This document shows positions 1 through 64,000 of a DNA stretch of 64,000 nucleotides, piece after piece (within the stretch, counting starts at the first letter, position 1; every line of letters begins with the position of its first letter). The stretch lies in NCBI GenBank assembly GCA_903876665.1, contig CAIRAY010000124.1:1-64000 (forward strand), in the 5' to 3' direction. Position numbers and translations under genes: made by a program. Source of the stretch: an uncultured Fibrobacterota bacterium. Lineage in GTDB: Bacteria > Fibrobacterota > Fibrobacteria > Fibrobacterales > Fibrobacteraceae. The notes under the pieces are model-generated. The model did no database searches. It had not been told where the DNA came from and was given only the letters and a program-made list of their open reading frames with translations.

Positions 1-139
1 AAGTACTTCGATGATCTTGGCTTACCAAGGCTAAGTAAGGTGAAGTAGCCTAATCTCTTCGAACCGCCGTATGCGGACCCGCTTGTACGGTGGTGTGGCA
101 GGGGAACGCGGAATCTTCATTCCGCGCCCCTATGCCGAT
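1..139 (+). mobile_element. 3' end of a group II intron (domains V and VI)
   Basis: Positions 60-95 fold as a domain V-like hairpin: the arm ACCGCCGTA pairs with TACGGTGGT (one G-U pair), a 2-nt bulge follows, then a short GC stem closed by a GACC loop. Directly after it, 96-139 form a domain VI-like hairpin (GCAGGGG...CGCGGAAT/ATTCCGCG...CCCCTATGC) with an unpaired A near 132, seven bases before the likely 3' splice site at about 139. This order and the GGTGTGG junction resemble bacterial group II introns. The intron-encoded reverse transcriptase would lie left of the window and is not visible. The predicted 3' end is 18 nt from the ppdK stop codon on the opposite strand. Assignment rests on structure and recalled consensus, not on a covariance search. 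Confidence 0.72.
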
Positions 140-156
140 TTGTATGTAGAAGAGTC

Positions 157-3096
<2,940 letters not shown>

Positions 3097-3207
3097 ATGG
3101 ATTGGACTCCTTGGATTGTGAAGCTAGATTCCTTGAATTCGCAGGCCAAATTTTAGAAAATAATCCGAATAATGCAGGCGTGGGTATTTCGTCCCATGGA
3201 AGGAACC

Positions 3208-5100
3208 ATGAAAAAGTTAAAAATTGTCCCCATCATCAGTGTTCCGGACCACTCCGACGCAGCGGGTGTCCCTGCTTTGGCGCCCCAGGCCTTCTTCCAG
3301 GGGTTGAGGGAATTCGTGGCCGAGTTCTCCGCACGCCTGACCCTATATTTCCCCGGAACCTTTATCGAGGCCGCCCAAAAGGCTTGCCCAAAAGATATGG
3401 CCTGGCTCCGCGAACAGGTCAAGGAAGGCACCTTGGAGATATTGGGTGGCGGATTCCATGACGCCCTATTCCCTTTGTTTACCCAGGAGCTCCAAGCCTT
3501 CCAATTCCGCCGGCACCGTGAATTGTTGAGATCCGGGCTGAATTATCACCCCCGGGGTTGGTTTTGCCCCTCCATGGCGTGGGAAATTTCCCTTGTGGGG
3601 CCCCTATGTTCTCAGGAATTTGAATACAGCATTTTACCCGAGTTGTCCTTTGCGGAAGCGCTTTCCCATGCCTTGCCCATTTCGGGTTGGCGTACGGTTG
3701 AAGATGATGGTCAGGTTTTGCGGATATTCCCCATGTCCAAAACCCTTTCCGATGCTTGGACTTCGGGCGATGGCAAGTTGCTAGCTGCCAATTTTGCCGA
3801 ACTCGGAGAGGTGAATGTAGGTTGGGTCTTTGGTTGCCAGGCCTTTCCGAATGGCTGGGCAAGCGAGGCGACCCAGTGTTTCAATACGCTCAGGCAATGT
3901 ATGCTCGAATGCACGGTGGCGGAGGTCGAGTTGCAGACCTGGACCCCTTCGCGTATTATCGATCAAACCCGTTCCTCCGGTTCCATTAGCCTGATCTCAA
4001 CCCTGGGTAGCGGAACAGGAATGCCCCAAAGCGTGCAAACCTGCCGAGAGCTCCTCAATCGTCGACCCGAGGCCAATTTCATTCACAAAAAGCTTTTGTA
4101 TTTGCATCATCGGGCCCATCAGGTATTGGGCACCACAGAAGCCCTAGCCGTAGATGCGCTGTTATTACCCCTCATGTCCGCTTGTTTTTATCGCAATTTG
4201 CCGGGTGCGGCCGGAATTCGTGGCCTTGCCAACCGGGCCTTGGCTCACCGTCAATTGATCGAAGCCGAAAAAGCCTTGGATCGCCTCTCGCGTCGTAGCA
4301 TGCGCCTCGAAGTTCTGGACTTTCTCGGCGATGGGACCCGCCAAATTCTTGCAAGCACACCCGAAGCCGGATTTTTGCTCGATCACCATCGGGGTGGGGT
4401 TCTCCATTCCCTGGATTTCAAATCCCTGGGCCTTAACCTGGTCAATGGGCAATTGGAAGATGGTGAGCCATCGGTGGCCTTTCGGGACCATCTTATTCCC
4501 CAGGATCATCGCACCTTTTCCGAGATCATGGGTGGAATTGAAGATAGAACCGGTCAGCTTCTTTCCCCCTTTGACTATCAGATCAAACGCCATTCGGACC
4601 GCATCCAGCTGGTCATGACAGGCGAACAGGGTGTTCCCGTCCAAGGCCGTGCCCACAGTCTCCGGGTCGTCAAAGTCCTGGGGTTCAAACTCGAAGACGC
4701 CGAGCTGCAGGCCAGTTGGCAGCTGACCAATGGAACCTTCCAGGTGGCCCGTTGCCAATTTGCCACCGAATGCGTCCTGACCTTTCCTGAGGAGAATCGC
4801 CGCAAGCAGTCCTTGATGCTCGATGGCAAACGCCTCTCCTGGTCCGATGTTCCCTGTGTCCGCACGGGCATCCGGGACTTGGTCTTTGCGGACCGTGCCT
4901 TGGGTGGTCGGCTCCATGTGGACTTTGTAAAGCCCGCGGGCCTGGTGATTTCGCCAGTTTTAGGTACCGCTGACGGAGCCGCGCCCGACGAGTTCCAAGG
5001 GTACCGGCTCATATTCCTTTGGGATCTGGAACTCAAAGGCCAGGAATCCACGGCGTTCCATGTGAGGTTAAGAATGGACAAACGGAGACTGTTTTTATGA
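3208..5100 (+). CDS. GH57/DUF1926-like protein, probably catalytically degenerate
   Basis: About 630 aa with no signal peptide, so likely cytoplasmic. The layout follows family GH57 4-alpha-glucanotransferases and amylases: an N-terminal barrel part (LTLYFPGTFIEAAQ, EILGGGFHDALFPLF, GWFCPSMAWE) and a C-terminal beta-sandwich (HHRGGVLHSLDFKSLGLNLV) like DUF1926. In active members the strand that reads GWFCPSMAWE here usually reads like GxWLTExxW with Glu as nucleophile; residue 122 here is Ser. The acid/base Asp region (DDGEKFG-like) is also not recognisable (VGWVFGCQAFPNGW). It may therefore bind glycogen or regulate its metabolism rather than cleave it. I prefer the ATG at 3208, preceded by GGAAGGA, over those at 3172 and 3196. 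Fold assignment is fairly sure; loss of activity is inference from memory of the motifs. Confidence 0.72.
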   Translation: MKKLKIVPIISVPDHSDAAGVPALAPQAFFQGLREFVAEFSARLTLYFPGTFIEAAQKACPKDMAWLREQVKEGTLEILGGGFHDALFPLFTQELQAFQFRRHRELLRSGLNYHPRGWFCPSMAWEISLVGPLCSQEFEYSILPELSFAEALSHALPISGWRTVEDDGQVLRIFPMSKTLSDAWTSGDGKLLAANFAELGEVNVGWVFGCQAFPNGWASEATQCFNTLRQCMLECTVAEVELQTWTPSRIIDQTRSSGSISLISTLGSGTGMPQSVQTCRELLNRRPEANFIHKKLLYLHHRAHQVLGTTEALAVDALLLPLMSACFYRNLPGAAGIRGLANRALAHRQLIEAEKALDRLSRRSMRLEVLDFLGDGTRQILASTPEAGFLLDHHRGGVLHSLDFKSLGLNLVNGQLEDGEPSVAFRDHLIPQDHRTFSEIMGGIEDRTGQLLSPFDYQIKRHSDRIQLVMTGEQGVPVQGRAHSLRVVKVLGFKLEDAELQASWQLTNGTFQVARCQFATECVLTFPEENRRKQSLMLDGKRLSWSDVPCVRTGIRDLVFADRALGGRLHVDFVKPAGLVISPVLGTADGAAPDEFQGYRLIFLWDLELKGQESTAFHVRLRMDKRRLFL

Positions 5101-5429
5101 GAAGGGAAGAGTGGAAAATGGAAAGTGAACAGCCAGATTCTCTGCGCGACAACCTAGTGGAAAGTAAACAGCCCGCGTCCCAGCACGAAACCTTAGTGGA
5201 AAACGGAAAGTTTCGACGAAACTTTGCAAGAGGAAGTACCACCCGCAATTTTCCACTATAGCACTTTCCACTCTCCACTCTCCACTAACCAACCTATCCC
5301 GTGACCCGTGTTTTAACTTTCCATTTGTATCCCAGTTCCCCAACTTTCCACTTTCCACTTGCATCCCTCTCCCACAATTTTCCACTATAGAATTTTCCAC
5401 TTGTATTTCCCCTTTCCCCCGGATCCCCC
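5101..5429. repeat. Inverted cluster of GTGGAAA / TTTCCAC short repeats
   Basis: This gene-free stretch is dominated by a 7-8 nt word. In the left part (about 5110-5215) it reads GTGGAAA(A/G) repeatedly; in the right part (about 5245-5410) it reads the reverse complement, TTTCCACT, at least eight times. Two copies sit in the longer match TTTTCCACTATAG. The turn-over lies near 5220-5240, so the region could form a long imperfect hairpin. No convincing gene is present. Confidence 0.8.
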
Positions 5430-6188
5430 ATGCGTGCTGATTTAATCGATGTTTCTTTAGAAGATTATGGACACAGTGTCCTGATTACCCTCAAGGGTAC
5501 TTTTACCTCCGAACAGATTCCTGCGTTGCGGGAGAAGCTTTCGAGCATTACGGACGAGCGCAAGCGCACTTATTTGATGGACCTCGAGCATTGTCAATTT
5601 CGGGATGCATCTTATCTAGAATTGTTTCTGGATTTGGTGAATCAGGTTCAAGGGCGTGATGGTCGCTTGGCTTTTATTTTTACACGTGAGGAGAACTGGA
5701 AGTTTTTCCGCCGGTGGTCCAATGTGTTTGAAATCCATGCAAGCCTGGATGATTTTTCCCGCTCGGGATTGATCGAAGCCTTGCGCCGCCGGGGCATAGC
5801 CTTTTCCAAGCGGACCGGGGTGCGCTTGTCCAGTGGCATGGCCCTGGTCATGGGCATCATTGTCTGCGGATGGATTGTGACTTTAGTGTCCATGGTGACC
5901 TTCCAAGAAAAGGAAATCCGTGCCCGCGAAAGCCAGATCCTGCAACTCGAAAATAAGCAACGGACACTGATGCGTAATCTGGATGATTTGAAGAGTGCCG
6001 TGGGACCTTTGCGGGACATGGGACTTCTAGAAGCCAAGAATCCAGGCCAAGCCAATGATAGTTTGCAAATTTGGATCGATTATCTCTCCAAATTGGAGAA
6101 AAAACGCACTGGATCCTCTCCGGACCAAAGTCTGGACAGTGTGTTCCCAGACAGCATCCCGATAACAAACGATTCGGTGACTCCATGA
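5430..6188 (+). CDS. STAS-domain protein with membrane anchor and coiled coil
   Basis: 252 aa. Residues 1 to about 115 look like a STAS fold (sigma-factor antagonist type: VLITLKGTFTSEQIPALREKL, YLMDLEHCQFRDASYLELFLDLVNQV). The usual phosphorylatable Ser/Thr after the central Asp is replaced by DASYLE, so regulation by phosphorylation is uncertain. One membrane helix lies at about 135-157 (MALVMGIIVCGWIVTLVSMVTF), followed by a coiled coil (EKEIRARESQILQLENKQRTLMRNLDDLKS) that should lie in the periplasm. The stop overlaps the ATG of the transglycosylase gene (ATGA), so the two are translationally coupled and may act together on the wall. No clear ribosome site is visible upstream. Exact role unknown. 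Confidence 0.75.
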   Translation: MRADLIDVSLEDYGHSVLITLKGTFTSEQIPALREKLSSITDERKRTYLMDLEHCQFRDASYLELFLDLVNQVQGRDGRLAFIFTREENWKFFRRWSNVFEIHASLDDFSRSGLIEALRRRGIAFSKRTGVRLSSGMALVMGIIVCGWIVTLVSMVTFQEKEIRARESQILQLENKQRTLMRNLDDLKSAVGPLRDMGLLEAKNPGQANDSLQIWIDYLSKLEKKRTGSSPDQSLDSVFPDSIPITNDSVTP

Positions 6189-6934
6189 GTGCCATTCGCT
6201 TTGAAGACCCCTGGATCGAGCGTGGCCCCTGGAAGCGTCTCCGCTCCGGGTCCATGATCAACATCTCCCAGGTTTGGGTGGTGTTGCTCGTGTTGTTCAA
6301 TCTGGCATTGCTGGGGTGGCTGGGAGTGAATTGGACACTGAATTCCATGAAATTATCCGAGCAGGACGCCCAGATCACCTCCCTTTCGGAAGATGTGGAC
6401 TGGACGGAGGCCCGTCGGAACTGGGCATCATCTTATGTGCGCGTCAAGAATGCGGTGAACTCCGTTGCTGAGGGAAAAATGACTCCGCGCCAGGTAGGCA
6501 AATTGACTGAAACCCTCTGGGTGCAATCCAGAACCTACGGCTTCGATCCTGTTTTGATTGTGGCGGTCATGCAGGTCGAGAGCCGAAGCAACCCCTCGGC
6601 CCGGGGCCATTTTTCTTCCGGCACCGAGAGCGGAGCCCTGGGCCTAATGCAAATCAAGCTTGCCACCGCCCAGATCATGGGCAAGTCATTGGGTTTGGTG
6701 ATTCACGAAGATGCGGATCTGATGAAGCCCGAGGTGAATCTTTTGCTGGGGACATATTACCTGATGCGCCTCATTGTCCGCTACGGGAAGGTCAGTCATG
6801 GGCTCATGGCTTACAATATCGGCCCATATGGCCTGGAACATCGGCTGCGCACCGGGGAGGCCTTGCCCGTGGCCTATTCCCGGAAAATCCTGGTTCAATA
6901 TCATTTTTTGGTCCAGAAGTTTGGTCGACCTTGA
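6185..6934 (+). CDS. Membrane-anchored lytic transglycosylase (SLT family)
   Basis: 249 aa. An N-terminal membrane helix (about 26-48, VWVVLLVLFNLALLGWLGVNW) anchors it to the inner membrane. A short coiled part follows, then a Slt70-like catalytic domain: VMQVESRSNPSARG with the catalytic Glu at residue 132, GALGLMQIKLATA, and MAYNIGP near the end. Such enzymes cut the MurNAc-GlcNAc bond of peptidoglycan, forming 1,6-anhydro-muropeptides. I chose the ATG at 6185, which overlaps the stop of the STAS-protein gene in ATGA; longer in-frame starts would run deep into that gene. Family assignment is firm; the substrate context (growth, secretion machine or flagellum) is not shown. Confidence 0.9.
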   Translation: MSAIRFEDPWIERGPWKRLRSGSMINISQVWVVLLVLFNLALLGWLGVNWTLNSMKLSEQDAQITSLSEDVDWTEARRNWASSYVRVKNAVNSVAEGKMTPRQVGKLTETLWVQSRTYGFDPVLIVAVMQVESRSNPSARGHFSSGTESGALGLMQIKLATAQIMGKSLGLVIHEDADLMKPEVNLLLGTYYLMRLIVRYGKVSHGLMAYNIGPYGLEHRLRTGEALPVAYSRKILVQYHFLVQKFGRP

Positions 6935-6952
6935 GTTTTTTACATTATACAG

Positions 6953-8311
6953 GTGATTTTCCATTTTTCAAAACTTTGCATTGTGGGTGCGACCCTCGCC
7001 TCCAGTCTTTTTGCCGCAGAAATCCGTCTGGATTGCCGTGGGTTTATTGATGCTGCGCTTGCGCGGGATCCGCGTGTGCTTGAGGAAAGCTACTCCACGG
7101 AAGAAAAGCAGGCCAAAATTCGGCAGCTGAAAGCGGCCGTTATTCTTCCCAAATTCGAAATGAACATGGCCTTTGGGCCAACTCCGGGATTGACTGCCGG
7201 GTTCGATTCCCAGGGTGATTCCATCGCGCGCTGGGATTTTTCCAAGATTGGCCCCTATGTCGGATTTGACACCAAATTTGCCCAGCCACTGAATTATGGA
7301 CAATACGTAACCGGATTAAAGGCGGCCAAGGGTGATTTGGCCCAAAAGCAATGGGAGATTCAGGGCAAGCGGATTGAGCGCACCGTGGAGTTTCAGCGCT
7401 ATTATTATGGCTATGTTCTCGCATTGGAGTTGAAGCGCCTTTCCACCGAGGCCGCCCGGCAGATGCAAAAGGCAGAGGACCGCATCGAAGAGCAGCTCGA
7501 TGAAGACGAAGGAAAAGCTAGCCAAGACGACCTTCTCCAAATCAAGGCGGGGCGTTTTGAAGTGGACAAGGCTGTGCTTGAAGCGGCCAATGGCTTTCAG
7601 AAGGCCGAGCTGGCCATCCGCTTTTCTCTGGGGATGAAGGATTCCGATGTTTTTGTGCCGGCCGATACCCTTCTCCTTCAACGCACCGAAGCCATTCCTC
7701 CTTTTGACACATTGGTTGTCTGGATGAAGTCTGCAAGTCCCGAACTACGCCGGTTGCAGGCTGGACTTGACGCAAAACAGAGCCTTGTCCAACTGGAAGA
7801 AGAGAAGCTTGGCCCCGATTTCTTTTTGTTTGGAAGTTTTCAGTATGCAAAATCCTGGGCCGCCAACCGGCAGACCTTGAGCCAGGACGCCTTTCTGCGT
7901 GACCCGGTGAATGTCTTGACGGGTAGCCTCGGAATTGGTCTCAAGTATAAAATGAATTTCTGGAATACCTTGCAGAATGTCCGTAAGGCGCGTGTCGATT
8001 ATCGGCAACTGAAGCTGAAGGATGCTTATGCCCTAGATGGTCTCACCATGCTTTTGCGGCAACAATACAACGACTGGGAAATGGCCCAGGCCAAACTGGA
8101 AAGTGTCCGTAATTCTTTGCGGGCCAGCGAGGCCTTGCTCAAGGGCGTTGCCATGCGTTTCGATGTGGATCCTTCCGAAGGAAGCAAGCTGGTTGATGCA
8201 TACAAACGCAACATCCTGATGCAGAAGGATTTTTATTTTTCCGTATATCAATACAACCTTTCGGTGGCAGAGCTCCTCGCAAAGGTTGGTCTTGGAACCG
8301 ATGTCTTGTAA
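6953..8311 (+). CDS. TolC-family outer-membrane channel protein
   Basis: 452 aa with a signal peptide of about 22 residues (CIVGATLASSLFAA). The mature part has the long alternating helices typical of the TolC/OEP family (ALARDPRVLEESYSTEEKQAKIRQLKAAVILP, VDYRQLKLKDAYALDGLTMLLRQQYNDWEMAQAKLESVRNSLRASEALLKGVAMRFD). Such proteins are trimeric outer-membrane exit ducts for efflux pumps or type I secretion. No inner-membrane pump or adaptor gene lies next to it; an MlaC-like gene follows after 10 nt, so a link to lipid trafficking is possible. The start is GTG at 6953, 19 nt after the previous stop; no strong ribosome site is seen. Confidence 0.82.
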   Translation: MIFHFSKLCIVGATLASSLFAAEIRLDCRGFIDAALARDPRVLEESYSTEEKQAKIRQLKAAVILPKFEMNMAFGPTPGLTAGFDSQGDSIARWDFSKIGPYVGFDTKFAQPLNYGQYVTGLKAAKGDLAQKQWEIQGKRIERTVEFQRYYYGYVLALELKRLSTEAARQMQKAEDRIEEQLDEDEGKASQDDLLQIKAGRFEVDKAVLEAANGFQKAELAIRFSLGMKDSDVFVPADTLLLQRTEAIPPFDTLVVWMKSASPELRRLQAGLDAKQSLVQLEEEKLGPDFFLFGSFQYAKSWAANRQTLSQDAFLRDPVNVLTGSLGIGLKYKMNFWNTLQNVRKARVDYRQLKLKDAYALDGLTMLLRQQYNDWEMAQAKLESVRNSLRASEALLKGVAMRFDVDPSEGSKLVDAYKRNILMQKDFYFSVYQYNLSVAELLAKVGLGTDVL

Positions 8312-8321
8312 AGGAGTCCCC

Positions 8322-8894
8322 ATGTTTCCCAAAATCCTGGTCCTTGTCCTCAGTTTTTCGATCCTTGCCCTGGCGGCTCAGGATCCCACTCTTCTGATCA
8401 AAAATAAAGATCAGGAGTTGCAGAATTTTCTCAAAAAGAAAAACCGTAGCGCCAAAGACAATGAAACGATCAAATTTTTGATCAACGACATCTTTGATTT
8501 TTCCCTTTTGGGAAAAAAGTCGCTTCCCAGCGCAACCTGGAAGGGACTTGATGAAGCCAGTCAAACCGACTTTGTGAAAGAATTCAAGCGCATGGTGGAA
8601 AATTCATCCGTCAAAAAGCTTGAAGTGTACAAGGCCGATTCCACTCGTTACGAGCCAGCCACCATCAAGCCTGACGAGGCCAAAGTAGTTGCCCATGTCT
8701 GGAATAAGGGCAAGGAATCGGTTCTGGTATACAAGTTCGACCTAGTGCAAGGGAATTGGAAGGCCTGGGATCTGGTCATTGACGACCTCTCCACCGCCCG
8801 CAATTATCGCGATCAATTCACCAAAATCCTGGAGACCAAGTCCTTCAAGGAACTCGTAGACATTCTGCGTAAGAAAGCCGACGAAGGAACCTGA
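8322..8894 (+). CDS. mlaC: MlaC/Ttg2D-family periplasmic lipid-binding protein
   Basis: 190 aa with signal peptide (MFPKILVLVLSFSILALAA). The body matches the MlaC (Tol_Tol_Ttg2) family: IFDFSLLGKKSLPSATWKGLDEASQTDFVKEFKRMVENS near the start, then the beta-rich stretch VVAHVWNKGKESVLVYKFDLVQGNWKAWDLVIDDLSTARNYRDQFTKIL. MlaC shuttles phospholipids between the outer and inner membranes. MlaF/E/D/B genes are not in the window, so the partner is elsewhere or the TolC-like product upstream takes part. The ATG at 8322 has AAGGAG eight bases upstream, which rules out the longer start at 8286. Confidence 0.88.
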   Translation: MFPKILVLVLSFSILALAAQDPTLLIKNKDQELQNFLKKKNRSAKDNETIKFLINDIFDFSLLGKKSLPSATWKGLDEASQTDFVKEFKRMVENSSVKKLEVYKADSTRYEPATIKPDEAKVVAHVWNKGKESVLVYKFDLVQGNWKAWDLVIDDLSTARNYRDQFTKILETKSFKELVDILRKKADEGT

Positions 8895-8898
8895 GAAT

Positions 8899-9738
8899 TT
8901 GGTGCTGTTTTTTGTCATATTATTCATCCTGATTCTCCTGCTCTTCCCGGTTTACCTGAAGATCCTGTTTGTGCGCTTTGAAGATGAAACCCACGTCACC
9001 ACCGTGAAGCTTTGGCGCTGGAAGGTCTGGGAAATCAAGTCCGAAGAAGAAGAGACCCCCACCGAGGAAGCGAAATCCGAGCAAAAGGAAAGCCCTCCGC
9101 CCCAGGATGTTCAGAAGCCCGAAAAAGGGAGCGAAACGCCCAAATCCCAGCCATCTCCCCAGGGCGAATCCCCTCAAGAAGAGTCCGCAGAAAAACCACC
9201 CCGCGAATCCTCCGAGGACGTAGCCACTCCAACATCGGCGAAAAAGTCAGCGATTCCTGAAGACAACAAGGACCGGGCCCTGGTGGCCGTAGCCTTGAAC
9301 CCGGCCCTGGAAATGAGGTTGCTACGCTTGGTCAAACGGATTCTCGTCAGCCTGTGGCGCATTTTCCGCATCCGCATTCCCAAATTGGAAGTTCACTACG
9401 GCCACGACAACCCAGCCCAAACAGGCATGATTGCCGGGGCCATTTGGGCCTTCCAGGGCGTTAATCGCAAATTCGAGGACTGGGGCTTCACCCCTGCTTG
9501 GGATCGCCCGGGAATGGGGCCTGTCCGGGCCGAGGTGCGAATTACCATCACTCTGTTGCGCATTAGCATTTTTCTAGCAGTGACCCTTGGAGGCATTGCA
9601 CAATTGCTTTTCTTGGGGTGGCGCGAGTACCGTCGAATTTTGCGCGCTCCTGCCCATCCGCCACTTTCCACTTGGCGAAAATACATCCTGAACAAAATTT
9701 CTCCCCTGATATCCGAGGTACAGAATGACCAAGCGTGA
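8899..9738 (+). CDS. DUF2953-like membrane protein
   Basis: About 279 aa. An N-terminal hydrophobic helix (LFFVILFILILLLFPVYLKILF) is followed by a short beta region (VRFEDETHVTTVKLWRW). Then comes a charged, Glu/Lys/Pro/Ser-rich low-complexity linker (about residues 50-115). The C-terminal half (LLRLVKRILVSLWRIFRIRIPKLEVHYGHDNPAQTGMIAGAIWAF) recalls DUF2953 proteins, and a second membrane helix lies near residue 220. The start is TTG at 8899 or GTG at 8902, four to seven bases after the mlaC stop. The 3' end overlaps the next gene by 14 nt. Function unknown; the position suggests an envelope role. Confidence 0.6.
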   Translation: MVLFFVILFILILLLFPVYLKILFVRFEDETHVTTVKLWRWKVWEIKSEEEETPTEEAKSEQKESPPPQDVQKPEKGSETPKSQPSPQGESPQEESAEKPPRESSEDVATPTSAKKSAIPEDNKDRALVAVALNPALEMRLLRLVKRILVSLWRIFRIRIPKLEVHYGHDNPAQTGMIAGAIWAFQGVNRKFEDWGFTPAWDRPGMGPVRAEVRITITLLRISIFLAVTLGGIAQLLFLGWREYRRILRAPAHPPLSTWRKYILNKISPLISEVQNDQA

Positions 9739-10444
9739 CACGATCGAAGCGAAATTATTTCTTCTTGGGCTCGGGAGCCGGCGGGAATGTCGCAACCTGG
9801 TGCGGGACCATTTTGTCTGCATTGACGGAGTGGAAATCGAAGACCCATACGCGCCCTTTCCTCCGCAGGCCAAGGAACTGGTGGTCAATGGCGAAAATGT
9901 GCCTCTGCAGACCGAAATCTACGCGATCATGAACAAGCCGGCGGGTTACGAATGCAGTCACAAACCCGGAATCTATCCCTCTGTCTATGAGTTACTCCCC
10001 GCACGCTGGAGCACCATGGAGGTGCATTCTGCAGGTCGTTTAGATGTGGATACTACTGGTCTTTTAATATTTTCCAATAACGGGGATTTCATTCATCATT
10101 TTGAATCTCCAAAAAAAGAACTGGGGAAGACCTATGAAATCTTTCCCGAAGAACCCATGACCAAGACCCAGTTTGGTTCCCTGCGTGGTGGAGTGAATCT
10201 GCGAGGCGAAAAGGGCGTGTTCAAGCCCATCTCCTTGGAGCAATTGGACAACGAATGGGTCCGCATGGAAATCCGTGAAGGCAAGTACCATCAGGTCAAG
10301 CGCATGCTGGCTGCAGTCAAGGCCCGCGTTGCACGCCTGCGTCGCGTTGCCATTGGGACCATTGTCCTTGGGCCGGATTTTGAGGAAGGAACTTGGCGCG
10401 AACTTACTCCTGCGGACTTTGAAGCTCTGGGATGGAAGCATTGA
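9725..10444 (+). CDS. RsuA/RluB/E/F-family rRNA pseudouridine synthase
   Basis: 239 aa. An N-terminal S4 RNA-binding domain (AKLFLLGLGSRRECRNLVRDHFVCIDGV) is followed by the synthase core. The catalytic motif is AGRLDVDTTGLLIFSNNGDF, with the active-site Asp in RLDVDT, and KTYEI and EGKYHQVKRMLAAV are the other family signatures. It isomerises a uridine in 16S or 23S rRNA to pseudouridine; the exact site cannot be told from sequence. The gene overlaps both neighbours and sits directly upstream of a 16S rRNA methyltransferase-like gene, so the pair forms a ribosome-modification module. Confidence 0.93.
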   Translation: MTKRDTIEAKLFLLGLGSRRECRNLVRDHFVCIDGVEIEDPYAPFPPQAKELVVNGENVPLQTEIYAIMNKPAGYECSHKPGIYPSVYELLPARWSTMEVHSAGRLDVDTTGLLIFSNNGDFIHHFESPKKELGKTYEIFPEEPMTKTQFGSLRGGVNLRGEKGVFKPISLEQLDNEWVRMEIREGKYHQVKRMLAAVKARVARLRRVAIGTIVLGPDFEEGTWRELTPADFEALGWKH

Positions 10445-11577
10445 ACCGTCGGCTGGACCAGAACCTGAAGGATCATACCTTCCGGGGAATGAGCTTCCTC
10501 GGGGGAGACATGGTGCAAGGCGATCCCACACAAGATTGTGCCTTGGAGCTTCTTTTAAAGCAAGGCCTGCCCGAGGGTGAGCGCCTGGGACTCATCAACT
10601 GTGGATGTGGGGCTTGGCTTGGACTCGAGGCGGATCACCCTGGGTCCGGGATGCTTGCTATGCATTCTTTTGTGGAAGACCACCTGGCCTGTGAACGCAA
10701 CATTCTTAAAAAGAAGCTGGGCGAACGGCTTCAGTCCAAATTAGGAGTGCCCACCGACTTTGGAGAAGATTTTGGAAGTTGTGACGCCATTTTGTTGCGC
10801 ATATATCGTGACATGGCGTGGAACTGGATCTGGATCCGCACCTTGCTGGAAAAAATGCGGACCGGATGTGCTTTGCAAATTCTGGGACGGAAGGATGACG
10901 GAATCCGCTCCATCGAAAAACGTCTGGAAGGCTTGGGGTTGCAGGTGGAAAGCGTAGCCGTGGGTTGCCATTCCCGCTGGATCGCCATACAAATCCCCGA
11001 GGTCCGGCCCCCGGTGGGAATGGAACAGGCATCCGCTCCGGCGATGGTTTCAACTCCTCAGGGAATGTTTTCTCTTGAGATCCCTGAAGGCCTTTTTGCC
11101 GCCGGACACTTGGATGCAGGAACCGAGTTGCTTCTGGAAAATTTGGGAAATGTCAAGGGAAAATCCGTCTGGGACTTTGGATGCGGTGCCGGGGTGATTG
11201 CCCGGGCGGCCTTGGCTGCTGGGGCTTCCCGGGTCTATGGCTCGGATCATTCCATTCTGGCGGTGCGGGCTTCCGAAAAGAATCTGCAACCCTTTGCAGA
11301 CCGGGCCAAGGTGGGCGTGCATTTTCTTTCGGATGGAGTCCCCGACACCTACGACCTCATTATTAGCAATCCGCCTTTTCACTTTGAGGCGAGGGAGCTC
11401 CGGGACCTGGGCCGCATTTGGATCCTATCCTGCCTGGACCGATTGGAGCCGGGAGGTGAAATCCGCCTAGTGTGCAATGCCTTTTTGCCCTACGGGCAGT
11501 TTGCCACCGACGCCAAGCTCAAATCCGAAATTCTCGTCGAAAAATCCGGATTCCGAATATATCGTTTGAAAAAATAA
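10432..11577 (+). CDS. rsmC: RsmC-like rRNA guanine-N2 methyltransferase
   Basis: 381 aa. It has the two-half layout of RsmC/RlmG enzymes: a degenerate N-terminal methyltransferase-like half and a catalytic C-terminal half. The latter contains the SAM-binding motif VWDFGCGAGVIARAALAAGASRVYGSD and the catalytic NPPF motif (DLIISNPPFHFEARE). These enzymes make m2G in 16S or 23S rRNA. The start ATG at 10432 lies inside the end of the pseudouridine synthase gene (13-nt overlap), showing translational coupling. RsmC against RlmG cannot be settled by eye. Confidence 0.85.
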   Translation: MEALNRRLDQNLKDHTFRGMSFLGGDMVQGDPTQDCALELLLKQGLPEGERLGLINCGCGAWLGLEADHPGSGMLAMHSFVEDHLACERNILKKKLGERLQSKLGVPTDFGEDFGSCDAILLRIYRDMAWNWIWIRTLLEKMRTGCALQILGRKDDGIRSIEKRLEGLGLQVESVAVGCHSRWIAIQIPEVRPPVGMEQASAPAMVSTPQGMFSLEIPEGLFAAGHLDAGTELLLENLGNVKGKSVWDFGCGAGVIARAALAAGASRVYGSDHSILAVRASEKNLQPFADRAKVGVHFLSDGVPDTYDLIISNPPFHFEARELRDLGRIWILSCLDRLEPGGEIRLVCNAFLPYGQFATDAKLKSEILVEKSGFRIYRLKK

Positions 11578-11587
11578 GAGGCTTGGG

Positions 11588-11608
11588 AAGGACTTCGTCC
11601 TTTCTGTT
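11588..11608 (+). terminator. Possible weak intrinsic terminator after rsmC
   Basis: A 6-bp hairpin AAGGAC-TTC-GTCCTT starts 11 nt after the rsmC stop and is followed by TCTGTTAT. The stem is short and the T-run interrupted, so it may terminate only weakly. Confidence 0.4.
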
Positions 11609-11639
11609 ATCCATGGATTAAAAAATCATCCGGTCCCAG

Positions 11640-11966
11640 GGCTAACGCATTTAAACGCAAACAGGTTGCTTTTTAAGTGTCATGCCCGGCAGGGCCGATG
11701 TGCTGCCAGTTACGGTTACTGGCAGCTATGCAAAGCTTGGCCACTTCAACCTTTGGTTGTTTCCACACAGTGGATATGTGCCGGTAATCGCCGAGGCGAA
11801 ACCGGCATATCAAGTGGAGCATCACAGAATATTGCTGAATGGGGCGGCTATGCCCGTTCCGGGTTTGACAAAGACAAAAATTCCACCTCAATAGCGGAAG
11901 GTTTTTTAATGCGTTTGCCCTGCATCCGGCCCCAGTGATTCGGCCGGCATATTTCCATATTACTAA
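11640..11966. other. Gene-free stretch with several strong hairpins
   Basis: No convincing gene. Three inverted repeats lie close together. CTGCCAGT/ACTGGCAG (11703-11725) is a perfect 8-bp stem with a 7-nt loop. CAACC/GGTTG is at 11747-11759. The third, at 11773-11811, has an 11-bp stem GATAT..GCCGGT/ACCGGC.ATATC with an inner CGC-CGAG-GCG hairpin. A copy of the CCCGTTCCGGG word also found near 55.3 kb lies at about 11849-11859. This may be a structured RNA or a decayed repeat element; direction unknown. Confidence 0.5.
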
Positions 11967-12032
11967 ATTGGGCGCATCGAACATTTCATAGCCAAAACCC
12001 TGCTGGCCACTGGTGCCAAGAGTCTCCGCGAG

Positions 12033-12947
12033 GTGGAGGTGATTCAGTCGTTGTGGAGTGGCTATGGAAAGATTGTTCGCTACGCCCTTGACGACTCTGA
12101 ATGGGATAGCGTCGTGATAAAACAGGTGCGGTGGCCAGCCCACAGGAAATCTTCACGCCAAAATGAAGCTGACCTCTCCCACCAGCGAAAGGTTCGTTCT
12201 TATCAGGTCGAAATGGCCTGGTATGGGAAGTGGAGCGAGGCCACAAACGAACAGTGCCGTGTACCCCGTTGTCTGGCGTTGGCCACGTATGGCGATGAGG
12301 TCTGGATGGTTTTGGAAGATCTCGACACCCAGGGGTTTCCCTTGCGGAAAAATGCTTGTTCCACTCCCGAAGTGAAGGCATGCCTGACCTGGCTTGCCCA
12401 CTTTCATGCGGTTTTCCTGGGAGAGCGCCCCCAGGACTTATGGAAGACGGGAACCTACTGGCATCTGGCGACCCGGCCCTATGAGCTCACGAAAATGAAT
12501 GATGAGCCACTACGCAAGGTGGCTTTCGCGCTCGACCAGAAGTTGAGTCAAAGCTCTTTTCAAACTTTTGTGCATGGGGATGCCAAGCTTGCCAACTTCT
12601 GCTTTTCCCGTGATGGAAAACAAGTTGCCGCAGTAGATTTCCAGTATACTGGCGGTGGTGTCGGAATTAAGGATGTAGCCTATCTGATTGACAGTGCCTA
12701 TTCTGAAGAAGCTGCGGAGCGTATGGAAAAGGAACTGCTGGATTTCTATTTCGCCCAGTTACGCAAGGCTCTGGAGCGGACAGGGAAAATGATTGATTTT
12801 GTCGCTTTGGAATCCGACTGGAGATCCTTGTATCCTGTGGCCTGGACGGACTTTTTTCGCTTCCTTAAAGGTTGGAGTCCCGGTAGATGGAATCCTCAAG
12901 GGTACTCGGAACGCCTCGCAAAAATCGTAATGGAGCAATGTCGATGA
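12033..12947 (+). CDS. Small-molecule kinase of the aminoglycoside-phosphotransferase/EcKinase-like fold
   Basis: About 304 aa, a protein-kinase-like fold. Signatures are [14 protein letters not shown] (nucleotide-binding loop region), VVIKQVRWP (the ATP Lys), [15 protein letters not shown] (hinge), [14 protein letters not shown] (catalytic Brenner motif) and [18 protein letters not shown] (metal-binding DFQ). These proteins phosphorylate small metabolites; the substrate is unknown. The GTG at 12033 is the first ordinary start, but the frame is open and family-like back to 11967 ([20 protein letters not shown]), so the true start may be a rare codon upstream. The 3' end overlaps the phosphatase gene by 10 nt, so kinase and phosphatase are probably made together. 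Confidence 0.8.
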
Positions 12948-13849
12948 CCTTAAACGAAGCGGATCTCAACGCCATTTGTCTTTGCGCCATATCGGCTGCG
13001 AACCAGGTAGGGCAATGGATTTCCAAGGTGGCTCATTTGCGCCACGAGGTGTTGCGGAAACCCGCCGGCGATACGCTTGCCTCCCAGATATTCACCGAAG
13101 TGGATATTCAGGCGCAACAAATGATTCTTGCTTCCTTAGCCCCGGTCTCTACCCATTTTGATCTAGGCCTCCTTGCCGAGGAAAGCCCGGACAATCAAAG
13201 TCGATTTGAAAAGGATTTCTTCTGGTGCATTGACCCCTTGGATGGATCGCTTCCTTTCACCCAGGGTAAACCAGGATATGCGGTTTCCATAGCGCTGGTC
13301 TCCCGAGCCGGGATTGCGCAGATTGGGGTCATCTACGACCCGCGCGAGAAGACCCTCTACCACGCGGTTCGGGGTCAAGGTCTTTTCCGCAATGGGGAAG
13401 TCTGGATCCCACGGCCCGCAGGAGTTTCCCCTAATTTTGATTTCACGGTGATTGCCGACCAAAGCTTTCGTTCCCATCCGTGCTACGAGAATACCTTGGA
13501 CAAGCTTCGCCAAGTGAGCATGCACCTGGGTGCGAAATCACTCGTCATTCAGGAACAGGATGGTTCGGTGCTCAATGCTTGTCTGGTCCTTGAGCGCTCT
13601 CCCGCTTGTTATTTCAAGTTTCCCAAAGCAAATCTGGGTGGGGGGAGTGTCTGGGACTATGCAGCCACCTCCTGCCTCTTTTTCGAGGCTTGCGCAACGG
13701 TGGTTGACATGTCCGATCATGAGTTGAATTTAAATCCGACGGGGTCCACATACCTGAATCATTGTGGCGTCCTATTTGCATCCGATCCCCAAATTGCCCA
13801 GGTGATATCACGGCAAAGGATTGGCGCTATTGGATCCCCAACTTTTTGA
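12938..13849 (+). CDS. Inositol-monophosphatase-family phosphatase
   Basis: 303 aa. Mg-dependent phosphomonoesterase of the IMPase/FBPase/CysQ superfamily. Metal ligands are in LLAEES (Glu), [14 protein letters not shown] (DPxDG motif) and GGSVWDYAA (WD motif). The ATG TCG ATG start at 12938 has TGGAG just upstream and overlaps the end of the kinase gene; a longer frame to 12887 only shadows that gene. The substrate is undetermined; the coupling to a small-molecule kinase suggests one pathway. A second IMPase-family gene at 49.65 kb looks like the histidinol-phosphatase. Confidence 0.87.
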
Positions 13850-13858
13850 CTCAAAACC

Positions 13859-13887
13859 TTGCACCGTGCCCGGAAAGGTTGTATAAT
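13859..13887 (+). promoter_or_regulatory. Sigma-70-type promoter reading directly into a start codon
   Basis: TTGCAC (13859-13864), a 17-nt spacer and a perfect TATAAT (13882-13887). Six bases separate the -10 box from the ATG at 13894, so transcription should start at or next to the A of the ATG, giving a leaderless mRNA. A second -35-like TTGACT lies at 13846. Confidence 0.75.
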
Positions 13888-13893
13888 ACTGAA

Positions 13894-14547
13894 ATGGATG
13901 CCAAAAACCTACAGTTTGAGTTCTTTGATTCTTATACTTTGATTACTCCCAAGGCCCTTGGCCCTCTGGAGCTCGACCATTTGCCTGCCTTTGTCGAAGA
14001 CCTGTTGTTGCAAAAAAAGCAAGATGTGGTCATGAGTCTGGGAAGCATTGATACCGTTTTCAGCTCTCATTTGACGGCATTCGTGCAGGTTTACCGCTTG
14101 CTAAAAAGTTTCAATCTCCGTTTTATCATTGTGGATATTTCGCCTGCGGTATTGAATGTCATGCAGATGACCCAGCTCGACAGCCTCCTTCCTCTCTTCC
14201 TGACTTTAGAGGATTTCCGTAGTGCTCAGCAGTCCCAGGCCAAACCCGAAATGAAGGGACGCCTTGATTTTTCCTATGTGCTTACTCCGGTGGCCGACGG
14301 AATCGTGGTCAAATGTTTGGGGTATATGGCTTTTGGGGACCAGGTGCGCAAACTGCAAAGCGAAATTTCCTCCAAGCCCAAGCTCACGCTGGACATCTCC
14401 GAAGTGGGTTATATGGATACCCGTGTCCTGATTATGATTTCGGATTTGGCGAGCAAGTCCACGGTTGAAATCCAAGGCGCAAGCAATGTCATTCGCGAGC
14501 TGTTCGACCAGCATCGCCTGCAAGCCAAAGTCAAGTTTGTTGACTGA
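13894..14547 (+). CDS. Tandem STAS-domain protein
   Basis: 217 aa made of two STAS-like halves. The first (TLITPKALGPLELDHLPAFVEDLLLQKKQDVVMSLGSIDTVFSSHLTAFVQVYRLLKSFNLRFIIVDIS) and the second (DGIVVKCLGYMAFGDQVRKLQSEISSKPKLTLDISEVGYMDTRVLIMISDLASKSTVEIQGAS) each show the beta-alpha pattern with a central Asp/Thr or Ser segment. STAS proteins usually bind anti-sigma kinases or sense ligands; no kinase partner is adjacent. No signal peptide or membrane helix. The start is set by the promoter whose -10 box ends 6 nt upstream. The gene converges on the minus-strand operon with only 23 nt between stops. Confidence 0.78.
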   Translation: MDAKNLQFEFFDSYTLITPKALGPLELDHLPAFVEDLLLQKKQDVVMSLGSIDTVFSSHLTAFVQVYRLLKSFNLRFIIVDISPAVLNVMQMTQLDSLLPLFLTLEDFRSAQQSQAKPEMKGRLDFSYVLTPVADGIVVKCLGYMAFGDQVRKLQSEISSKPKLTLDISEVGYMDTRVLIMISDLASKSTVEIQGASNVIRELFDQHRLQAKVKFVD

Positions 14548-14570
14548 CCCGCGCCTGTACGAATCTTTTT

Positions 14571-16106
14571 TTAAAATTCGAGCATCATGGAGAGTATTCG
14601 CTTTTGGGCGAGTACATCGTAGGGTTGTGAGGCCATTTCGATGGCCAAGTTGATCTCGAGGGACATGGAGTGGGAACTGGCTTTCGCTCCGGCTCCAAGG
14701 CTCCACATTCGCGTAGGTGTTCCAAGGACCTGGTAACAGCCTCCACGGACTTGCAGCACTTCCAGGATTCTTTGTTCCATCCCGATCATCAGACGGTCTT
14801 TCTGGCCCCGCAAAACGCCCTTGCGCAAGTCCAAACTTAGGAGGGTGTTGGTGGGGCTCTCCCAAGAGGTGCCCAGGGTCAATGTGGTGGGTAGCCCCTC
14901 ATAATAGGTGCGTCCGGTCAAGGTGTTGTGGTATTTCACCTGGCTCCACAAATCCTCCCCATAGATTCCCAGGCGCGGGCCATTCCAGATTTGCCATTGC
15001 AGTCCAAGGTCAAACCCGCCTCCGATTCCGTTTCCGGTGGACCGGGCAAGCCCTTCGCCTGCGGCCCCTGCTTGCATCGAAAAAGCTTTGACGCGCACTC
15101 CGCCAATGATTCCCGTAAGCCAGTTGGAAAGCAAGGAAAAGTCCACCGCCAGTCCGCTGGAAAACGAAAATTCACTGGCCAGATCATCGCCTTCAAAACG
15201 GATGCCATGTGTCCACCACATCCCTTGTCCGTATGGCGCACTCCAGGTTGTGGTGAATTGTTCTCCACTTCCTGCAGGCAGGGTCGCGGTGGAAAAGGAT
15301 ACCTGGGAATGTTGCAAACCGGCAACTCCTGCGGGGTTCAATTGTTCGGTACCATTGCCCCCGGTTAGAGACACGCCCGAACCTCCAAGGGCGCGAATGC
15401 GGGAGTGGGGTAGGCGACTTCCAAAAAAGAATCCTTGAATTCCTGAAAGGTTGTATGTCCCATCCCGGTTGTAAGAGAATCCGGAGTCAAGCGAATTGTT
15501 GTCTTTTTGCAGGAAGCCACCACCGTTGATAAACCCTGCAAGTGCAAAGCCTGCGCCGACAATGACTGCGCCACCGATCCACTTAGTCGTGCCCGGATGA
15601 ATTGCGGTGGAATCCAGGGAAATGCCCAATTCCTGGGCGGGGCCTACTCCTAGGGTTTGAGCGATCGCGCTACGGGCCAGGCCGGTCAGGTCGGCATCAT
15701 CCACGCAAATGCGAGAATATTGTTTGCGCTCGATCAGTTTTCCAGAAACCCCCTTGCGGAGCAAGACGGAAATATGGATTGCGTTTCCTTGCCGGAAAAC
15801 CTGAATGAAGGCCAAAATGTCTGCTCCCAGAATATTGGCGTTGTTGGCATGGCAACTTTCGGAAAAACAAGCAGGAGGTGAGGATTCCCCTTTTACCAGA
15901 AAGGCGTCGAGCATTTCTTCTTCGGTGATCAGGCGGAAGATGCCTGCTTGAACCAAGGCGAGTCGAGTGGCGTGGGCCACTTGGCGCGTTTCAGCGGGGG
16001 TAATGTTCATGGTGGCGATGTCGACCAGGGCAATTCGTGGCAAGCCATCGCCCGCCTGTAGCACAGTGGCCAGTATACCTAAAATGAGGATAATTCGCGT
16101 CATCAT
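14571..16106 (-). CDS. Outer-membrane protein with N-terminal CsgG-like domain
   Basis: 511 aa with signal peptide (IILILGILATVLQA). Residues 20 to about 165 resemble the CsgG/LpoB-like secreted domain: RIALVDIATMNITPAETRQVAHATRLALVQAGIFRLITEEEM, then a Cys-rich turn and LGADILAFIQVFRQGNAIHISVLL. A glycine-rich hydrophobic stretch follows (about 175-195). The rest is beta-rich, with alternating strands ending in Phe (SMMLEF), as in outer-membrane barrels. It is the third gene of a minus-strand operon; its ATGATG start overlaps the stop of the 1403-aa gene. The CsgG-like label is by pattern only. A similar N-terminal domain occurs in the product at 43.4 kb. Confidence 0.65.
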   Translation of the reverse strand: MMTRIILILGILATVLQAGDGLPRIALVDIATMNITPAETRQVAHATRLALVQAGIFRLITEEEMLDAFLVKGESSPPACFSESCHANNANILGADILAFIQVFRQGNAIHISVLLRKGVSGKLIERKQYSRICVDDADLTGLARSAIAQTLGVGPAQELGISLDSTAIHPGTTKWIGGAVIVGAGFALAGFINGGGFLQKDNNSLDSGFSYNRDGTYNLSGIQGFFFGSRLPHSRIRALGGSGVSLTGGNGTEQLNPAGVAGLQHSQVSFSTATLPAGSGEQFTTTWSAPYGQGMWWTHGIRFEGDDLASEFSFSSGLAVDFSLLSNWLTGIIGGVRVKAFSMQAGAAGEGLARSTGNGIGGGFDLGLQWQIWNGPRLGIYGEDLWSQVKYHNTLTGRTYYEGLPTTLTLGTSWESPTNTLLSLDLRKGVLRGQKDRLMIGMEQRILEVLQVRGGCYQVLGTPTRMWSLGAGAKASSHSMSLEINLAIEMASQPYDVLAQKRILSMMLEF

Positions 16107-19100
16107 TTGAATACCACCACGGGTTTCGCGATGCGACGCAAAATTTTTCCACCCGGACTGCCACGCAAAGAAAGGATGATCAGATAACGACCATTACGCA
16201 CAAGCGAACCATCATCGGTGATTCCGTTCCAGGAAATTTTTTGCGGTTGGACGCGCAACATGCGGTCGTCAATCAGGACTCGCACGGGGTCCCCGGACAT
16301 CCCGATGATTTCCAGGCGGACGTGCACGCTAATCTTTCCCGGTAAATACGGTGTGAAGCGGATTTCAGTTCCGGGCTCGGTGTTTCCGTCAATGGCTGCG
16401 GTGACCCAAGGGGAAAAGGGATTGGGGACAATGCGCATTTCGGCGGTGCGTAGGCTGTCGGGATCCCCCATGAGGCCATAATAAGATGGCAGGTTGCCCA
16501 AGAGGGCCAGCAGAAGCCAGGTGTTGGAATGCTCCTGGAGCGTGTCGAGTTCTATGCTGTCCGGTGTTCCTAGCGAGAGCCGAGCTAGGGCATTTACAGG
16601 GGCACTTGCCGAATCGTACACTTGATCAAGTCGCTGAAGAATACTTTGTGTGGCATTTACGCGGGCAGGCCATAGGATCCGTGTTCCAGAGGAGGAAATT
16701 TTGCAGGCGAGGGATGGAACCCGATTGGGGAGGGCTCCAAAAAATTGAGCATTGAAGAACCCAGTCACGGTGTCCTGTCCGGGCGTGGCATTTGATAAAT
16801 TTGCTGCGCCCGTCCAGCGGTCCAGTTCAATACGGTGACTGATTCCGTCTGCCCAAAGGGAGTCGGGGAGATGCAATTCAACTAAACTGTCGTAACGGAG
16901 TCTACGGGCTTCGTTGAAAGAGGATACTCTGTATCCAATGGGAAGCATCAGAGAATCGCGTCCTGCCATGTAGGTGGATTTAATCCACAACGGGCCGATG
17001 AAGTTGCTATCGAGGAGCGCGGAGTCGCCTCGCCATTCCCGCACCGCCGAAGCCGGTAGAACACTCCATTCGGCCGGCACGCGCCATTCTCTTCCCAGCG
17101 TGTCGGTGAGGTTGGCTGCAAGCAAAAGGGTTGCACCGTTCCAATAGGGGCTGGCCGTCAAGCGCTCCTGCAGTTTTAGGCTACCTCGAATCGACTCCCC
17201 CGTAGCGGCAACCAAGACGAATGTTGCCGTATCGCTATAGGGTCCATTTTCCGCGATCAGGGTGATGAGGGTGTTGCCCGCTTGACGTGCGGTGACCGTG
17301 GCTCCCAGGCCGCTATCGTTGGGGACCAGGCTGACCATTCCTGCAGGAGTAGCACTCCAGGTTGGGATGGCGCCGGTGTTGGCCAGGACGGGTAGATCGA
17401 GTGAAGTGCCTACAATGGTGCGCAGGGTATCGGGAGTCTGGAGAGAAATTTCGATGGGCAAAGTGGCCCACTGGATTGGAACGGTGAAATGGGATGCTGG
17501 AGGTGGATTATAGAATCGCTGAGTACCATTGGAGGAATAGACCTCAAACCAATAGGACAGACGGGGAACCTTGGTCCGGGGCTGAAATGAATATGTGACT
17601 AGGTCCGCATCGGTTTGTAATGGAACTATTCGACGGGAGGCATTCGTGTTCAAGTCCTGAATCCAGAGGAAGGCACTGTCAATGGGGGAGAATAATTCGA
17701 GGGTAATGTTGATCGAATCGCCTGCTCCCGGAGTAAAACTTTTGGGTGCGGCGTGAAAGGCGGGGAATAGGATTGAATCCTTTTGCAGTCCTGAATCTGG
17801 TAAGGAAATTTCATATTGATACAGAGGAATCCATTGGGAAATTTCCGGAAATACGCTGACGCGAGTTCGGCCTCCTCCTAGGGTCAGGGTGTCGGGCAAG
17901 GCGACCAGGGTGTCTTGGGGAATTTCAAACTGGGCATGGGCCACCAGTTTTTCATAGGTCAGGCTTTTCCGCAGGGAATACAAGGCGAGCCGGGTTCCAG
18001 ATGGTTCTAGGGTGCAAGGCGATCCGGTCACGGTTCCCCGGCCCAGGAAGGAACCTTGTTGCAACACGGACACTTGTGTGGTATCTACTTGCCGAAACCC
18101 AGGGTGCCGCACAATTACGCTGTATTCTCCAGGAGAAACATTGCGGAAGCGGTAATCCCAAACAGCAGCGCTACCCGGCTTGGCAAAGGTCCTGGCGATT
18201 TCACGGCCTGTGGCAAATAAGAATACAGCAATGCTGTCCGGGGTGGATCCACTCAGCTGAATGGAGCCCTCCACTCGAGCTTCCAAGGTAAACGCCAGAT
18301 CCAAGGAAGAGCCTCCGGTACTGGATGAAAAAGCTCCGGCCTGGCGATTAGAGGCCATCCCACTATGGAAGGCCTGGAATACATAGGTTCCAGCTTGGGG
18401 GAGAGAAATTGAAAAAACGCCGTTTTGATCGGTTTTGGTTTGCAATGTGTCGCCCTCCACTAGGCTATCCCAGGCAAGGACCTGGACACCCGCGAGAACG
18501 CGTTCCAGTTTGGTTCCGAGGACCGCTTCTTCCAATTCCTTTACAACCCCTTCGGCATGGATCGATCCCGTCTCAAGGCGGTAGTCCTTGGAGCGGATGC
18601 CTTGCAAAAACAATTCTTCGGAAACGGCCAGGTAACCTTGTGCCTCTATGGTTAGGAACCAGTGGCCTTGGGCGGGAAGGGTCCGGTAGTTTCCGTAACG
18701 GTCGGTAACCGTGGAATAGCGTACTTGCTGGCTTTGATCCCGAATGGTGATGATGGCCCCAGGTATCGGTTCGCCCAGGGTGGTGACAATCCGGCCTTCC
18801 ATGCGGGCAGCCATTTTGGCTATGGAAATTGATCCAAGGTTTTTGTTTTGGGATTGCCCAAAGGTGACACTTCCGGAATCAATACCCGATCCATCCAGGG
18901 AAAGGATTTTCCACTTCCAGATTCCGGACCCCAAGGAGATGCTCCAAGATCCGTCGCCGGAGCTGAGGGTGCGGATTGAATCCCCCTGGGTATTTAGGCA
19001 TTCAATCCGAATTCCAGGTAAAGGGAATCCTTGTTTGTCCAGAATCCTTCCCCGCAGAATAGAATGTTGTGTGCTATAGATCGGCAATTCGATTGTTGCT

Positions 19101-20314
19101 GCAGGGATATCCTGATCGTCCGAAATGACAACCGTTTGTTGCCACTTGGGGTAGCCATTAATTTCAACAGAAATTTCCGCATTCCCTGGGCTACAGCGCA
19201 GGCTCACGCTACCCGCTAAGCCGGTGAGGGAGCCGGTGAGGCCCGAAACGGATTGGGTACTTCCCCAGGCGGATAAATCGACGCGGGCCCCGTTGACCGG
19301 TTTGCCATTCAAAATAACCCGGAATGTACGCACGGGAACACCTTGCCCGATTGAAAATATCCGTGATGTCGATAATGACCGTTGACTGTTGGATCCTATA
19401 GCGCCGACGACCCACTTCCAGGTGCCCTGAATGAGTCGTTCTTGGGAAATGGCAACGCTGGATTCGGAGGTGGATAGCGAAATTTCCGTGACCCACTGGT
19501 TGGCGGATTTGCGCATCAAGCTCACTTGGTAGGCTGTGGCTTCGGGTACTGGATTCCAGGTGAAGCTGACAATTCCGGATTGGGCGGACCGGGAGATGCT
19601 TGCCCCCACTAAAGGTTGTTTCAACACAGGTGTATTTAGGGTGTCAAAAGTGGTGCTGAGGGGAAAAACTACCCAGGAACCTAGGTCCGTATATTCGGGG
19701 GAATTCCCGTATGCATTGGCAATGCGCATCCAATGGGGAAGTTTGGGAGACAGATTGATTCCGGCCTGGAGGGGAGAGGCGCTGAGTTCTTGTGTAATGA
19801 TATCCGAAATGATGCGTTCCTGTTTGGATCCGAGGGAATCCCGTTCCATGATTTGTACCCGACTCCATGGAACATATTGAGGACGATTCCACTCCGTAGT
19901 CCAAGGGGATTCTTTTTGCTGCGAAATAAGGGTGTGGCGCAGGCGACTCAGCCAGCGTAAATTTTTTGCCGATGTCAACAGGGTGTCTGCAGTTAAATCA
20001 TGCAGGGCGAGGCAATGGATTCCTGCGGGTATTTGGCCCGGGAGAATCACCCAGGTGTGGGCCCGTCGCTTGGCTACCGGTCGGGTTTCCAGGCCCGGAA
20101 TGACTTGGTCAAAATAGGGGTCGGTCGAGGTGGAACATGCGCCAAGCATGGAGAGACCCATTCGGGTGGGCAAGTATCCGGGAGAGGATGAAATGGATAG
20201 GATCAGGGAGTCTTCAGCGGATTTTCCTGAACGCACCGTGTCAATGGACCAGTTGACGGATGCAAATGACGCTCCGAATGTGATAATCAGAGTCAAAATT
20301 AATTTAGAGAGCAT
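16103..20314 (-). CDS. Large secreted multi-domain protein with FlgD-like Ig C-terminus
   Basis: 1403 aa with signal peptide (MLSKLILTLIITFGASFAS). Modules in order: an unassigned N-terminal part; a fibronectin-III-like segment near 250-330 (ISRSAQSGIVSFTWNPVPEATAYQVSLMRKS); and at least three carboxypeptidase-regulatory-like folds between about 340 and 690 (GRILDKQGFPLPGIRIECLNTQG, GRIVTTLGEPIPGAIITIRDQ and RVLAGVQVLAWDS types). Then come an Ig-like stretch near 1010-1080 and a C-terminal FlgD-like Ig fold (IVPNPFSP ... RNGRYLIILSLRG ... KPVVVFK). It is probably exposed at the cell surface. The ATG at 20314 has GGAGG nine bases upstream. It overlaps both operon neighbours. No catalytic motif was recognised. 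Confidence 0.72.
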   Translation of the reverse strand: MLSKLILTLIITFGASFASVNWSIDTVRSGKSAEDSLILSISSSPGYLPTRMGLSMLGACSTSTDPYFDQVIPGLETRPVAKRRAHTWVILPGQIPAGIHCLALHDLTADTLLTSAKNLRWLSRLRHTLISQQKESPWTTEWNRPQYVPWSRVQIMERDSLGSKQERIISDIITQELSASPLQAGINLSPKLPHWMRIANAYGNSPEYTDLGSWVVFPLSTTFDTLNTPVLKQPLVGASISRSAQSGIVSFTWNPVPEATAYQVSLMRKSANQWVTEISLSTSESSVAISQERLIQGTWKWVVGAIGSNSQRSLSTSRIFSIGQGVPVRTFRVILNGKPVNGARVDLSAWGSTQSVSGLTGSLTGLAGSVSLRCSPGNAEISVEINGYPKWQQTVVISDDQDIPAATIELPIYSTQHSILRGRILDKQGFPLPGIRIECLNTQGDSIRTLSSGDGSWSISLGSGIWKWKILSLDGSGIDSGSVTFGQSQNKNLGSISIAKMAARMEGRIVTTLGEPIPGAIITIRDQSQQVRYSTVTDRYGNYRTLPAQGHWFLTIEAQGYLAVSEELFLQGIRSKDYRLETGSIHAEGVVKELEEAVLGTKLERVLAGVQVLAWDSLVEGDTLQTKTDQNGVFSISLPQAGTYVFQAFHSGMASNRQAGAFSSSTGGSSLDLAFTLEARVEGSIQLSGSTPDSIAVFLFATGREIARTFAKPGSAAVWDYRFRNVSPGEYSVIVRHPGFRQVDTTQVSVLQQGSFLGRGTVTGSPCTLEPSGTRLALYSLRKSLTYEKLVAHAQFEIPQDTLVALPDTLTLGGGRTRVSVFPEISQWIPLYQYEISLPDSGLQKDSILFPAFHAAPKSFTPGAGDSINITLELFSPIDSAFLWIQDLNTNASRRIVPLQTDADLVTYSFQPRTKVPRLSYWFEVYSSNGTQRFYNPPPASHFTVPIQWATLPIEISLQTPDTLRTIVGTSLDLPVLANTGAIPTWSATPAGMVSLVPNDSGLGATVTARQAGNTLITLIAENGPYSDTATFVLVAATGESIRGSLKLQERLTASPYWNGATLLLAANLTDTLGREWRVPAEWSVLPASAVREWRGDSALLDSNFIGPLWIKSTYMAGRDSLMLPIGYRVSSFNEARRLRYDSLVELHLPDSLWADGISHRIELDRWTGAANLSNATPGQDTVTGFFNAQFFGALPNRVPSLACKISSSGTRILWPARVNATQSILQRLDQVYDSASAPVNALARLSLGTPDSIELDTLQEHSNTWLLLALLGNLPSYYGLMGDPDSLRTAEMRIVPNPFSPWVTAAIDGNTEPGTEIRFTPYLPGKISVHVRLEIIGMSGDPVRVLIDDRMLRVQPQKISWNGITDDGSLVRNGRYLIILSLRGSPGGKILRRIAKPVVVFK

Positions 20315-21617
20315 ATTGGATTCCTCCAAATAGGCGGATCCAAGGGAACAGATCAAAGCGGGCTGTCCAGATAATGGGCAGGGTCCGGATAAAAACCGCA
20401 GAACTCAGAACAGGTCTGGGCAAAGAATTCATCCAGTATCCCCCGGCATCCATTTGAAAGGAGCGTAATTTTATATGGGAAAGAACGAGGTGATTGGGAG
20501 AAAAACTCTTTTCTGCCAACCTGCGGAAGTCCAGGCGGGATTCAAGGGAATCCTCGGATGCCCGCAGGCTGTAGGGACCGCTGGTCCAGGTGTAGTCCAG
20601 GGCAAACCATTTGGCGGGCACGATTCCGATCATGTGGGACTGGGGAATGGAAAAACGCATAGGTGCAGTGGTTACAAATTCGTGGTTGGAGGTTTGAGTG
20701 CCACGAATGGCGTCGACACGGGTTGGTTGAATCCAGGCCCCCAGGGAGTCTTGCGAAATTGCCAGATTTAGAGAGTCCATAAAGAAAGGAAGGTCTTGCG
20801 CCAGGCGGAATGATCCATCCAGTTTGACATTCCCGCCCATCTGACCCTGGTAAATGAAGGGGCCAGCATGGATTTCCAAGGTTGCCCGCCAAGCATTGCC
20901 GGAGTAGTTCCCTTGCCATTCAGAATTGAATTGGTCCGTATTCCACTGGGACGTAATTTGCTCCCATTCGGTGGGGTCTCCCGAGGCGCTTTGTTGGGAT
21001 AAATCCACCAGGAATTCGCCTTGGTTTTTTCCGCTGGCCTGAATATGCACTGTGTGATGTTGTACGCCAAGTGACATGGAAAATCTTGAATTACCGACGA
21101 TTCGGTATCCAAAATACAAGGAAGACCAGTCCGCCTTGATGGCTGCGGACGAATTCATCGTGCCATGGAGGCTGAGTTGTGTGGTGGACGAGGAATCGGA
21201 ATAATTATACTCTGCCAGAGACCATGCGGAGCGAAGATCGAGGCTGGCTTTGGGATGCCAACCAAATAGAAGTGCGCCATCGAAGGATACGGGAATGATT
21301 GCATCCACTTGGGGCATGGATATGCCATGAATGGATTCTTTGCCGTTTACCAGGCGGGGGTTGGAGCCCTTTCCCCAGGTATTTCCCAGGGGGTCCGAAG
21401 ATGCGATGGGAAGGTTGGTCTGAATCGAAACGCCCGAGGTGTCCATCCGGGGGATGGTCCAGGGGGCGTCGAGTTGCCAAGAGGTTGAATTGGTGCGGGA
21501 CCCGCCTTCAAAGGCCAGGGAAGCCTCCCAAGCGAATCCAATGCACAAAAACAGCAGCAGGAATGGACTAGCCATGCCACAGATACGAGCTGTCAGAATT
21601 GGGTCAGTTTTTCCCAC
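20304..21617 (-). CDS. Probable outer-membrane beta-barrel protein, first gene of an envelope operon
   Basis: 437 aa. A hydrophobic signal segment (SPFLLLFLCIGFAWEASLAF) lies at residues 17-36 from the GTG at 21617. The body alternates polar and hydrophobic residues (FDGALLFGWHPKASLDLRSAWSLAEYNYS, SLYFGYRIVGNSRFSMSLGVQHHTVHIQASG) as in beta barrels and ends LFGGIQYAL. No family recognised. Two starts compete. The GTG at 21617 lies 6 nt after the -10 box of a good promoter (leaderless). The ATG at 21575 would give a more ordinary signal peptide but has no ribosome site. The last codons overlap the start of the 1403-aa gene. Confidence 0.6.
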   Translation of the reverse strand: MGKTDPILTARICGMASPFLLLFLCIGFAWEASLAFEGGSRTNSTSWQLDAPWTIPRMDTSGVSIQTNLPIASSDPLGNTWGKGSNPRLVNGKESIHGISMPQVDAIIPVSFDGALLFGWHPKASLDLRSAWSLAEYNYSDSSSTTQLSLHGTMNSSAAIKADWSSLYFGYRIVGNSRFSMSLGVQHHTVHIQASGKNQGEFLVDLSQQSASGDPTEWEQITSQWNTDQFNSEWQGNYSGNAWRATLEIHAGPFIYQGQMGGNVKLDGSFRLAQDLPFFMDSLNLAISQDSLGAWIQPTRVDAIRGTQTSNHEFVTTAPMRFSIPQSHMIGIVPAKWFALDYTWTSGPYSLRASEDSLESRLDFRRLAEKSFSPNHLVLSHIKLRSFQMDAGGYWMNSLPRPVLSSAVFIRTLPIIWTARFDLFPWIRLFGGIQYAL

Positions 21618-21623
21618 ATGTAT

Positions 21624-21652
21624 AGTATCGGAATATTTTTGGAAAATGTGAA
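21624..21652 (-). promoter_or_regulatory. Promoter of the 21.6 kb envelope operon
   Basis: On the minus strand TTCACA (21652-21647), a 17-nt spacer and GATACT (21629-21624) are followed after 6 nt by GTG at 21617. An extended word TATTCCGATACTAT here is shared with the flagellin promoter region near 25.79 kb. Confidence 0.6.
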
Positions 21653-21653
21653 G

Positions 21654-21677
21654 AAAACTCCAAAATTTGGAGTTTTT
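21654..21677 (-). terminator. Intrinsic terminator after the HU gene
   Basis: Inverted repeat AAAACTCCAA/TTGGAGTTTT with a 3-nt loop, with T-rich DNA on both sides. It lies 30 nt downstream of the HU-like gene and just upstream of the promoter of the next minus-strand operon. It could insulate the two units. Confidence 0.6.
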
Positions 21678-21707
21678 CTTGAAAATACCCGATGACTGGA
21701 AAAAGAT

Positions 21708-22046
21708 TTATGCGCGGGCGGTGTTTGGAGTGGAGACCTTGGAGGGTACTCCCTGAAGCTCGCTCTCGTTTAGGCGGGTTTTTATGTCTGCAGAGAACTT
21801 GAAGATGGGAACCGTGCGCTCGGAAAGAAGAACTTCTTCTCCGGTGCGGGGATTGCGTGCCGGACGGGGTTTGCGGCTCTTTACAGAGAAGGTGCCGAAC
21901 CCGCGCATTTCGATGTTGTCGCGGGTGGAAAGCGAGGACGCCACCACACCAAAAAACTCTTCAATTACGGTTCGGATGTCGGATTGGATATAGCCCGTTG
22001 AGCGGGCGATTTCTTGAATCAGGTCTTGCTTGGTAACATTTGGCAC
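21708..22046 (-). CDS. HU/IHF-family DNA-binding protein
   Basis: 112 aa. Nucleoid protein that bends DNA as a dimer. The family core is complete: VTKQDLIQEIARSTGYIQSDIRTVIEEFFGVVASSL (helical dimerisation part), RGFGTFSVKSRKPRPARNPRTGEEV (beta arm with the RNPRTG signature) and PIFKFSADIKTRLNE. A C-terminal tail of about 18 residues (SELQGVPSKVSTPNTARA) extends past the usual end. The GTG at 22046 is preferred because a near-consensus promoter ends 6 nt before it. The longer frame to 22088 would add an odd N-terminus lying upstream of that promoter. Confidence 0.93.
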   Translation of the reverse strand: MPNVTKQDLIQEIARSTGYIQSDIRTVIEEFFGVVASSLSTRDNIEMRGFGTFSVKSRKPRPARNPRTGEEVLLSERTVPIFKFSADIKTRLNESELQGVPSKVSTPNTARA

Positions 22047-22052
22047 GAGATA

Positions 22053-22081
22053 AATATAGGGCTGATATCCTGAAATGACAA
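22053..22081 (-). promoter_or_regulatory. HU-gene promoter, leaderless arrangement
   Basis: On the minus strand TTGTCA (22081-22076), a 17-nt spacer and TATATT (22058-22053), followed by 6 nt and the GTG start at 22046. No Shine-Dalgarno sequence can fit on such a transcript. Confidence 0.72.
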
Positions 22082-22162
22082 GTCTCAAAGATGATTATTC
22101 TGCAATGATTTCTACTTTTTGGGGGTCTTATGATGGACATCATGTGAATAGAAATGGGATGT

Positions 22163-23236
22163 ATGTTGAAAGTACGCGATCAAAAAATTTGGCCAAATGT
22201 GATTCCTTCTCCGATGTCCGGAGTAACCGATCGACCGTTCCGGCAATTGATCCGGGACCTTGCGGGTGGACGGATTGGAATTTCTGTGACTGAGTTCATT
22301 TCGGTTGATGCAGCACAACGCTTTACGCCTAAGTCCTTTCGGCAATTGCGCACCTTTGCGGGGGAATGTCCGCTTTGCATTCAAATATTCGGAGCAAAGC
22401 CCGAGAGCATGGCTGCCGGGGCGGCACAAATGGTGGGAAACGGTGCGGACTTCGTGGAAATCAATGGTGGATGTCCGGTTCCCAAGGTTATTGGACGGGG
22501 TGGGGGGTCATCCCTTCTCAAAGATCTTCCTCGTTTAAAATCCATGCTGCAACAGGTGCGGAAAGCCATTGAGGTGCCTTTGTTTCTCAAGGTCCGCGTG
22601 GGGTGGGATGAGTCCTCCATCAATATTTTAGAGACATTACGCATTGCCGAAGGGGAAGGGGTGGAATTGTTCACCATCCATGGTCGAACCAGAGTGCAGG
22701 GCTATAAAGGTTTAGCCGATTGGGACTTGATTAACCAGGCCGCCTCTGTCGCGAAGATTCCCGTGATTGGAAACGGGGACATTCGTTCTGCCCACGAGGC
22801 GAAAGCCCGCTTGGACCAATACCCAGCTCTATCCGGGGTTGGTATTGGGCGGGCCTTGATGCACAACCCTTTTGTGCTTGGCCAGGTTGCGGATCTATGG
22901 GAAGGAAAACCCGTGCTCGAGCCGGGGCCCCAGCAACAGTACCAGATGCTTCTCCGTTACGCCGAGCTTCTCGCCGAAGATGGATTTTCGCCACAAGGGG
23001 TGCTTGGTCGCTTGAAGCAAATGATGGCAAGAATGTCCCGTTACCTGGAACCAGATGCCTCGGTGTTCCGTCTGGAGTTGTTGCACACGCAGGAACTGGA
23101 ACCCTATTTAGTTCGCCTGCAACACTTCTATCAAGAGGAGTATGAACAGGGCGGGTATCAATTCATGCCAGGAAGGATCCTTAATCTCAATGGAAAACAT
23201 TCCACCGAGATGGAAGAAGGTCGCCAATTTAAGTAA
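22163..23236 (+). CDS. dus: tRNA-dihydrouridine synthase (Dus family)
   Basis: 357 aa. FMN- and NADPH-dependent enzyme reducing uridine to dihydrouridine in the tRNA D-loop. Signatures are SPMSGVTDRPFRQL (FMN-binding start of the barrel), EINGGCPVPKV (in place of the usual NxGCPxxxV, with the active-site Cys in GCP), KVRVGWDESSINILE, HGRTRVQGYKGLADW and GNGDIRSAHEA. The C-terminal helical domain includes LGRLKQMMARMSRYL. The ATG at 22163 fits the family N-terminus; ATG at 22154 is also possible and neither has a good ribosome site. A DusB-like subgroup is likely but not proven. Confidence 0.93.
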   Translation: MLKVRDQKIWPNVIPSPMSGVTDRPFRQLIRDLAGGRIGISVTEFISVDAAQRFTPKSFRQLRTFAGECPLCIQIFGAKPESMAAGAAQMVGNGADFVEINGGCPVPKVIGRGGGSSLLKDLPRLKSMLQQVRKAIEVPLFLKVRVGWDESSINILETLRIAEGEGVELFTIHGRTRVQGYKGLADWDLINQAASVAKIPVIGNGDIRSAHEAKARLDQYPALSGVGIGRALMHNPFVLGQVADLWEGKPVLEPGPQQQYQMLLRYAELLAEDGFSPQGVLGRLKQMMARMSRYLEPDASVFRLELLHTQELEPYLVRLQHFYQEEYEQGGYQFMPGRILNLNGKHSTEMEEGRQFK

Positions 23237-23237
23237 A

Positions 23238-23271
23238 GAAAAATCCCGCAGTTTAATCTACGGGATTTTTA
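23238..23271. terminator. Bidirectional intrinsic terminator between dus and glgC
   Basis: AAAATCCCG-CAGTTTAATCTA-CGGGATTTTT forms a GC-capped stem with A-rich and T-rich flanks on opposite sides. It starts 2 nt after the dus stop and 25 nt from the glgC stop, so it serves both converging genes. Confidence 0.88.
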
Positions 23272-23295
23272 ATTAAAGATATTGATTGTCTGTAT

Positions 23296-24555
23296 TTAGG
23301 GCTTGATTATGGTATCCTTGGCAATCACGACCACGCCTGAATCGCTAATGGTGAATAGCTTGGCGTCGCGTTCCTTGTTGTAGCCAATCTCGTAGCCCGG
23401 AGGGATTTTGACGCCCTTTTCAATGATGGCATTGCGGATTTTTGCACCCTGGCCCACGATGACATCGGGGAAGAGGATGGATTCTTCGATAAAGGAATCC
23501 TTTTCGCAACGGACGCCTGGGCTGAGAACGGAGCGGACTACGGTGGATGCATTCAAAACGCACCCTGCAGAAATTACTGAGTTTACCACGGATCCCTTGA
23601 CATTCTCGGGAGAATTTTCGCACACAAACTTTGCTGGAGGCTGATTCCAGTTCAAGGTGCGAATGGGCCAGTGACGGTTGTAAAGATCAAAGGCTGTTTC
23701 GTCGGCGCAAAGGTCCAAGTTCGCGTCGTAGAGGGCATCGAGGGTACCGACATCGCGCCAATAACCTTTTGTCCGATGAGACTCTCCACGAATGATATTG
23801 GTATTAAAATCGTACACATATACAGGATAGTCAGGATACAAAAGAGGGATGATATCCTTTCCAAAGTCGAAGGAGCCTTCGCGCTTGGATGCGGCCATTA
23901 ATTCCCGGACCAGGAATTTGGAATTAAAGATGTAGTTGCCCATGGAGGCAAGGCACCAGCCGGGGCGGTCGGGCATTTCTTTGGGCTGCTTGGGCTTTTC
24001 CTCAAATCCGACCATGCGTCCATCCGAGTCGACTTCGATGATTCCAAAGTCAAAGGCTTCGCTTACGGGAACTGGGATCGCGGCGATGGTTAGCAGAGCG
24101 GCCTTAGTCAAGTGGTATTCGATCATCTGGTTCACATCCATTTTGTAGATGTGGTCTCCACCAAAAACGGCAACCAGATCGGGGCGTTCATCGGTGATCA
24201 GGTTGACATTCTGGAAAATGGCGTCAGCAGTGCCCCGGTACCATTCTTGGCCGGTCCGCATCTGGGCGGGAACAAGATCGACATATTGGTCGAGCGAACG
24301 ATTGAGCGCCCAGGCGGCGCTCACATGTTTGTTCAATGAATCGGACTTGAATTGTGTCAGAATCTTGATTTTAAAAATGCCGGAGTTGATGAAGTTGTTT
24401 AGGACAAAGTCGATGATGCGGTAGGTGCCACCATAATGAACCGCTGGTTTTGCGCGATCCTGCGTTAAAGGTTGCAGGCGGTTCCCCTGCCCACCGGCCA
24501 TAATCATCGCCAGTGTCTTTGTCCCATGCGTCAGAAAGCTCAATGTGTACCCCAT
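23296..24555 (-). CDS. glgC: Glucose-1-phosphate adenylyltransferase (ADP-glucose pyrophosphorylase)
   Basis: 419 aa. Makes ADP-glucose for glycogen synthesis from glucose-1-phosphate and ATP. The N-terminal nucleotidyltransferase domain shows TLAMIMAGGQGNRLQPLTQDRAKPAVHYGGTYRIIDFVLNN, then GTADAIFQN and FGGDHIYKMD. FDFGIIEVD, EKP and the Asp/Asn loops follow, and the C-terminal left-handed beta-helix has VVNSVISAGCVLNASTVVRSVLSPGV and KIRNAIIEKGVKIPPG. The ATG at 24555 gives the usual N-terminus; the upstream frame to 24612 adds non-family residues. With ppdK and the GH57-like protein it points to glycogen storage in this organism. Confidence 0.95.
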   Translation of the reverse strand: MGYTLSFLTHGTKTLAMIMAGGQGNRLQPLTQDRAKPAVHYGGTYRIIDFVLNNFINSGIFKIKILTQFKSDSLNKHVSAAWALNRSLDQYVDLVPAQMRTGQEWYRGTADAIFQNVNLITDERPDLVAVFGGDHIYKMDVNQMIEYHLTKAALLTIAAIPVPVSEAFDFGIIEVDSDGRMVGFEEKPKQPKEMPDRPGWCLASMGNYIFNSKFLVRELMAASKREGSFDFGKDIIPLLYPDYPVYVYDFNTNIIRGESHRTKGYWRDVGTLDALYDANLDLCADETAFDLYNRHWPIRTLNWNQPPAKFVCENSPENVKGSVVNSVISAGCVLNASTVVRSVLSPGVRCEKDSFIEESILFPDVIVGQGAKIRNAIIEKGVKIPPGYEIGYNKERDAKLFTISDSGVVVIAKDTIIKP

Positions 24556-24666
24556 AGTTGCAAATGATTTCGATGAAAATAATGTAGCCAAAAAACAAGA
24601 AATCCGCACCACCCAAAATGAGAATCTGGGATAGTACGGATCAAGGATTAAAATGTGTTGGAGAAA

Positions 24667-25599
24667 TTACCTTCTGCCGTACCCCGTAAGAATGCTGACG
24701 ACTGAGCCATAAGCCATATTGGACTGGGCGAGGAAGGAGGCCGCTGCCTGCTGTTGGATCTGCAGGGAGGCGTAGCGTGAGGTTTCTTCCGCCTGGTCAA
24801 CCCCGACCAAGGAAGAGGATGCGGCCTGGTAGTTGTTTTGTTTGTTTTCCAGGCCTGTGCGGGCTCCGCTGATAACGGACAAATTTGTGGAGATGCGGGA
24901 AAGATTACGCCGCACCCGGATCATCCCCGAATCCTCCTCTTCCAAGGTGGCGTAGGTGGCGAGGGCGGCCGCTTGTCCGGTTGTAGCATCTGCCCAGGTG
25001 GCTTGAACGGAGGTGGATACGATGTTGAGCCCACTGAATGTATCGCTTCCCGTAGTGCCGTCTTTGCTAACTCGTGTATCCAGGATTTGGTAGTTGAAAG
25101 TGTCGTTGACTTGTTCTCCGACCTGTACCGAGGAACCTGCGCCTGCCACATTGTTGACTTTAGCGTTGGCATCGTAGGCTCCGTTCAAGAGCAGTGCGCC
25201 TTCATAGCGGGTGGTATTGACCACAGTCGAGATTGCGTCGCGCAGGTTGTCGTATTGCTGTCCCAGAGTGCTTCGAGTTGCTGCATCTGTCTCTTGGGAG
25301 GCCTCTTTTGCTAAATCGGACATCTGTGTCATTAAATCCGAAATGGAAGTGAGCCCATCCTCTGCAGTTTTGAGCCGGCTGATATGATTTTCTAGGGATT
25401 TTGCAGCAGTTCCCGAGGACTCCGCAAGTGAGTTCAGCTCCTTGGCCCTAAAATAGGAGCCGACGTCATCCGAAGGCCGGTTAATCCTAAGACCGCTGGC
25501 GATGCGCTCCAAAGACGTTGACATGGCGCTGTTGTAAGTTTTGATGATGCTCGACAGAGCAAATGTGCCAGGGGCTACCTGGGCGGAGATTCCATTCAT
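24667..25599 (-). CDS. fliC: Flagellin
   Basis: 310 aa. Filament subunit. The conserved N-terminal D0/D1 helices are present (SSIIKTYNSAMSTSLERIASGLRINRPSDDVGSYFRAKELNSLAESSGTAAKSLENHISRLKTAEDGLTSISDLMTQMSDLAKEA). So are the C-terminal ones (VRRNLSRISTNLSVISGARTGLENKQNNYQAASSSLVGVDQAEETSRYASLQIQQQAAASFLAQSNMAYGSVVSIL). The central variable region is short. No signal peptide, as expected for type III export. The ATG at 25599 has GGAAGG upstream. A sigma-28 promoter lies about 180 nt upstream. The gene stands alone here; other flagellar structural genes are not in the window. Confidence 0.93.
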   Translation of the reverse strand: MNGISAQVAPGTFALSSIIKTYNSAMSTSLERIASGLRINRPSDDVGSYFRAKELNSLAESSGTAAKSLENHISRLKTAEDGLTSISDLMTQMSDLAKEASQETDAATRSTLGQQYDNLRDAISTVVNTTRYEGALLLNGAYDANAKVNNVAGAGSSVQVGEQVNDTFNYQILDTRVSKDGTTGSDTFSGLNIVSTSVQATWADATTGQAAALATYATLEEEDSGMIRVRRNLSRISTNLSVISGARTGLENKQNNYQAASSSLVGVDQAEETSRYASLQIQQQAAASFLAQSNMAYGSVVSILTGYGRR

Positions 25600-25780
25600 T
25601 TTGACCTTCCCGTTCCATGGGTTGTTTATCCATAGAGAGGTCAAAAGGGCTCGTCACAATATGTCGTAGCTGTCTTCCCACGGCTACGACTGCGACTTGA
25701 CCAATGATCCTCTCCGATCACAAGGGTGTTAGTTCTCCAAATTCGGCTTCCCGACCAAAGATGGATAACCCTCATTAATA

Positions 25781-25807
25781 GTATCGGAATAAATTCCGAA
25801 AACTTTA
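25781..25807 (-). promoter_or_regulatory. Sigma-28 (FliA)-type promoter of flagellin
   Basis: On the minus strand TAAAGTTT (25807-25800), 11 nt, then TCCGATAC (25788-25781). This matches the consensus TAAAGTTT-N11-GCCGATAA in 14 of 16 positions. Transcription should start near 25775, leaving a leader of about 175 nt before the flagellin ATG. Confidence 0.85.
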
Positions 25808-25846
25808 GGAGAAAAGGAAAATAAAAATGGAAGATGCTCCAACAAC

Positions 25847-26224
25847 TCAAGAGGCTTGTGGAAAGGCCTTGTAGCGGATGCCACATGTTTTGGCTTGGGG
25901 GTGGCATCCGAATTTTTCCAGGCGGATGTCCAGCGAAGCCATTTGAGGAAAACGGGAAAAGGAAGCGTTTGCTATTGCGACAACGAGTGCCTCAACGAGG
26001 TGGAATTGCCCTTGTTGGGCAACCTCAATGGCTAGATTTGCGAGAGATATATAATTTAGCGAATCACTGAGAAGGTCGGAACGTGCTGCTTTTTGGATGT
26101 CGAGGGTCGCTTGAAGATTCAGGATGATTTGCTGGGGCTCACTGCGCTCGTGGGGCAGGTCTCCGATAATGCAAACCACACCAAGACCCTCGACAAATAG
26201 GTCCGCGAGGGCTTGGGTTGGCAT
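25847..26224 (-). CDS. folB: Dihydroneopterin aldolase (FolB-like)
   Basis: 125 aa. Folate-pathway enzyme splitting 7,8-dihydroneopterin. Family features are DLFVEGLGVVCIIGDLPHERSEPQQIILNLQATLDIQKAARSD (start strand, catalytic Glu in the HER segment and Gln-rich strand), DSLNYISLANLAIEVAQQGQFHLVEALVVAIA, and the late Lys in LEKFGCHPQA. The Pro that normally follows this Lys (KP) is Phe here. The ATG at 26224 lies 10 nt after the stop of the PEGA-domain gene, so the two are probably co-transcribed. Confidence 0.82.
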   Translation of the reverse strand: MPTQALADLFVEGLGVVCIIGDLPHERSEPQQIILNLQATLDIQKAARSDLLSDSLNYISLANLAIEVAQQGQFHLVEALVVAIANASFSRFPQMASLDIRLEKFGCHPQAKTCGIRYKAFPQAS

Positions 26225-26234
26225 AGTAATGGAC

Positions 26235-28358
26235 TTACCAGGTAAAGAGAACGATGGAGCCACCAATGCAGCTTGCTGTAAGAAGCAACATCAAGGTACG
26301 ACCCGTGGAATAGCTGTCCATGACGGTTTTATTTTTGGCAAGCAAAGGTTCCAAGGTGTACAGGGGACCATCAATGTCATCAATCTGTCGCTGACTAGCT
26401 AGCGTCATTGCGCGTTCGCAAGTAGCGGGATCTGAATCGCTAGTGCACCTGGCAATGATCATATTCTTGTGTTCCTTGATTTGCGTGGCAGTTGCGTCAT
26501 AAGCTTTTTTAGAATCGGCGAAGCCCATGTGCTGAAGCGCTGCGCCAGCACCCGCAGCTACGGCTGCGGCGACTAGGCCCCATGCGCCCCATTTCCGGTA
26601 CTCGTCGGAACGGCCAAATTTCGCATCAATGTCTTCTGTGGCTGCTTCTGCAGATTCTTCGCGGTCTGCCTCTTCCGAGTCCGCCTCTTCGGCTACATCA
26701 GGAGTTTCCGTTGCATCGGCTTCCACTGCGGGGGTTGTTGCTGGCGCCTCTTCTTCCTCGGCAGGCTCCTCGCTCACCGCGGCGGGTGCTGGTGCTGGTT
26801 TTGGCATGGCAACGGGTGGTGGTGGTGCAATGGGCTTGGGTGCAACTACGGGTGCCACAACGGGAATTGGCGCAGGTGGAGGAGTAACGACAAAGGTAAT
26901 GAGAAGTGCCTTGGTTTTGCTTTGGACATTCGCATCAAATTCGTTGCGGGCTGGTCCCGTCATTTTTGCAAGGCGTGCGTCAAAGTCAGCACCCTTGGCA
27001 ATCAGGGCGGGCGTTGCATCGCTAGATGCATAGATTCCTGGGCTAGAAAGGACGAGAGGGGTTTGATCGAGGTAGAAGGCAACGCTTTGGAATACGGGGG
27101 TTTTGCCGGCATCATTGGGCAACGCCCAAACCCGCAATACGGCCTGAATCTGGTCTTTTCTCTGCACCAATTGGCCCTGGTCCAGTGAGCCAAGGTCAAA
27201 TGACGCTGTGTAAGTAAAGGAGACTTCTGGGGCGGTATGTTTGACGGACAGTTCGAAAGTTTTTTTGGCTTTGTTGAAGCGTCCGAGCTGAATGGATGTC
27301 GATGGAATATAGACATGCTTCAAATCAAACAAGGTTCCTTCCAAGGCTTCATCGATTTGCTTCAGCAAGGAACGGAAGTCTTCCGTGGCCTTGTCTGCAA
27401 CGGTTTGCTGGCGAGCCTGTTCCGTATCGCGTTCTTTCTGCCAGACCCCTGTGCGGTTCTGGTATTCAGGAGCGCCTTCGTCTGCACCCTGGGCTGGGCT
27501 CTGAGGGAAAAGAGCCATTTGCTTTTGGATCAGGGCTCCGGATTCCTTGGGCCATTCATCCATTTGGGATTGAACGGAAGAGCGTAGGGATTGCAGTCCC
27601 TTGGAATCGTTTTTCTTGGAAAGCTCGAGAAACTTGAGTTTCAGGGCTTGGGCGGGATTTTCGATGTCCTTCTTTTCGGTGAGGAGTTCGCCCACATCGA
27701 CGGTAAGGCCTGGCTGGGGTTTGAGAACGCGGATCTTGGTATAAAAGCCTGGCTTGGCCAAGGTGATGACAACCGCGCGGGTCCCCAGGGCTGTTATTTT
27801 GGAGGGGGTACGGCCTTTGGCTTCGTCATTGAGGGTGATTTCGGCACCGGCAGGTTGTGAGGTCACGTTAAAATAGGAGACCCGTTCGATGGATGGCTTG
27901 AGCTCCACCATCTTGCCGTCGATGCTCACAAAAACAGGAGACTCTCCCTCGACATAGGCAAATTTTCCATCGAAGTAAACCCGGTCGATGTCCTGGTCTG
28001 GTTTGGCGCTAATGGTCAAATAGAATTTGGTTTTCAGCACGTCGGAGTAGGGCTTGTCGGCGATGGAGAATTTTCCAAGTTTGGCTTTGCCTGCCGTCGT
28101 CAGCTTGCCTTGGTAAAGGCCATAGGCCGTGGCTGCGTCATCGAAGGGGTCTTCAAATTTTTGGCGGACGTAGAACCGACCGTCCTGGATCGCATTGGGA
28201 TTTGCTTTTTTCAGTTCATCATTGAATTCCGCTGCGATGTAGTCATCGGGTGCTCCGATCTCTTCGCCTTCGAATTTGGCGATGGTAAAGTTATCTGCGA
28301 ACGCAAAGGAAGTGAGGAGGACTAAGCCTAACCCAAGGAAAAACCGGAAACGATTCAT
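26235..28358 (-). CDS. Secreted PEGA-domain protein with C-terminal membrane segment
   Basis: 707 aa with signal peptide (MNRFRFFLGLGLVLLTSFAFA). A PEGA-like fold lies around residues 165-235 (YFNVTSQPAGAEITLNDEAKGRTPSKITALGTRAVVITLAKPGFYTKIRVL). A helical/beta region follows, then a long Pro/Ala- and Glu/Ala-rich low-complexity linker (about 495-590). The C-terminal domain has hydrophobic stretches (WGLVAAAVAAGAGAALQHM and TLMLLLTASCIGGSIVLFTW). It is probably envelope-located. A ribosome site (GGAG) lies 10 nt upstream and a TATATT -10-like box 39 nt upstream of the ATG. Function unknown. Confidence 0.7.
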   Translation of the reverse strand: MNRFRFFLGLGLVLLTSFAFADNFTIAKFEGEEIGAPDDYIAAEFNDELKKANPNAIQDGRFYVRQKFEDPFDDAATAYGLYQGKLTTAGKAKLGKFSIADKPYSDVLKTKFYLTISAKPDQDIDRVYFDGKFAYVEGESPVFVSIDGKMVELKPSIERVSYFNVTSQPAGAEITLNDEAKGRTPSKITALGTRAVVITLAKPGFYTKIRVLKPQPGLTVDVGELLTEKKDIENPAQALKLKFLELSKKNDSKGLQSLRSSVQSQMDEWPKESGALIQKQMALFPQSPAQGADEGAPEYQNRTGVWQKERDTEQARQQTVADKATEDFRSLLKQIDEALEGTLFDLKHVYIPSTSIQLGRFNKAKKTFELSVKHTAPEVSFTYTASFDLGSLDQGQLVQRKDQIQAVLRVWALPNDAGKTPVFQSVAFYLDQTPLVLSSPGIYASSDATPALIAKGADFDARLAKMTGPARNEFDANVQSKTKALLITFVVTPPPAPIPVVAPVVAPKPIAPPPPVAMPKPAPAPAAVSEEPAEEEEAPATTPAVEADATETPDVAEEADSEEADREESAEAATEDIDAKFGRSDEYRKWGAWGLVAAAVAAGAGAALQHMGFADSKKAYDATATQIKEHKNMIIARCTSDSDPATCERAMTLASQRQIDDIDGPLYTLEPLLAKNKTVMDSYSTGRTLMLLLTASCIGGSIVLFTW

Positions 28359-28481
28359 CAGCGAAGCTCCATAGAAAATGAAAGACGTTGCTTAATATAC
28401 AAATTTGAGGCAATTGGGGAGCAAAACATGGATCAAGTATTTTGCCCTTGTGGAATACTCAAATAGGTTAAATTTAAGCCA

Positions 28482-30401
28482 ATGATTAGATTCTTAATAA
28501 TTGCGATCCTTTTCGGGATTGTCTTGTGTCAGTCTGCCGAAGTATCGACTTTGCGGTTCCAACGTGCCCACGAGCTTACTGAAAAAGGATTGCTAGAAGA
28601 TGCTTTGCAGGAATATCGTGCTCTTCTGCTCGATGATCCTGACAACGCCCAGGCATATTTTGAAGCAGGACAAGTCCGCGTTTTGCAGAAAAAATGGAAC
28701 GCCGCCATTCGCAATTTCGAAATGAGCCTGCAAAAGAATCCCAGTCATTGGGATGCCGCGGCGGGAATCGCAGAGTCCTACGATCAACTGGGACAGCGGG
28801 ATAAAGCCATCGCTTCATGGCGCAAAGTTGCGGATAAGGGACCGGCATCATTCCGGGCCCACGCCACTGCGCGCATCGAGGCCATTCTCAAGCAAGAGAA
28901 GAAAGAGCCTATGGCTGGCGGAGCCAGCAATGGAAAGAGCGCAAAACCACCCGAATCCAAGGATTCCCCCAAAGCCAATCAAGCGGAGCCTTCCAAGGGT
29001 TCCGGGCGTTACGATTCCCCGGATTTCATTCAGGGCATCGCGGATTACCAGGCGGGCAAATGGGCCAAATCACTGGATTCCTGGCGTAAAGTACTGGCCG
29101 CCGAACCCACGAATCCCGGTGCGTTTTATTATGCAGGCGTTTGCCGCTACAACTTGAGCCAGCTGGACAAGGCCGAATTCAATCTCACCAAGTCTTTTGC
29201 CTACCCCGACAAAGGTTATAATGCGCACTACTATTTGGCTCGGATCTACGAAAAACAAAAACACCCCGCCAAGGCCCGTCAACAATACGAATCCTACCTT
29301 GCCAAAACCTCCAGCCCGGAAGGTCGCAAGGACGTGGAAAAAAGATTGGCATTGCTTCCTGCGCCTGTCGGGAGCACCGGGACTAGTAGTGCTGGAGCTT
29401 CCATATCTTCTTCTTTCAGTGCAACTTCATCCGCATCATCCGATTCCTCTGCAGCCAAAGTGGTTCCTCCCAAGCCAAATCCTGAAAAGGTGGTCATGCT
29501 CGACATTGGCGTCCCCTTTGCCATAGCCAGTCTTTCGGGTCCCGGAGCCGCTGAAATGGAAAAAGCCCTGAAGTCGGCTCAAGTCAAGGATTTTAGCGGT
29601 GCCATGGATATTCTCAAACAAATCCGGTTGGATTTTCCGGGCGTGCCCAACGCGCTTGCGGCGGGTTACAATTTGGTTGCGCTCTACGATTACCTCGGCC
29701 TCTCGGATAATATGAGAGTGCTCAGTTCCACGCTTCTGCGCGAGGTGGATGTGCCCGAACCCTATTTGAGCGGTTTGCGTGGCCTTTTGGCTCGTTCCCT
29801 TAAGGGCTTGGGGGAATTGCCTGCAGCTCGTTCGGTACTGGATTCGGTGGTTCCGGATTTGGCGCTTGGCCCCACCACAGCCCAAAAACTTTTGCTGGAA
29901 ACCCAACTCGCCGAAATGCAAAAATCCGAGAAGGAAGTTCCCGCCCTGCTGGAGAAGGCGATTGCCAACGAAAAGGACCCGTTGAAGCGGGCCGATCTGC
30001 GCTTGCGCCTGGGGCAGATGCTTCTACGTCAAGGAATGCAGGTTAATGCCGAAAAGGTTTTCAATGAATTGCTCTCCTCCTGTTCTCCATATACTACGGA
30101 GCAATGCCGCAAAGCTTTGCTTGCCGTTGCTGATATGCAATATCAGAATAAGGCCTGGGACAAGGCCATTTCTCAGTACAAAAAATCCGTTGAAGGGTAC
30201 CCTCACCCGGAAGATTCCCCTTGGGGCCTTTACCAGATTGGAAATGCATATCGACAGATGAAAAAATGGGCGGAGTCCGTTGCCGCATACGAGTCATTGA
30301 TTCAAAAGTACCCCGAATCCTACTGGGCCGAACAAGCCAAATGGAATCGCGAAGATGTGATCTGGCGAGGGCAAAACGCCCAGCTGCTCAAGGGGAATTG
30401 A
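28482..30401 (+). CDS. Secreted tetratricopeptide-repeat protein
   Basis: 639 aa with signal peptide (IRFLIIAILFGIVLCQSA). TPR units lie near residues 25-130 (AHELTEKGLLEDALQEYRALLLDDPDNAQAYFEAGQVRVLQKKWNAAIRNFEMSLQKNPSHWDAAAGIAESYDQLGQ) and 190-290 (YQAGKWAKSLDSWRKVLAAEPTNPGAFYYAGVCRYNLSQLDKAEFNLTKSF). After a Ser/Ala-rich linker (about 295-325) more TPR-like helices run to the end (MQYQNKAWDKAISQYKKSVEGYPHPEDSPWGLYQIGNAYRQMKKWAESVAAYESLIQKYPESYWAEQAKW). This is a scaffold for protein contacts in the periplasm. The coiled-coil gene follows after 3 nt, suggesting an operon with the two-component genes. Confidence 0.85.
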   Translation: MIRFLIIAILFGIVLCQSAEVSTLRFQRAHELTEKGLLEDALQEYRALLLDDPDNAQAYFEAGQVRVLQKKWNAAIRNFEMSLQKNPSHWDAAAGIAESYDQLGQRDKAIASWRKVADKGPASFRAHATARIEAILKQEKKEPMAGGASNGKSAKPPESKDSPKANQAEPSKGSGRYDSPDFIQGIADYQAGKWAKSLDSWRKVLAAEPTNPGAFYYAGVCRYNLSQLDKAEFNLTKSFAYPDKGYNAHYYLARIYEKQKHPAKARQQYESYLAKTSSPEGRKDVEKRLALLPAPVGSTGTSSAGASISSSFSATSSASSDSSAAKVVPPKPNPEKVVMLDIGVPFAIASLSGPGAAEMEKALKSAQVKDFSGAMDILKQIRLDFPGVPNALAAGYNLVALYDYLGLSDNMRVLSSTLLREVDVPEPYLSGLRGLLARSLKGLGELPAARSVLDSVVPDLALGPTTAQKLLLETQLAEMQKSEKEVPALLEKAIANEKDPLKRADLRLRLGQMLLRQGMQVNAEKVFNELLSSCSPYTTEQCRKALLAVADMQYQNKAWDKAISQYKKSVEGYPHPEDSPWGLYQIGNAYRQMKKWAESVAAYESLIQKYPESYWAEQAKWNREDVIWRGQNAQLLKGN

Positions 30402-30404
30402 AAC

Positions 30405-30827
30405 TTGGCAAATCAAACCGAAACCATCGAAGCGCTAACAAGCCACTTGCAGGGCCAGCTGGCCTTGTTCCAGCTGATTGCTGAACACCAAGTCCGTTTG
30501 CTTCCCATGCTCGACACCTGTAACGAGATTGGCCCCGTTTTGGATGTTCTAGGACAAAAAAACTCCTTGCTCGATCAAGTCCGCGCCAACAACCAGAGTG
30601 GGGTAGCCGTTCTGGACGAGTGGCGAAAAATCAAAGCCAATGCCCCTGCCGATGCGGTTCTCCGGGTTGAAACCATGCTCACGCAAATGGAGCGGATGGC
30701 CCAGGATCTTCGCAAACAGGATGAGGAAATGGTACACCGTTTTGAAAAATGGGGTGGCCCCACAAAACCAGTGGATCGGCAGGAGCATTCCCGCAATATG
30801 TTGAATGCATTCCGTGCCCTGAGGTGA
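30405..30827 (+). CDS. Small coiled-coil protein, possibly FlgN-like
   Basis: 140 aa, no signal peptide, almost all helical: TSHLQGQLALFQLIAEHQVRLLPMLDT, IGPVLDVLGQKNSLLDQVRANNQSGVAVLDEWRKI and VLRVETMLTQMERMAQDLRKQDEEMV. The size, the LLDQV-type segment and the position just before an NtrB/NtrC-like pair recall FlgN-type export chaperones, but the similarity is weak. The start is TTG at 30405 with AGGGGA nine bases upstream. Function not proven. Confidence 0.6.
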   Translation: MANQTETIEALTSHLQGQLALFQLIAEHQVRLLPMLDTCNEIGPVLDVLGQKNSLLDQVRANNQSGVAVLDEWRKIKANAPADAVLRVETMLTQMERMAQDLRKQDEEMVHRFEKWGGPTKPVDRQEHSRNMLNAFRALR

Positions 30828-30831
30828 TTCC

Positions 30832-32034
30832 ATGATGGGGAAACTCGATCCCTCCAATTTGCCTCCGGATTTTTCTTCCGTGATGGATTGGTTCAGCAGT
30901 ACCGTCGGGCGGCTGGAGTCTGCTTATCAGGAACTCGGAAATCAATTTCAGACCGTGAACCGTGAGCTGGACGACACCAACCGTCGCCTGGAATATCAAC
31001 AGCGGCAATTGAATGCGTTGCTTGAATCGATGAGCCCGGGTGTGGTCATGGTGGATCAGGAGTTGCGAATCACCGTTTTCAATCGCTCCGCCGAAAGACT
31101 TTTGGGGATTCAGGAGCGAGATTGTCTTGGTCGTCAACTATCCGATGTTTTTCCTCCGGGTAGTGGGGTAGGGCTTAGCCTCCTTGATGCGCTGAACCAG
31201 GATGCACTTGGGGGACAGACCGAGCGCACTTTGCATTTGTCCGGAGCCAATGTTCCCGTGGCCGTGACGGGGAATAAAGTGATTGATTCCGAGGGGAATT
31301 TTTTGGGAGCGATGGAATCTTTCACTGACTTATCCGAATTGAAGCGCCTGCAGGCCGAGATGCAGCAAGACCGGGTGTTGCGCGCTCTTGGTGAAATGGC
31401 GGCTACTGTTGCCCACGAAATCCGTAACCCCCTCGGCGGAATCGGAGGCTACGCAGGCCTACTCGCTCGTGGGTTTCCTCCGGAAGATCCCAAACGGAAG
31501 CTTTTGGATAAAATCATCCAAGGGGTTTCGAGTCTGAATAAAATTGTATCGAACCTTCTCGTATACACCCGGCGCACCACCTTGCAAAAAACGCAAGTGG
31601 ATGTGGTGGAATGGTTTGACTCCGTGCTCTCCCACGCAGAAATTGAAATCGAAAAAGAGGCACGCCAAATTGAGATCGTGCGGGAGTTTCCAGCGGAACC
31701 CGTGCTGGTCGAGATGGATCCGGAACGGTTCCAGCAAGTGGCACTGAATCTGCTCTTCAATGCGATTCAGGCGATTGAAGGAGAAGGCCAGATTTATTGC
31801 AGTATCCGCTCGGAACTGAAAAATGTCATCCTCGAAATTCGGGATAGTGGCAAAGGAATTTCTGCAACGGAGATTGCCCAAATATTCACCCCGTTTTTTA
31901 CCACCAAAGAACAGGGAACCGGTCTCGGGCTCGCGATTGTCCGGAAAATCGTGGAGTTGCACGAAGGGGAGATCACGGTAGAAAGCGAAGTTGGCAAGGG
32001 AACCTGCTTTCGGATTAGTCTCAGGATTTCCTAG
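30832..32034 (+). CDS. PAS-domain sensor histidine kinase (NtrB/FlrB-like)
   Basis: 400 aa, cytoplasmic, without membrane helices. It has an N-terminal coiled coil (ESAYQELGNQFQTVNRELDDTNRRLEYQQRQL), a PAS fold (LLESMSPGVVMVDQELRITVFNRSAERLLGIQERDCLG), HisKA with the phospho-acceptor His195 in VAHEIRNPLGGIGGYAGLLARGF, and an HATPase (N box LLFNAIQAIEG, G1 EIRDSGKGIS, G2 GTGLGLAIVRKI). A soluble PAS kinase beside a sigma-54 activator is the layout of AtoS/NtrB and of the flagellar regulator FlrB. It probably phosphorylates the product of the next gene, 21 nt downstream. GAGGTGA precedes the ATG. Confidence 0.92.
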   Translation: MMGKLDPSNLPPDFSSVMDWFSSTVGRLESAYQELGNQFQTVNRELDDTNRRLEYQQRQLNALLESMSPGVVMVDQELRITVFNRSAERLLGIQERDCLGRQLSDVFPPGSGVGLSLLDALNQDALGGQTERTLHLSGANVPVAVTGNKVIDSEGNFLGAMESFTDLSELKRLQAEMQQDRVLRALGEMAATVAHEIRNPLGGIGGYAGLLARGFPPEDPKRKLLDKIIQGVSSLNKIVSNLLVYTRRTTLQKTQVDVVEWFDSVLSHAEIEIEKEARQIEIVREFPAEPVLVEMDPERFQQVALNLLFNAIQAIEGEGQIYCSIRSELKNVILEIRDSGKGISATEIAQIFTPFFTTKEQGTGLGLAIVRKIVELHEGEITVESEVGKGTCFRISLRIS

Positions 32035-32055
32035 TTATCGGTTATATTTACCCCA

Positions 32056-33423
32056 ATGGCAAAGATTCTTGTAACCGACGATGAACAGATCATGCGTGAA
32101 CTGGTGGTGGACACCGTCACTCTTCTTGGACACCAATGTACCAGCTACCGCGACCCTTTGGCGGCTCTGGACCAAATCGAAGAGGACGATCCGGATCTGG
32201 TGATTTCTGACTTCAAAATGCCCGGAATGAATGGGCTTGAATTTTTGAAGCAGATCCAGAAACGACGCCCGGGGCAGTCCTTTTTAATGATGACAGCGTT
32301 TGGCACTATTGAGATGGCGGTCGAAGCCATCAAATGCGGGGCTGACAACTTTATTGAAAAGCCTTTCCAGCCCGAAATCCTGGAACACCAGGTTCGCCTG
32401 GTCCTAGAGTCCCAGCGGATGCGAAAGGAAAACAAATCCCTGCGCCAACAGCTGAGTGGCAAAAATTTTGTGGGTCAGGGTTCCGTTTTCAAGAAGCTTA
32501 AGCACTTCGTTGAAGAGGTCGCGCCCACCAATGCAACCGTCCTGATCACCGGAGAAAGTGGTGTCGGTAAAGAAGTCCTTGCCCGGGCGGTCCATTTCCA
32601 GAGCAATCGAGCAGGTGGCCCATTTGTCAAGGTGAACTGCGCGGCCATGCCCGAAAGCCTAATCGAAAGCGAACTTTTTGGACATGAAAAAGGCTCATTC
32701 ACCGGAGCCATCAAAACCCGCAAAGGCAAATTCGAGCAGGCTCATTTTGGAACCTTGCTTCTTGACGAAGTGGGCGAAATGCCACTGAGTGCGCAAAGTA
32801 AATTGCTCCGCGTTCTGCAGGAGCGCGAAGTGGTGCGCGTCGGGGCCGATGAGGAAATCAAGGTCGACGTTCGGGTCATTTGCACCACCAACCGCGATTT
32901 GAGGAAGGAAGTGGAGGCCGGTCGTTTTCGGGAAGATTTATTTTACCGGCTTAGCGTGGTTCCGGTTCAAATTTCGTCTCTGCGGGAACGGCGGGAGGAC
33001 ATTCCCGGCCTGGTCCTTTACTTCATTGACAAGATCAATGGTGACAATGGCTATGCGGTTCACGGGATTGAGCCAGAGGCCCTGTCCATGCTAGAGCGTT
33101 ATAATTGGCCCGGAAACATTCGCCAGTTGGAGAACGCCATGGAGCGGGCCATGGTGTTTTGCAAATCCGGCGTAATCGGGGTGGATAATTTTGAGCTTCC
33201 CGGAATGACTCCTCTTAAAGCCTCTGGATCTTCTGAAGGGGAGGTGGTGCTGCACGCTGGGATGACCGTAGCGCAGGCCGAGCAGGCCCTGATTTTAAAA
33301 ACCCTGGGGGAGTGCAAGGGTAATCGCACCCGGGCTTCCGAAATGCTCGACATCAGCATACGGACGCTTCGAAACAAACTTCACGAGTATGGTTATGCCG
33401 ACGGAAAAGACTCCCCCGAATAA
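32056..33423 (+). CDS. Sigma-54-dependent response regulator (NtrC/FlrC-like)
   Basis: 455 aa. A receiver domain with phospho-acceptor Asp52 ([11 protein letters not shown]) is followed by an AAA+ domain: Walker A GESGVGKE from 166, the sigma-54 contact loop GSFTGA at 213-218 (GAFTGA in most relatives), Walker [10 protein letters not shown] and [17 protein letters not shown] Fis-type helix-turn-helix ends it ([26 protein letters not shown]). It should turn on sigma-54 promoters when phosphorylated by the upstream kinase. With flagellin in the same 10 kb a flagellar role is plausible but not shown. A TATATT box 7 nt before the ATG may give an extra leaderless transcript. Confidence 0.93.
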
Positions 33424-33532
33424 ACCTCCCTACGATTTTCGCAAACTTCGCCGACTGTTGATCTTACTCCAGTTTGGAATAGGAATGGTAGTTTTTTGGC
33501 TTATTTGGTACGGAACAAATACCCTTCGGTAG
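33395..33532 (+). CDS. 45-residue single-span membrane protein overlapping the regulator gene
   Basis: The frame starts at the ATG at 33395, 29 nt inside the 3' end of the response-regulator gene in another frame, and runs to TAG at 33530-33532. The product has a Pro/Lys-rich N-terminus ([20 protein letters not shown]), then one hydrophobic helix (LLILLQFGIGMVVFWLIWYG) and a short tail. Basic residues before the helix predict the N-terminus inside. No family recognised. Translational coupling is likely. It is short, so it needs conservation evidence. Confidence 0.5.
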   Translation: MPTEKTPPNKPPYDFRKLRRLLILLQFGIGMVVFWLIWYGTNTLR

Positions 33533-33583
33533 CGTATATTCAGATTGGGCGGTCACTTTGGATAAAAAAATTGATTTGCCCTA

Positions 33584-33611
33584 TTGATTTTATTATATGA
33601 ATTGTTATTAT
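33584..33611 (+). promoter_or_regulatory. Promoter of the acidic protein / LysM lipoprotein unit
   Basis: TTGATT (33584-33589), 16-nt spacer, TATTAT (33606-33611). Transcription would start near 33618, about 30 nt before the GTG at 33649, leaving room for the GAGGAGG ribosome site. Confidence 0.55.
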
Positions 33612-33648
33612 GCGCCTTGAATGTTGAACCCTAATGAGGAGGCTGCAG

Positions 33649-33858
33649 GTGAATAAAAAATTATCCTTTGGCCGTCGTCCCAAGTCTGAAGAATTTGATG
33701 ATCTTCCTCCGGAACCCAATGCAGATGTTCCGGAAGAAGTTTTTGACGAACTTGAAGACGGGGAAGACGAAGATGAAGAGGTTGACTTTGATCGACCTTC
33801 CTTCAAGCGTGACCAAATTTGGAACGACTACGCTGAGGACCTGGACTACGACCAGTAG
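33649..33858 (+). CDS. Small strongly acidic protein
   Basis: 69 aa (VNKKLSFGRRPKSEEFDDLPPEPNADVPEE...). The N-terminus is basic; the middle is a run of Asp/Glu (ELEDGEDEDEEVDFD) and the end is DYAEDLDYDQ. GAGGAGG lies seven bases before the GTG start and a promoter lies upstream, so it is probably translated. No family recognised. It lies 19 nt before the LysM transglycosylase gene in another frame and likely shares its transcript. Confidence 0.6.
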   Translation: MNKKLSFGRRPKSEEFDDLPPEPNADVPEEVFDELEDGEDEDEEVDFDRPSFKRDQIWNDYAEDLDYDQ

Positions 33859-33877
33859 TCCAAGCCTCTCTCCGAGG

Positions 33878-36091
33878 TTGACTGGCTGTCGCAAGCTTAT
33901 TGCTTGCGCGGGCCTTTTGGCGTTGCTTGGTTGTGCCGGGAGTAAGCATGAAGGGCAAGCGGAGTCGCTGGTCCAGCGTCTTCCCATGGTGCTTGATTTG
34001 GCGGATTCCTCAGCTCCGGCCCAGCGAGCTTCTGCGCTCCAATATCATTCCGGGCTTCAGGCCATCGAAAACCACGATTGGCTCGAAGCTCAGTATTATT
34101 TGGACCTGGCCCTGACCGAGTTGGTTTCGGAAATGAATGACTCTCCTTCGGGGGCGGATTCCCTGAAGCTCCACAGCATGACCTTGACCATAATGGCTGC
34201 TTTGGAGCAAGTATATCCACATTTATCCGAGCTAGGCGCCACGGAGCCTGACTTTGCCGGTCTTGAAGATATCGCGCCCTCCGAGGAAATCGATGAGGGG
34301 CTGGACAATGTTCCTCTGGACAGCGCCAACCTGACTGCCCTGGGGCACTTCCTCGATACCCTCGATCTCACTCAGTTCAGTTTGCCTGTGGTTTTAAATG
34401 AACGTGTGCTACGAGAAATCGTTTTTATGACCAAAGGGGTTCCCTCTTTTACGAGCGGTTCTCTTTCGCGCAAGAGCCTTTTTGAAAATATGATCCTGTC
34501 GAAATTGCGCGCACGCAACATGCCAGAGGATCTCATCTACTTGTCTTTCGTGGAGTCTGGCTTTAAAACCAAAGCATACTCCCGCGCCAAGGCCAGTGGC
34601 CTGTGGCAGTTCATTCCGGGAACAGGCAAACGGTATGGGCTGAAGGTTGACTTCTGGGTGGACATGCGCCGCAACCCGGAATTGGCCACGGACGCCGCTT
34701 TGGATTACTTGGAAGATCTGCATCGGGAATTTGGCGATTGGCTTCTGGCCATGGCTGCATACAATTGTGGGGAAGGGCGTGTTCGGCGTCTTCTGCGTGA
34801 GAATGGGGGTGGAGATTATTGGAGCTTGAAGCTTCCCCGCGAAACCATGCATTATGTCCCGCGCATTCTTGCGACTTCCATCATTGGCCATAAGCCCCAA
34901 GCATACGGATTCACCCCGGAAGTCCTTACCGACATCCCCTTTGATACGGCTACGGTAACCGAATGTGTTCCCCTTGACAAAGTGGCTGAGGCGACTGGGG
35001 CTTCGCTCAATACCATCCGTGACCTTAATATGGAACTCAACCGTTGGAGCACTCCACCGGACCAGCGCAATTATACCTTGCGCCTTCCTGTTGGGACCCG
35101 TGACCGATTTTTCGAAGCCTACGAGGCCATGGACAAATCCAAATTTTCCCGGTGGCACCAGCACCGTGTGCGTTCGGGTGAAAATATCGGAAAAATTGCC
35201 CGCTCCTACGGACTGAGCGCCGCCGAATTGCGGGATGTCAACGGACTCAAGAACAATCGCCTTCGCGTGGGCCAAACTCTTTTGATTCCCATGCCTTCCG
35301 GAGCTCAGCCTCCGGCCTCCAATGATGGCGAAGAACAAACCGTGCGGACCTCATCTCCCAAGGGTGGACAATACAAGGTTCGCAAGGGTGACAATTTGGC
35401 AACTATCGCTCGCCGTTTCGGGGTTTCTACAGGTGATATCAAAGCATGGAATAATTTGAAGAATGAAAAGCTCAGCATCGGCGCTGTGCTGAAAGTCGTT
35501 GCACCCAAGAAGGCTGCTTCCGCTTCGAGTTCGCCCAAGCCCGGAAATGCGACATACACGGTCAAGTCTGGAGACACCTACTACAATATCTCCCAGACTC
35601 TAGGAGTTTCGATCAATGATTTGATGGAATTGAATGAAGCGAAGGGCGCCAAGCTTTATCTCGGTCAAGTCCTGCGTTTGCCTGCAGATGCCAAGTCCGA
35701 GCCCGATGCAAAATCCTCCAAGGATGAACCCGAAGTCAAGGTCGCCAAAGCCAATACAACCAAGAACACTCCTGAGGCTGGGTCAAACCTTGCATGGTAT
35801 GTGGTCCGGCCCGGTGACAATCTCCTGGCAATCGCCCGTAGGCACCAAATCCCGGTCACCGATCTTTTACGTTATAATAATATGGATTCCAAGGATAACC
35901 TGAAAGCCGGGCAAAAGTTGCGGGTTCGCCAGGAGAAGCGGAGTTCCGGTGCATTTCACAATGTCCAAAAAGGGGACACCCTCTGGGATATCTCGCGTCG
36001 CTATGGAGTGACCATTCAGCAAATCATGGACTGGAACTCTCTTTCCGATGGAAGAGTTAAGCCGGGCAGTCGTTTAAAGGTTGGTATTTAA
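33878..36091 (+). CDS. mltD: MltD-like lytic transglycosylase lipoprotein with five LysM domains
   Basis: About 737 aa. The lipoprotein signal is KLIACAGLLALLGC, with the Cys as lipid site. The SLT catalytic domain has Glu226 in YLSFVESGFKTKAYSRAKASGLWQFIPGTGKRYGL and LLAMAAYNCGEGRVRRLL. Five LysM peptidoglycan-binding motifs follow (HRVRSGENIGKIARSYGL, YKVRKGDNLATIARRFGV, YTVKSGDTYYNISQTLGV, YVVRPGDNLLAIARRHQI, HNVQKGDTLWDISRRYGV), joined by Ser/Lys-rich linkers. It cleaves glycan strands in the periplasm. The start is uncertain: TTG at 33878 gives a proper lipoprotein signal, but GAGG touches it directly. A frame open to 33668 overlaps the acidic-protein gene and is unlikely. Confidence 0.9.
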   Translation: MTGCRKLIACAGLLALLGCAGSKHEGQAESLVQRLPMVLDLADSSAPAQRASALQYHSGLQAIENHDWLEAQYYLDLALTELVSEMNDSPSGADSLKLHSMTLTIMAALEQVYPHLSELGATEPDFAGLEDIAPSEEIDEGLDNVPLDSANLTALGHFLDTLDLTQFSLPVVLNERVLREIVFMTKGVPSFTSGSLSRKSLFENMILSKLRARNMPEDLIYLSFVESGFKTKAYSRAKASGLWQFIPGTGKRYGLKVDFWVDMRRNPELATDAALDYLEDLHREFGDWLLAMAAYNCGEGRVRRLLRENGGGDYWSLKLPRETMHYVPRILATSIIGHKPQAYGFTPEVLTDIPFDTATVTECVPLDKVAEATGASLNTIRDLNMELNRWSTPPDQRNYTLRLPVGTRDRFFEAYEAMDKSKFSRWHQHRVRSGENIGKIARSYGLSAAELRDVNGLKNNRLRVGQTLLIPMPSGAQPPASNDGEEQTVRTSSPKGGQYKVRKGDNLATIARRFGVSTGDIKAWNNLKNEKLSIGAVLKVVAPKKAASASSSPKPGNATYTVKSGDTYYNISQTLGVSINDLMELNEAKGAKLYLGQVLRLPADAKSEPDAKSSKDEPEVKVAKANTTKNTPEAGSNLAWYVVRPGDNLLAIARRHQIPVTDLLRYNNMDSKDNLKAGQKLRVRQEKRSSGAFHNVQKGDTLWDISRRYGVTIQQIMDWNSLSDGRVKPGSRLKVGI

Positions 36092-36093
36092 GC

Positions 36094-36969
36094 ATGTCCA
36101 GATTGGGAAAGATTGTTTGGTTCTTCGTTGCGTTCTGGGGAATTATTTGCTTAACAGTCATTGCTGTGACCCTCTCCGCCCTTCTTCCTTCTGCTCCCCT
36201 GGGAGAAGCCTCTCCGCTTGGACTGGTGACTATCGAAGGGGAATTGTTTGACGGTGGGCCAGTTATCGAGCAAATGAGAATTTTACGTGACGATGTCGGT
36301 GTTAAGGGCATTGTGATCCGGGTCGAGTCTCCGGGAGGCTCCGTTGCAGCGGCCCAGGAGATTTTCCAGGAGCTGGAAGCCATGCGTGCCGATTCGTTTC
36401 CGGTGGTGGCCTCTTATGGGAATATTGCCGCCTCGGGCGGGTTTTACGCAACTTTGCCGGCGGAACGGATTTTTGCGAACTCGGGTAGTTTGACCGGAAG
36501 CATCGGAGTGATCACCCAGTTCATGCACGGGGAAAAATTGATGGAAAAGCTTGGAATTGAGGCGACCTCAGTAACAAGTGGCTTGATGAAAGATGCCGGA
36601 AGTCCCTACCGCACACCAAGTCCCCAGGATCTCCAATATTTTCAGAATGTTGTAGATGACACATATCTTCAATTTTTAGAAGCCGTATCAACTTGGAGAA
36701 AAATCCCCATCGACAGCTTGAAGCCCTTGGCGGACGGCCGGGTATTCACGGGTCGCATGGCCCAAAAAGCGGGTCTGGTGGATTCCTTGGGCAGCATGCA
36801 AAGCGCTGTGGCCTGGCTTTCCACCCGTTGTGGCCTCGATGAAGTTCCCAAGTCCCTGGAAACCAGCGTTCCGCCCAAGGCCTTTTTTGAAGAGCTGATG
36901 CAAGGGGTCCAAACGGCCATTCCCCCCAGTGTGCGGAATCGTGCCAAGGTCCTCTGGATGACTCCCTGA
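36094..36969 (+). CDS. sppA: Signal peptide peptidase SppA (S49 family)
   Basis: 291 aa, short SppA-like form. An N-terminal membrane helix (KIVWFFVAFWGIICLTVIAVTLSALL) is followed by a ClpP-like Ser/Lys protease domain: GIVIRVESPGGSVAAAQEIFQELE, VVASYGNIAASGGFYATLPAERIFANSGSLTGSIGV with the nucleophile Ser in AASGGFY, then GRVFTGRMAQKAGLVDSLG. It degrades cleaved signal peptides in the inner membrane. The gene starts 3 nt after the lytic transglycosylase stop, so it is in the same operon. Confidence 0.95.
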   Translation: MSRLGKIVWFFVAFWGIICLTVIAVTLSALLPSAPLGEASPLGLVTIEGELFDGGPVIEQMRILRDDVGVKGIVIRVESPGGSVAAAQEIFQELEAMRADSFPVVASYGNIAASGGFYATLPAERIFANSGSLTGSIGVITQFMHGEKLMEKLGIEATSVTSGLMKDAGSPYRTPSPQDLQYFQNVVDDTYLQFLEAVSTWRKIPIDSLKPLADGRVFTGRMAQKAGLVDSLGSMQSAVAWLSTRCGLDEVPKSLETSVPPKAFFEELMQGVQTAIPPSVRNRAKVLWMTP

Positions 36970-36978
36970 TTTTGTATC

Positions 36979-39900
36979 TTGGTGGGCGTGATTTCCTTAT
37001 CCCATCTCCGCTTGTTTTTGTTTGCCGTTCCCATGGCCTGGTCTTTTGTGGTCCAAGAGGATCGGCCGGACCGACTTTTGTTGGAAGACCGGGTGGTGTC
37101 TGTTCAATCGCAGAGCTGTGGCACACGCGTTCTTCTGATTCCTGAACAATCCACGAACCTGGCCAAGGGCAACCAGTCTGCTGTACCCTACCGCTCCTAC
37201 ACGGTAGCGCTTCCATCTCTCAGCTCCGTTCCCGTGGTGCAAATTGAAGACTTGCAGATGGAGCCATTTGTGGGGGAGCTTGCCTCCAATGAAAATTGCA
37301 CCGAGCAGGGTGCGTCCAAACTGCCAACTGCAGGCCCTACGGGCGTTGTGACTACTCGCACAGTGATCCGTGATGGACTACCCCGTGCGACCATTTACAT
37401 CCCTCTCGCACAAGGCTCCTTTCTTCGCAAGGCCTTTCGCCTCCGGGTTAGCTGGACGGGGCAAATGGGCGCAGGCCATGGGGCTCTTCTGGGCAAGCGC
37501 GCCTTAGCCCAGGTGGTCAATCCAAAATCAGCCCGTCTTTTTGCGGTTCCCGTGCAAAAGCGCGCCCTTCGCCGTGTCGCAGGCGATTTGCCCTCCGCAA
37601 TAGAATGGATGGCGCAAATTCCTATTGGCGACCGGGATCACGCCTCCCAAAAAGAAGACGGTATGTACGCGTTGACTTTCAGTCAACTGCAAGATGCGCT
37701 GCAGGGGACTTCTTTGGAAAACTCCTTGGCTGGAATCTCCGTTTCGAAATTGGTTATCGCGGGGGGAACCGGGGACACCCTTCCCGAAACTCCCGCGACA
37801 AAAATCCCCGGACTAGGTCCTCTGGAGCAACAGCCAATTCTTGTCTTTGATCATTCCGGATCGGGTGACCTGAGTCCAAATGGAATCTGGGACGAAGGCG
37901 ATACCCTGGTGTTTTACGGGAGCGGAACTTCCCTGTGGAAGCGAATGGACCTTGAGGATCCATCCCTTTCCGTTGCAGGCATGGAATACTATTTCTCCTC
38001 GAACCCGTACTCCTTCCAGAGGTATGTTTACTTTGGCGTTTTACCTACTGGTGCCTCGGGCAAACGCTTGCCAACCCTCCCCAAACGCACTGGCGGGACA
38101 AACACCACCCAGCTTGACCGATATATCCGGGCCGAAAAGGACTTGCTATTGCGGGATTCCTATTTTGGAATTCTGTCCGATGGCTGGGAAGAGAATACAG
38201 GCCGTGAGTGGTTTTGGATTTGGGCGAGCACCATGTCGGATTCCCTTCGGGTTGAGAATGGCGATTTGGGGCTTCCTCAAGTTTCCACGCTCCCCAATAT
38301 GGTGGGAAGCCAGGCCAAGGTTGCGGTCGGTTTTTTCCCGCATCGGAGCATTTATAAAAGTCTTCCCGACGATCCTGCTGCCACCAGGCTCCAAGCCGGG
38401 GACATGGCTATTTCGGCGGACCTGAATATGGATAATCGCTATTCCACCATCTGTTTTCGCATGGATGTAAATGGAGATTCGGCGGTTAGCCTGGGGATTC
38501 GCCAGCCGGGAGGTCAGTTTTTGGGTTCTCTGCAAGGGATTCAGAGTTCCGGAAACCGATTTGCCATGACCATTTACCCCAACGGAAGGCAGTTCGACCG
38601 GTTTGATGGATTTTCCTTGGCCTACCCGGCGACCATAACCTGGCGTGACACCGCCGAATCCTGGCTTCCGGGCTCCCTGTCCGGAGTTCGTCAATTTACC
38701 GTAGCCAAAGCCCCTACGAATCTATGGGCCCTCAAGCTCGCCAAGGAAACTCCCGTTGGATTGACACAAGTTTCTTTGGGCGGGTTTACGGATTCAATTT
38801 CAGCTGCAACGGATGTCAGGTATCATCTATTCAAATGGGGAACATGGCAGACGGTCAGTGCGATTGAGCCTTGGGTTGTTTCTTCCCAAGGTGTCGAAGA
38901 AGATATTTCCAGTCTGAGCGGGAACAAGGATTATGTGATGATTTGTCCTCGATCCTTGCTGAGCACTGCCCACGAATTGCAGGATTTCCGGGCTGGAGAA
39001 AAAGTGACGAGTCCAGTGCAGACATCTCTGATCGATTTGCCATCCATCACCCAGCAGTTCGGTGGGGGAGTGACAAGTCCCACAGCGATTCGCGATTTTC
39101 TGCGCTATGCCCGGGATCAGTGGTCGAACCTCAAGTATGTGCTGCTTGTGGGGAACGGTCATGCCGATTACCGCCGGATCCGCTCCACCAGTCCTGAGCT
39201 CATGGTCCCGACCTTTGAAAAAGAAGAAATGGGAACCGATGACTACTACGCCATACTGGATTCCGGCGAGGCCATTTTCACCACGAGCTATGATTATGAC
39301 TTGGCGGTGGGGAGGCTTCCTGTTTCAACCCCTGCGGATTTGTCCGCCTACATTTCCAAGGCAAAAGAGTACGAGGATTTGACTCAGGCGGATCTGGGCA
39401 ACTGGAGAAACACCTTGGTGCTCAGCGCAGATGATGCTTACCAGGCGGACCATTACGACGGGGCGGGTCACGCCAAGGAAATGGAGAATCAGGCCAACAT
39501 GGTTCGTGCCGCAGCCCTCGCGGACAGCTTTGAAATCGACATGCATAAAATTTATCTGCACGCCTATCCGCTGGACGCCGCCAAGCAAAAGCCCGAGGCC
39601 GCGCGGGACTTGATTGCTCGCATGAACCAGGGGAATTTATTCACCTATTATTTTGGACATGGCTCTTCAGTGGCCTGGGCCGACGAGGGACTTCTGGGTT
39701 TATCCGCTATTCCGGAGCTGTACAATTCCGGTAGGTATTTTGTGTTAGGTTCTTTTGCGTGTACGGTGGGTCGCTTTGATATTCCTAGCGTACCGAGTCT
39801 CTCTCAGTTATTCCTGAACGCCACAGAGCGCGGAGCCATTGCCTCCATCGGAGCCATGAGGGAATCGTTTCCTGGTTCCAATGCAACGCTTGCGGGCAAG

Positions 39901-41133
39901 ATTTTGTTGAATGGGTTGGGGGGGGCGTCCACTTTGGGCGAAGCCTTCTATCGGGCGAAGGGTGAGGGAATGCTTGAGGTGGATTATGGAGCGTCTCTAC
40001 GGTACAATAGCCAAAAGTATGTTTTGCTTGGAGAACCTGCGCTCAAGCTACCACAGCCAGTGGCGAAGATAACCCTGAACCAGGAGGTCGATACCTTGCA
40101 AGCACTGCAGAATGTCCGCCTCTCCGGAAAAGTGACGGGTGGAGAATCCGCAGGAAATATTTTCCTCCAGGTGCTCGAAGGTCAGCAGAATCGCGATGTC
40201 ATCCAGCAAATTCCGGATCGTGATCCTGATATTCTTGCTGTTTCTTATCAGGGAGGCCTCATATATTCCGAGGTGGTTCCTTATAAGGATGGACGTTTTT
40301 CCACCCAATTCGTATCTCCCCGGAAAATCAATTTTGGTGATACAGCCGCCCAAATCCGTCTTTGGTCCTGGTCCCAGGGAAGTGGCAAGCTTGGGCGAGG
40401 CCTGGTATCTGGCATTCAGATTCACGGCACCTCCTCCTACAAAGATAGTATTCACGATATAGATCCTCCGAGTATCGCGTTTCGCCCCTGTGGGCTTCCT
40501 GATAGTTTGGCCAGGTCCTACTCCGTGGGCAAGGTGTTGCGCCTGGAATCTCCGGCTTGCCTGGATGTGCTGATTCTGGATTCCACGGGTCTGGATATGC
40601 GAGAAGACCCCGATGAAGGAATTAGCTTTGAGCTGGTGGGCCAGAAGGACCCCTGGCACCCCTGGCCCTTCCTGGAGCAATCGGGAAAACGAGTGCTGGC
40701 CCGCATGGATTTTAGTGCCAAATATGCCCCTGGTTTATATAGGCTCAAGGTCCGTGCCCTCGATATTTTGGGCAATGTGGGCACAGCGGAACTTCAGATC
40801 GAACTGACGGCCGGTCTAAAGACCGCTTTGCAGTCCATTTACAATGCGCCCAACCCGATGGGAAAATCGGGCACAACTTTCTACTTTAGGAACCTCGCGG
40901 AAAATCATCGAACCCAGGTTTCGATTGAAATTTTTGGTTCGGATGGCCGTGTGGTGCAAGTGATTCGCGATGTCCAGTCGGGAGTGACCCGTTGGAACGG
41001 CAAGGATCACCGGGGAAGAACACTCGCAAACGGTCTGTACCACTATGTATTGACTTGCACGGTGTTCCCGGAAGATGAGTCCGGAAAGATTCGTCGGTTC
41101 CGCGCGAAGCAGAAACTGGTTATTTCGAGGTGA
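36979..41133 (+). CDS. porU: C25-family cysteine peptidase, PorU-like, with FlgD-like Ig C-terminus
   Basis: About 1384 aa, secreted (SLSHLRLFLFAVPMAWSFV signal). A long N-terminal prodomain-like part is followed by the gingipain-type domain: YVLLVGNGHADYRRI, MGTDDYYAILD, YDLAVGRLPVSTPADLSAYISKAKEYE, catalytic His894 in YYFGHGSSVAWADE and catalytic Cys928 in GSFACTVGRFD. The C-terminus has YNAPNPMGKSGTTFYFRN, then FGSDGRVV and GLYHYVLTCTVFP, a FlgD-type Ig fold. This layout matches PorU, the sortase that removes C-terminal signals from type IX secretion cargo; no other por gene is in the window. The start is uncertain: TTG 36979, GTG 36982 or GTG 36988. Surface protease is sure, PorU role likely. 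Confidence 0.78.
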   Translation: MVGVISLSHLRLFLFAVPMAWSFVVQEDRPDRLLLEDRVVSVQSQSCGTRVLLIPEQSTNLAKGNQSAVPYRSYTVALPSLSSVPVVQIEDLQMEPFVGELASNENCTEQGASKLPTAGPTGVVTTRTVIRDGLPRATIYIPLAQGSFLRKAFRLRVSWTGQMGAGHGALLGKRALAQVVNPKSARLFAVPVQKRALRRVAGDLPSAIEWMAQIPIGDRDHASQKEDGMYALTFSQLQDALQGTSLENSLAGISVSKLVIAGGTGDTLPETPATKIPGLGPLEQQPILVFDHSGSGDLSPNGIWDEGDTLVFYGSGTSLWKRMDLEDPSLSVAGMEYYFSSNPYSFQRYVYFGVLPTGASGKRLPTLPKRTGGTNTTQLDRYIRAEKDLLLRDSYFGILSDGWEENTGREWFWIWASTMSDSLRVENGDLGLPQVSTLPNMVGSQAKVAVGFFPHRSIYKSLPDDPAATRLQAGDMAISADLNMDNRYSTICFRMDVNGDSAVSLGIRQPGGQFLGSLQGIQSSGNRFAMTIYPNGRQFDRFDGFSLAYPATITWRDTAESWLPGSLSGVRQFTVAKAPTNLWALKLAKETPVGLTQVSLGGFTDSISAATDVRYHLFKWGTWQTVSAIEPWVVSSQGVEEDISSLSGNKDYVMICPRSLLSTAHELQDFRAGEKVTSPVQTSLIDLPSITQQFGGGVTSPTAIRDFLRYARDQWSNLKYVLLVGNGHADYRRIRSTSPELMVPTFEKEEMGTDDYYAILDSGEAIFTTSYDYDLAVGRLPVSTPADLSAYISKAKEYEDLTQADLGNWRNTLVLSADDAYQADHYDGAGHAKEMENQANMVRAAALADSFEIDMHKIYLHAYPLDAAKQKPEAARDLIARMNQGNLFTYYFGHGSSVAWADEGLLGLSAIPELYNSGRYFVLGSFACTVGRFDIPSVPSLSQLFLNATERGAIASIGAMRESFPGSNATLAGKILLNGLGGASTLGEAFYRAKGEGMLEVDYGASLRYNSQKYVLLGEPALKLPQPVAKITLNQEVDTLQALQNVRLSGKVTGGESAGNIFLQVLEGQQNRDVIQQIPDRDPDILAVSYQGGLIYSEVVPYKDGRFSTQFVSPRKINFGDTAAQIRLWSWSQGSGKLGRGLVSGIQIHGTSSYKDSIHDIDPPSIAFRPCGLPDSLARSYSVGKVLRLESPACLDVLILDSTGLDMREDPDEGISFELVGQKDPWHPWPFLEQSGKRVLARMDFSAKYAPGLYRLKVRALDILGNVGTAELQIELTAGLKTALQSIYNAPNPMGKSGTTFYFRNLAENHRTQVSIEIFGSDGRVVQVIRDVQSGVTRWNGKDHRGRTLANGLYHYVLTCTVFPEDESGKIRRFRAKQKLVISR

Positions 41134-41140
41134 TATTGTA

Positions 41141-41980
41141 ATGGATTTGCGTACTCGTAGTGGATTGATCCAGCGGATTGCAGAAGGCGTCATTCGATTC
41201 CGGTTGCCTCTGCTCATTGTTTCTTTGGGGCTGTGGTTGCTATTTGCCGCGGCCTGGCGGGAATCTGTCGGTGTTCTTTTGGCCCAGGCCGAGCGGAACG
41301 GGACGATCCTTGCATCTCTCCTGAAAGGTGAGGTCGGGAATCTTTTGGATTGGGTCCGCTTTGGTTTCGCAGTTGCCTTGCTTTTTTTATTCCGTTCCAG
41401 GCTCATTGGCTGGAAGGCGGGGCTCTCCACCTTGTATTTCCTGGGCGCAGTGGTTTTGGGTTGCTGGCTTCTGGATGGGTCCGAGCCGATTCTCCCCGTC
41501 ATTCTTGGAGCGATTTCTCTCACATTGGTCACCTTATTTTTCTTTGGAAAAAGTGCCTGGTTGATCGGTGCTTTGCCTTATGCTTTGGCGATTTATGCAT
41601 TGGAAAGCTGGATCCCGGGCATTATTCAGAGACGAGGAATGGGGTGGCAAGTTGTGCTGGCCTTGGCTTCGGCGGACTTATTTTTGCAGTTGCTGAGTAT
41701 TCGAGTTCACATGAAGGCCGGGCACGTGAAGTCGGGTAGCGTGGTTCATGGAGTCATCTCTGTGTTCCCCGGAGTGGTGGGGACAGCTATTTTGCTCTTC
41801 GTTGTCGATGTCGGTTGTTTCTTTTTGGGAATGCCGACCTTGCAGGGGGGAACGATTTTGGACTCCCTTTTGGTCTACTTGGCCTACATGGTCGTCGTGA
41901 TCGGGGTGGCTCCGGCTCTTTTTTCCCTCAGCCCCTTTGGTCGGATAAAATCCAAGTCCAGATCGGTATCAAGGCCTTGA
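41141..41980 (+). CDS. Polytopic membrane protein of unknown function
   Basis: 279 aa with about seven hydrophobic helices (LPLLIVSLGLWLLFAAAW, VRFGFAVALLFLFRSR, TLYFLGAVVLGCWLL, ILPVILGAISLTLVTLFFFG, LIGALPYALAIYALE, VSVFPGVVGTAILLFVVDVGCFFLG-like and LLVYLAYMVVVIGVAPALFSL). No family recognised. The ATG at 41141 has CGAGG ten bases upstream; a frame from 41075 overlaps the peptidase gene. It follows the PorU-like gene after 7 nt and is likely co-transcribed, so it may act with it or with SppA in envelope protein handling. Confidence 0.7.
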   Translation: MDLRTRSGLIQRIAEGVIRFRLPLLIVSLGLWLLFAAAWRESVGVLLAQAERNGTILASLLKGEVGNLLDWVRFGFAVALLFLFRSRLIGWKAGLSTLYFLGAVVLGCWLLDGSEPILPVILGAISLTLVTLFFFGKSAWLIGALPYALAIYALESWIPGIIQRRGMGWQVVLALASADLFLQLLSIRVHMKAGHVKSGSVVHGVISVFPGVVGTAILLFVVDVGCFFLGMPTLQGGTILDSLLVYLAYMVVVIGVAPALFSLSPFGRIKSKSRSVSRP

Positions 41981-41991
41981 TTTTTTTATAA

Positions 41992-42971
<980 letters not shown>

Positions 42972-42972
<1 letters not shown>

Positions 42973-43257
42973 TTTTCGGCTGCGTGCGCCCTGCCACGCA
43001 TCCTCAAATCATTTTCGGCTGCGACCGCGCCCTGCCACGGATCCTCAAGCCTCAGCGTAGGAGAACTACGCTTTCGCTCTCGGATACGCGGCATTGCATC
43101 GGTCTCGCTCGAAAATCGGTCGTCTCGTAGGGCGAGTTCGGTCTTCGACCTGCTCGCGGGGGACAATGGGAATTCAAAACGCCTTGGTCTTTGGACTGGG
43201 GCTTTTTTTTTGTGGGGTCGGGTTTCGTAATTGCGAGGTCGGTCTTCGACCTGCTCG
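42972..43257. repeat. Direct-repeat and hairpin-rich intergenic region after mdh
   Basis: Two imperfect copies of a 36-38 nt unit starting ATTTTCGGCTGCG and ending CCTCAA lie at 42972-43007 and 43011-43048. AGCGTAG-GAGAA-CTACGCT is a hairpin near 43054. TCGGTCTTCGACCTGCTCG occurs at 43138-43156 and again at 43239-43257, each inside a GCGAG...CTCG hairpin. No gene is supported here. Confidence 0.75.
43181..43211 (+). terminator. Intrinsic terminator
   Basis: Stem GCCTTGGTC/GACTGGGGC (with G-U pairs), short T-rich loop, then nine T residues. It lies 209 nt after mdh, within the repeat region. Confidence 0.65.
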
Positions 43258-43431
43258 GGGCGGGGGAGGGGGGTGACAGATTTCTCCAATTTGAATCCTC
43301 CTTTCTAAAATCCTATATTTTACCTCATGACCGGGTACATTTCCGTCATTGGCCATCCATCTCCGGCACGCATTTTCTGCCTGCCGAACTCACTCGTTTT
43401 CAGTCCTGTTCCCTAATTCCAGGAGATCCGC

Positions 43432-44079
43432 ATGAACCTTCGTGCCTTGTTTTTATTGCTGTGCGCTGGATTCGCCACGGCAGCGACGCCACCAAAAGTC
43501 GAACGCAAAACCACCGTTGCTGTCCTTGCCTTCACTGGCAGTTTCAAGCAGTTTTCTGCCGAGGAATTCACCGCGGTTACTAACCGCTTCGAGACGGAGC
43601 TGATGAAAACAGGAACCGTTCAGGTGCTTGAGCGTCGCAACATGGACGCCATTCTGCAGGAGCAGGGGTTCCAGCAGACAGGGGCTTGCACCAGCGAGTG
43701 CCAGGTGCAAGTGGGCCAATTGCTCGGCGTCGATCGCATTATCAGCGGCGATATTGGCAAAGTGGGTGACATGATCACCATGAACCTGAAGCTGGTCGAT
43801 GTGGAGAATGGCGCCAATGTGATGAGCCATGCAATCGACATCAAGGGCGATCTGCAGACCGTGCTTCGCGGTGGTTGCTACGAGATGGCGCAAATCTTTT
43901 CGGGACTCAAAAAACCAGCCAATGACCATTCTGTGCTTACGGCCGAAAAGTCGAGCGTATGGCCCTGGGTCGTTGGGGGCGTGGCCATTGTTGCCGGTGC
44001 AATGACCACGGTGGTGATCCTGTCACAGGATAATTCCGGTTCAGCAAAAAATCCATACACAGTCGACACGGGGTTTTGA
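43432..44079 (+). CDS. CsgG-like secreted protein with C-terminal membrane helix
   Basis: 215 aa with signal peptide (MNLRALFLLLCAGFATA). The body recalls CsgG/LpoB-type proteins: TTVAVLAFTGSFKQFSAEEFTAVTNRFETELMKTGTVQVLERRNMDAILQEQGF, a Cys pair in GACTSECQVQVGQLLGVDRIISGDIGKVGDMITMNLKLVDVENG, then a helix. A hydrophobic stretch near 180-200 (WPWVVGGVAIVAGAMTTVVIL) would anchor it. GGAG lies nine bases before the ATG. The FISUMP lipoprotein gene starts 1 nt after its stop, so they form a pair. The same domain type opens the 511-aa product at 14.6-16.1 kb. Confidence 0.72.
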   Translation: MNLRALFLLLCAGFATAATPPKVERKTTVAVLAFTGSFKQFSAEEFTAVTNRFETELMKTGTVQVLERRNMDAILQEQGFQQTGACTSECQVQVGQLLGVDRIISGDIGKVGDMITMNLKLVDVENGANVMSHAIDIKGDLQTVLRGGCYEMAQIFSGLKKPANDHSVLTAEKSSVWPWVVGGVAIVAGAMTTVVILSQDNSGSAKNPYTVDTGF

Positions 44080-44080
44080 G

Positions 44081-45283
44081 ATGAGAATGCAATTCAGTGC
44101 GTGGTTGTTTTGTGTATTGATGATGGCATTTATCGGTTGTTCCACGAAGAGCGCCAACGATCCGGGCCTGGTCGAAGTGACCACCAAGTACGGCATTTGG
44201 ATCAAGCCGGTGGAGACTCCTTCTTTTGATTCCGTTGTGGTCAATCTTGAGATCGATGGCGTTGCGAGCAAAAGGGTATTTGATTCCGCAACCCGTGATG
44301 CGCAAGGCAAAATTCGCTATGACATTGTTGCGGACGAGACCAAAGTTGTGAAGGTGCATGCTGTGGTGTGGAATAAGGGCCGGGTGGAAGGTACCCAAGA
44401 TGAGGTGTTCACCGCAGGGCAAGCACCCCAGATCCCCAATGTGGTCCTTGCACCAATTGTGGAGTTTGCGGATACGATTTTAAATTCGGCTAGCGGGGGT
44501 GGCGCTCATATTGCGGTTTCTGCAACTGTGCGGAGCTTGGCGAGCGAAGCCGTAGTAACTTCCCTTGCCTTCGATTGGCAGGCCGACGGAACTTGGGATA
44601 CAACCCTTGTTGGGTCTTCCGTGAGCTTTGGACATCAATTCGGCTTGCCCGCCAATGCGTTCCAAAATTGTTTGGTGCAGATTACGGATGGACTAGGACG
44701 GCAGTTGGTTTATGGGTTTGTTGTCAAATCTACGGATCTTTTTATGGACGCCCGGGATTGGCAATTCTACAAAGTCGTGGTGATCGGCTCGCAGACCTGG
44801 ATGGCGCAGAATTTGAATTACGCAGTTGTCAATGGCGCATGGTGGTGCTATGAAAATTCCGAAACAAACTGCGCCACATATGGTCGATTATACAACTATG
44901 CCACGGCTTTGACAGCTTGCCCCAGCGGTTGGCATTTGCCAGACACCACAGCGTGGAATACCCTAGAAGCCATGGCGGGTGGGTCCGCTTTTGCTGGAAC
45001 CAAGCTCAAGGCACATAGCGTCTTTTGGAGCGTAAATTCAGGTACGGATGATTTCGGTTTTTCTGCCCTGCCCGGTGGTAACTCCGCCCAGGGTCCGCTG
45101 TACTCTTCTTATTTGTTCAACTATCTTGGTAGCTACGCGCACTTCTGGACCGGTACGATCTACGGAAGTTCTGGTGGCGCATGGTACAGGCTCATGGGCA
45201 CTCGCAACGCGTCTGTGGTCTCGGACTACACCATCGATTACAGCAAGGCATATGGATTCTCAGTCCGGTGCTTAAAGGACTAG
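44081..45283 (+). CDS. FISUMP-domain lipoprotein
   Basis: 400 aa. The lipoprotein signal ends in MMAFIGC. The middle (about 40-220) holds one or two beta-sandwich-like stretches (LVEVTTKYGIWIKPVETPSFDSVVVNLEIDG, AVVTSLAFDWQADGTWDTTLVGSSVSFGHQFGLP). The C-terminal FISUMP domain starts near 225: YKVVVIGSQTWMAQNLNYA, CATYGRLYNYATALTACPSGWHLPDTTAWNTLEAMAGG, TDDFGFSALPGG and YGFSVRCLKD. This domain is typical of Fibrobacter surface proteins and its function is not known. It overlaps nothing and follows the CsgG-like gene by 1 nt. Confidence 0.88.
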   Translation: MRMQFSAWLFCVLMMAFIGCSTKSANDPGLVEVTTKYGIWIKPVETPSFDSVVVNLEIDGVASKRVFDSATRDAQGKIRYDIVADETKVVKVHAVVWNKGRVEGTQDEVFTAGQAPQIPNVVLAPIVEFADTILNSASGGGAHIAVSATVRSLASEAVVTSLAFDWQADGTWDTTLVGSSVSFGHQFGLPANAFQNCLVQITDGLGRQLVYGFVVKSTDLFMDARDWQFYKVVVIGSQTWMAQNLNYAVVNGAWWCYENSETNCATYGRLYNYATALTACPSGWHLPDTTAWNTLEAMAGGSAFAGTKLKAHSVFWSVNSGTDDFGFSALPGGNSAQGPLYSSYLFNYLGSYAHFWTGTIYGSSGGAWYRLMGTRNASVVSDYTIDYSKAYGFSVRCLKD

Positions 45284-45357
45284 GTGAGCCTACGCGGGGG
45301 TGAATCAGAGATCGGTCCAGGACCTTTGCCAATAATTTCATCCGATTCGCACCAAAC

Positions 45358-45920
45358 ATGGGTCTCAAGCGTCTAAGCTCTAGGACCCTGTATCCCATCG
45401 ACCTTGCTGTTTACAGCGATGACCGAATCTGGGAAAGCCAGAACCTGGACCATGTGGCCAAGGTTGCGCTTTCCAACCTCAAGTTAGCCCAGCAAAAAAA
45501 TTTGGACGTGATCCAAATTCGCAAAATTCTCAGGAAGGAATGGCCCAGGCTGTCCGAACAGCGGCGGGGTAGGTATATTGTCGCGGCAATAAACTTTATT
45601 AAGGCCAAGTCCAAGTCCAAGATGCCCCCGGAAAATTACTCATCCCTGAGGTCCGATATGATTCAAGTGCACGGTATCAACCCTGATTCTCCCTGGCCCA
45701 CGAGCTCCGCGAAGAACACCAGAAAGGCCTGAAGAAAGGCCTCGAGCAAGGAATTGGACAGGGCCTCCAGCGAGGAATCGACCTGAATAAAATCGAAGTC
45801 GTAAAGGGCCTGCTCGCAAAGGGCCTTGATTGGACCTTGATCACCGACATCACCCACCTGGATGAGTCAGGCTTCGATGCGCTCAAGAAAAAATACGAAT
45901 CGGGGTCAGCGCAAGGCTAA
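45358..45920 (+). pseudogene. Frameshifted gene ending in an Rpn/PD-(D/E)XK-transposase-like tail
   Basis: The first frame (45358-45732) codes for 124 aa (MGLKRLSSRTLYPIDLAVYSDDR...). From 45687 another frame is open to TAA at 45918 and reads LAHELREEHQKGLKKGLEQGIGQGLQRGIDLNKIEVVKGLLAKGLDWTLITDITHLDESGFDALKKKY. That repeat-rich LEQGIxQG tail plus the KGLLAKGLD segment is typical of the C-terminus of Rpn-family (recombination-promoting nuclease) proteins. The second frame has no start codon and a stop just upstream, so the gene looks broken by a frameshift near 45685; the catalytic nuclease part is missing. Whether the two frames were once one gene is inference. Confidence 0.62.
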
Positions 45921-45934
45921 CGGCACGGGTCGGC

Positions 45935-47125
45935 TCATCGAGTCGTGGGCAAAGACTTCTCTTCTCGAAACCGTAGCATCAGCCAGGTGAGGGCAACGAC
46001 AAGCGCAATGAATGAAGCCAGGTACACGCTACGCAGGCCCCAGCCATCCCAGATGATTCCGGTGGCGACTCCGCCTACCGCAGCAGCCATTCCGCCATAG
46101 AAGGATTGGGAGACAAATTGCAGGCGCTGCATTCCTTGGTCCCCGTACCGACGGCTCAGATATATGCCAATTCCACTCAGGGTTGCGCCAAAAAATAAGC
46201 CATGCAGAGTTTGGATTGCATACAAAGCGCCAAGCCCATCGACCAGGTAAAGCAGGCCCATGCGCGCTGTGCTGGTGGCTATTCCGGACAGGATGAGTCC
46301 CTTGACTCCAAAGCGTTTCAGAAAGTATATCGAAGCCCAGATCAGGGGCATTTCGCTAGTGGTGGCAATGGTCCAGGCTAGGCTGATTTGGGATTTGGTA
46401 GCTCCAATATCGTCGTGCATAAAGTTGGAGATGACCGAGGTCGCGCCGGTGATGGCCAGGTTCGCCAGGGCAATGCCCAAGATCAGGTTGCGGGTATTGG
46501 GTTCAAACAATTGAGAAAATATTTGGCGCAGGTTAACCGGGCCCTGGGATGGGGGCATTTGGGCGCCACTCTTTTTGGAAACTACTAGGGCGAGAATGGC
46601 AAAAATGGCAAAACCATAATACAGACCCTGGAATCCCAGACGGTCTGCAAAAATGGAGCTCAGCATGCAGGAAAAGGCAAAACCAAACGTGCCCATGGAT
46701 CTTAAAATGAGGACCCAGTGGTCCCCGTGGGGCCGTGCCGAGGAAATGATGGTGATGCTTTGCAAGGTCGCGCCAATATTCATGGAGGCGATGATTCCAA
46801 AATAGGCAATTAAGGATGCCCAGTGTCCTTGAACCATGGGGAAGGCGACCAGGCTGAGTGCGAGTCCCAGATAGGCCCGCCGCAAAATCCGATCCGGATT
46901 CCGAACCAGGTGGCCAGCAAAAAGCAAAAGCCAGGGCAAGATGATTTGCGAAGAAGCTCCCAGAGCGACCGCAATCCCAATGGCATGCGCATTGTAGCGG
47001 TGGCCCAGCTCCAGTACCAAGGTGTGGTATTGATTGGATGCCATGGCGGCAAAGCCCAGGAAAATGGTCAGTGCAGGCAGGATTAAGACAGAGTGGTTCT
47101 TGATGCTTGGAATTGGGTCACTCAT
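45935..47125 (-). CDS. MFS transporter (HcaT/nucleoside-symporter-like)
   Basis: 396 aa with 12 predicted membrane helices (SVLILPALTIFLGFAAMASNQYHTLVLELG ... GMAAAVGGVATGIIWDGWGLRSVYLASFIALVVALTWLML). Features such as FGIIASMNIGATLQSITI, LRSMGTFGFAFSCMLSS and QTLHGLFFGATLSGIGIYLSRRYGDQGMQRLQ are typical of the PPP/HcaT branch of the major facilitator superfamily. The ATG at 47125 lies inside the end of queC (8-nt overlap), so the two are coupled. A role in uptake of a queuosine precursor or a nucleoside-like compound is a reasonable guess; the substrate is not shown. Confidence 0.82.
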   Translation of the reverse strand: MSDPIPSIKNHSVLILPALTIFLGFAAMASNQYHTLVLELGHRYNAHAIGIAVALGASSQIILPWLLLFAGHLVRNPDRILRRAYLGLALSLVAFPMVQGHWASLIAYFGIIASMNIGATLQSITIISSARPHGDHWVLILRSMGTFGFAFSCMLSSIFADRLGFQGLYYGFAIFAILALVVSKKSGAQMPPSQGPVNLRQIFSQLFEPNTRNLILGIALANLAITGATSVISNFMHDDIGATKSQISLAWTIATTSEMPLIWASIYFLKRFGVKGLILSGIATSTARMGLLYLVDGLGALYAIQTLHGLFFGATLSGIGIYLSRRYGDQGMQRLQFVSQSFYGGMAAAVGGVATGIIWDGWGLRSVYLASFIALVVALTWLMLRFREEKSLPTTR

Positions 47126-47786
47126 TTCCACGCTCCACCAGGGGATCGGGATATTGTGCCTCCTCAAATCCTTTGGCGCGCAGAATGCAGGCAGGGCAGG
47201 TTCCACAGGGGGGGAACTGTCCGTTGTAGCATGTGTGTGAGGAGGCCAAGGCTTGGTAGGCTCCCACTTCCCTTGCGAGCAGAATGCTTTCTTTTTTGGA
47301 GAGATGCATCAACGGGGTGTGGATGGTGAATTTTGCATCCATGCCCAGGGAAATGGATTGTTCCAAGGCCCGCATGGTATTGAGGCGGCAGTCGGGGTAG
47401 CCGGAATAGTCCGTCTGACAAACGCCAGTAACCAGATCAAAAATGTCGTTTTGCCAAGCGTAAGCGGCGGCAAGGGTCATAAAAACCAGGTTGCGTCCGG
47501 GAACAAAGGAATCCGGAAGGTTGCCCTTTCCGACGCCGATAATTTCTTGGTTGGCGTCGGTCAGGGAGTTTCCCCCGAGGGCGCTGAAGCTGTTGATGGG
47601 CAAAACCACCTGGGACACTTGCGCGAGCTCGCAAATGACGCGGGCGGCCTCAAGCTCAATCCGATGGCGCTGGCCATAATCAAAGGTGACTGCATGCACT
47701 TTTTCGAATTGCTGCTTGGCCCAATACAGGCAAGTGGTGGAGTCTTGGCCGCCAGAGAAAACCACAAGGCAGGATTTGGAAATCAT
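47118..47786 (-). CDS. queC: 7-cyano-7-deazaguanine synthase
   Basis: 222 aa. Converts 7-carboxy-7-deazaguanine to preQ0 with ATP and ammonia, a step in queuosine synthesis. The PP-loop is CLVVFSGGQDSTTCLYWA; FDYGQRHRIELEAA, VPGRNLVFMTLAAAYA, CRLNTMRALEQS and TPLMHLSKKESI follow. The C-terminal Zn-binding cysteines lie in SHTCYNGQFPPCGTCPACILRAKGFEEA. It is followed by an overlapping MFS gene. Other que genes are not in the window and no preQ1 riboswitch is apparent upstream. Confidence 0.96.
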   Translation of the reverse strand: MISKSCLVVFSGGQDSTTCLYWAKQQFEKVHAVTFDYGQRHRIELEAARVICELAQVSQVVLPINSFSALGGNSLTDANQEIIGVGKGNLPDSFVPGRNLVFMTLAAAYAWQNDIFDLVTGVCQTDYSGYPDCRLNTMRALEQSISLGMDAKFTIHTPLMHLSKKESILLAREVGAYQALASSHTCYNGQFPPCGTCPACILRAKGFEEAQYPDPLVERGNE

Positions 47787-47813
47787 AATGGTTGTCCCCG
47801 CAAAAAGAGCAGG

Positions 47814-48515
47814 CTAAAATTGGCTGACGACATGCAAGGAAAGGCGAATTTCTTTGGTTCCGATGATTCCAACGGCGCATTCACCCAACAGTTTCAGATA
47901 GGAGCGCAGGCCAATGGTGACACCTGGCAAAAGGTCGATCTTGAACTGGTCCACTGGGTGCCGGAGGCTTGTGGCGGTAGCCAGGCCGATTCGCAGGGCC
48001 ACGGGGTCTGCAATGCGGAATTGCGGGTAGGTCCCAAGTTCCATAATGGCCCAGTTGCCTACGGTAACCGCTTCCAAAAATCCCAAGCGTGCTTCATAGG
48101 TGGAAGAAAATCGTTTGGAATAGGCCGCTCCTTGGGAGTAGGTGAGCATGACTCCACCACCCCGGCCATTGTTGATGCCGAGAATCACATCGGATTGAAT
48201 GCTACTAAAGGCGTTTATGGCCACTTTGACTCCAAGATCGGCCATAAGAAATTGGCGGTCCCACTGGTTTTCGGTTTCGTAACTGAGCTTGGTTCCGACT
48301 TCCACGCGGTCATTGATTCCAAATTTCACCGTGCCGACAAAGTCGCCGTCTCCGACCCATTTGGTCTGGAATCCGCCAGAAAATTCCGCCTGGTCGGGAA
48401 CCATTATTTCGGGGAATAGGTTGTACCGGGTGTCGTGGATGCTGGCCAAGGTCCATTCGCCCTGGGCAAAAACCGGGACAGCGAGGGCAAGAAGAAGGAG
48501 TAAATAATGCTTCAC
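47814..48515 (-). CDS. Probable outer-membrane beta-barrel protein
   Basis: 233 aa with signal peptide (YLLLLLALAVPVFA). Alternating strands run throughout (GTVKFGINDRVEVGTKLSYETENQWDRQFLMADLGVKVAI, DVILGINNGRGGGVMLTYSQGAAYSKRFSSTYEARLGFLE) and the protein ends in Phe (LHVVSQF), as many barrel proteins do. No family recognised. The GTG start at 48515 faces the hisC ATG at 48542 with only 26 nt between, so promoters overlap. It lies 27 nt upstream of queC and may lead that operon. Confidence 0.68.
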   Translation of the reverse strand: MKHYLLLLLALAVPVFAQGEWTLASIHDTRYNLFPEIMVPDQAEFSGGFQTKWVGDGDFVGTVKFGINDRVEVGTKLSYETENQWDRQFLMADLGVKVAINAFSSIQSDVILGINNGRGGGVMLTYSQGAAYSKRFSSTYEARLGFLEAVTVGNWAIMELGTYPQFRIADPVALRIGLATATSLRHPVDQFKIDLLPGVTIGLRSYLKLLGECAVGIIGTKEIRLSLHVVSQF

Positions 48516-48541
48516 AGCATTAAAATTATTAAACTTTTGCC

Positions 48542-49639
48542 ATGATTCCCTATCGATCCGTATTAAATGCCTTGCATGACTATGTTCCCGGAAAATCCAT
48601 CGAAGAAATTCGGGAGCTCCATGGGCTCGCCCAAGTCATAAAGCTGGCCTCCAATGAGAACCCCCTAGGAGCATCGCCCAAAGCCCGCGAGGCCTATCTG
48701 CAAGCGGTTTCGGAGCTGCATTTGTATCCTCGGGGTGAATGTCCGCACCTACGCAATGCCCTGAGCGCACGTTTTGCCCTGCGACCAGAACAACTGATTC
48801 TTGGAAATGGGTCGGACGAAATTCTCGCATTTATTGCCTTGGCATATTTGGAACCGGGCACGGAAGCCCTTTCCTGCGCCCCCACGTTTTCCGTTTATGA
48901 GGCCGTCACCTTGGCCATGGGCGCTGCTTACCGCTCCATTCCCTTGCTGGATTGGAAATTTGACCTGGAAGCCTTGGCCGGTGCAGTAACTCCCCAAACC
49001 CGGGTCGTATTTGTCTGCAATCCCAATAATCCTACGGGGACATGGGTAGGGCGTGCGGGCTTGCTGGCCTTCCTTCGCGCAGTGCCTTCCAATGTCCTGG
49101 TGGTGGTGGATCAGGCCTACTCGGAATTTGCGGATGACTCGGACTATTCTGATCTTACCGTGGATTTGTCTGAATTCTCCAATTTGTTGCTCGTTAGGAC
49201 CTTCTCCAAGGTGTGGGGCCTTGCCGGGCTACGCGTAGGCTATGCGATGGGCCAACCCGAAGTGGTTTCGAAGCTTTGGAAGGTCAAGCCACCCTTTGAT
49301 GTCAATACAGCCGCCCAGGTTGCGGCAACGGCAGCTTTGGATGACCGGGAGCATCTTCAAAAGACCCTGCAATTGAATTCCCAGGGCAAGGCGCAGTTGC
49401 TACAGGGAATCCTTCCCCTTGGTTTGCAGGTTCTGCCGACCCAGGCCAACTTTTTAGCCATTCATGTGGGTCCCCGGGGTCCCGCCCTGGTGGCATGGCT
49501 CGAATCCAAGGGCATGATCATCCGGGGCCTGAAGAATTTTGGCATCCCCGAATGGATCCGCGTCACCGTTGGGCTCGAAGCAGAAAACCGCCGCTTCTTG
49601 GAGCTGCTCCTTGAAGCCCGCCAAAATGGTTTTATTTAG
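48542..49639 (+). CDS. hisC: Histidinol-phosphate aminotransferase
   Basis: 365 aa. PLP enzyme converting imidazole-acetol phosphate and glutamate to histidinol phosphate. Motifs are IKLASNENPLGASPKA (substrate binding), LYPRGECPHLRNALS, LGNGSDEILAFIALAYLEPG, FVCNPNNPTGTW, VVDQAYSEF and VRTFSKVWGLAGLRVGYAMG with the PLP Lys223. The C-terminal Arg is in WIRVTVG. No ribosome site is visible before the ATG. The histidinol-phosphatase-like gene follows after 10 nt, so two successive steps of histidine synthesis sit together. Confidence 0.95.
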   Translation: MIPYRSVLNALHDYVPGKSIEEIRELHGLAQVIKLASNENPLGASPKAREAYLQAVSELHLYPRGECPHLRNALSARFALRPEQLILGNGSDEILAFIALAYLEPGTEALSCAPTFSVYEAVTLAMGAAYRSIPLLDWKFDLEALAGAVTPQTRVVFVCNPNNPTGTWVGRAGLLAFLRAVPSNVLVVVDQAYSEFADDSDYSDLTVDLSEFSNLLLVRTFSKVWGLAGLRVGYAMGQPEVVSKLWKVKPPFDVNTAAQVAATAALDDREHLQKTLQLNSQGKAQLLQGILPLGLQVLPTQANFLAIHVGPRGPALVAWLESKGMIIRGLKNFGIPEWIRVTVGLEAENRRFLELLLEARQNGFI

Positions 49640-49649
49640 GTAATTCATT

Positions 49650-50447
49650 ATGTCCCAAATCCAAAATTTACTGACCCTGGCCCTTCAGGCTACGACCATC
49701 GCCAAAGGCGAAATCATGTCGCACTACGGGCAGAATGTTTCCGTGGAGTGGAAGCCCGACAACACACCGGTCACCATTGCGGACCGCAATGCGGAGCAGG
49801 CCGTGCGGGACTTTTTTGCCAAAGAAACTCCCGGATTCGGGTTTATCGGGGAGGAATTCGGGCGGACCGACCCCCAGGCGGAGTACCAGTGGATCCTCGA
49901 TCCCATCGATGGAACCAAATCCTTTGTGCGTGGGGTTCCTTTATTTGGGACAATTCTTGGCCTTTATCAGGCGGGAACGCCCTTGTTGGGCATCATTGCT
50001 CTGCCTGCGCTGAATTCCGTCCTACACGCCTCTCAAGGCGCAGGGGCTTGGGTGGACGGGGTTCGGGTCAATACATCTAAAGTATCTCGCCTGGAAGAAT
50101 CTACCGTACTTTCCGGGACTATCAATACCATGGAGGCCCGTGGCTACGGCGAAGCCTTTGCGCGCGTGCGTAAATCAGCCCAGCTCTATCGTGGCTGGGG
50201 CGACTGTTATGGCTATTATTTGGTGGCCTGTGGCAGGGCTGAGGTGATGGTCGATCCAGTGGTTTCCATCTGGGACATCTCGGCCATGCCCGTGATTTTT
50301 GCCGAGGCCGGGGGCCAGTTTTCCGAGATTTCAGGCAACACCCGCTTGCTCGATGATTCCGGACATATTATAGCCGGACCGGAGGGTTACACGGGGGTGG
50401 CCACCAACGGAATCCTGCACTCGGCGGTGCTTTCCAAATTTTCTTGA
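49650..50447 (+). CDS. hisN: IMPase-family phosphatase, probably histidinol-phosphatase
   Basis: 265 aa. The IMPase fold has metal ligands in GFIGEEFG, WILDPIDGTKSFVRGVPLFGTILGL and SIWDISAMPVIFAEAGG. The TKSFVRGVPLFGT segment and the gene position right after hisC fit the HisN type that dephosphorylates histidinol phosphate, rather than inositol monophosphatase. It is downstream of hisC by 10 nt. The exact substrate remains inference from context. Confidence 0.85.
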   Translation: MSQIQNLLTLALQATTIAKGEIMSHYGQNVSVEWKPDNTPVTIADRNAEQAVRDFFAKETPGFGFIGEEFGRTDPQAEYQWILDPIDGTKSFVRGVPLFGTILGLYQAGTPLLGIIALPALNSVLHASQGAGAWVDGVRVNTSKVSRLEESTVLSGTINTMEARGYGEAFARVRKSAQLYRGWGDCYGYYLVACGRAEVMVDPVVSIWDISAMPVIFAEAGGQFSEISGNTRLLDDSGHIIAGPEGYTGVATNGILHSAVLSKFS

Positions 50448-50456
50448 CAAATAAGC

Positions 50457-50486
50457 TTGCGTTTTTAGCGTTTGTTTGGGTATACT
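50457..50486 (+). promoter_or_regulatory. Promoter reading directly into the STAS/DUF2225 gene
   Basis: TTGCGT (50457-50462), 18-nt spacer, TATACT (50481-50486), then 6 nt and the ATG at 50493. A perfect TTGACA lies 13 nt further upstream (50444), the same spacing as TTGACT to TTGCAC before the 13.9 kb gene. Confidence 0.62.
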
Positions 50487-50492
50487 CAACCC

Positions 50493-51620
50493 ATGGCATG
50501 GATAAAGCAGATTCGCGGGCCCTATATGTGTTACACGGTCGAGAAGGATTTCTTGACCTCCAACTTGATTGAGCAGAAGCCCTTTATTCTTCCCGATTTG
50601 CAAAAACCCGAGCACGACGTTGCCCTGGACATCCGCAAGTTGCGGGCCATCGATGTCCTTTCCCTCCGCTTTTTAGCCAACATGGATGAAATGCTCGAAA
50701 AGAAGGAACACCACCTGGTGCTGGTGGGTGGCGAACCCCAGATTTTGTCCCAGTTATTGGCTTTGCGCCCCATTCGGCATTTTCCAACCATGGCGGACTT
50801 TGAGCGGGAATTCCACGATTTGAACCCGGCCTTGGTGAAGTCCATTTTGCAATTGGCTCAAGGGGGCGTGGGGTTCAAAATGCTCCAGCTGCAATGTCCT
50901 CTTTGTCATTTCCAGGAAGTATCCGGATTTGTATTGGACGAAAGTAAATACAACCTGGTTTGGAGCCCTTCCGAAATTGTGCCCATCATGGTCCCGTCCA
51001 TTCCCGAAGCCGAGCGGATTGATTTTTCCTGTTACCGGGTGGCGGTTTGTCCGTCGTGTTTTTTTGCCTCTTCCCGCCCAGATCATTTTGGCATTCGCTT
51101 TCCGGAAGGAGAAATTAAAAGTATCCTCAAGCCAGAGCAAATAACCAATTTGCACTTGGGGCAAACGCCTCGAAAAGCGATCGCTGCGGAATATCGGGAA
51201 TCCTCCAAGGAATCCTTTTTTCACCCCCCACGGGACGCCGATGCGGGGTTTCTTTCCTGGAAGCTCCACGAGGCTTGTCAAAAGCAGATCAGCCAGGACC
51301 GGCGCTTTGTCGATGCCTTTGAAATTGTCCTCGCCAACTTCATGATGTGCAAATATGCTTCGAACGATCGCGTGATTGATGACCATTTGCATACTGCCCT
51401 GGCCTGGTTGAACAATGTGATGCAGAACCAGGACCAGTATTCGTCCCTGCGCTTGCAACAGGCTTACACCTTCTATGTCAGTGGATTGCTAGCGATCGAC
51501 AAGGTTTCCGAAGCTCACACGGCCTTTCGGGATTTTGAACACAAATTCAAAGAGGACTCTAGCGCCGATTTTTGGTTGCAGAGGGCTGAGTCGCTTATTT
51601 CCGAAAGCTCCCGGAGCTAA
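50493..51620 (+). CDS. STAS-like domain fused to a DUF2225-like zinc-ribbon protein
   Basis: 375 aa. Residues 1 to about 105 resemble a STAS fold (YTVEKDFLTSNLIEQKPFILPDLQKPEHDVALDIRKLRAIDVLSLRFLANMDEMLEKKEHHLVLVGGEP). The next part has paired CxxC motifs (LQCPLCHFQEVSGFVLDE and YRVAVCPSCFFASSRPDHF) as in DUF2225. The C-terminal third is helical and TPR-like (LHTALAWLNNVMQNQDQYSSLRLQQAYTFYVSGLL). No signal peptide. The start is defined by the promoter ending 6 nt upstream. The 3' end overlaps the converging comEC gene by 26 nt. Function unknown; a signalling or scaffolding role is likely. Confidence 0.7.
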   Translation: MAWIKQIRGPYMCYTVEKDFLTSNLIEQKPFILPDLQKPEHDVALDIRKLRAIDVLSLRFLANMDEMLEKKEHHLVLVGGEPQILSQLLALRPIRHFPTMADFEREFHDLNPALVKSILQLAQGGVGFKMLQLQCPLCHFQEVSGFVLDESKYNLVWSPSEIVPIMVPSIPEAERIDFSCYRVAVCPSCFFASSRPDHFGIRFPEGEIKSILKPEQITNLHLGQTPRKAIAAEYRESSKESFFHPPRDADAGFLSWKLHEACQKQISQDRRFVDAFEIVLANFMMCKYASNDRVIDDHLHTALAWLNNVMQNQDQYSSLRLQQAYTFYVSGLLAIDKVSEAHTAFRDFEHKFKEDSSADFWLQRAESLISESSRS

Positions 51621-53874
51621 TCCTTCCTTCACTGTCCCATTCAAAAAGAATGGATCCGTCATATTCGGTATTCCAAACCTGGCTGTGCAGGCTGTCTAAG
51701 CGTTTTAGGATGGATGGGGAAGGGTGGCCGTAGCGGTTCTCCAGTCCGCAGCTGATGACTGCATGCGTTGCGGAGCACCTTGCTAAAAATTCGCGCGAAG
51801 AGGAGTTTTGGGATCCATGGTGCCCCAGTTTAATTACTGGAACGCGGAGGGGAATGTTTCTTTTGAGCAAGGCCGCTTCTTCGGCAACGCCCAAATCCGC
51901 CATGAATAGTGCGGCAGGGCCATGCGGGCCATCCAAGCGCATTACGGCAGAGACCCCGTTCCAGTCTTCACCTTGGATTTGGTCGGGCGAATGGATCCAA
52001 TGGATTTTCCACGCACCAATGCCTTCGACCGCCATCCCTTCCCGTAGTGTGCGGATAGGAATTCCCCGTCGGGAAACTTCATCCAAAAAACGAACCCAGC
52101 CCGGTTTGTCGCAAAGGCGAATGGCTTCACCGATCCACAGGCTTTTTACCGGGAAGCTTTCTATTAATGACGTTGCTCCGCCATAATGATCCAAGTCGGG
52201 ATGGGAAATGATTAACGCGTCAATTTGTCCTATTCCCATCTTCCGGCAGAAGGGTACCAAGGTTCGGCTCCCATATTTTCCACTAAACTGCCCATTCCCC
52301 GCATCGAGGAGGAGAGTTTTGCCACTCGGAAACCGCAACATGGTTGCATCCCCCTGGGCGGCATCCAAAAACCAAATCTGCAGAGGAGGGTGGATCATGG
52401 TGAATCCCCAGGCACACCAGGCGATGGCGGCGCACCAGGTCAATTTTTGGGGACGGGCCTGGGGAAGCCATGCGAGGCCACCTGCCAAAATCAAAATACA
52501 TAGCCACAGAGGCCATGGCCCCATGGCGTAATTGGTCCCAGGCAGGGTTGAAAATATGTGCGTTACCTGAACCGAGGCCCCGACCAGGATGCTCGCTGCC
52601 TGTCCAAATCCCGTGGCAAGGGGCCCGCAGGCACAACTGAGCAAAAGCAATACGCCAGCCTCCATGGCAAATCCCATCAAGGGAATCACTAGCAAATTTC
52701 CCACAAAAGATATGGGGGAGAAACTTTGAAAATGATAGACCAGAATAGGAAATGTCCCTAGGGTTGCACAAAAACAAATCCAGGTGGGCGATAGGATCCA
52801 ATTATTGAGAAAAGGAAGAATCTTTGCACGTTTGCAGGGGTTAGAAGTCTGCCCGAGCAATATCCCCGCTGTAGCTCCGCAGGAAAGCTGAAACCCAATA
52901 TCTTCAAGGCTTGCGGGGTCAAATAGCAAGATGGAAGTGCAGGCGACTCCCAGTGCATGCAGGGAGAGCGACGGTCGTTCCATCCAGGCAGCAATTTGTA
53001 CCACCCCGAACATGAACACGGCTCGTTGGACTGAGGCCGATGAGCCCGTAATCGGGACAAAAATCATCAGCATGACTACGGTGAGCATGCGGGCATACTT
53101 GGGGGGAATCCGCAGGGCCGCCAGCATCATTTGCAAGAAGGAACTCAGAAACACAATGTGAAAGCCTGAAACCGTCAGAATATGGACCAGCCCAGTGGCC
53201 CGGAAATCCTGGCTGATGTCTTCATCCAAGCCCGATTTGTCGCCCACCAGCAAAGCCACCATTACGCCTCCCGTTTCGCGGAACATGTAGCGCTGACATA
53301 CCACTCTCAGCCATTCGCGGATTTTAAATGCCAAGCGTTCCGTGTGAAAATGGGAGTGGTCCGGCAGCCAGGAAAGCAGCACGCCACTTGCCATGCAATC
53401 CTGTGAGATGAGCCAGCGCCGTTGATCAAAGGAACCTGGCACGGTCAAATTCCCCAGGGTATCCCATTTGACTCGCCATTCGCCTTGGTCGCCAGGTAGC
53501 GGGAGCTGGTCTCCAGTTTTAGTGCGAAGAAGAACGCGATGGCCATTTTCCAGTTCGATCTGGAGCCGAAATCCCTTTGCCGTGCGGATCACCGATTGAA
53601 CCGAACCGGATCCCTTGCTTCCCAGGGCTGGAATTTTTTCCACCTCCGGAGTTTCAACCGCAAGCAAGCGTAAGGCAGCGAGCAAGGAAAATACCAAGAA
53701 AACCCGGCGAGGCTTCTGGGGAAGAGTGGTCGAGAGGATTAGCCAGAAAAGGACCAAAGGAGGAACCCACCAGGAGAATTCAGAAAACGAGCCCAGGGAA
53801 AAGGCCAGCACAACCGCCAAAGTGCTGATCCAACTTGGGCTGTTGTTAAGAATCTTGATTTTATGTAAATTCAA
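51595..53874 (-). CDS. comEC: ComEC/Rec2-family DNA uptake channel
   Basis: About 759 aa. An N-terminal soluble part (ENGHRVLLRTKTGDQLPLPGDQGEWRVKWDTLGNLTVPGSFDQRRWL) is followed by the competence membrane domain (FRATGLVHILTVSGFHIVFLSSFLQ, SSASVQRAVFMFGVVQIA, EDIGFQLSCGATAGILL, FVGNLLVIPLMGFAMEAGVLLLL). The C-terminal metallo-beta-lactamase domain has ISHPDLDHYGGATSL, LFMADLGVAEEAALL and IKLGHHGSQNSSSREFL. The protein carries transforming DNA across the inner membrane. The start is uncertain: TTG at 53874 gives a short membrane-type N-terminus; TTG at 53928 would overlap the divergent lipoprotein gene. Confidence 0.93.
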   Translation of the reverse strand: MNLHKIKILNNSPSWISTLAVVLAFSLGSFSEFSWWVPPLVLFWLILSTTLPQKPRRVFLVFSLLAALRLLAVETPEVEKIPALGSKGSGSVQSVIRTAKGFRLQIELENGHRVLLRTKTGDQLPLPGDQGEWRVKWDTLGNLTVPGSFDQRRWLISQDCMASGVLLSWLPDHSHFHTERLAFKIREWLRVVCQRYMFRETGGVMVALLVGDKSGLDEDISQDFRATGLVHILTVSGFHIVFLSSFLQMMLAALRIPPKYARMLTVVMLMIFVPITGSSASVQRAVFMFGVVQIAAWMERPSLSLHALGVACTSILLFDPASLEDIGFQLSCGATAGILLGQTSNPCKRAKILPFLNNWILSPTWICFCATLGTFPILVYHFQSFSPISFVGNLLVIPLMGFAMEAGVLLLLSCACGPLATGFGQAASILVGASVQVTHIFSTLPGTNYAMGPWPLWLCILILAGGLAWLPQARPQKLTWCAAIAWCAWGFTMIHPPLQIWFLDAAQGDATMLRFPSGKTLLLDAGNGQFSGKYGSRTLVPFCRKMGIGQIDALIISHPDLDHYGGATSLIESFPVKSLWIGEAIRLCDKPGWVRFLDEVSRRGIPIRTLREGMAVEGIGAWKIHWIHSPDQIQGEDWNGVSAVMRLDGPHGPAALFMADLGVAEEAALLKRNIPLRVPVIKLGHHGSQNSSSREFLARCSATHAVISCGLENRYGHPSPSILKRLDSLHSQVWNTEYDGSILFEWDSEGRISSGSFRK

Positions 53875-53917
53875 TATGGTTTCACCAGAAAAAACTTGGG
53901 TATTCTGGTTAGACGAT

Positions 53918-55165
53918 TTGGAGGTCAATCTGGTTCGTCATTTGGGAAAATATTTTGCAGGGGCGTTTTCGCTCCTTCTCGTGGGCTGTCTTTTTGACTC
54001 CGCCCCACCAGATCCCATCTCGCCCGGTGCAAATGGCGGGGATTACCGACTTTTTCCCAATGACTTGGGCAAAGCGGATTCGGCCGCCAAGTATTTTGCT
54101 CAAGGCGTTATTCTTCCCGGCCACCCGGGGGCATCTTATTCCCTGAGTTTTGTTGCGGGTGAGGGGAGCATTCCCAATCTGCGTTTGTACCGGTTGATTC
54201 CCAAGGGGGACCAATACATGTACACGACCGACCAGTTGATCGAGGGCAAGCTGTCCGAGGGGCAGTGGCGCTACGACTTCAACGCCAATTTCTCGAGCCA
54301 AATCGATTGGCTAACCATTCTGGAACAAAAAGGCAAGCGCTACGAAACCCCTCTGACAAATTTGCATTTTGCGGGTTGGGGATCCAACTCATCCCATATT
54401 TCTTTGAACCTTTGGATTACCGGAAAGTATGTTCCCCCTGCGGGTGGTGAAACTCCCCAAGAATTGGCGAAGCTGATTCTGGCTGGCTACCGGACAGCCT
54501 ATGGTCCGGCGGGAATTACTGTTGACACGGTCTATCTTCAATATGCGTCCAGCCACCGGCTATCAGGCAAATCTTTTCCTGATTCCTTGCCGATCGTAGC
54601 AGAAGATATTGAATCCCGCTTTGACAGCTTGGGCAATGGCCTGGCGCATCCCTATTCCGAGGCTTTGGACCTCGTGTTGATTTTCGGGTTCCAGGAGGAG
54701 GGGATGTTAGGATTATCGCCCCTGTTTGGGAAAAATTTGGAGGCCGGGGAGGCGGGTGTTGTCTTGCTTTCCACGCACCGCTCAAGCGCCGGACTGCAAG
54801 ACTTTACCGCAGTGGGGTCCGAGGTCATGGTGGCGACAGCGGTACATGAAACAGGTCATTTTTTTGGCCTGCGACACACAACGGTTACCCAGCGAGACAT
54901 GATGGCTTCCGGTGACTTTTCTGCAGAAGAGGATGGCATTGGCGACACTCCCTGGTGTCCGGGCCTTGCGTATCTGGTGGGAACTCGGGATATTCCCGTG
55001 AGCTCGAAATTTCTGTCCCGCAAATTTATTGCAGGCCTTGCAGCCTACCAATGTCCCGATGCCGAAAACCCCATGTTCCCCTATTCCACAGACGTGATCA
55101 TGGGTGCATTTACCGAAGGGCAAGGCGCCATTCTGGCCAAGAATCTATCCATTTTTCCGCATTGA
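53918..55165 (+). CDS. Metzincin-type zinc metalloprotease lipoprotein
   Basis: About 415 aa. The lipoprotein signal is LGKYFAGAFSLLLVGC. The N-terminal half is beta-rich (VILPGHPGASYSLSFVAGEGSIPNLRLYRL). The protease motif HETGHFFGLRH (HExxHxxGxxH) lies near residue 315, followed by a possible Met-turn in DMMASGD and DGIGDTPWC. It is probably a surface-exposed protease, by analogy to pappalysin- or fungalysin-like metzincins. Several starts are possible: ATG 53876, TTG 53918, or CTG 53930, which has GGAGG at the right distance. Confidence 0.78.
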   Translation: MEVNLVRHLGKYFAGAFSLLLVGCLFDSAPPDPISPGANGGDYRLFPNDLGKADSAAKYFAQGVILPGHPGASYSLSFVAGEGSIPNLRLYRLIPKGDQYMYTTDQLIEGKLSEGQWRYDFNANFSSQIDWLTILEQKGKRYETPLTNLHFAGWGSNSSHISLNLWITGKYVPPAGGETPQELAKLILAGYRTAYGPAGITVDTVYLQYASSHRLSGKSFPDSLPIVAEDIESRFDSLGNGLAHPYSEALDLVLIFGFQEEGMLGLSPLFGKNLEAGEAGVVLLSTHRSSAGLQDFTAVGSEVMVATAVHETGHFFGLRHTTVTQRDMMASGDFSAEEDGIGDTPWCPGLAYLVGTRDIPVSSKFLSRKFIAGLAAYQCPDAENPMFPYSTDVIMGAFTEGQGAILAKNLSIFPH

Positions 55166-55230
55166 TATTGTCGATGTCTCCAACCAAATCCTGTCATCCT
55201 TGGTTGTCTTGTCATCCCCCGAAGGGGGAA

Positions 55231-55292
55231 CACCGGCGCTGGTTGCAGAATTTTTTCGGGCAGGGTGCGGTGATGCCCGTTCCGGGCATGAC
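55231..55292. repeat. 62-nt direct repeat, copy 1 (REP-like)
   Basis: CACCGGCGCTGGTTGCAGAA starts a 62-nt unit that ends in the palindrome ATGCCCG-TTC-CGGGCAT followed by GAC. It is identical to the unit at 55403-55464. TTGTCATCCCCCGAA stands upstream of it and recurs near 55329. Confidence 0.9.
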
Positions 55293-55402
55293 AAAAGTAG
55301 AGTTCATGGCAGGAAGGGCGGATATTGCTTGTCATCCCCCGAACTCCACAAAGTGGACATGTGTCCGTAACGGGCAAAGCCCGAACGGTCCCACCGAGGG
55401 AT

Positions 55403-55464
55403 CACCGGCGCTGGTTGCAGAATTTTTTCGGGCAGGGTGCGGTGATGCCCGTTCCGGGCATGAC
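55403..55464. repeat. 62-nt direct repeat, copy 2
   Basis: Exact second copy of the 55231-55292 unit. It runs directly into the 18-nt tandem array that follows, which reuses its last bases GGGCATGAC. Confidence 0.9.
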
Positions 55465-55518
55465 TCTCATAGCGGGCATGACTCTCATAGCGGGCATGAC
55501 TCTCATAGCGGGCATGAC
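55465..55518. repeat. Three tandem copies of an 18-nt unit
   Basis: TCTCATAGCGGGCATGAC is repeated exactly three times. The unit shares GGGCATGAC with the end of the 62-nt repeat, so it probably arose by slippage from it. No spacers, so it is not a CRISPR array. The array ends 39 nt before the DUF4416 gene. Confidence 0.93.
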
Positions 55519-55556
55519 AAATGAACCCATTTTTAGTTGTTTAGGACAATAACCTG

Positions 55557-56108
55557 ATGTCTCCTGTCGTTATACCCGCACAAATGTTGGTTTTTGTTTT
55601 GCAGTCAGGCAATGCCTGGGATGCCGAGCTGCTCACGGTGCTCGAAAAGACCTGGGGCCCCTTGCGTCACAAGGGCGATTGGCATCCCTTCGATCAAACC
55701 AACTACTACCAAGCCGAGATGGGGGCCAATCTCCATAGGGCTGTGGCTTCTTTCGATTGTCTAATCGATCCCTCCCGGATTGCCGCCGAAAAGCTTCGGA
55801 GCATTGCGGTGGAAGGAATCTGGACCGGGGAGGCTGGTGGCCGAAAATTCAATTTTGACATCGGCTATATGGATCCCGATAAGGTCGTTCTTCCCTCCTG
55901 CAAACAGGGACCCTGGAAGGTATACTGGGGCGAAGGAATTTGGCTGGACATCGTGATGCACTATGCTAAAGGCCACTTCGACGGGTCGCCCTGGTCCTTT
56001 GAAGACTTTGTGCGCAATCCCTACCAACGCGACCTGTTGCTGATCCGCGAAAAGTACAAGAAGTCGCTCAAGGCCAAGGACTCTAGTTCCCCAGGCGTCC
56101 AACAATGA
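55557..56108 (+). CDS. DUF4416-family protein
   Basis: 183 aa, cytoplasmic. Family signatures are WHPFDQTNYYQAEMGANLHRAVASFDCLIDPSRI, GGRKFNFDIGYMDPDKVVLPSCKQGPWKVYWGEGIWLDIVMHYAKGHFDGSPWSFEDFVRNPYQRDLLLIREKYKK. The family is found in many anaerobes and has no known function. The last 26 nt overlap the converging caspase-like gene. Confidence 0.85.
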   Translation: MSPVVIPAQMLVFVLQSGNAWDAELLTVLEKTWGPLRHKGDWHPFDQTNYYQAEMGANLHRAVASFDCLIDPSRIAAEKLRSIAVEGIWTGEAGGRKFNFDIGYMDPDKVVLPSCKQGPWKVYWGEGIWLDIVMHYAKGHFDGSPWSFEDFVRNPYQRDLLLIREKYKKSLKAKDSSSPGVQQ

Positions 56109-58182
56109 TGTTGGCTTGGAATCCGGTCCAGAAAATCATGCGCTGGGATCCTTGGATAATTTCTTGACTCTGCCAGTCACCAATGGGCTTGGCCATGATC
56201 GCCTGTTTTGAATCACGCTGAAGCATGTTTGCTGACATACCCGCCGAAAAGCCGATGTGCCGGGTGATGTTGTATCCGACTTCCAATTTGACTCGGTGCA
56301 AACTGTTGAAGTCCATGTTGCGTACTAGGCTGTCGGGATTGTGAGGACGGGCTTCCTTGTCCCACTGGATGGGGATGGAGTCCCATTTTTGGATGAAGTG
56401 ACTCGATGCGTCGAGGGACACCCAAAGGGGCCCTTGCATCCCAAAGCGGGTGCCAATGCCATAACCGGTTCCAATGGTTTCTGGGTTCCAGTTGTCCTGG
56501 CTCCACTCAAATACGTTGTAGAAAACCGGGGAACCACTAAAGATGCTCAGCCGGCGCCAGCGCATCTCATCCACGGAAACCTTGAATCCGTAAATTCCTT
56601 TGGCGGAGTAGCTGAAGAAGCCAATGGGTGCCTTGGCGTCTCCCGAAACATTGATAAAGCCAACTTGGGTGTGCGATGCTTTGGATGTATTCACAAATCC
56701 GACTTGCACACCGTTTTTGTTGGATCCGCTGACATTGACCAAGCCTGCCTGCAGGCCATGCAGGTCTTTGGCAACATTTACCATTCCGGCCTGCACACCA
56801 TGTAGGTTCTTGGAAATATTGACATAGCCGGCCTGCACCCCATTAATGTTGTGTGCATAGTTGACCGTGGCTGAAACTTGCACGCCATTGGAGGAATCTC
56901 CCGCAATGGTCCCGAGCAGTGCAAGTTGCAATCCATCAAATCCGCGATTGGCATAATTGAGTCCTAAAAACGAAAATTGATAGCCCTGGATTCCTTGGTC
57001 CGCTTCGTTTAACAGCATGGACATTTGGGTTCCGTGTATGCTGGTATCGGCCTTGGCCCGGAGAATATCCCATTGGAAAATTGTGGGCTTTTTGGCGATG
57101 TCAGCCCGCCAGTCTTTCTTTTCCGAACACTCGCCACAGGTTCCCCGGGACCGGGTTTGTTGCATAGAAACGGTGCTGAAATTTTTGGTGGTCAATGATA
57201 CTCGGCCTCCGGTGGGCAAGGTCACTTTGGCTTCGGAAAGGGTCTGAATTTCTACGCGGACCAAGTAGGTTCCGGGAGAAAGCCCGAGCTCAATGTCCCG
57301 TCCCAAGGGCTTGTGAAGCTCGGCTACGAGTTGTCCTTGCTGGTCGCGGATATAAAAACGACCTTGTAAGTCCTTATTGAGAAGAATTGCCGAGCCAATA
57401 CCACGCAGGTCAGTCATCACAACGTCCCCCGATCCGCTCAGGTTGAGATCGCGGGAAGGGTGTTGCATGCCTCCTATGGTCGCTTCTGTGCTATTTGTCG
57501 TCTCCTGAAAGGCAAACTGGTATGCCTCGCCCAAGGTGACCTTCTTGTCCCCGTTAAGGTCTGCAGCGCCACGCAGGCCCGTCACAAAGGCATGGGTAAA
57601 AAACGAGGCCCTTAGAGCGTCGCTTTCTTGGGAAACTTCGTCTTCGGTGCTTGAGGTCAGGAAGGCGGTTCCCTTCATGTTGGAGGATTCATCCACCAAA
57701 AATGCCGGCCGGCGCTGGCCACCTTTGGCCCGCACAATGGCGCCCGATCCACAGGCATCCAAAATGGTGATGCGCACATCCGCGGGAAGAGCCTCAATGC
57801 GGGTTCGCAGTTCCTTCCAAGTTACCGTGTTATTCCCGAGAAGGAGCCCTTGTTCATCGGCATGACCGGAATAGTAAACCATGACTTCCTTGCGGTCGGC
57901 TTTGGGGGCTCTTTGGAGAAGGACTGTGATTTGGTCCAAGCCCTTTCTCAGGGAATTCGGACTGGGATCCTCCACAAGGACCTGATTTTCTTTAGCCACT
58001 CCGCCCATGTCCTCAAATACCCGCATCATGGATTTGGCATCGGAGGCGGCATAACGAAGCGTGGGGCGCCCTGACCCCCCTTCATTGGAGGAGGTCAACA
58101 GAAGGAAACGTTGGATGTTTTCTGCATGCGCCTGGGTCAGGCAGAAGGTTCCCAAAAGAATCATGAGCTTGATTGCATTCAT
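56083..58182 (-). CDS. Secreted caspase-like (C14) protein with surface repeats and barrel-like end
   Basis: 699 aa with signal peptide (MNAIKLMILLGTFCLTQAHA). Residues 22 to about 260 form a caspase-like domain: TLRYAASDAKSMMRVFEDMGGV, KEVMVYYSGHADEQGLLL with His107, and ITILDACGSGAIVRAKGG with Cys144. A beta-sandwich with a PEGA-like look follows (ILLNKDLQGRFYIRDQQGQLVAELHKPLG). Residues of about 430-510 carry repeats of the LA_2272 surface type (NGVQAGYVNIS, HGVQAGMVNVA, HGLQAGLVNVS, NGVQVGFVNTS). The end is strand-rich (LEVGYNITRHIGFSAGMSANML) like an outer-membrane barrel. It is the third gene of the sigma/anti-sigma operon, 7 nt after the anti-sigma stop. Confidence 0.8.
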   Translation of the reverse strand: MNAIKLMILLGTFCLTQAHAENIQRFLLLTSSNEGGSGRPTLRYAASDAKSMMRVFEDMGGVAKENQVLVEDPSPNSLRKGLDQITVLLQRAPKADRKEVMVYYSGHADEQGLLLGNNTVTWKELRTRIEALPADVRITILDACGSGAIVRAKGGQRRPAFLVDESSNMKGTAFLTSSTEDEVSQESDALRASFFTHAFVTGLRGAADLNGDKKVTLGEAYQFAFQETTNSTEATIGGMQHPSRDLNLSGSGDVVMTDLRGIGSAILLNKDLQGRFYIRDQQGQLVAELHKPLGRDIELGLSPGTYLVRVEIQTLSEAKVTLPTGGRVSLTTKNFSTVSMQQTRSRGTCGECSEKKDWRADIAKKPTIFQWDILRAKADTSIHGTQMSMLLNEADQGIQGYQFSFLGLNYANRGFDGLQLALLGTIAGDSSNGVQVSATVNYAHNINGVQAGYVNISKNLHGVQAGMVNVAKDLHGLQAGLVNVSGSNKNGVQVGFVNTSKASHTQVGFINVSGDAKAPIGFFSYSAKGIYGFKVSVDEMRWRRLSIFSGSPVFYNVFEWSQDNWNPETIGTGYGIGTRFGMQGPLWVSLDASSHFIQKWDSIPIQWDKEARPHNPDSLVRNMDFNSLHRVKLEVGYNITRHIGFSAGMSANMLQRDSKQAIMAKPIGDWQSQEIIQGSQRMIFWTGFQANIIVGRLGN

Positions 58183-58189
58183 AAGATCC

Positions 58190-58993
58190 TCACTTGCGGA
58201 TGACGATCCGAGTTTGTTGAAAGTGCGCATCGAGAGGTAGGCTTGTGGGTGGTTCGGAATTTCCAGAAAGGGTTTCTAGAATAGTTACCAGAGAATCCAC
58301 GGAAAAGGGCTCAGTCGAGGTGATCAGCCAAAAGGCTTCGAAGTAAGGTGCGCGGTCCAGCTCGTAAGCGAAAGGAAGGAAACCGGTTAGGCCCGGTTCG
58401 GTCTTGGCTGCAGCAGTTCCCGCCTCGGGAAAGTGTGTGGTCCACTGGCCCCGGCCATCCAGGGAAATGATGGAGGCAAAGCATTTTTTGGAAACCTGAT
58501 AATGGATTTGGATCAGATCCCCATTGTTCAGTTTGGCACCTTCAAGAATATGGGCTATCGTATCTCCTGTTTTTAGGAACAGTTGGATGTGATCCTGGAG
58601 GCCTTTGATACGAATATCACTTGGGTTTTGAATTCCTGCCACTTCGATATTCTGCGGAAGGATATCCCGATTGGACAAAAAGTATGCAACAGAAAGGGAA
58701 AGGATCAAAACCGCTGTCAGGGCTACGCGGAAGGGAAGAGTCACCAGGAATCCTGGGCGGGTATTGACTGCGCTGGACCGGGCCGTAGCGAGGGCCTGCA
58801 GACGTTTGGCGGTCTGCGTTGGATCCAAGCGGCCTAACAAGGCAACGTTATCCGCAAGCAATGCGTCTAGGTTGGCTTGGACCTCGGGGTGGGTGTGGGC
58901 CGCTTTATTTATTTGGGCAAGCTCATCAGCTGGGAGTTCTCCGAGAAGATAGCGCTCCAGTTTCCAGTCGGGTATTCCGCTTGTGCTGCTCAT
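58190..58993 (-). CDS. Membrane anti-sigma factor with DUF4384-like sensor part
   Basis: 267 aa. The N-terminal helical region (IPDWKLERYLLGELPADELAQINKAAHTHPEVQANLDALLADN) resembles zinc-less anti-sigma domains. One membrane helix lies near 90-107 (FRVALTAVLILSLSVAYFLS). The periplasmic part (ILEGAKLNNGDLIQIHYQVSKKCFASIISLDGRGQWTTHFPEAG) recalls DUF4384, seen next to caspase-like proteins. Its ATG overlaps the stop of the ECF sigma gene (ATGA). It probably holds the sigma factor at the membrane until an envelope signal arrives. Confidence 0.78.
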   Translation of the reverse strand: MSSTSGIPDWKLERYLLGELPADELAQINKAAHTHPEVQANLDALLADNVALLGRLDPTQTAKRLQALATARSSAVNTRPGFLVTLPFRVALTAVLILSLSVAYFLSNRDILPQNIEVAGIQNPSDIRIKGLQDHIQLFLKTGDTIAHILEGAKLNNGDLIQIHYQVSKKCFASIISLDGRGQWTTHFPEAGTAAAKTEPGLTGFLPFAYELDRAPYFEAFWLITSTEPFSVDSLVTILETLSGNSEPPTSLPLDAHFQQTRIVIRK

Positions 58994-59463
58994 GTTTCCT
59001 CCAACAAATTCAGCGTGGACCTCAAGGCGCGGATCCGTTTGCGTACACCCGAAACCGACATCTTGACTTCCCGCGCCACCTCTTCGAGGGTCATCCCGTC
59101 GTGCAAATGCAAAACGGCGATGGTGCGCGTGGACTCAGGATGCTTCCCGAACAGGCGATCGAGGACACTACGGGCTTCGAGGCGGGCGTAGTCGTCATCG
59201 AGGGATGCGATGCGCGAGATCAGGTCGTTCCCATCAGGTTCGCCCCGTCGCTTGCGATCGCGGATCCGGTTCAGGCAGAGTCGAGTGGCCATATTCCAGA
59301 GCAGGCTCGAGGGATACTCGTCGGTGAGCCTGGTTTGGTGCTCCAGCAGCTTCAAAAACACCTCCTGGGAGATGTCCTCGGCTTCGGCTGGGTCACGCAA
59401 AAGTTGCACGCACCTGCGGGTAACCATGGGTCCATATTTCCGGAACAAAACTTCCACGTCCAT
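58990..59463 (-). CDS. ECF-family RNA polymerase sigma factor
   Basis: 157 aa. Region 2 is VEVLFRKYGPMVTRRCVQLLRDPAEAEDISQEVFLKLLEHQTRLTDEYPSSLLWNMATRLCLNRIRDRKRR. Region 4 is LDRLFGKHPESTRTIAVLHLHDGMTLEEVAREVKMSVSGVRKRIRALRSTLNLL, with a helix-turn-helix. It should direct polymerase to its own regulon, commonly including this operon. The ATG at 59463 has AAGGG seven bases upstream; ATG 59469 is also possible. The frame stays open to 59655 but that part does not look like a sigma factor. Confidence 0.92.
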   Translation of the reverse strand: MDVEVLFRKYGPMVTRRCVQLLRDPAEAEDISQEVFLKLLEHQTRLTDEYPSSLLWNMATRLCLNRIRDRKRRGEPDGNDLISRIASLDDDYARLEARSVLDRLFGKHPESTRTIAVLHLHDGMTLEEVAREVKMSVSGVRKRIRALRSTLNLLEET

Positions 59464-59676
59464 TGACATACCCTTGTAACACCCGACTTGTGGGAAAGTG
59501 TCACCAGAATTTAGAAAGAATGGGATTGGGTCCTTCGGTGTGTCACCCCGGCCTCCTGGAGGTAAATTCCGACGGGGATCTGGGGCAATGCTACATGGCT
59601 TTGATCCCTTGTAATTTCCGAGTCCAACACCTACATTCTCTTCGCAATTCGCCATGACGGTAAGGAGATAGATGTA

Positions 59677-60531
59677 ATGAAAACCAAAATATTGAATTTG
59701 TTTGCACTTACCGCTGTCTTTTCCTTGCTGGGCTGTGGCACCGAGGTAAACCCGGTTGTAGACCCGTCGAGTTCGTCGGACGCTGATTATTCGAGTGAAT
59801 CTCCCTCCTCCAGCTCCTCATTCACAGAGGTTGTGGTTTCGAGTTCATCGGAGGTGGCATCGTCATCGAGCCTGGTCCCGTCGAGCTCGTCGGTTGTTGT
59901 GTCGTCGAGCGTTGTTCCGTCGAGTTCATCCATCGCAGAGTCTTCAAGCATTGCGCCTTCATCCAGTGTTGCTGTCTCATCTTCATCCTCGTTGCCGATT
60001 CCAGGTACTCCGGGTGCGGATCTTGTTTACGGTGGCCAGACATATAAAACCGTCATTATGGGTACCCAAACCTGGATGGCCGAGAACTTGAATTTTTCGA
60101 CTGCTACGGGCTCGTGGTGCTATGGCGAACTCGCCACCAATTGCACAACATACGGCAGGCTGTACAACTATGCAACCGCTTTGACCGTTTGCCCCAGTGG
60201 CTGGCATTTGCCAGACACTACCGCTTGGCATACTCTGGAAGCCACAGTGGGCGGAAGTGCCACGGCAGGGACCAAGCTCAAAGCCAATAGCGCCTTGTGG
60301 CGAACAAATACGGGAACGGATAATTTCGGATTTTCCGCCTTGCCCGGTGGCTACTACACATACCTCGGCTCGAACTTCTACAATATTGGCGGTTTCGGTT
60401 ACTGGTGGACGGCCACGCCCCGTGGCAGCTTCATCTACTATCGGTTCATGGAGTTCGATGGGGCGTATGTGGCCGACCTATACGACATGAGTCAGGCCAC
60501 CGGCTTATCCGTGCGCTGCTTGAAGGATTAA
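59677..60531 (+). CDS. FISUMP-domain lipoprotein with serine-rich linker
   Basis: 284 aa. The lipoprotein signal (MKTKILNLFALTAVFSLLGC) is followed by a linker of about 85 residues made mostly of Ser with Val, Ala and Pro (for example SSSSEVASSSSLVPSSSS), a Fibrobacter hallmark. The FISUMP domain runs from about 115 to the end: YKTVIMGTQTWMAENLNF, CTTYGRLYNYATALTVCPSGWHLPDTTAWHTLEATVGG, TDNFGFSALPGGYY and GLSVRCLKD. AAGGAGA precedes the ATG by nine bases. It is divergent from the ECF operon, with 213 nt between start codons. The domain is about 60 percent alike by eye to that of the 44.1 kb product. Confidence 0.9.
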   Translation: MKTKILNLFALTAVFSLLGCGTEVNPVVDPSSSSDADYSSESPSSSSSFTEVVVSSSSEVASSSSLVPSSSSVVVSSSVVPSSSSIAESSSIAPSSSVAVSSSSSLPIPGTPGADLVYGGQTYKTVIMGTQTWMAENLNFSTATGSWCYGELATNCTTYGRLYNYATALTVCPSGWHLPDTTAWHTLEATVGGSATAGTKLKANSALWRTNTGTDNFGFSALPGGYYTYLGSNFYNIGGFGYWWTATPRGSFIYYRFMEFDGAYVADLYDMSQATGLSVRCLKD

Positions 60532-60884
60532 GTGCGCAGGGATCTGGGATGAAGCGGCCTCAGTAACCACCGGCAAAAATCTTTGCCGCCCCGGGTACAA
60601 AACCATGCCGGCCATCGTCCAACCTTTTCGTAAGGGCGTTCCTTGCGGCACCTTCGGAAGTCGTGGCGCTGAAATTTGTGGGAATTGGGGCAAAAAAAAC
60701 TAAAAGGCCTTGCCGATAGGGAATGTTGTTTAGGTTTTTGAGGGTGATGGGGGTCACGCGACTTTTGAATTCAAAATATGTCTAGCCGATTCATTCCAAT
60801 GTAAAGTAATTTTTACTGTAAGGATTGTGGGATTCCGGCTTGGGGCCGGGATCTCCTCGTTTTACGTTAGGGTTTGGGGGATAT
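60532..60884. other. Intergenic region before the adhesin gene
   Basis: No gene is supported. GGCAAA-AATC-TTTGCC (about 60570-60585) is a small hairpin that could help to end the FISUMP transcript, although no T-run follows. A GC stem CCGGC-TTGGG-GCCGG lies at about 60835-60849, some 35 nt before the adhesin ATG, within the likely leader. No known riboswitch was recognised. Confidence 0.4.
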
Positions 60885-63800
60885 ATGAGACTAGGGAAAT
60901 TCAATCGCGTTCTCATGCTACTTTGTGTGGCGATGTTTGTTGTACCGAGCTGGGCGCTTGTGCTGCCTCCGTCGCCGATGTCGGGCACAGAAGCGGGTTT
61001 AAACAAACTATTAGAATACCAAATATTTGGTGCCGATAAAATAACGGCAGGCCATGATTTAGAGCTTTCCAACCCCAAAGGGTATTTTGGATCGAACAAG
61101 CAAATTGTTGCCGTAGGAGGCAATTGGAAAATTTCTCCCACGACTCTGATTGGCTCCGATGGGGGGGGTGCCATTGTTGCTGCGGACTTTGATGGGAATG
61201 GTGTTCTCACCTTTAACGGAAAAGTGATTGTTAATGGCTCTATGATGTTAATAAATCAAAATACTTTCAAGGATACATTAGCGACATGGAGTGCTCCATC
61301 AGGGGGGACATTGACTGAACCACCAAAAGGGATTTATAGTAAATCAAGTTGGCCTGACCACTTCACCAGTATGTGGCAGTCTTTACAGGTGCCATCTTTG
61401 GATTGGACGCAATGCCATGCGGATGATCCATCCTATCCCATAAATTCGAATATCAATGTTTCTACCCCAAATGCTGTTGCATTGCTAGATGCCTCACAGA
61501 TTATTGCAGACACAGTGGTGGATTATTGTCTTAATAATGTGACCGGAAACCAAAACGGCTATAAAGTTTTAGTAAAACATCAGCCCTATCAGATTGTGAG
61601 GGTTTTTGTCAATGGGGATTTTTCCTTCCATAACGACAATGTGTTTGGGGTAACCACCGATGGAGTCAGCATAATCTCCAAGGACGATTACAAAGGTTCA
61701 CTTCTTGTTTATGTGAATGGAACATTTACCGGAAGTGGTGATCGTCATACTTTGATGGGCTCATTTATGCATCCGAAGCCCTTGGCGCTATGGCAAGGAA
61801 CGAGTCTTACCGGACAGTTGATCGCTCAAGAAATCACGGTCCAGAACACCTTAAATGGAGCAAATTTCAAATATGTTCCTTTCAATCCTCCTCAATTACA
61901 GCCAACTATCAGTTATAATGGTGGAGTTCAGCTTACTGAAAATGATGCAACTACCCGAACACTTATCGTTTCCTTGGATAAGCCGGCAATTGTTCCGGTA
62001 AGCGTGGATTATTCCTTTTTGTTTGAAGGGGTTGCTCCTTTGGCCAGTGCTGCTGATTTCGATAGCATTGGCTTGACAGGTAAATTGAACTGGGCAGTGG
62101 GGCAAACTACTGCATTCATAAAGCTAAAGGTGAAAAATGATCCTGACAAAGAAGGAACAGAAAATTTAAAGTTAACTCTAAGTAATATTGATGGAGCAGT
62201 TTTCCCTGGTGGGGCTACTTCCGTTTCCGTTTTGATGTCAATCCTAGATAACGATGACAACCTCGCGCCCACATCCCAAAACGGCTCAGTCATTGTCACG
62301 GAAGACCTCCCATTCGCATTCAAAGCGGGGGATTTTATTTTTAACGATGCCCTTCCTGGAAACATCACGTTCGTATCCTTGACCGTTGCCACTCCACCAG
62401 CTCTCGGAACTTTGTTCATCGATAACGGAAACGGACTCTATGATTCAGGTGTTGATTTTGTGGTAACCGCAAATTCAAGCCTGGCGGTTGCGGATATTCC
62501 CAAACTCATGTATCTGACTCCTTCAAATGGAAATACCGCAACGTCATTTTCATTCAAAGTTTCTGATGGTCTTTTGGAGTCGGTTTCTTCCTACACCATG
62601 GCCATTACTGTCACTGCCGTTGCTGATACCCCCTCCATCTCCGCCATTGCGAATCAAACAATCCTAGAAGATCAGCCCACTACAGCACTCGCATTCACCA
62701 TTGGTGATGGCGATGGCCTTGCTTCTGCCACACTGAGCGTAAGCTCCAACAACCTCACCCTGATCCCCTTGGCAAACATCCATCTAGATACCCTCACCCC
62801 CACAAGCCTTACCGTCACTCTGACTCCAGCAACGCACCGAAATGGTGGACCGGTAACCATAAAGGTAATCCATTCCGATGGAGGACTTGCCGACACCGCC
62901 ATTTTCACCGTCAGCATCACCCCCGTCAATGATGCTCCAAGCTTTACCAAGGGCGCAAACGACACGGTCAATGAAAATGCAGGTCCCCAAACAAGAAACT
63001 GGAATTCCGTCCGGTCGGCCGGCCCATACGAAACTCAGACTCTTTCCTTCCTACCAACCAACAACAACAACGCCCTCTTTAGCACACAACCTGCCGTGAG
63101 CTCAGCTGGCGTTTTGACCTACACTCCCGCAGCGAATAAGTCGGGTGTCGCAACCGTAACCATCAAAATCAAGGACAGTGGCCTTACTGCAAATGGTGGG
63201 GTGGACACAAGCGCCACCCAAACCTTCACCATCACTGTGGTTGGTGTGAACGGCGTTCCAAGCTTCACCGTGGGTGCGGATCAATCGGTAAATGAGGATG
63301 CTGGACTGCAAACCGTAAATGGTTGGGTTCCTACCTTTAGCGCAGGTGCTGGTGAGACCTCCCAGACGGTCTCTTTCACGGCAACGGCAGCCGATCCATC
63401 CTTGTTCTCTGGTGTCCCTTTGATTAGCCCCAGTGGTGTATTGACCTACACTCCGGCCGCCAATGCTTTCGGCACCACCAATGTCACCGTATTTATCAAA
63501 GATGATGGCGGAACAGCAAATGGTGGCGTGGACCAGAGTGCCACGAAGAATTTCACCATCACAGTGAAACCGGTTAACGATGCTCCGAGCTACACTTCGG
63601 GAAGCAATGTCACTGTCCCAGAAGATACTGCCGCAACTTATAGCAAGGCCTGGGCTTCGACTCTTTCCATGGGGCCTGCAAACGAGGTGCTACAGACGGA
63701 TACCTTCAAGGTAACCAACAATGCGAGTACACTATTCAGCACACAACCCTCTATCAGCGCAGCCGGGCTATTGACTTTCAAGCCGGCCCTCAACGCTAAC

Positions 63801-64000
63801 GGGGTGGCCACGGTTACGGTTCGCTTCAAGGATAGCGGTGGAACCTTAAACGGGGGTGTGGATTCTGTGGGTGCCCGGACTTTCACCATCAACATAACCC
63901 CTGTCAATGATGCTCCGGTGGCAGTAAATGACAATGCCCCTACCGCACAGGATGTTGCCAAGGCGTTTTCCCAAGCGACTCTCGTGGCAAATGACACGGA
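60885..64000 (+). CDS. Giant surface adhesin, N-terminal part (runs off the window)
   Basis: The frame is open from the ATG at 60885 (GGGGG six bases upstream) to the window end: 1038 residues, incomplete. The signal peptide is RVLMLLCVAMFVVPSWA. Residues of about 40-335 look like a choice-of-anchor-A type domain (YQIFGADKITAGHDLELSNPKGYFGSNKQIVAVGGNW). A Calx-beta-like fold follows (about 345-455, LTENDATTRTLIVSLDKPAIVPVSVDYSF). Then cadherin-like tandem repeats of about 105-110 residues start near 467, 580, 681, 788, 899 and 1007 with NDAPSFT..VNEDAG-type joints. Probably a surface or slime-type adhesin. Codon and base use in the first 1.3 kb is more AT-rich than neighbouring genes. Confidence 0.85.
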   Translation, partial: MRLGKFNRVLMLLCVAMFVVPSWALVLPPSPMSGTEAGLNKLLEYQIFGADKITAGHDLELSNPKGYFGSNKQIVAVGGNWKISPTTLIGSDGGGAIVAADFDGNGVLTFNGKVIVNGSMMLINQNTFKDTLATWSAPSGGTLTEPPKGIYSKSSWPDHFTSMWQSLQVPSLDWTQCHADDPSYPINSNINVSTPNAVALLDASQIIADTVVDYCLNNVTGNQNGYKVLVKHQPYQIVRVFVNGDFSFHNDNVFGVTTDGVSIISKDDYKGSLLVYVNGTFTGSGDRHTLMGSFMHPKPLALWQGTSLTGQLIAQEITVQNTLNGANFKYVPFNPPQLQPTISYNGGVQLTENDATTRTLIVSLDKPAIVPVSVDYSFLFEGVAPLASAADFDSIGLTGKLNWAVGQTTAFIKLKVKNDPDKEGTENLKLTLSNIDGAVFPGGATSVSVLMSILDNDDNLAPTSQNGSVIVTEDLPFAFKAGDFIFNDALPGNITFVSLTVATPPALGTLFIDNGNGLYDSGVDFVVTANSSLAVADIPKLMYLTPSNGNTATSFSFKVSDGLLESVSSYTMAITVTAVADTPSISAIANQTILEDQPTTALAFTIGDGDGLASATLSVSSNNLTLIPLANIHLDTLTPTSLTVTLTPATHRNGGPVTIKVIHSDGGLADTAIFTVSITPVNDAPSFTKGANDTVNENAGPQTRNWNSVRSAGPYETQTLSFLPTNNNNALFSTQPAVSSAGVLTYTPAANKSGVATVTIKIKDSGLTANGGVDTSATQTFTITVVGVNGVPSFTVGADQSVNEDAGLQTVNGWVPTFSAGAGETSQTVSFTATAADPSLFSGVPLISPSGVLTYTPAANAFGTTNVTVFIKDDGGTANGGVDQSATKNFTITVKPVNDAPSYTSGSNVTVPEDTAATYSKAWASTLSMGPANEVLQTDTFKVTNNASTLFSTQPSISAAGLLTFKPALNANGVATVTVRFKDSGGTLNGGVDSVGARTFTINITPVNDAPVAVNDNAPTAQDVAKAFSQATLVANDT

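Follow-up and report, generated by a model that had tools for sequence, protein, structure and literature searches.

The roles of bacterial caspase homologues are largely unexplained, and these proteins are often discussed as relics of cell death. Operons that join a sigma-70 gene to a metacaspase gene were reported in 2012 from Myxococcus, Anaeromyxobacter, Haliangium, Sorangium, Ralstonia and Fibrobacter, where the arrangement was noted as conserved and four of the five metacaspases of M. xanthus were placed in operons of this type (Asplund-Samuelsson et al. 2012, PMC3501461). The operon described here is of the same kind; the operon section of that account mentions neither an anti-sigma factor nor cut sites, and no promoter, regulon or mechanism. 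Action of a caspase-superfamily protease on a sigma inhibitor has its closest precedent in Craspase (Csx29-Csx30-CASP-sigma), where a CHAT protease of this superfamily cleaves the inhibitor and frees an ECF sigma factor (PMC10028731). Caspase and ECF sigma genes also adjoin one another in the EACC2-caspase/ECF sigma/DUF1822 neighbourhoods, for which signal-induced autoproteolysis has been proposed (PMC8195603).

An earlier sequence-only reading of the locus analysed here had put it forward as an undescribed system. Given the 2012 report, this does not hold for the operon kind. As for the promoter, the regulon, the cut-like sites and the link to an anti-sigma factor, none is mentioned in the operon section of that paper (PMC3501461) or was found reported in our search of the open-access literature.

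Results

The operon lies on the minus strand at positions 56083-59469 of the window (the whole 64-kb stretch of DNA that was analysed) and consists of sigma, anti-sigma and caspase genes, in which neighbours overlap or touch. Re-reading of the DNA, together with profile searches, bore out all of the coordinates and gene descriptions that the sequence-only reading had given for the three genes. The genome that carries the window is 4.3 Mb in size and belongs to the same family as Fibrobacter.

The first gene (58990..59469, minus strand) encodes an ECF sigma factor of 159 amino acids, which scores above the cut-off for Sigma70_r2 (48.8 bits versus 24) and Sigma70_ECF in Pfam, and for sigma70-ECF in NCBIfam (64.7 bits versus 42.9). 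Its start codon is the ATG at 59469 or an alternative ATG at 59463. The second gene (58190..58993, minus strand) encodes an anti-sigma factor of 267 amino acids, recognised by profiles and modelled by AlphaFold2 with a mean pLDDT of 86, in which a single membrane span near residues 88-107 precedes a periplasmic DUF4384-like domain; the match to DUF4384 (PF14326) is real, yet at 21.5 bits it falls below the curated cut-off of 27. A Pfam scan of this protein gave no match to a FecR domain up to an E-value of 0.1, and in a Foldseek search with its model no solved structure reached E<=0.001, the matches being no more than weak look-alikes of beta-sandwich type.

The third gene (56083..58182, minus strand) encodes a secreted caspase of 699 amino acids with a C-terminal LA_2272-type beta domain, as judged from profiles and AlphaFold2. 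The protein carries the signal peptide MNAIKLMILLGTFCLTQAHA and matches Peptidase_C14 in Pfam with 37.4 bits against a cut-off of 21.4; for NF047832, the model of the EACC1-associated caspase, a relative of the EACC2 type, it scores 66 bits, which does not reach the model's cut-off of 140. Its caspase p20-like domain (residues 23-258; 57409..58116, minus strand), for which the Foldseek matches are caspases and metacaspases, contains the catalytic pair H107 (codon 57862-57864, minus strand) and C144 (codon 57751-57753, minus strand) together with D48 and D142. All four residues are invariant in 147 of 147 caspase homologues, so that the intact dyad noted by the sequence-only reading extends to its relatives and routine loss of the dyad is excluded. 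Placed by their position in the sequence, D48 and D142 are candidate acidic residues of the S1 pocket, and specificity for Arg/Lys is a candidate property of the enzyme; the non-metazoan C14 enzymes characterised so far cleave after Arg or Lys (PMC5756287).

The caspase domain is followed by a beta-strand domain (residues 259-340; 57163..57408, minus strand; AlphaFold2 strands mostly at pLDDT 82-90), by a linker that is predicted to be disordered (residues 341-355, pLDDT <50) and by a C-terminal region of LA_2272 repeats with a barrel-like domain (residues 356-699; 56086..57117, minus strand). The repeats match NF047436 (NCBIfam) in three stretches with 47.8 bits against a cut-off of 25, and AlphaFold2 predicts about 26 beta-strands in this region with high confidence. 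Many of the caspase homologues terminate in an aromatic G[RK]F, a C-terminus that is usual for outer-membrane barrels. The strands, the repeats and this C-terminus suggest that the C-terminal beta domain may be a membrane barrel. The structure prediction that the sequence-only reading had proposed thus returned a C14-like fold by Foldseek and the C-terminal strands, which, with the signal peptide and the repeats, agree with its picture of a secreted caspase joined to a barrel-like end.

A defence-system reading of the operon was left without support by a PADLOC scan of the three genes, in which the caspase and the anti-sigma factor had no match and the sigma factor had just a weak, partial one.

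To determine how far the gene order is conserved, loci were gathered by caspase sequence alone and not by neighbourhood. The caspase was found to be encoded in 122 of the 151 sampled genomes of the phylum. The DNA around 60 of these loci was read, along with 79 loci from other genomes, which were retrieved with an alignment as query. Once near-identical copies had been removed and at least 1.5 kb of upstream sequence was required, 137 non-redundant caspase homologues were left, 127 of which have the order sigma > anti-sigma > caspase, with both partner genes directly upstream on the same strand (three of the other loci have an anti-sigma gene only and seven have neither). Because of these two counts, 122/151 and 127/137, the association is more than chance, and the possibility that the three genes are never found together elsewhere is excluded. 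The same order occurs in Fibrobacterota, Myxococcota, Spirochaetota, Latescibacterota, Gemmatimonadota, Acidobacteriota, Fermentibacteria and others, and in a complete Archangium genome eight of nine full-length anti-sigma matches adjoin a caspase. The three-gene unit is real and widely conserved. DUF4416, considered as a further conserved partner of the operon, was rejected after a neighbourhood survey of the fetched loci.

The sigma gene is preceded by a putative autoregulatory ECF promoter, GTGACA-N15-GGTGTT (59478..59504, minus strand), which is the sole exact match in the 64-kb window (0.02 expected) and whose -10 element ends about 8 or 14 nt before the two candidate ATG codons. In a slightly relaxed form, the consensus GTRACA-N15-GGTGTT was found 5' of sigma genes across phyla in 76 of 125 upstream regions, compared with about 0.5 expected, and the spacer between the hexamers is exactly 15 bases in 71 of these 76. 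The shared ECF motif that the sequence-only reading had looked to as a test is therefore present. Some short-type operons in Fibrobacterota have a second promoter class upstream, TGAGCG-N15-CGTGTC. These data support the sigma-anti-sigma-caspase operon as one conserved, autoregulated unit.

On the other strand, 213 nt from 59463, lies a gene for a FISUMP lipoprotein (59677-60531, plus strand; 154 bits versus a cut-off of 41.65), which the sequence-only reading had suggested as target or partner of an outer-membrane caspase. The two genes adjoin in the window; near the operons of relatives, FISUMP gave 13 scattered hits over all fetched loci, mostly not adjacent. Upstream of 59677 there is no separate motif in the FISUMP direction, only the mirror image of the sigma promoter, which appears there because that element is nearly palindromic. 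With a neighbour that is not conserved and has no promoter motif of its own, we regard this role for FISUMP as extremely unlikely. A better case as substrate can be made for the anti-sigma factor itself.

We propose that the caspase, tethered to the outer membrane, acts as site-1 protease on the anti-sigma factor, inactivating it and so freeing the sigma factor. The single-span anti-sigma factor would hold the ECF sigma factor at the inner membrane, while the third protein would be exported, its beta domain probably lying in the outer membrane and its caspase domain being kept in the periplasm. Upon a signal, the caspase would cut its own linker after Arg346, releasing itself from the barrel, and would cut the anti-sigma linker after Lys130 (between K and G of R-I-K-G), removing the folded periplasmic domain. 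An M50-family site-2 protease, which is encoded in the window's genome (E 6e-62), would then cut the anti-sigma stub to free the sigma factor. Once free, this would transcribe its own operon from GTRACA-N15-GGTGTT, giving positive feedback, and would also drive envelope genes, chief among them the TonB/ExbB/ExbD genes for energisation and the gene for a TonB-dependent receptor. What we infer here are the two cuts, the order in which the steps follow, the insertion of the barrel and the signal. Argued from sequence, the full mechanism lies, in our judgement, just on the probable side of even.

The putative self-cleavage site, R346-G347 (codons 57142..57147, minus strand), lies in the disordered linker of the caspase. 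Here the first column is basic in 141 of 143 homologues (R in 108, K in 33) and the next is Gly in 140 of 143, while neighbouring columns vary. As shuffled linkers contain [KR]G by chance in about 50% of cases, the claim on the caspase side rests on column conservation and not on the mere presence of the pair. In the anti-sigma factor, the putative caspase cleavage site R128-I-K130-G131 (58601..58612, minus strand) falls in a flexible linker (pLDDT about 55) between the span and the folded periplasmic domain. Across the 140 non-redundant homologues in the alignment, the basic column holds K in 138 cases and R in the other 2, and the next column is G in all 140, with the qualification that at least two sequences, L076 (KSG) and L090 (KAG), are brought into this register by the aligner through a one-residue shift; these are the two most conserved columns of the entire protein. 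The linker itself varies in length, placing the pair 7-79 residues after the span (median 21.5), and the variable stretch between span and folded domain ends in R-x-K-G. By an alignment-free count, R.KG lies within 60 residues of the span in 80% of cases, compared with 2% of shuffled linkers, and [RK].[KR]G was found in the same region of just 1 of about 20 generic anti-sigma factors from the same or related genomes.

The case that the caspase may cut both rests mainly on the presence of the same dipeptide in the linker of the protease and in the juxtamembrane linker of its partner. The place of the anti-sigma pair beyond the span, in the region that a site-1 protease has to cut, also counts in favour of its reading as a cleavage site. 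Since the pair lies four residues ahead of strand 1 of the folded domain (at residue 135), it could instead be structural. The caspase would then process only itself at R346-G347, for barrel maturation or release or in a damage response, and would affect the sigma factor indirectly, the anti-sigma K-G being part of the fold and never cut. Conservation of the pair in the caspase linker would fit such self-processing too, but structural residues would be expected within the fold, whereas the anti-sigma pair is top-conserved despite its low-confidence, length-variable surroundings, and we consider this alternative clearly unlikely.

A further possibility is that the pathway only ends in the caspase, as an output: a protease for envelope stress that is synthesised once the sigma factor has been released, with the site-1 cut made by a Prc- or DegS-like protease and the basic-Gly pairs being structural or serving that enzyme. 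Site-1 cleavage in CSS and RseA systems is indeed the work of a general protease, such as Prc or DegS (PMC9249621), the caspase gene comes last in an autoregulated operon, and two anti-sigma genes that have no caspase next to them (L202 and L211) retain the K-G motif, although a caspase is encoded elsewhere in both genomes. Such an output role would, however, leave a dipeptide near-invariant in unrelated linkers of two adjacent proteins, a pattern that fits the specificity of the enzyme class, and generic anti-sigma factors of the same or related genomes largely lack the pair. We therefore view it as rather unlikely.

Sites for the sigma factor were located by pattern searches of genomes. The motif occurs once in the window and three times in its whole genome. 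Next to the second genomic copy begins an operon of seven genes, which encode a TonB-dependent receptor, a lipoprotein, DUF3450, two ExbB, ExbD and TonB; this copy is inverted, pointing away from the operon and toward a saccharopine dehydrogenase gene. In Fibrobacter, the motif directly precedes the orthologous receptor, lipoprotein and DUF3450-ExbB-ExbB-ExbD-TonB operon, with the caspase operon nearby. Two other Fibrobacterota families have it before ExbB/ExbD genes (with TonB in one), and in Myxococcus it precedes an ExbB-ExbD-TonB/receptor fusion-lipoprotein-caspase series (L219). The motif is found at TonB-receptor genes in Fibrobacter, G104, Latescibacteria and Myxococcus, ahead of DUF2807 genes in Fibrobacterota, Myxococcota and one spirochaete, and ahead of stand-alone LA_2272-type barrel genes in two phyla. 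A domain search of the receptor behind the motif found Plug only and no N-terminal signalling domain. Across 21 genomes, a reversed control pattern gave 28 matches versus 76 for the motif, so that some single matches are probably chance; the convergence on TonB/ExbBD, receptor, DUF2807 and barrel genes is not expected by chance. A TonB/ExbBD uptake regulon is the better-supported output of the sigma factor.

This regulon also bears on whether a sigma-switched caspase might execute programmed cell death or autolysis, as the 2012 account suggests for metacaspase operons of Myxococcus (PMC3501461). The motif precedes TonB/ExbBD, TonB-receptor and lipoprotein genes, not genes for lysis or death, and the caspase is exported and presumably anchored in the outer membrane, which makes such a role highly unlikely here.

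Discussion

The gene order, the dyad, the candidate S1 acids, the basic-Gly pairs of the linkers, the promoter and the regulon sites are all read from the sequence, and they place the operon alongside several described systems. Like FecI-FecR-FecA, it combines an ECF sigma factor and a single-span anti-sigma factor with an output in TonB-dependent transport, and the periplasmic and intramembrane proteolysis of that system is what we propose for this one (PMC9249621, PMC11637429). Unlike FecIR, the anti-sigma factor has no FecR domain and no signalling domain was found in the regulon receptor, so the unit falls outside the FecIR definition; its putative outer-membrane component is instead a fusion of caspase and barrel whose gene belongs to the sigma operon. 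With RseA-DegS-RseP (sigma E) the unit shares a short linker beyond the span as the putative place of site-1 cleavage, followed by a site-2 protease, whereas the putative site-1 protease here is a caspase (C14) and not a PDZ-trypsin protease. The single span and the genomic site-2 protease that regulated intramembrane proteolysis calls for are both found, with cleavage itself as the predicted step.

Craspase is cytoplasmic, RNA-activated and CRISPR-linked (PMC10028731), and it has no membrane span, export or barrel, features that the unit described here has or is predicted to have. Where Craspase is defined by a CHAT protease and Cas7-11, the best profile for our protease is C14, and PADLOC gave no notable CRISPR-type match for the three genes. 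The EACC2 neighbourhoods have an EACC2 domain, a TPR partner and variable C-termini, and lack the DUF4384-like anti-sigma factor (PMC8195603).

More broadly, the chances seem to us evenly balanced that the operon represents a class of caspase-driven transmembrane signalling in at least six phyla, in which a tethered caspase would sense envelope or nutrient state, cut itself between Arg and Gly, cut its inhibitor between Lys and Gly of Arg-x-Lys-Gly and so induce TonB-dependent uptake, envelope genes and more of itself. If true, this would give anti-sigma proteolysis a caspase branch, a counterpart to the CRISPR Craspase, and would account for the sigma/metacaspase operon that was reported in 2012 without a function. 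The evidence assigns to one widespread group of caspases a specific signalling role, with a predicted substrate, putative cut sites at the level of residues, a promoter and a regulon, and this role can be put to the test in hosts that grow in culture, such as Fibrobacter succinogenes and Myxococcus xanthus.

Genes flanking the core operon

The gene for the FISUMP lipoprotein, which has a long Ser-rich linker, lies divergent from the sigma gene (window 59677-60531, plus strand), and since the sigma promoter is nearly palindromic, its weak divergent use toward FISUMP is possible. The region 51595-55165 also harbours a ComEC/Rec2-like ORF (51595-53928, minus strand) and an ORF for a zinc-metalloprotease-like lipoprotein with an HETGHFFGLRH motif (53615-55165, plus strand).

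Variant operons and promoters

Within a single Archangium contig (G151:C1), the system was found split over two places, with sigma and anti-sigma genes but no caspase at about 5719700 (locus L202), and anti-sigma and caspase genes at about 410500 (L201), where a sigma gene was not detected. The identical promoter motif precedes both loci. In Myxococcus sp. (G152:C40; L296 and L219), a single copy of this ECF motif (GTRACA-N15-GGTGTT) is followed by genes for ExbB and ExbD, for a fusion of TonB with a TonB receptor, for a lipoprotein and for a caspase, a series without linked sigma or anti-sigma genes. The motif was also found directly upstream of DUF2807 (head GIN domain) genes in three phyla (L286, L298, L305, L308 and L309).

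At L211, an orphan sigma/anti-sigma pair is followed by a barrel-only protein of 195 aa (5436-6023, minus strand), which retains an R-K-G linker and looks like a caspase gene stripped of its caspase domain. At three Latescibacterota loci (L099, L102 and L103), the operon is longer and includes a second caspase, which carries an R-G linker of its own; at L099, an exported protein of 558 aa lies between the two caspases.

Several short-type Fibrobacterota caspase operons (L078-L089) carry a differing promoter, TGAGCG-N15-CGTGTC, upstream of their sigma genes, which suggests that sigma specificity is of a second kind there. The linkers of the caspases from these operons have K-G in place of R-G.
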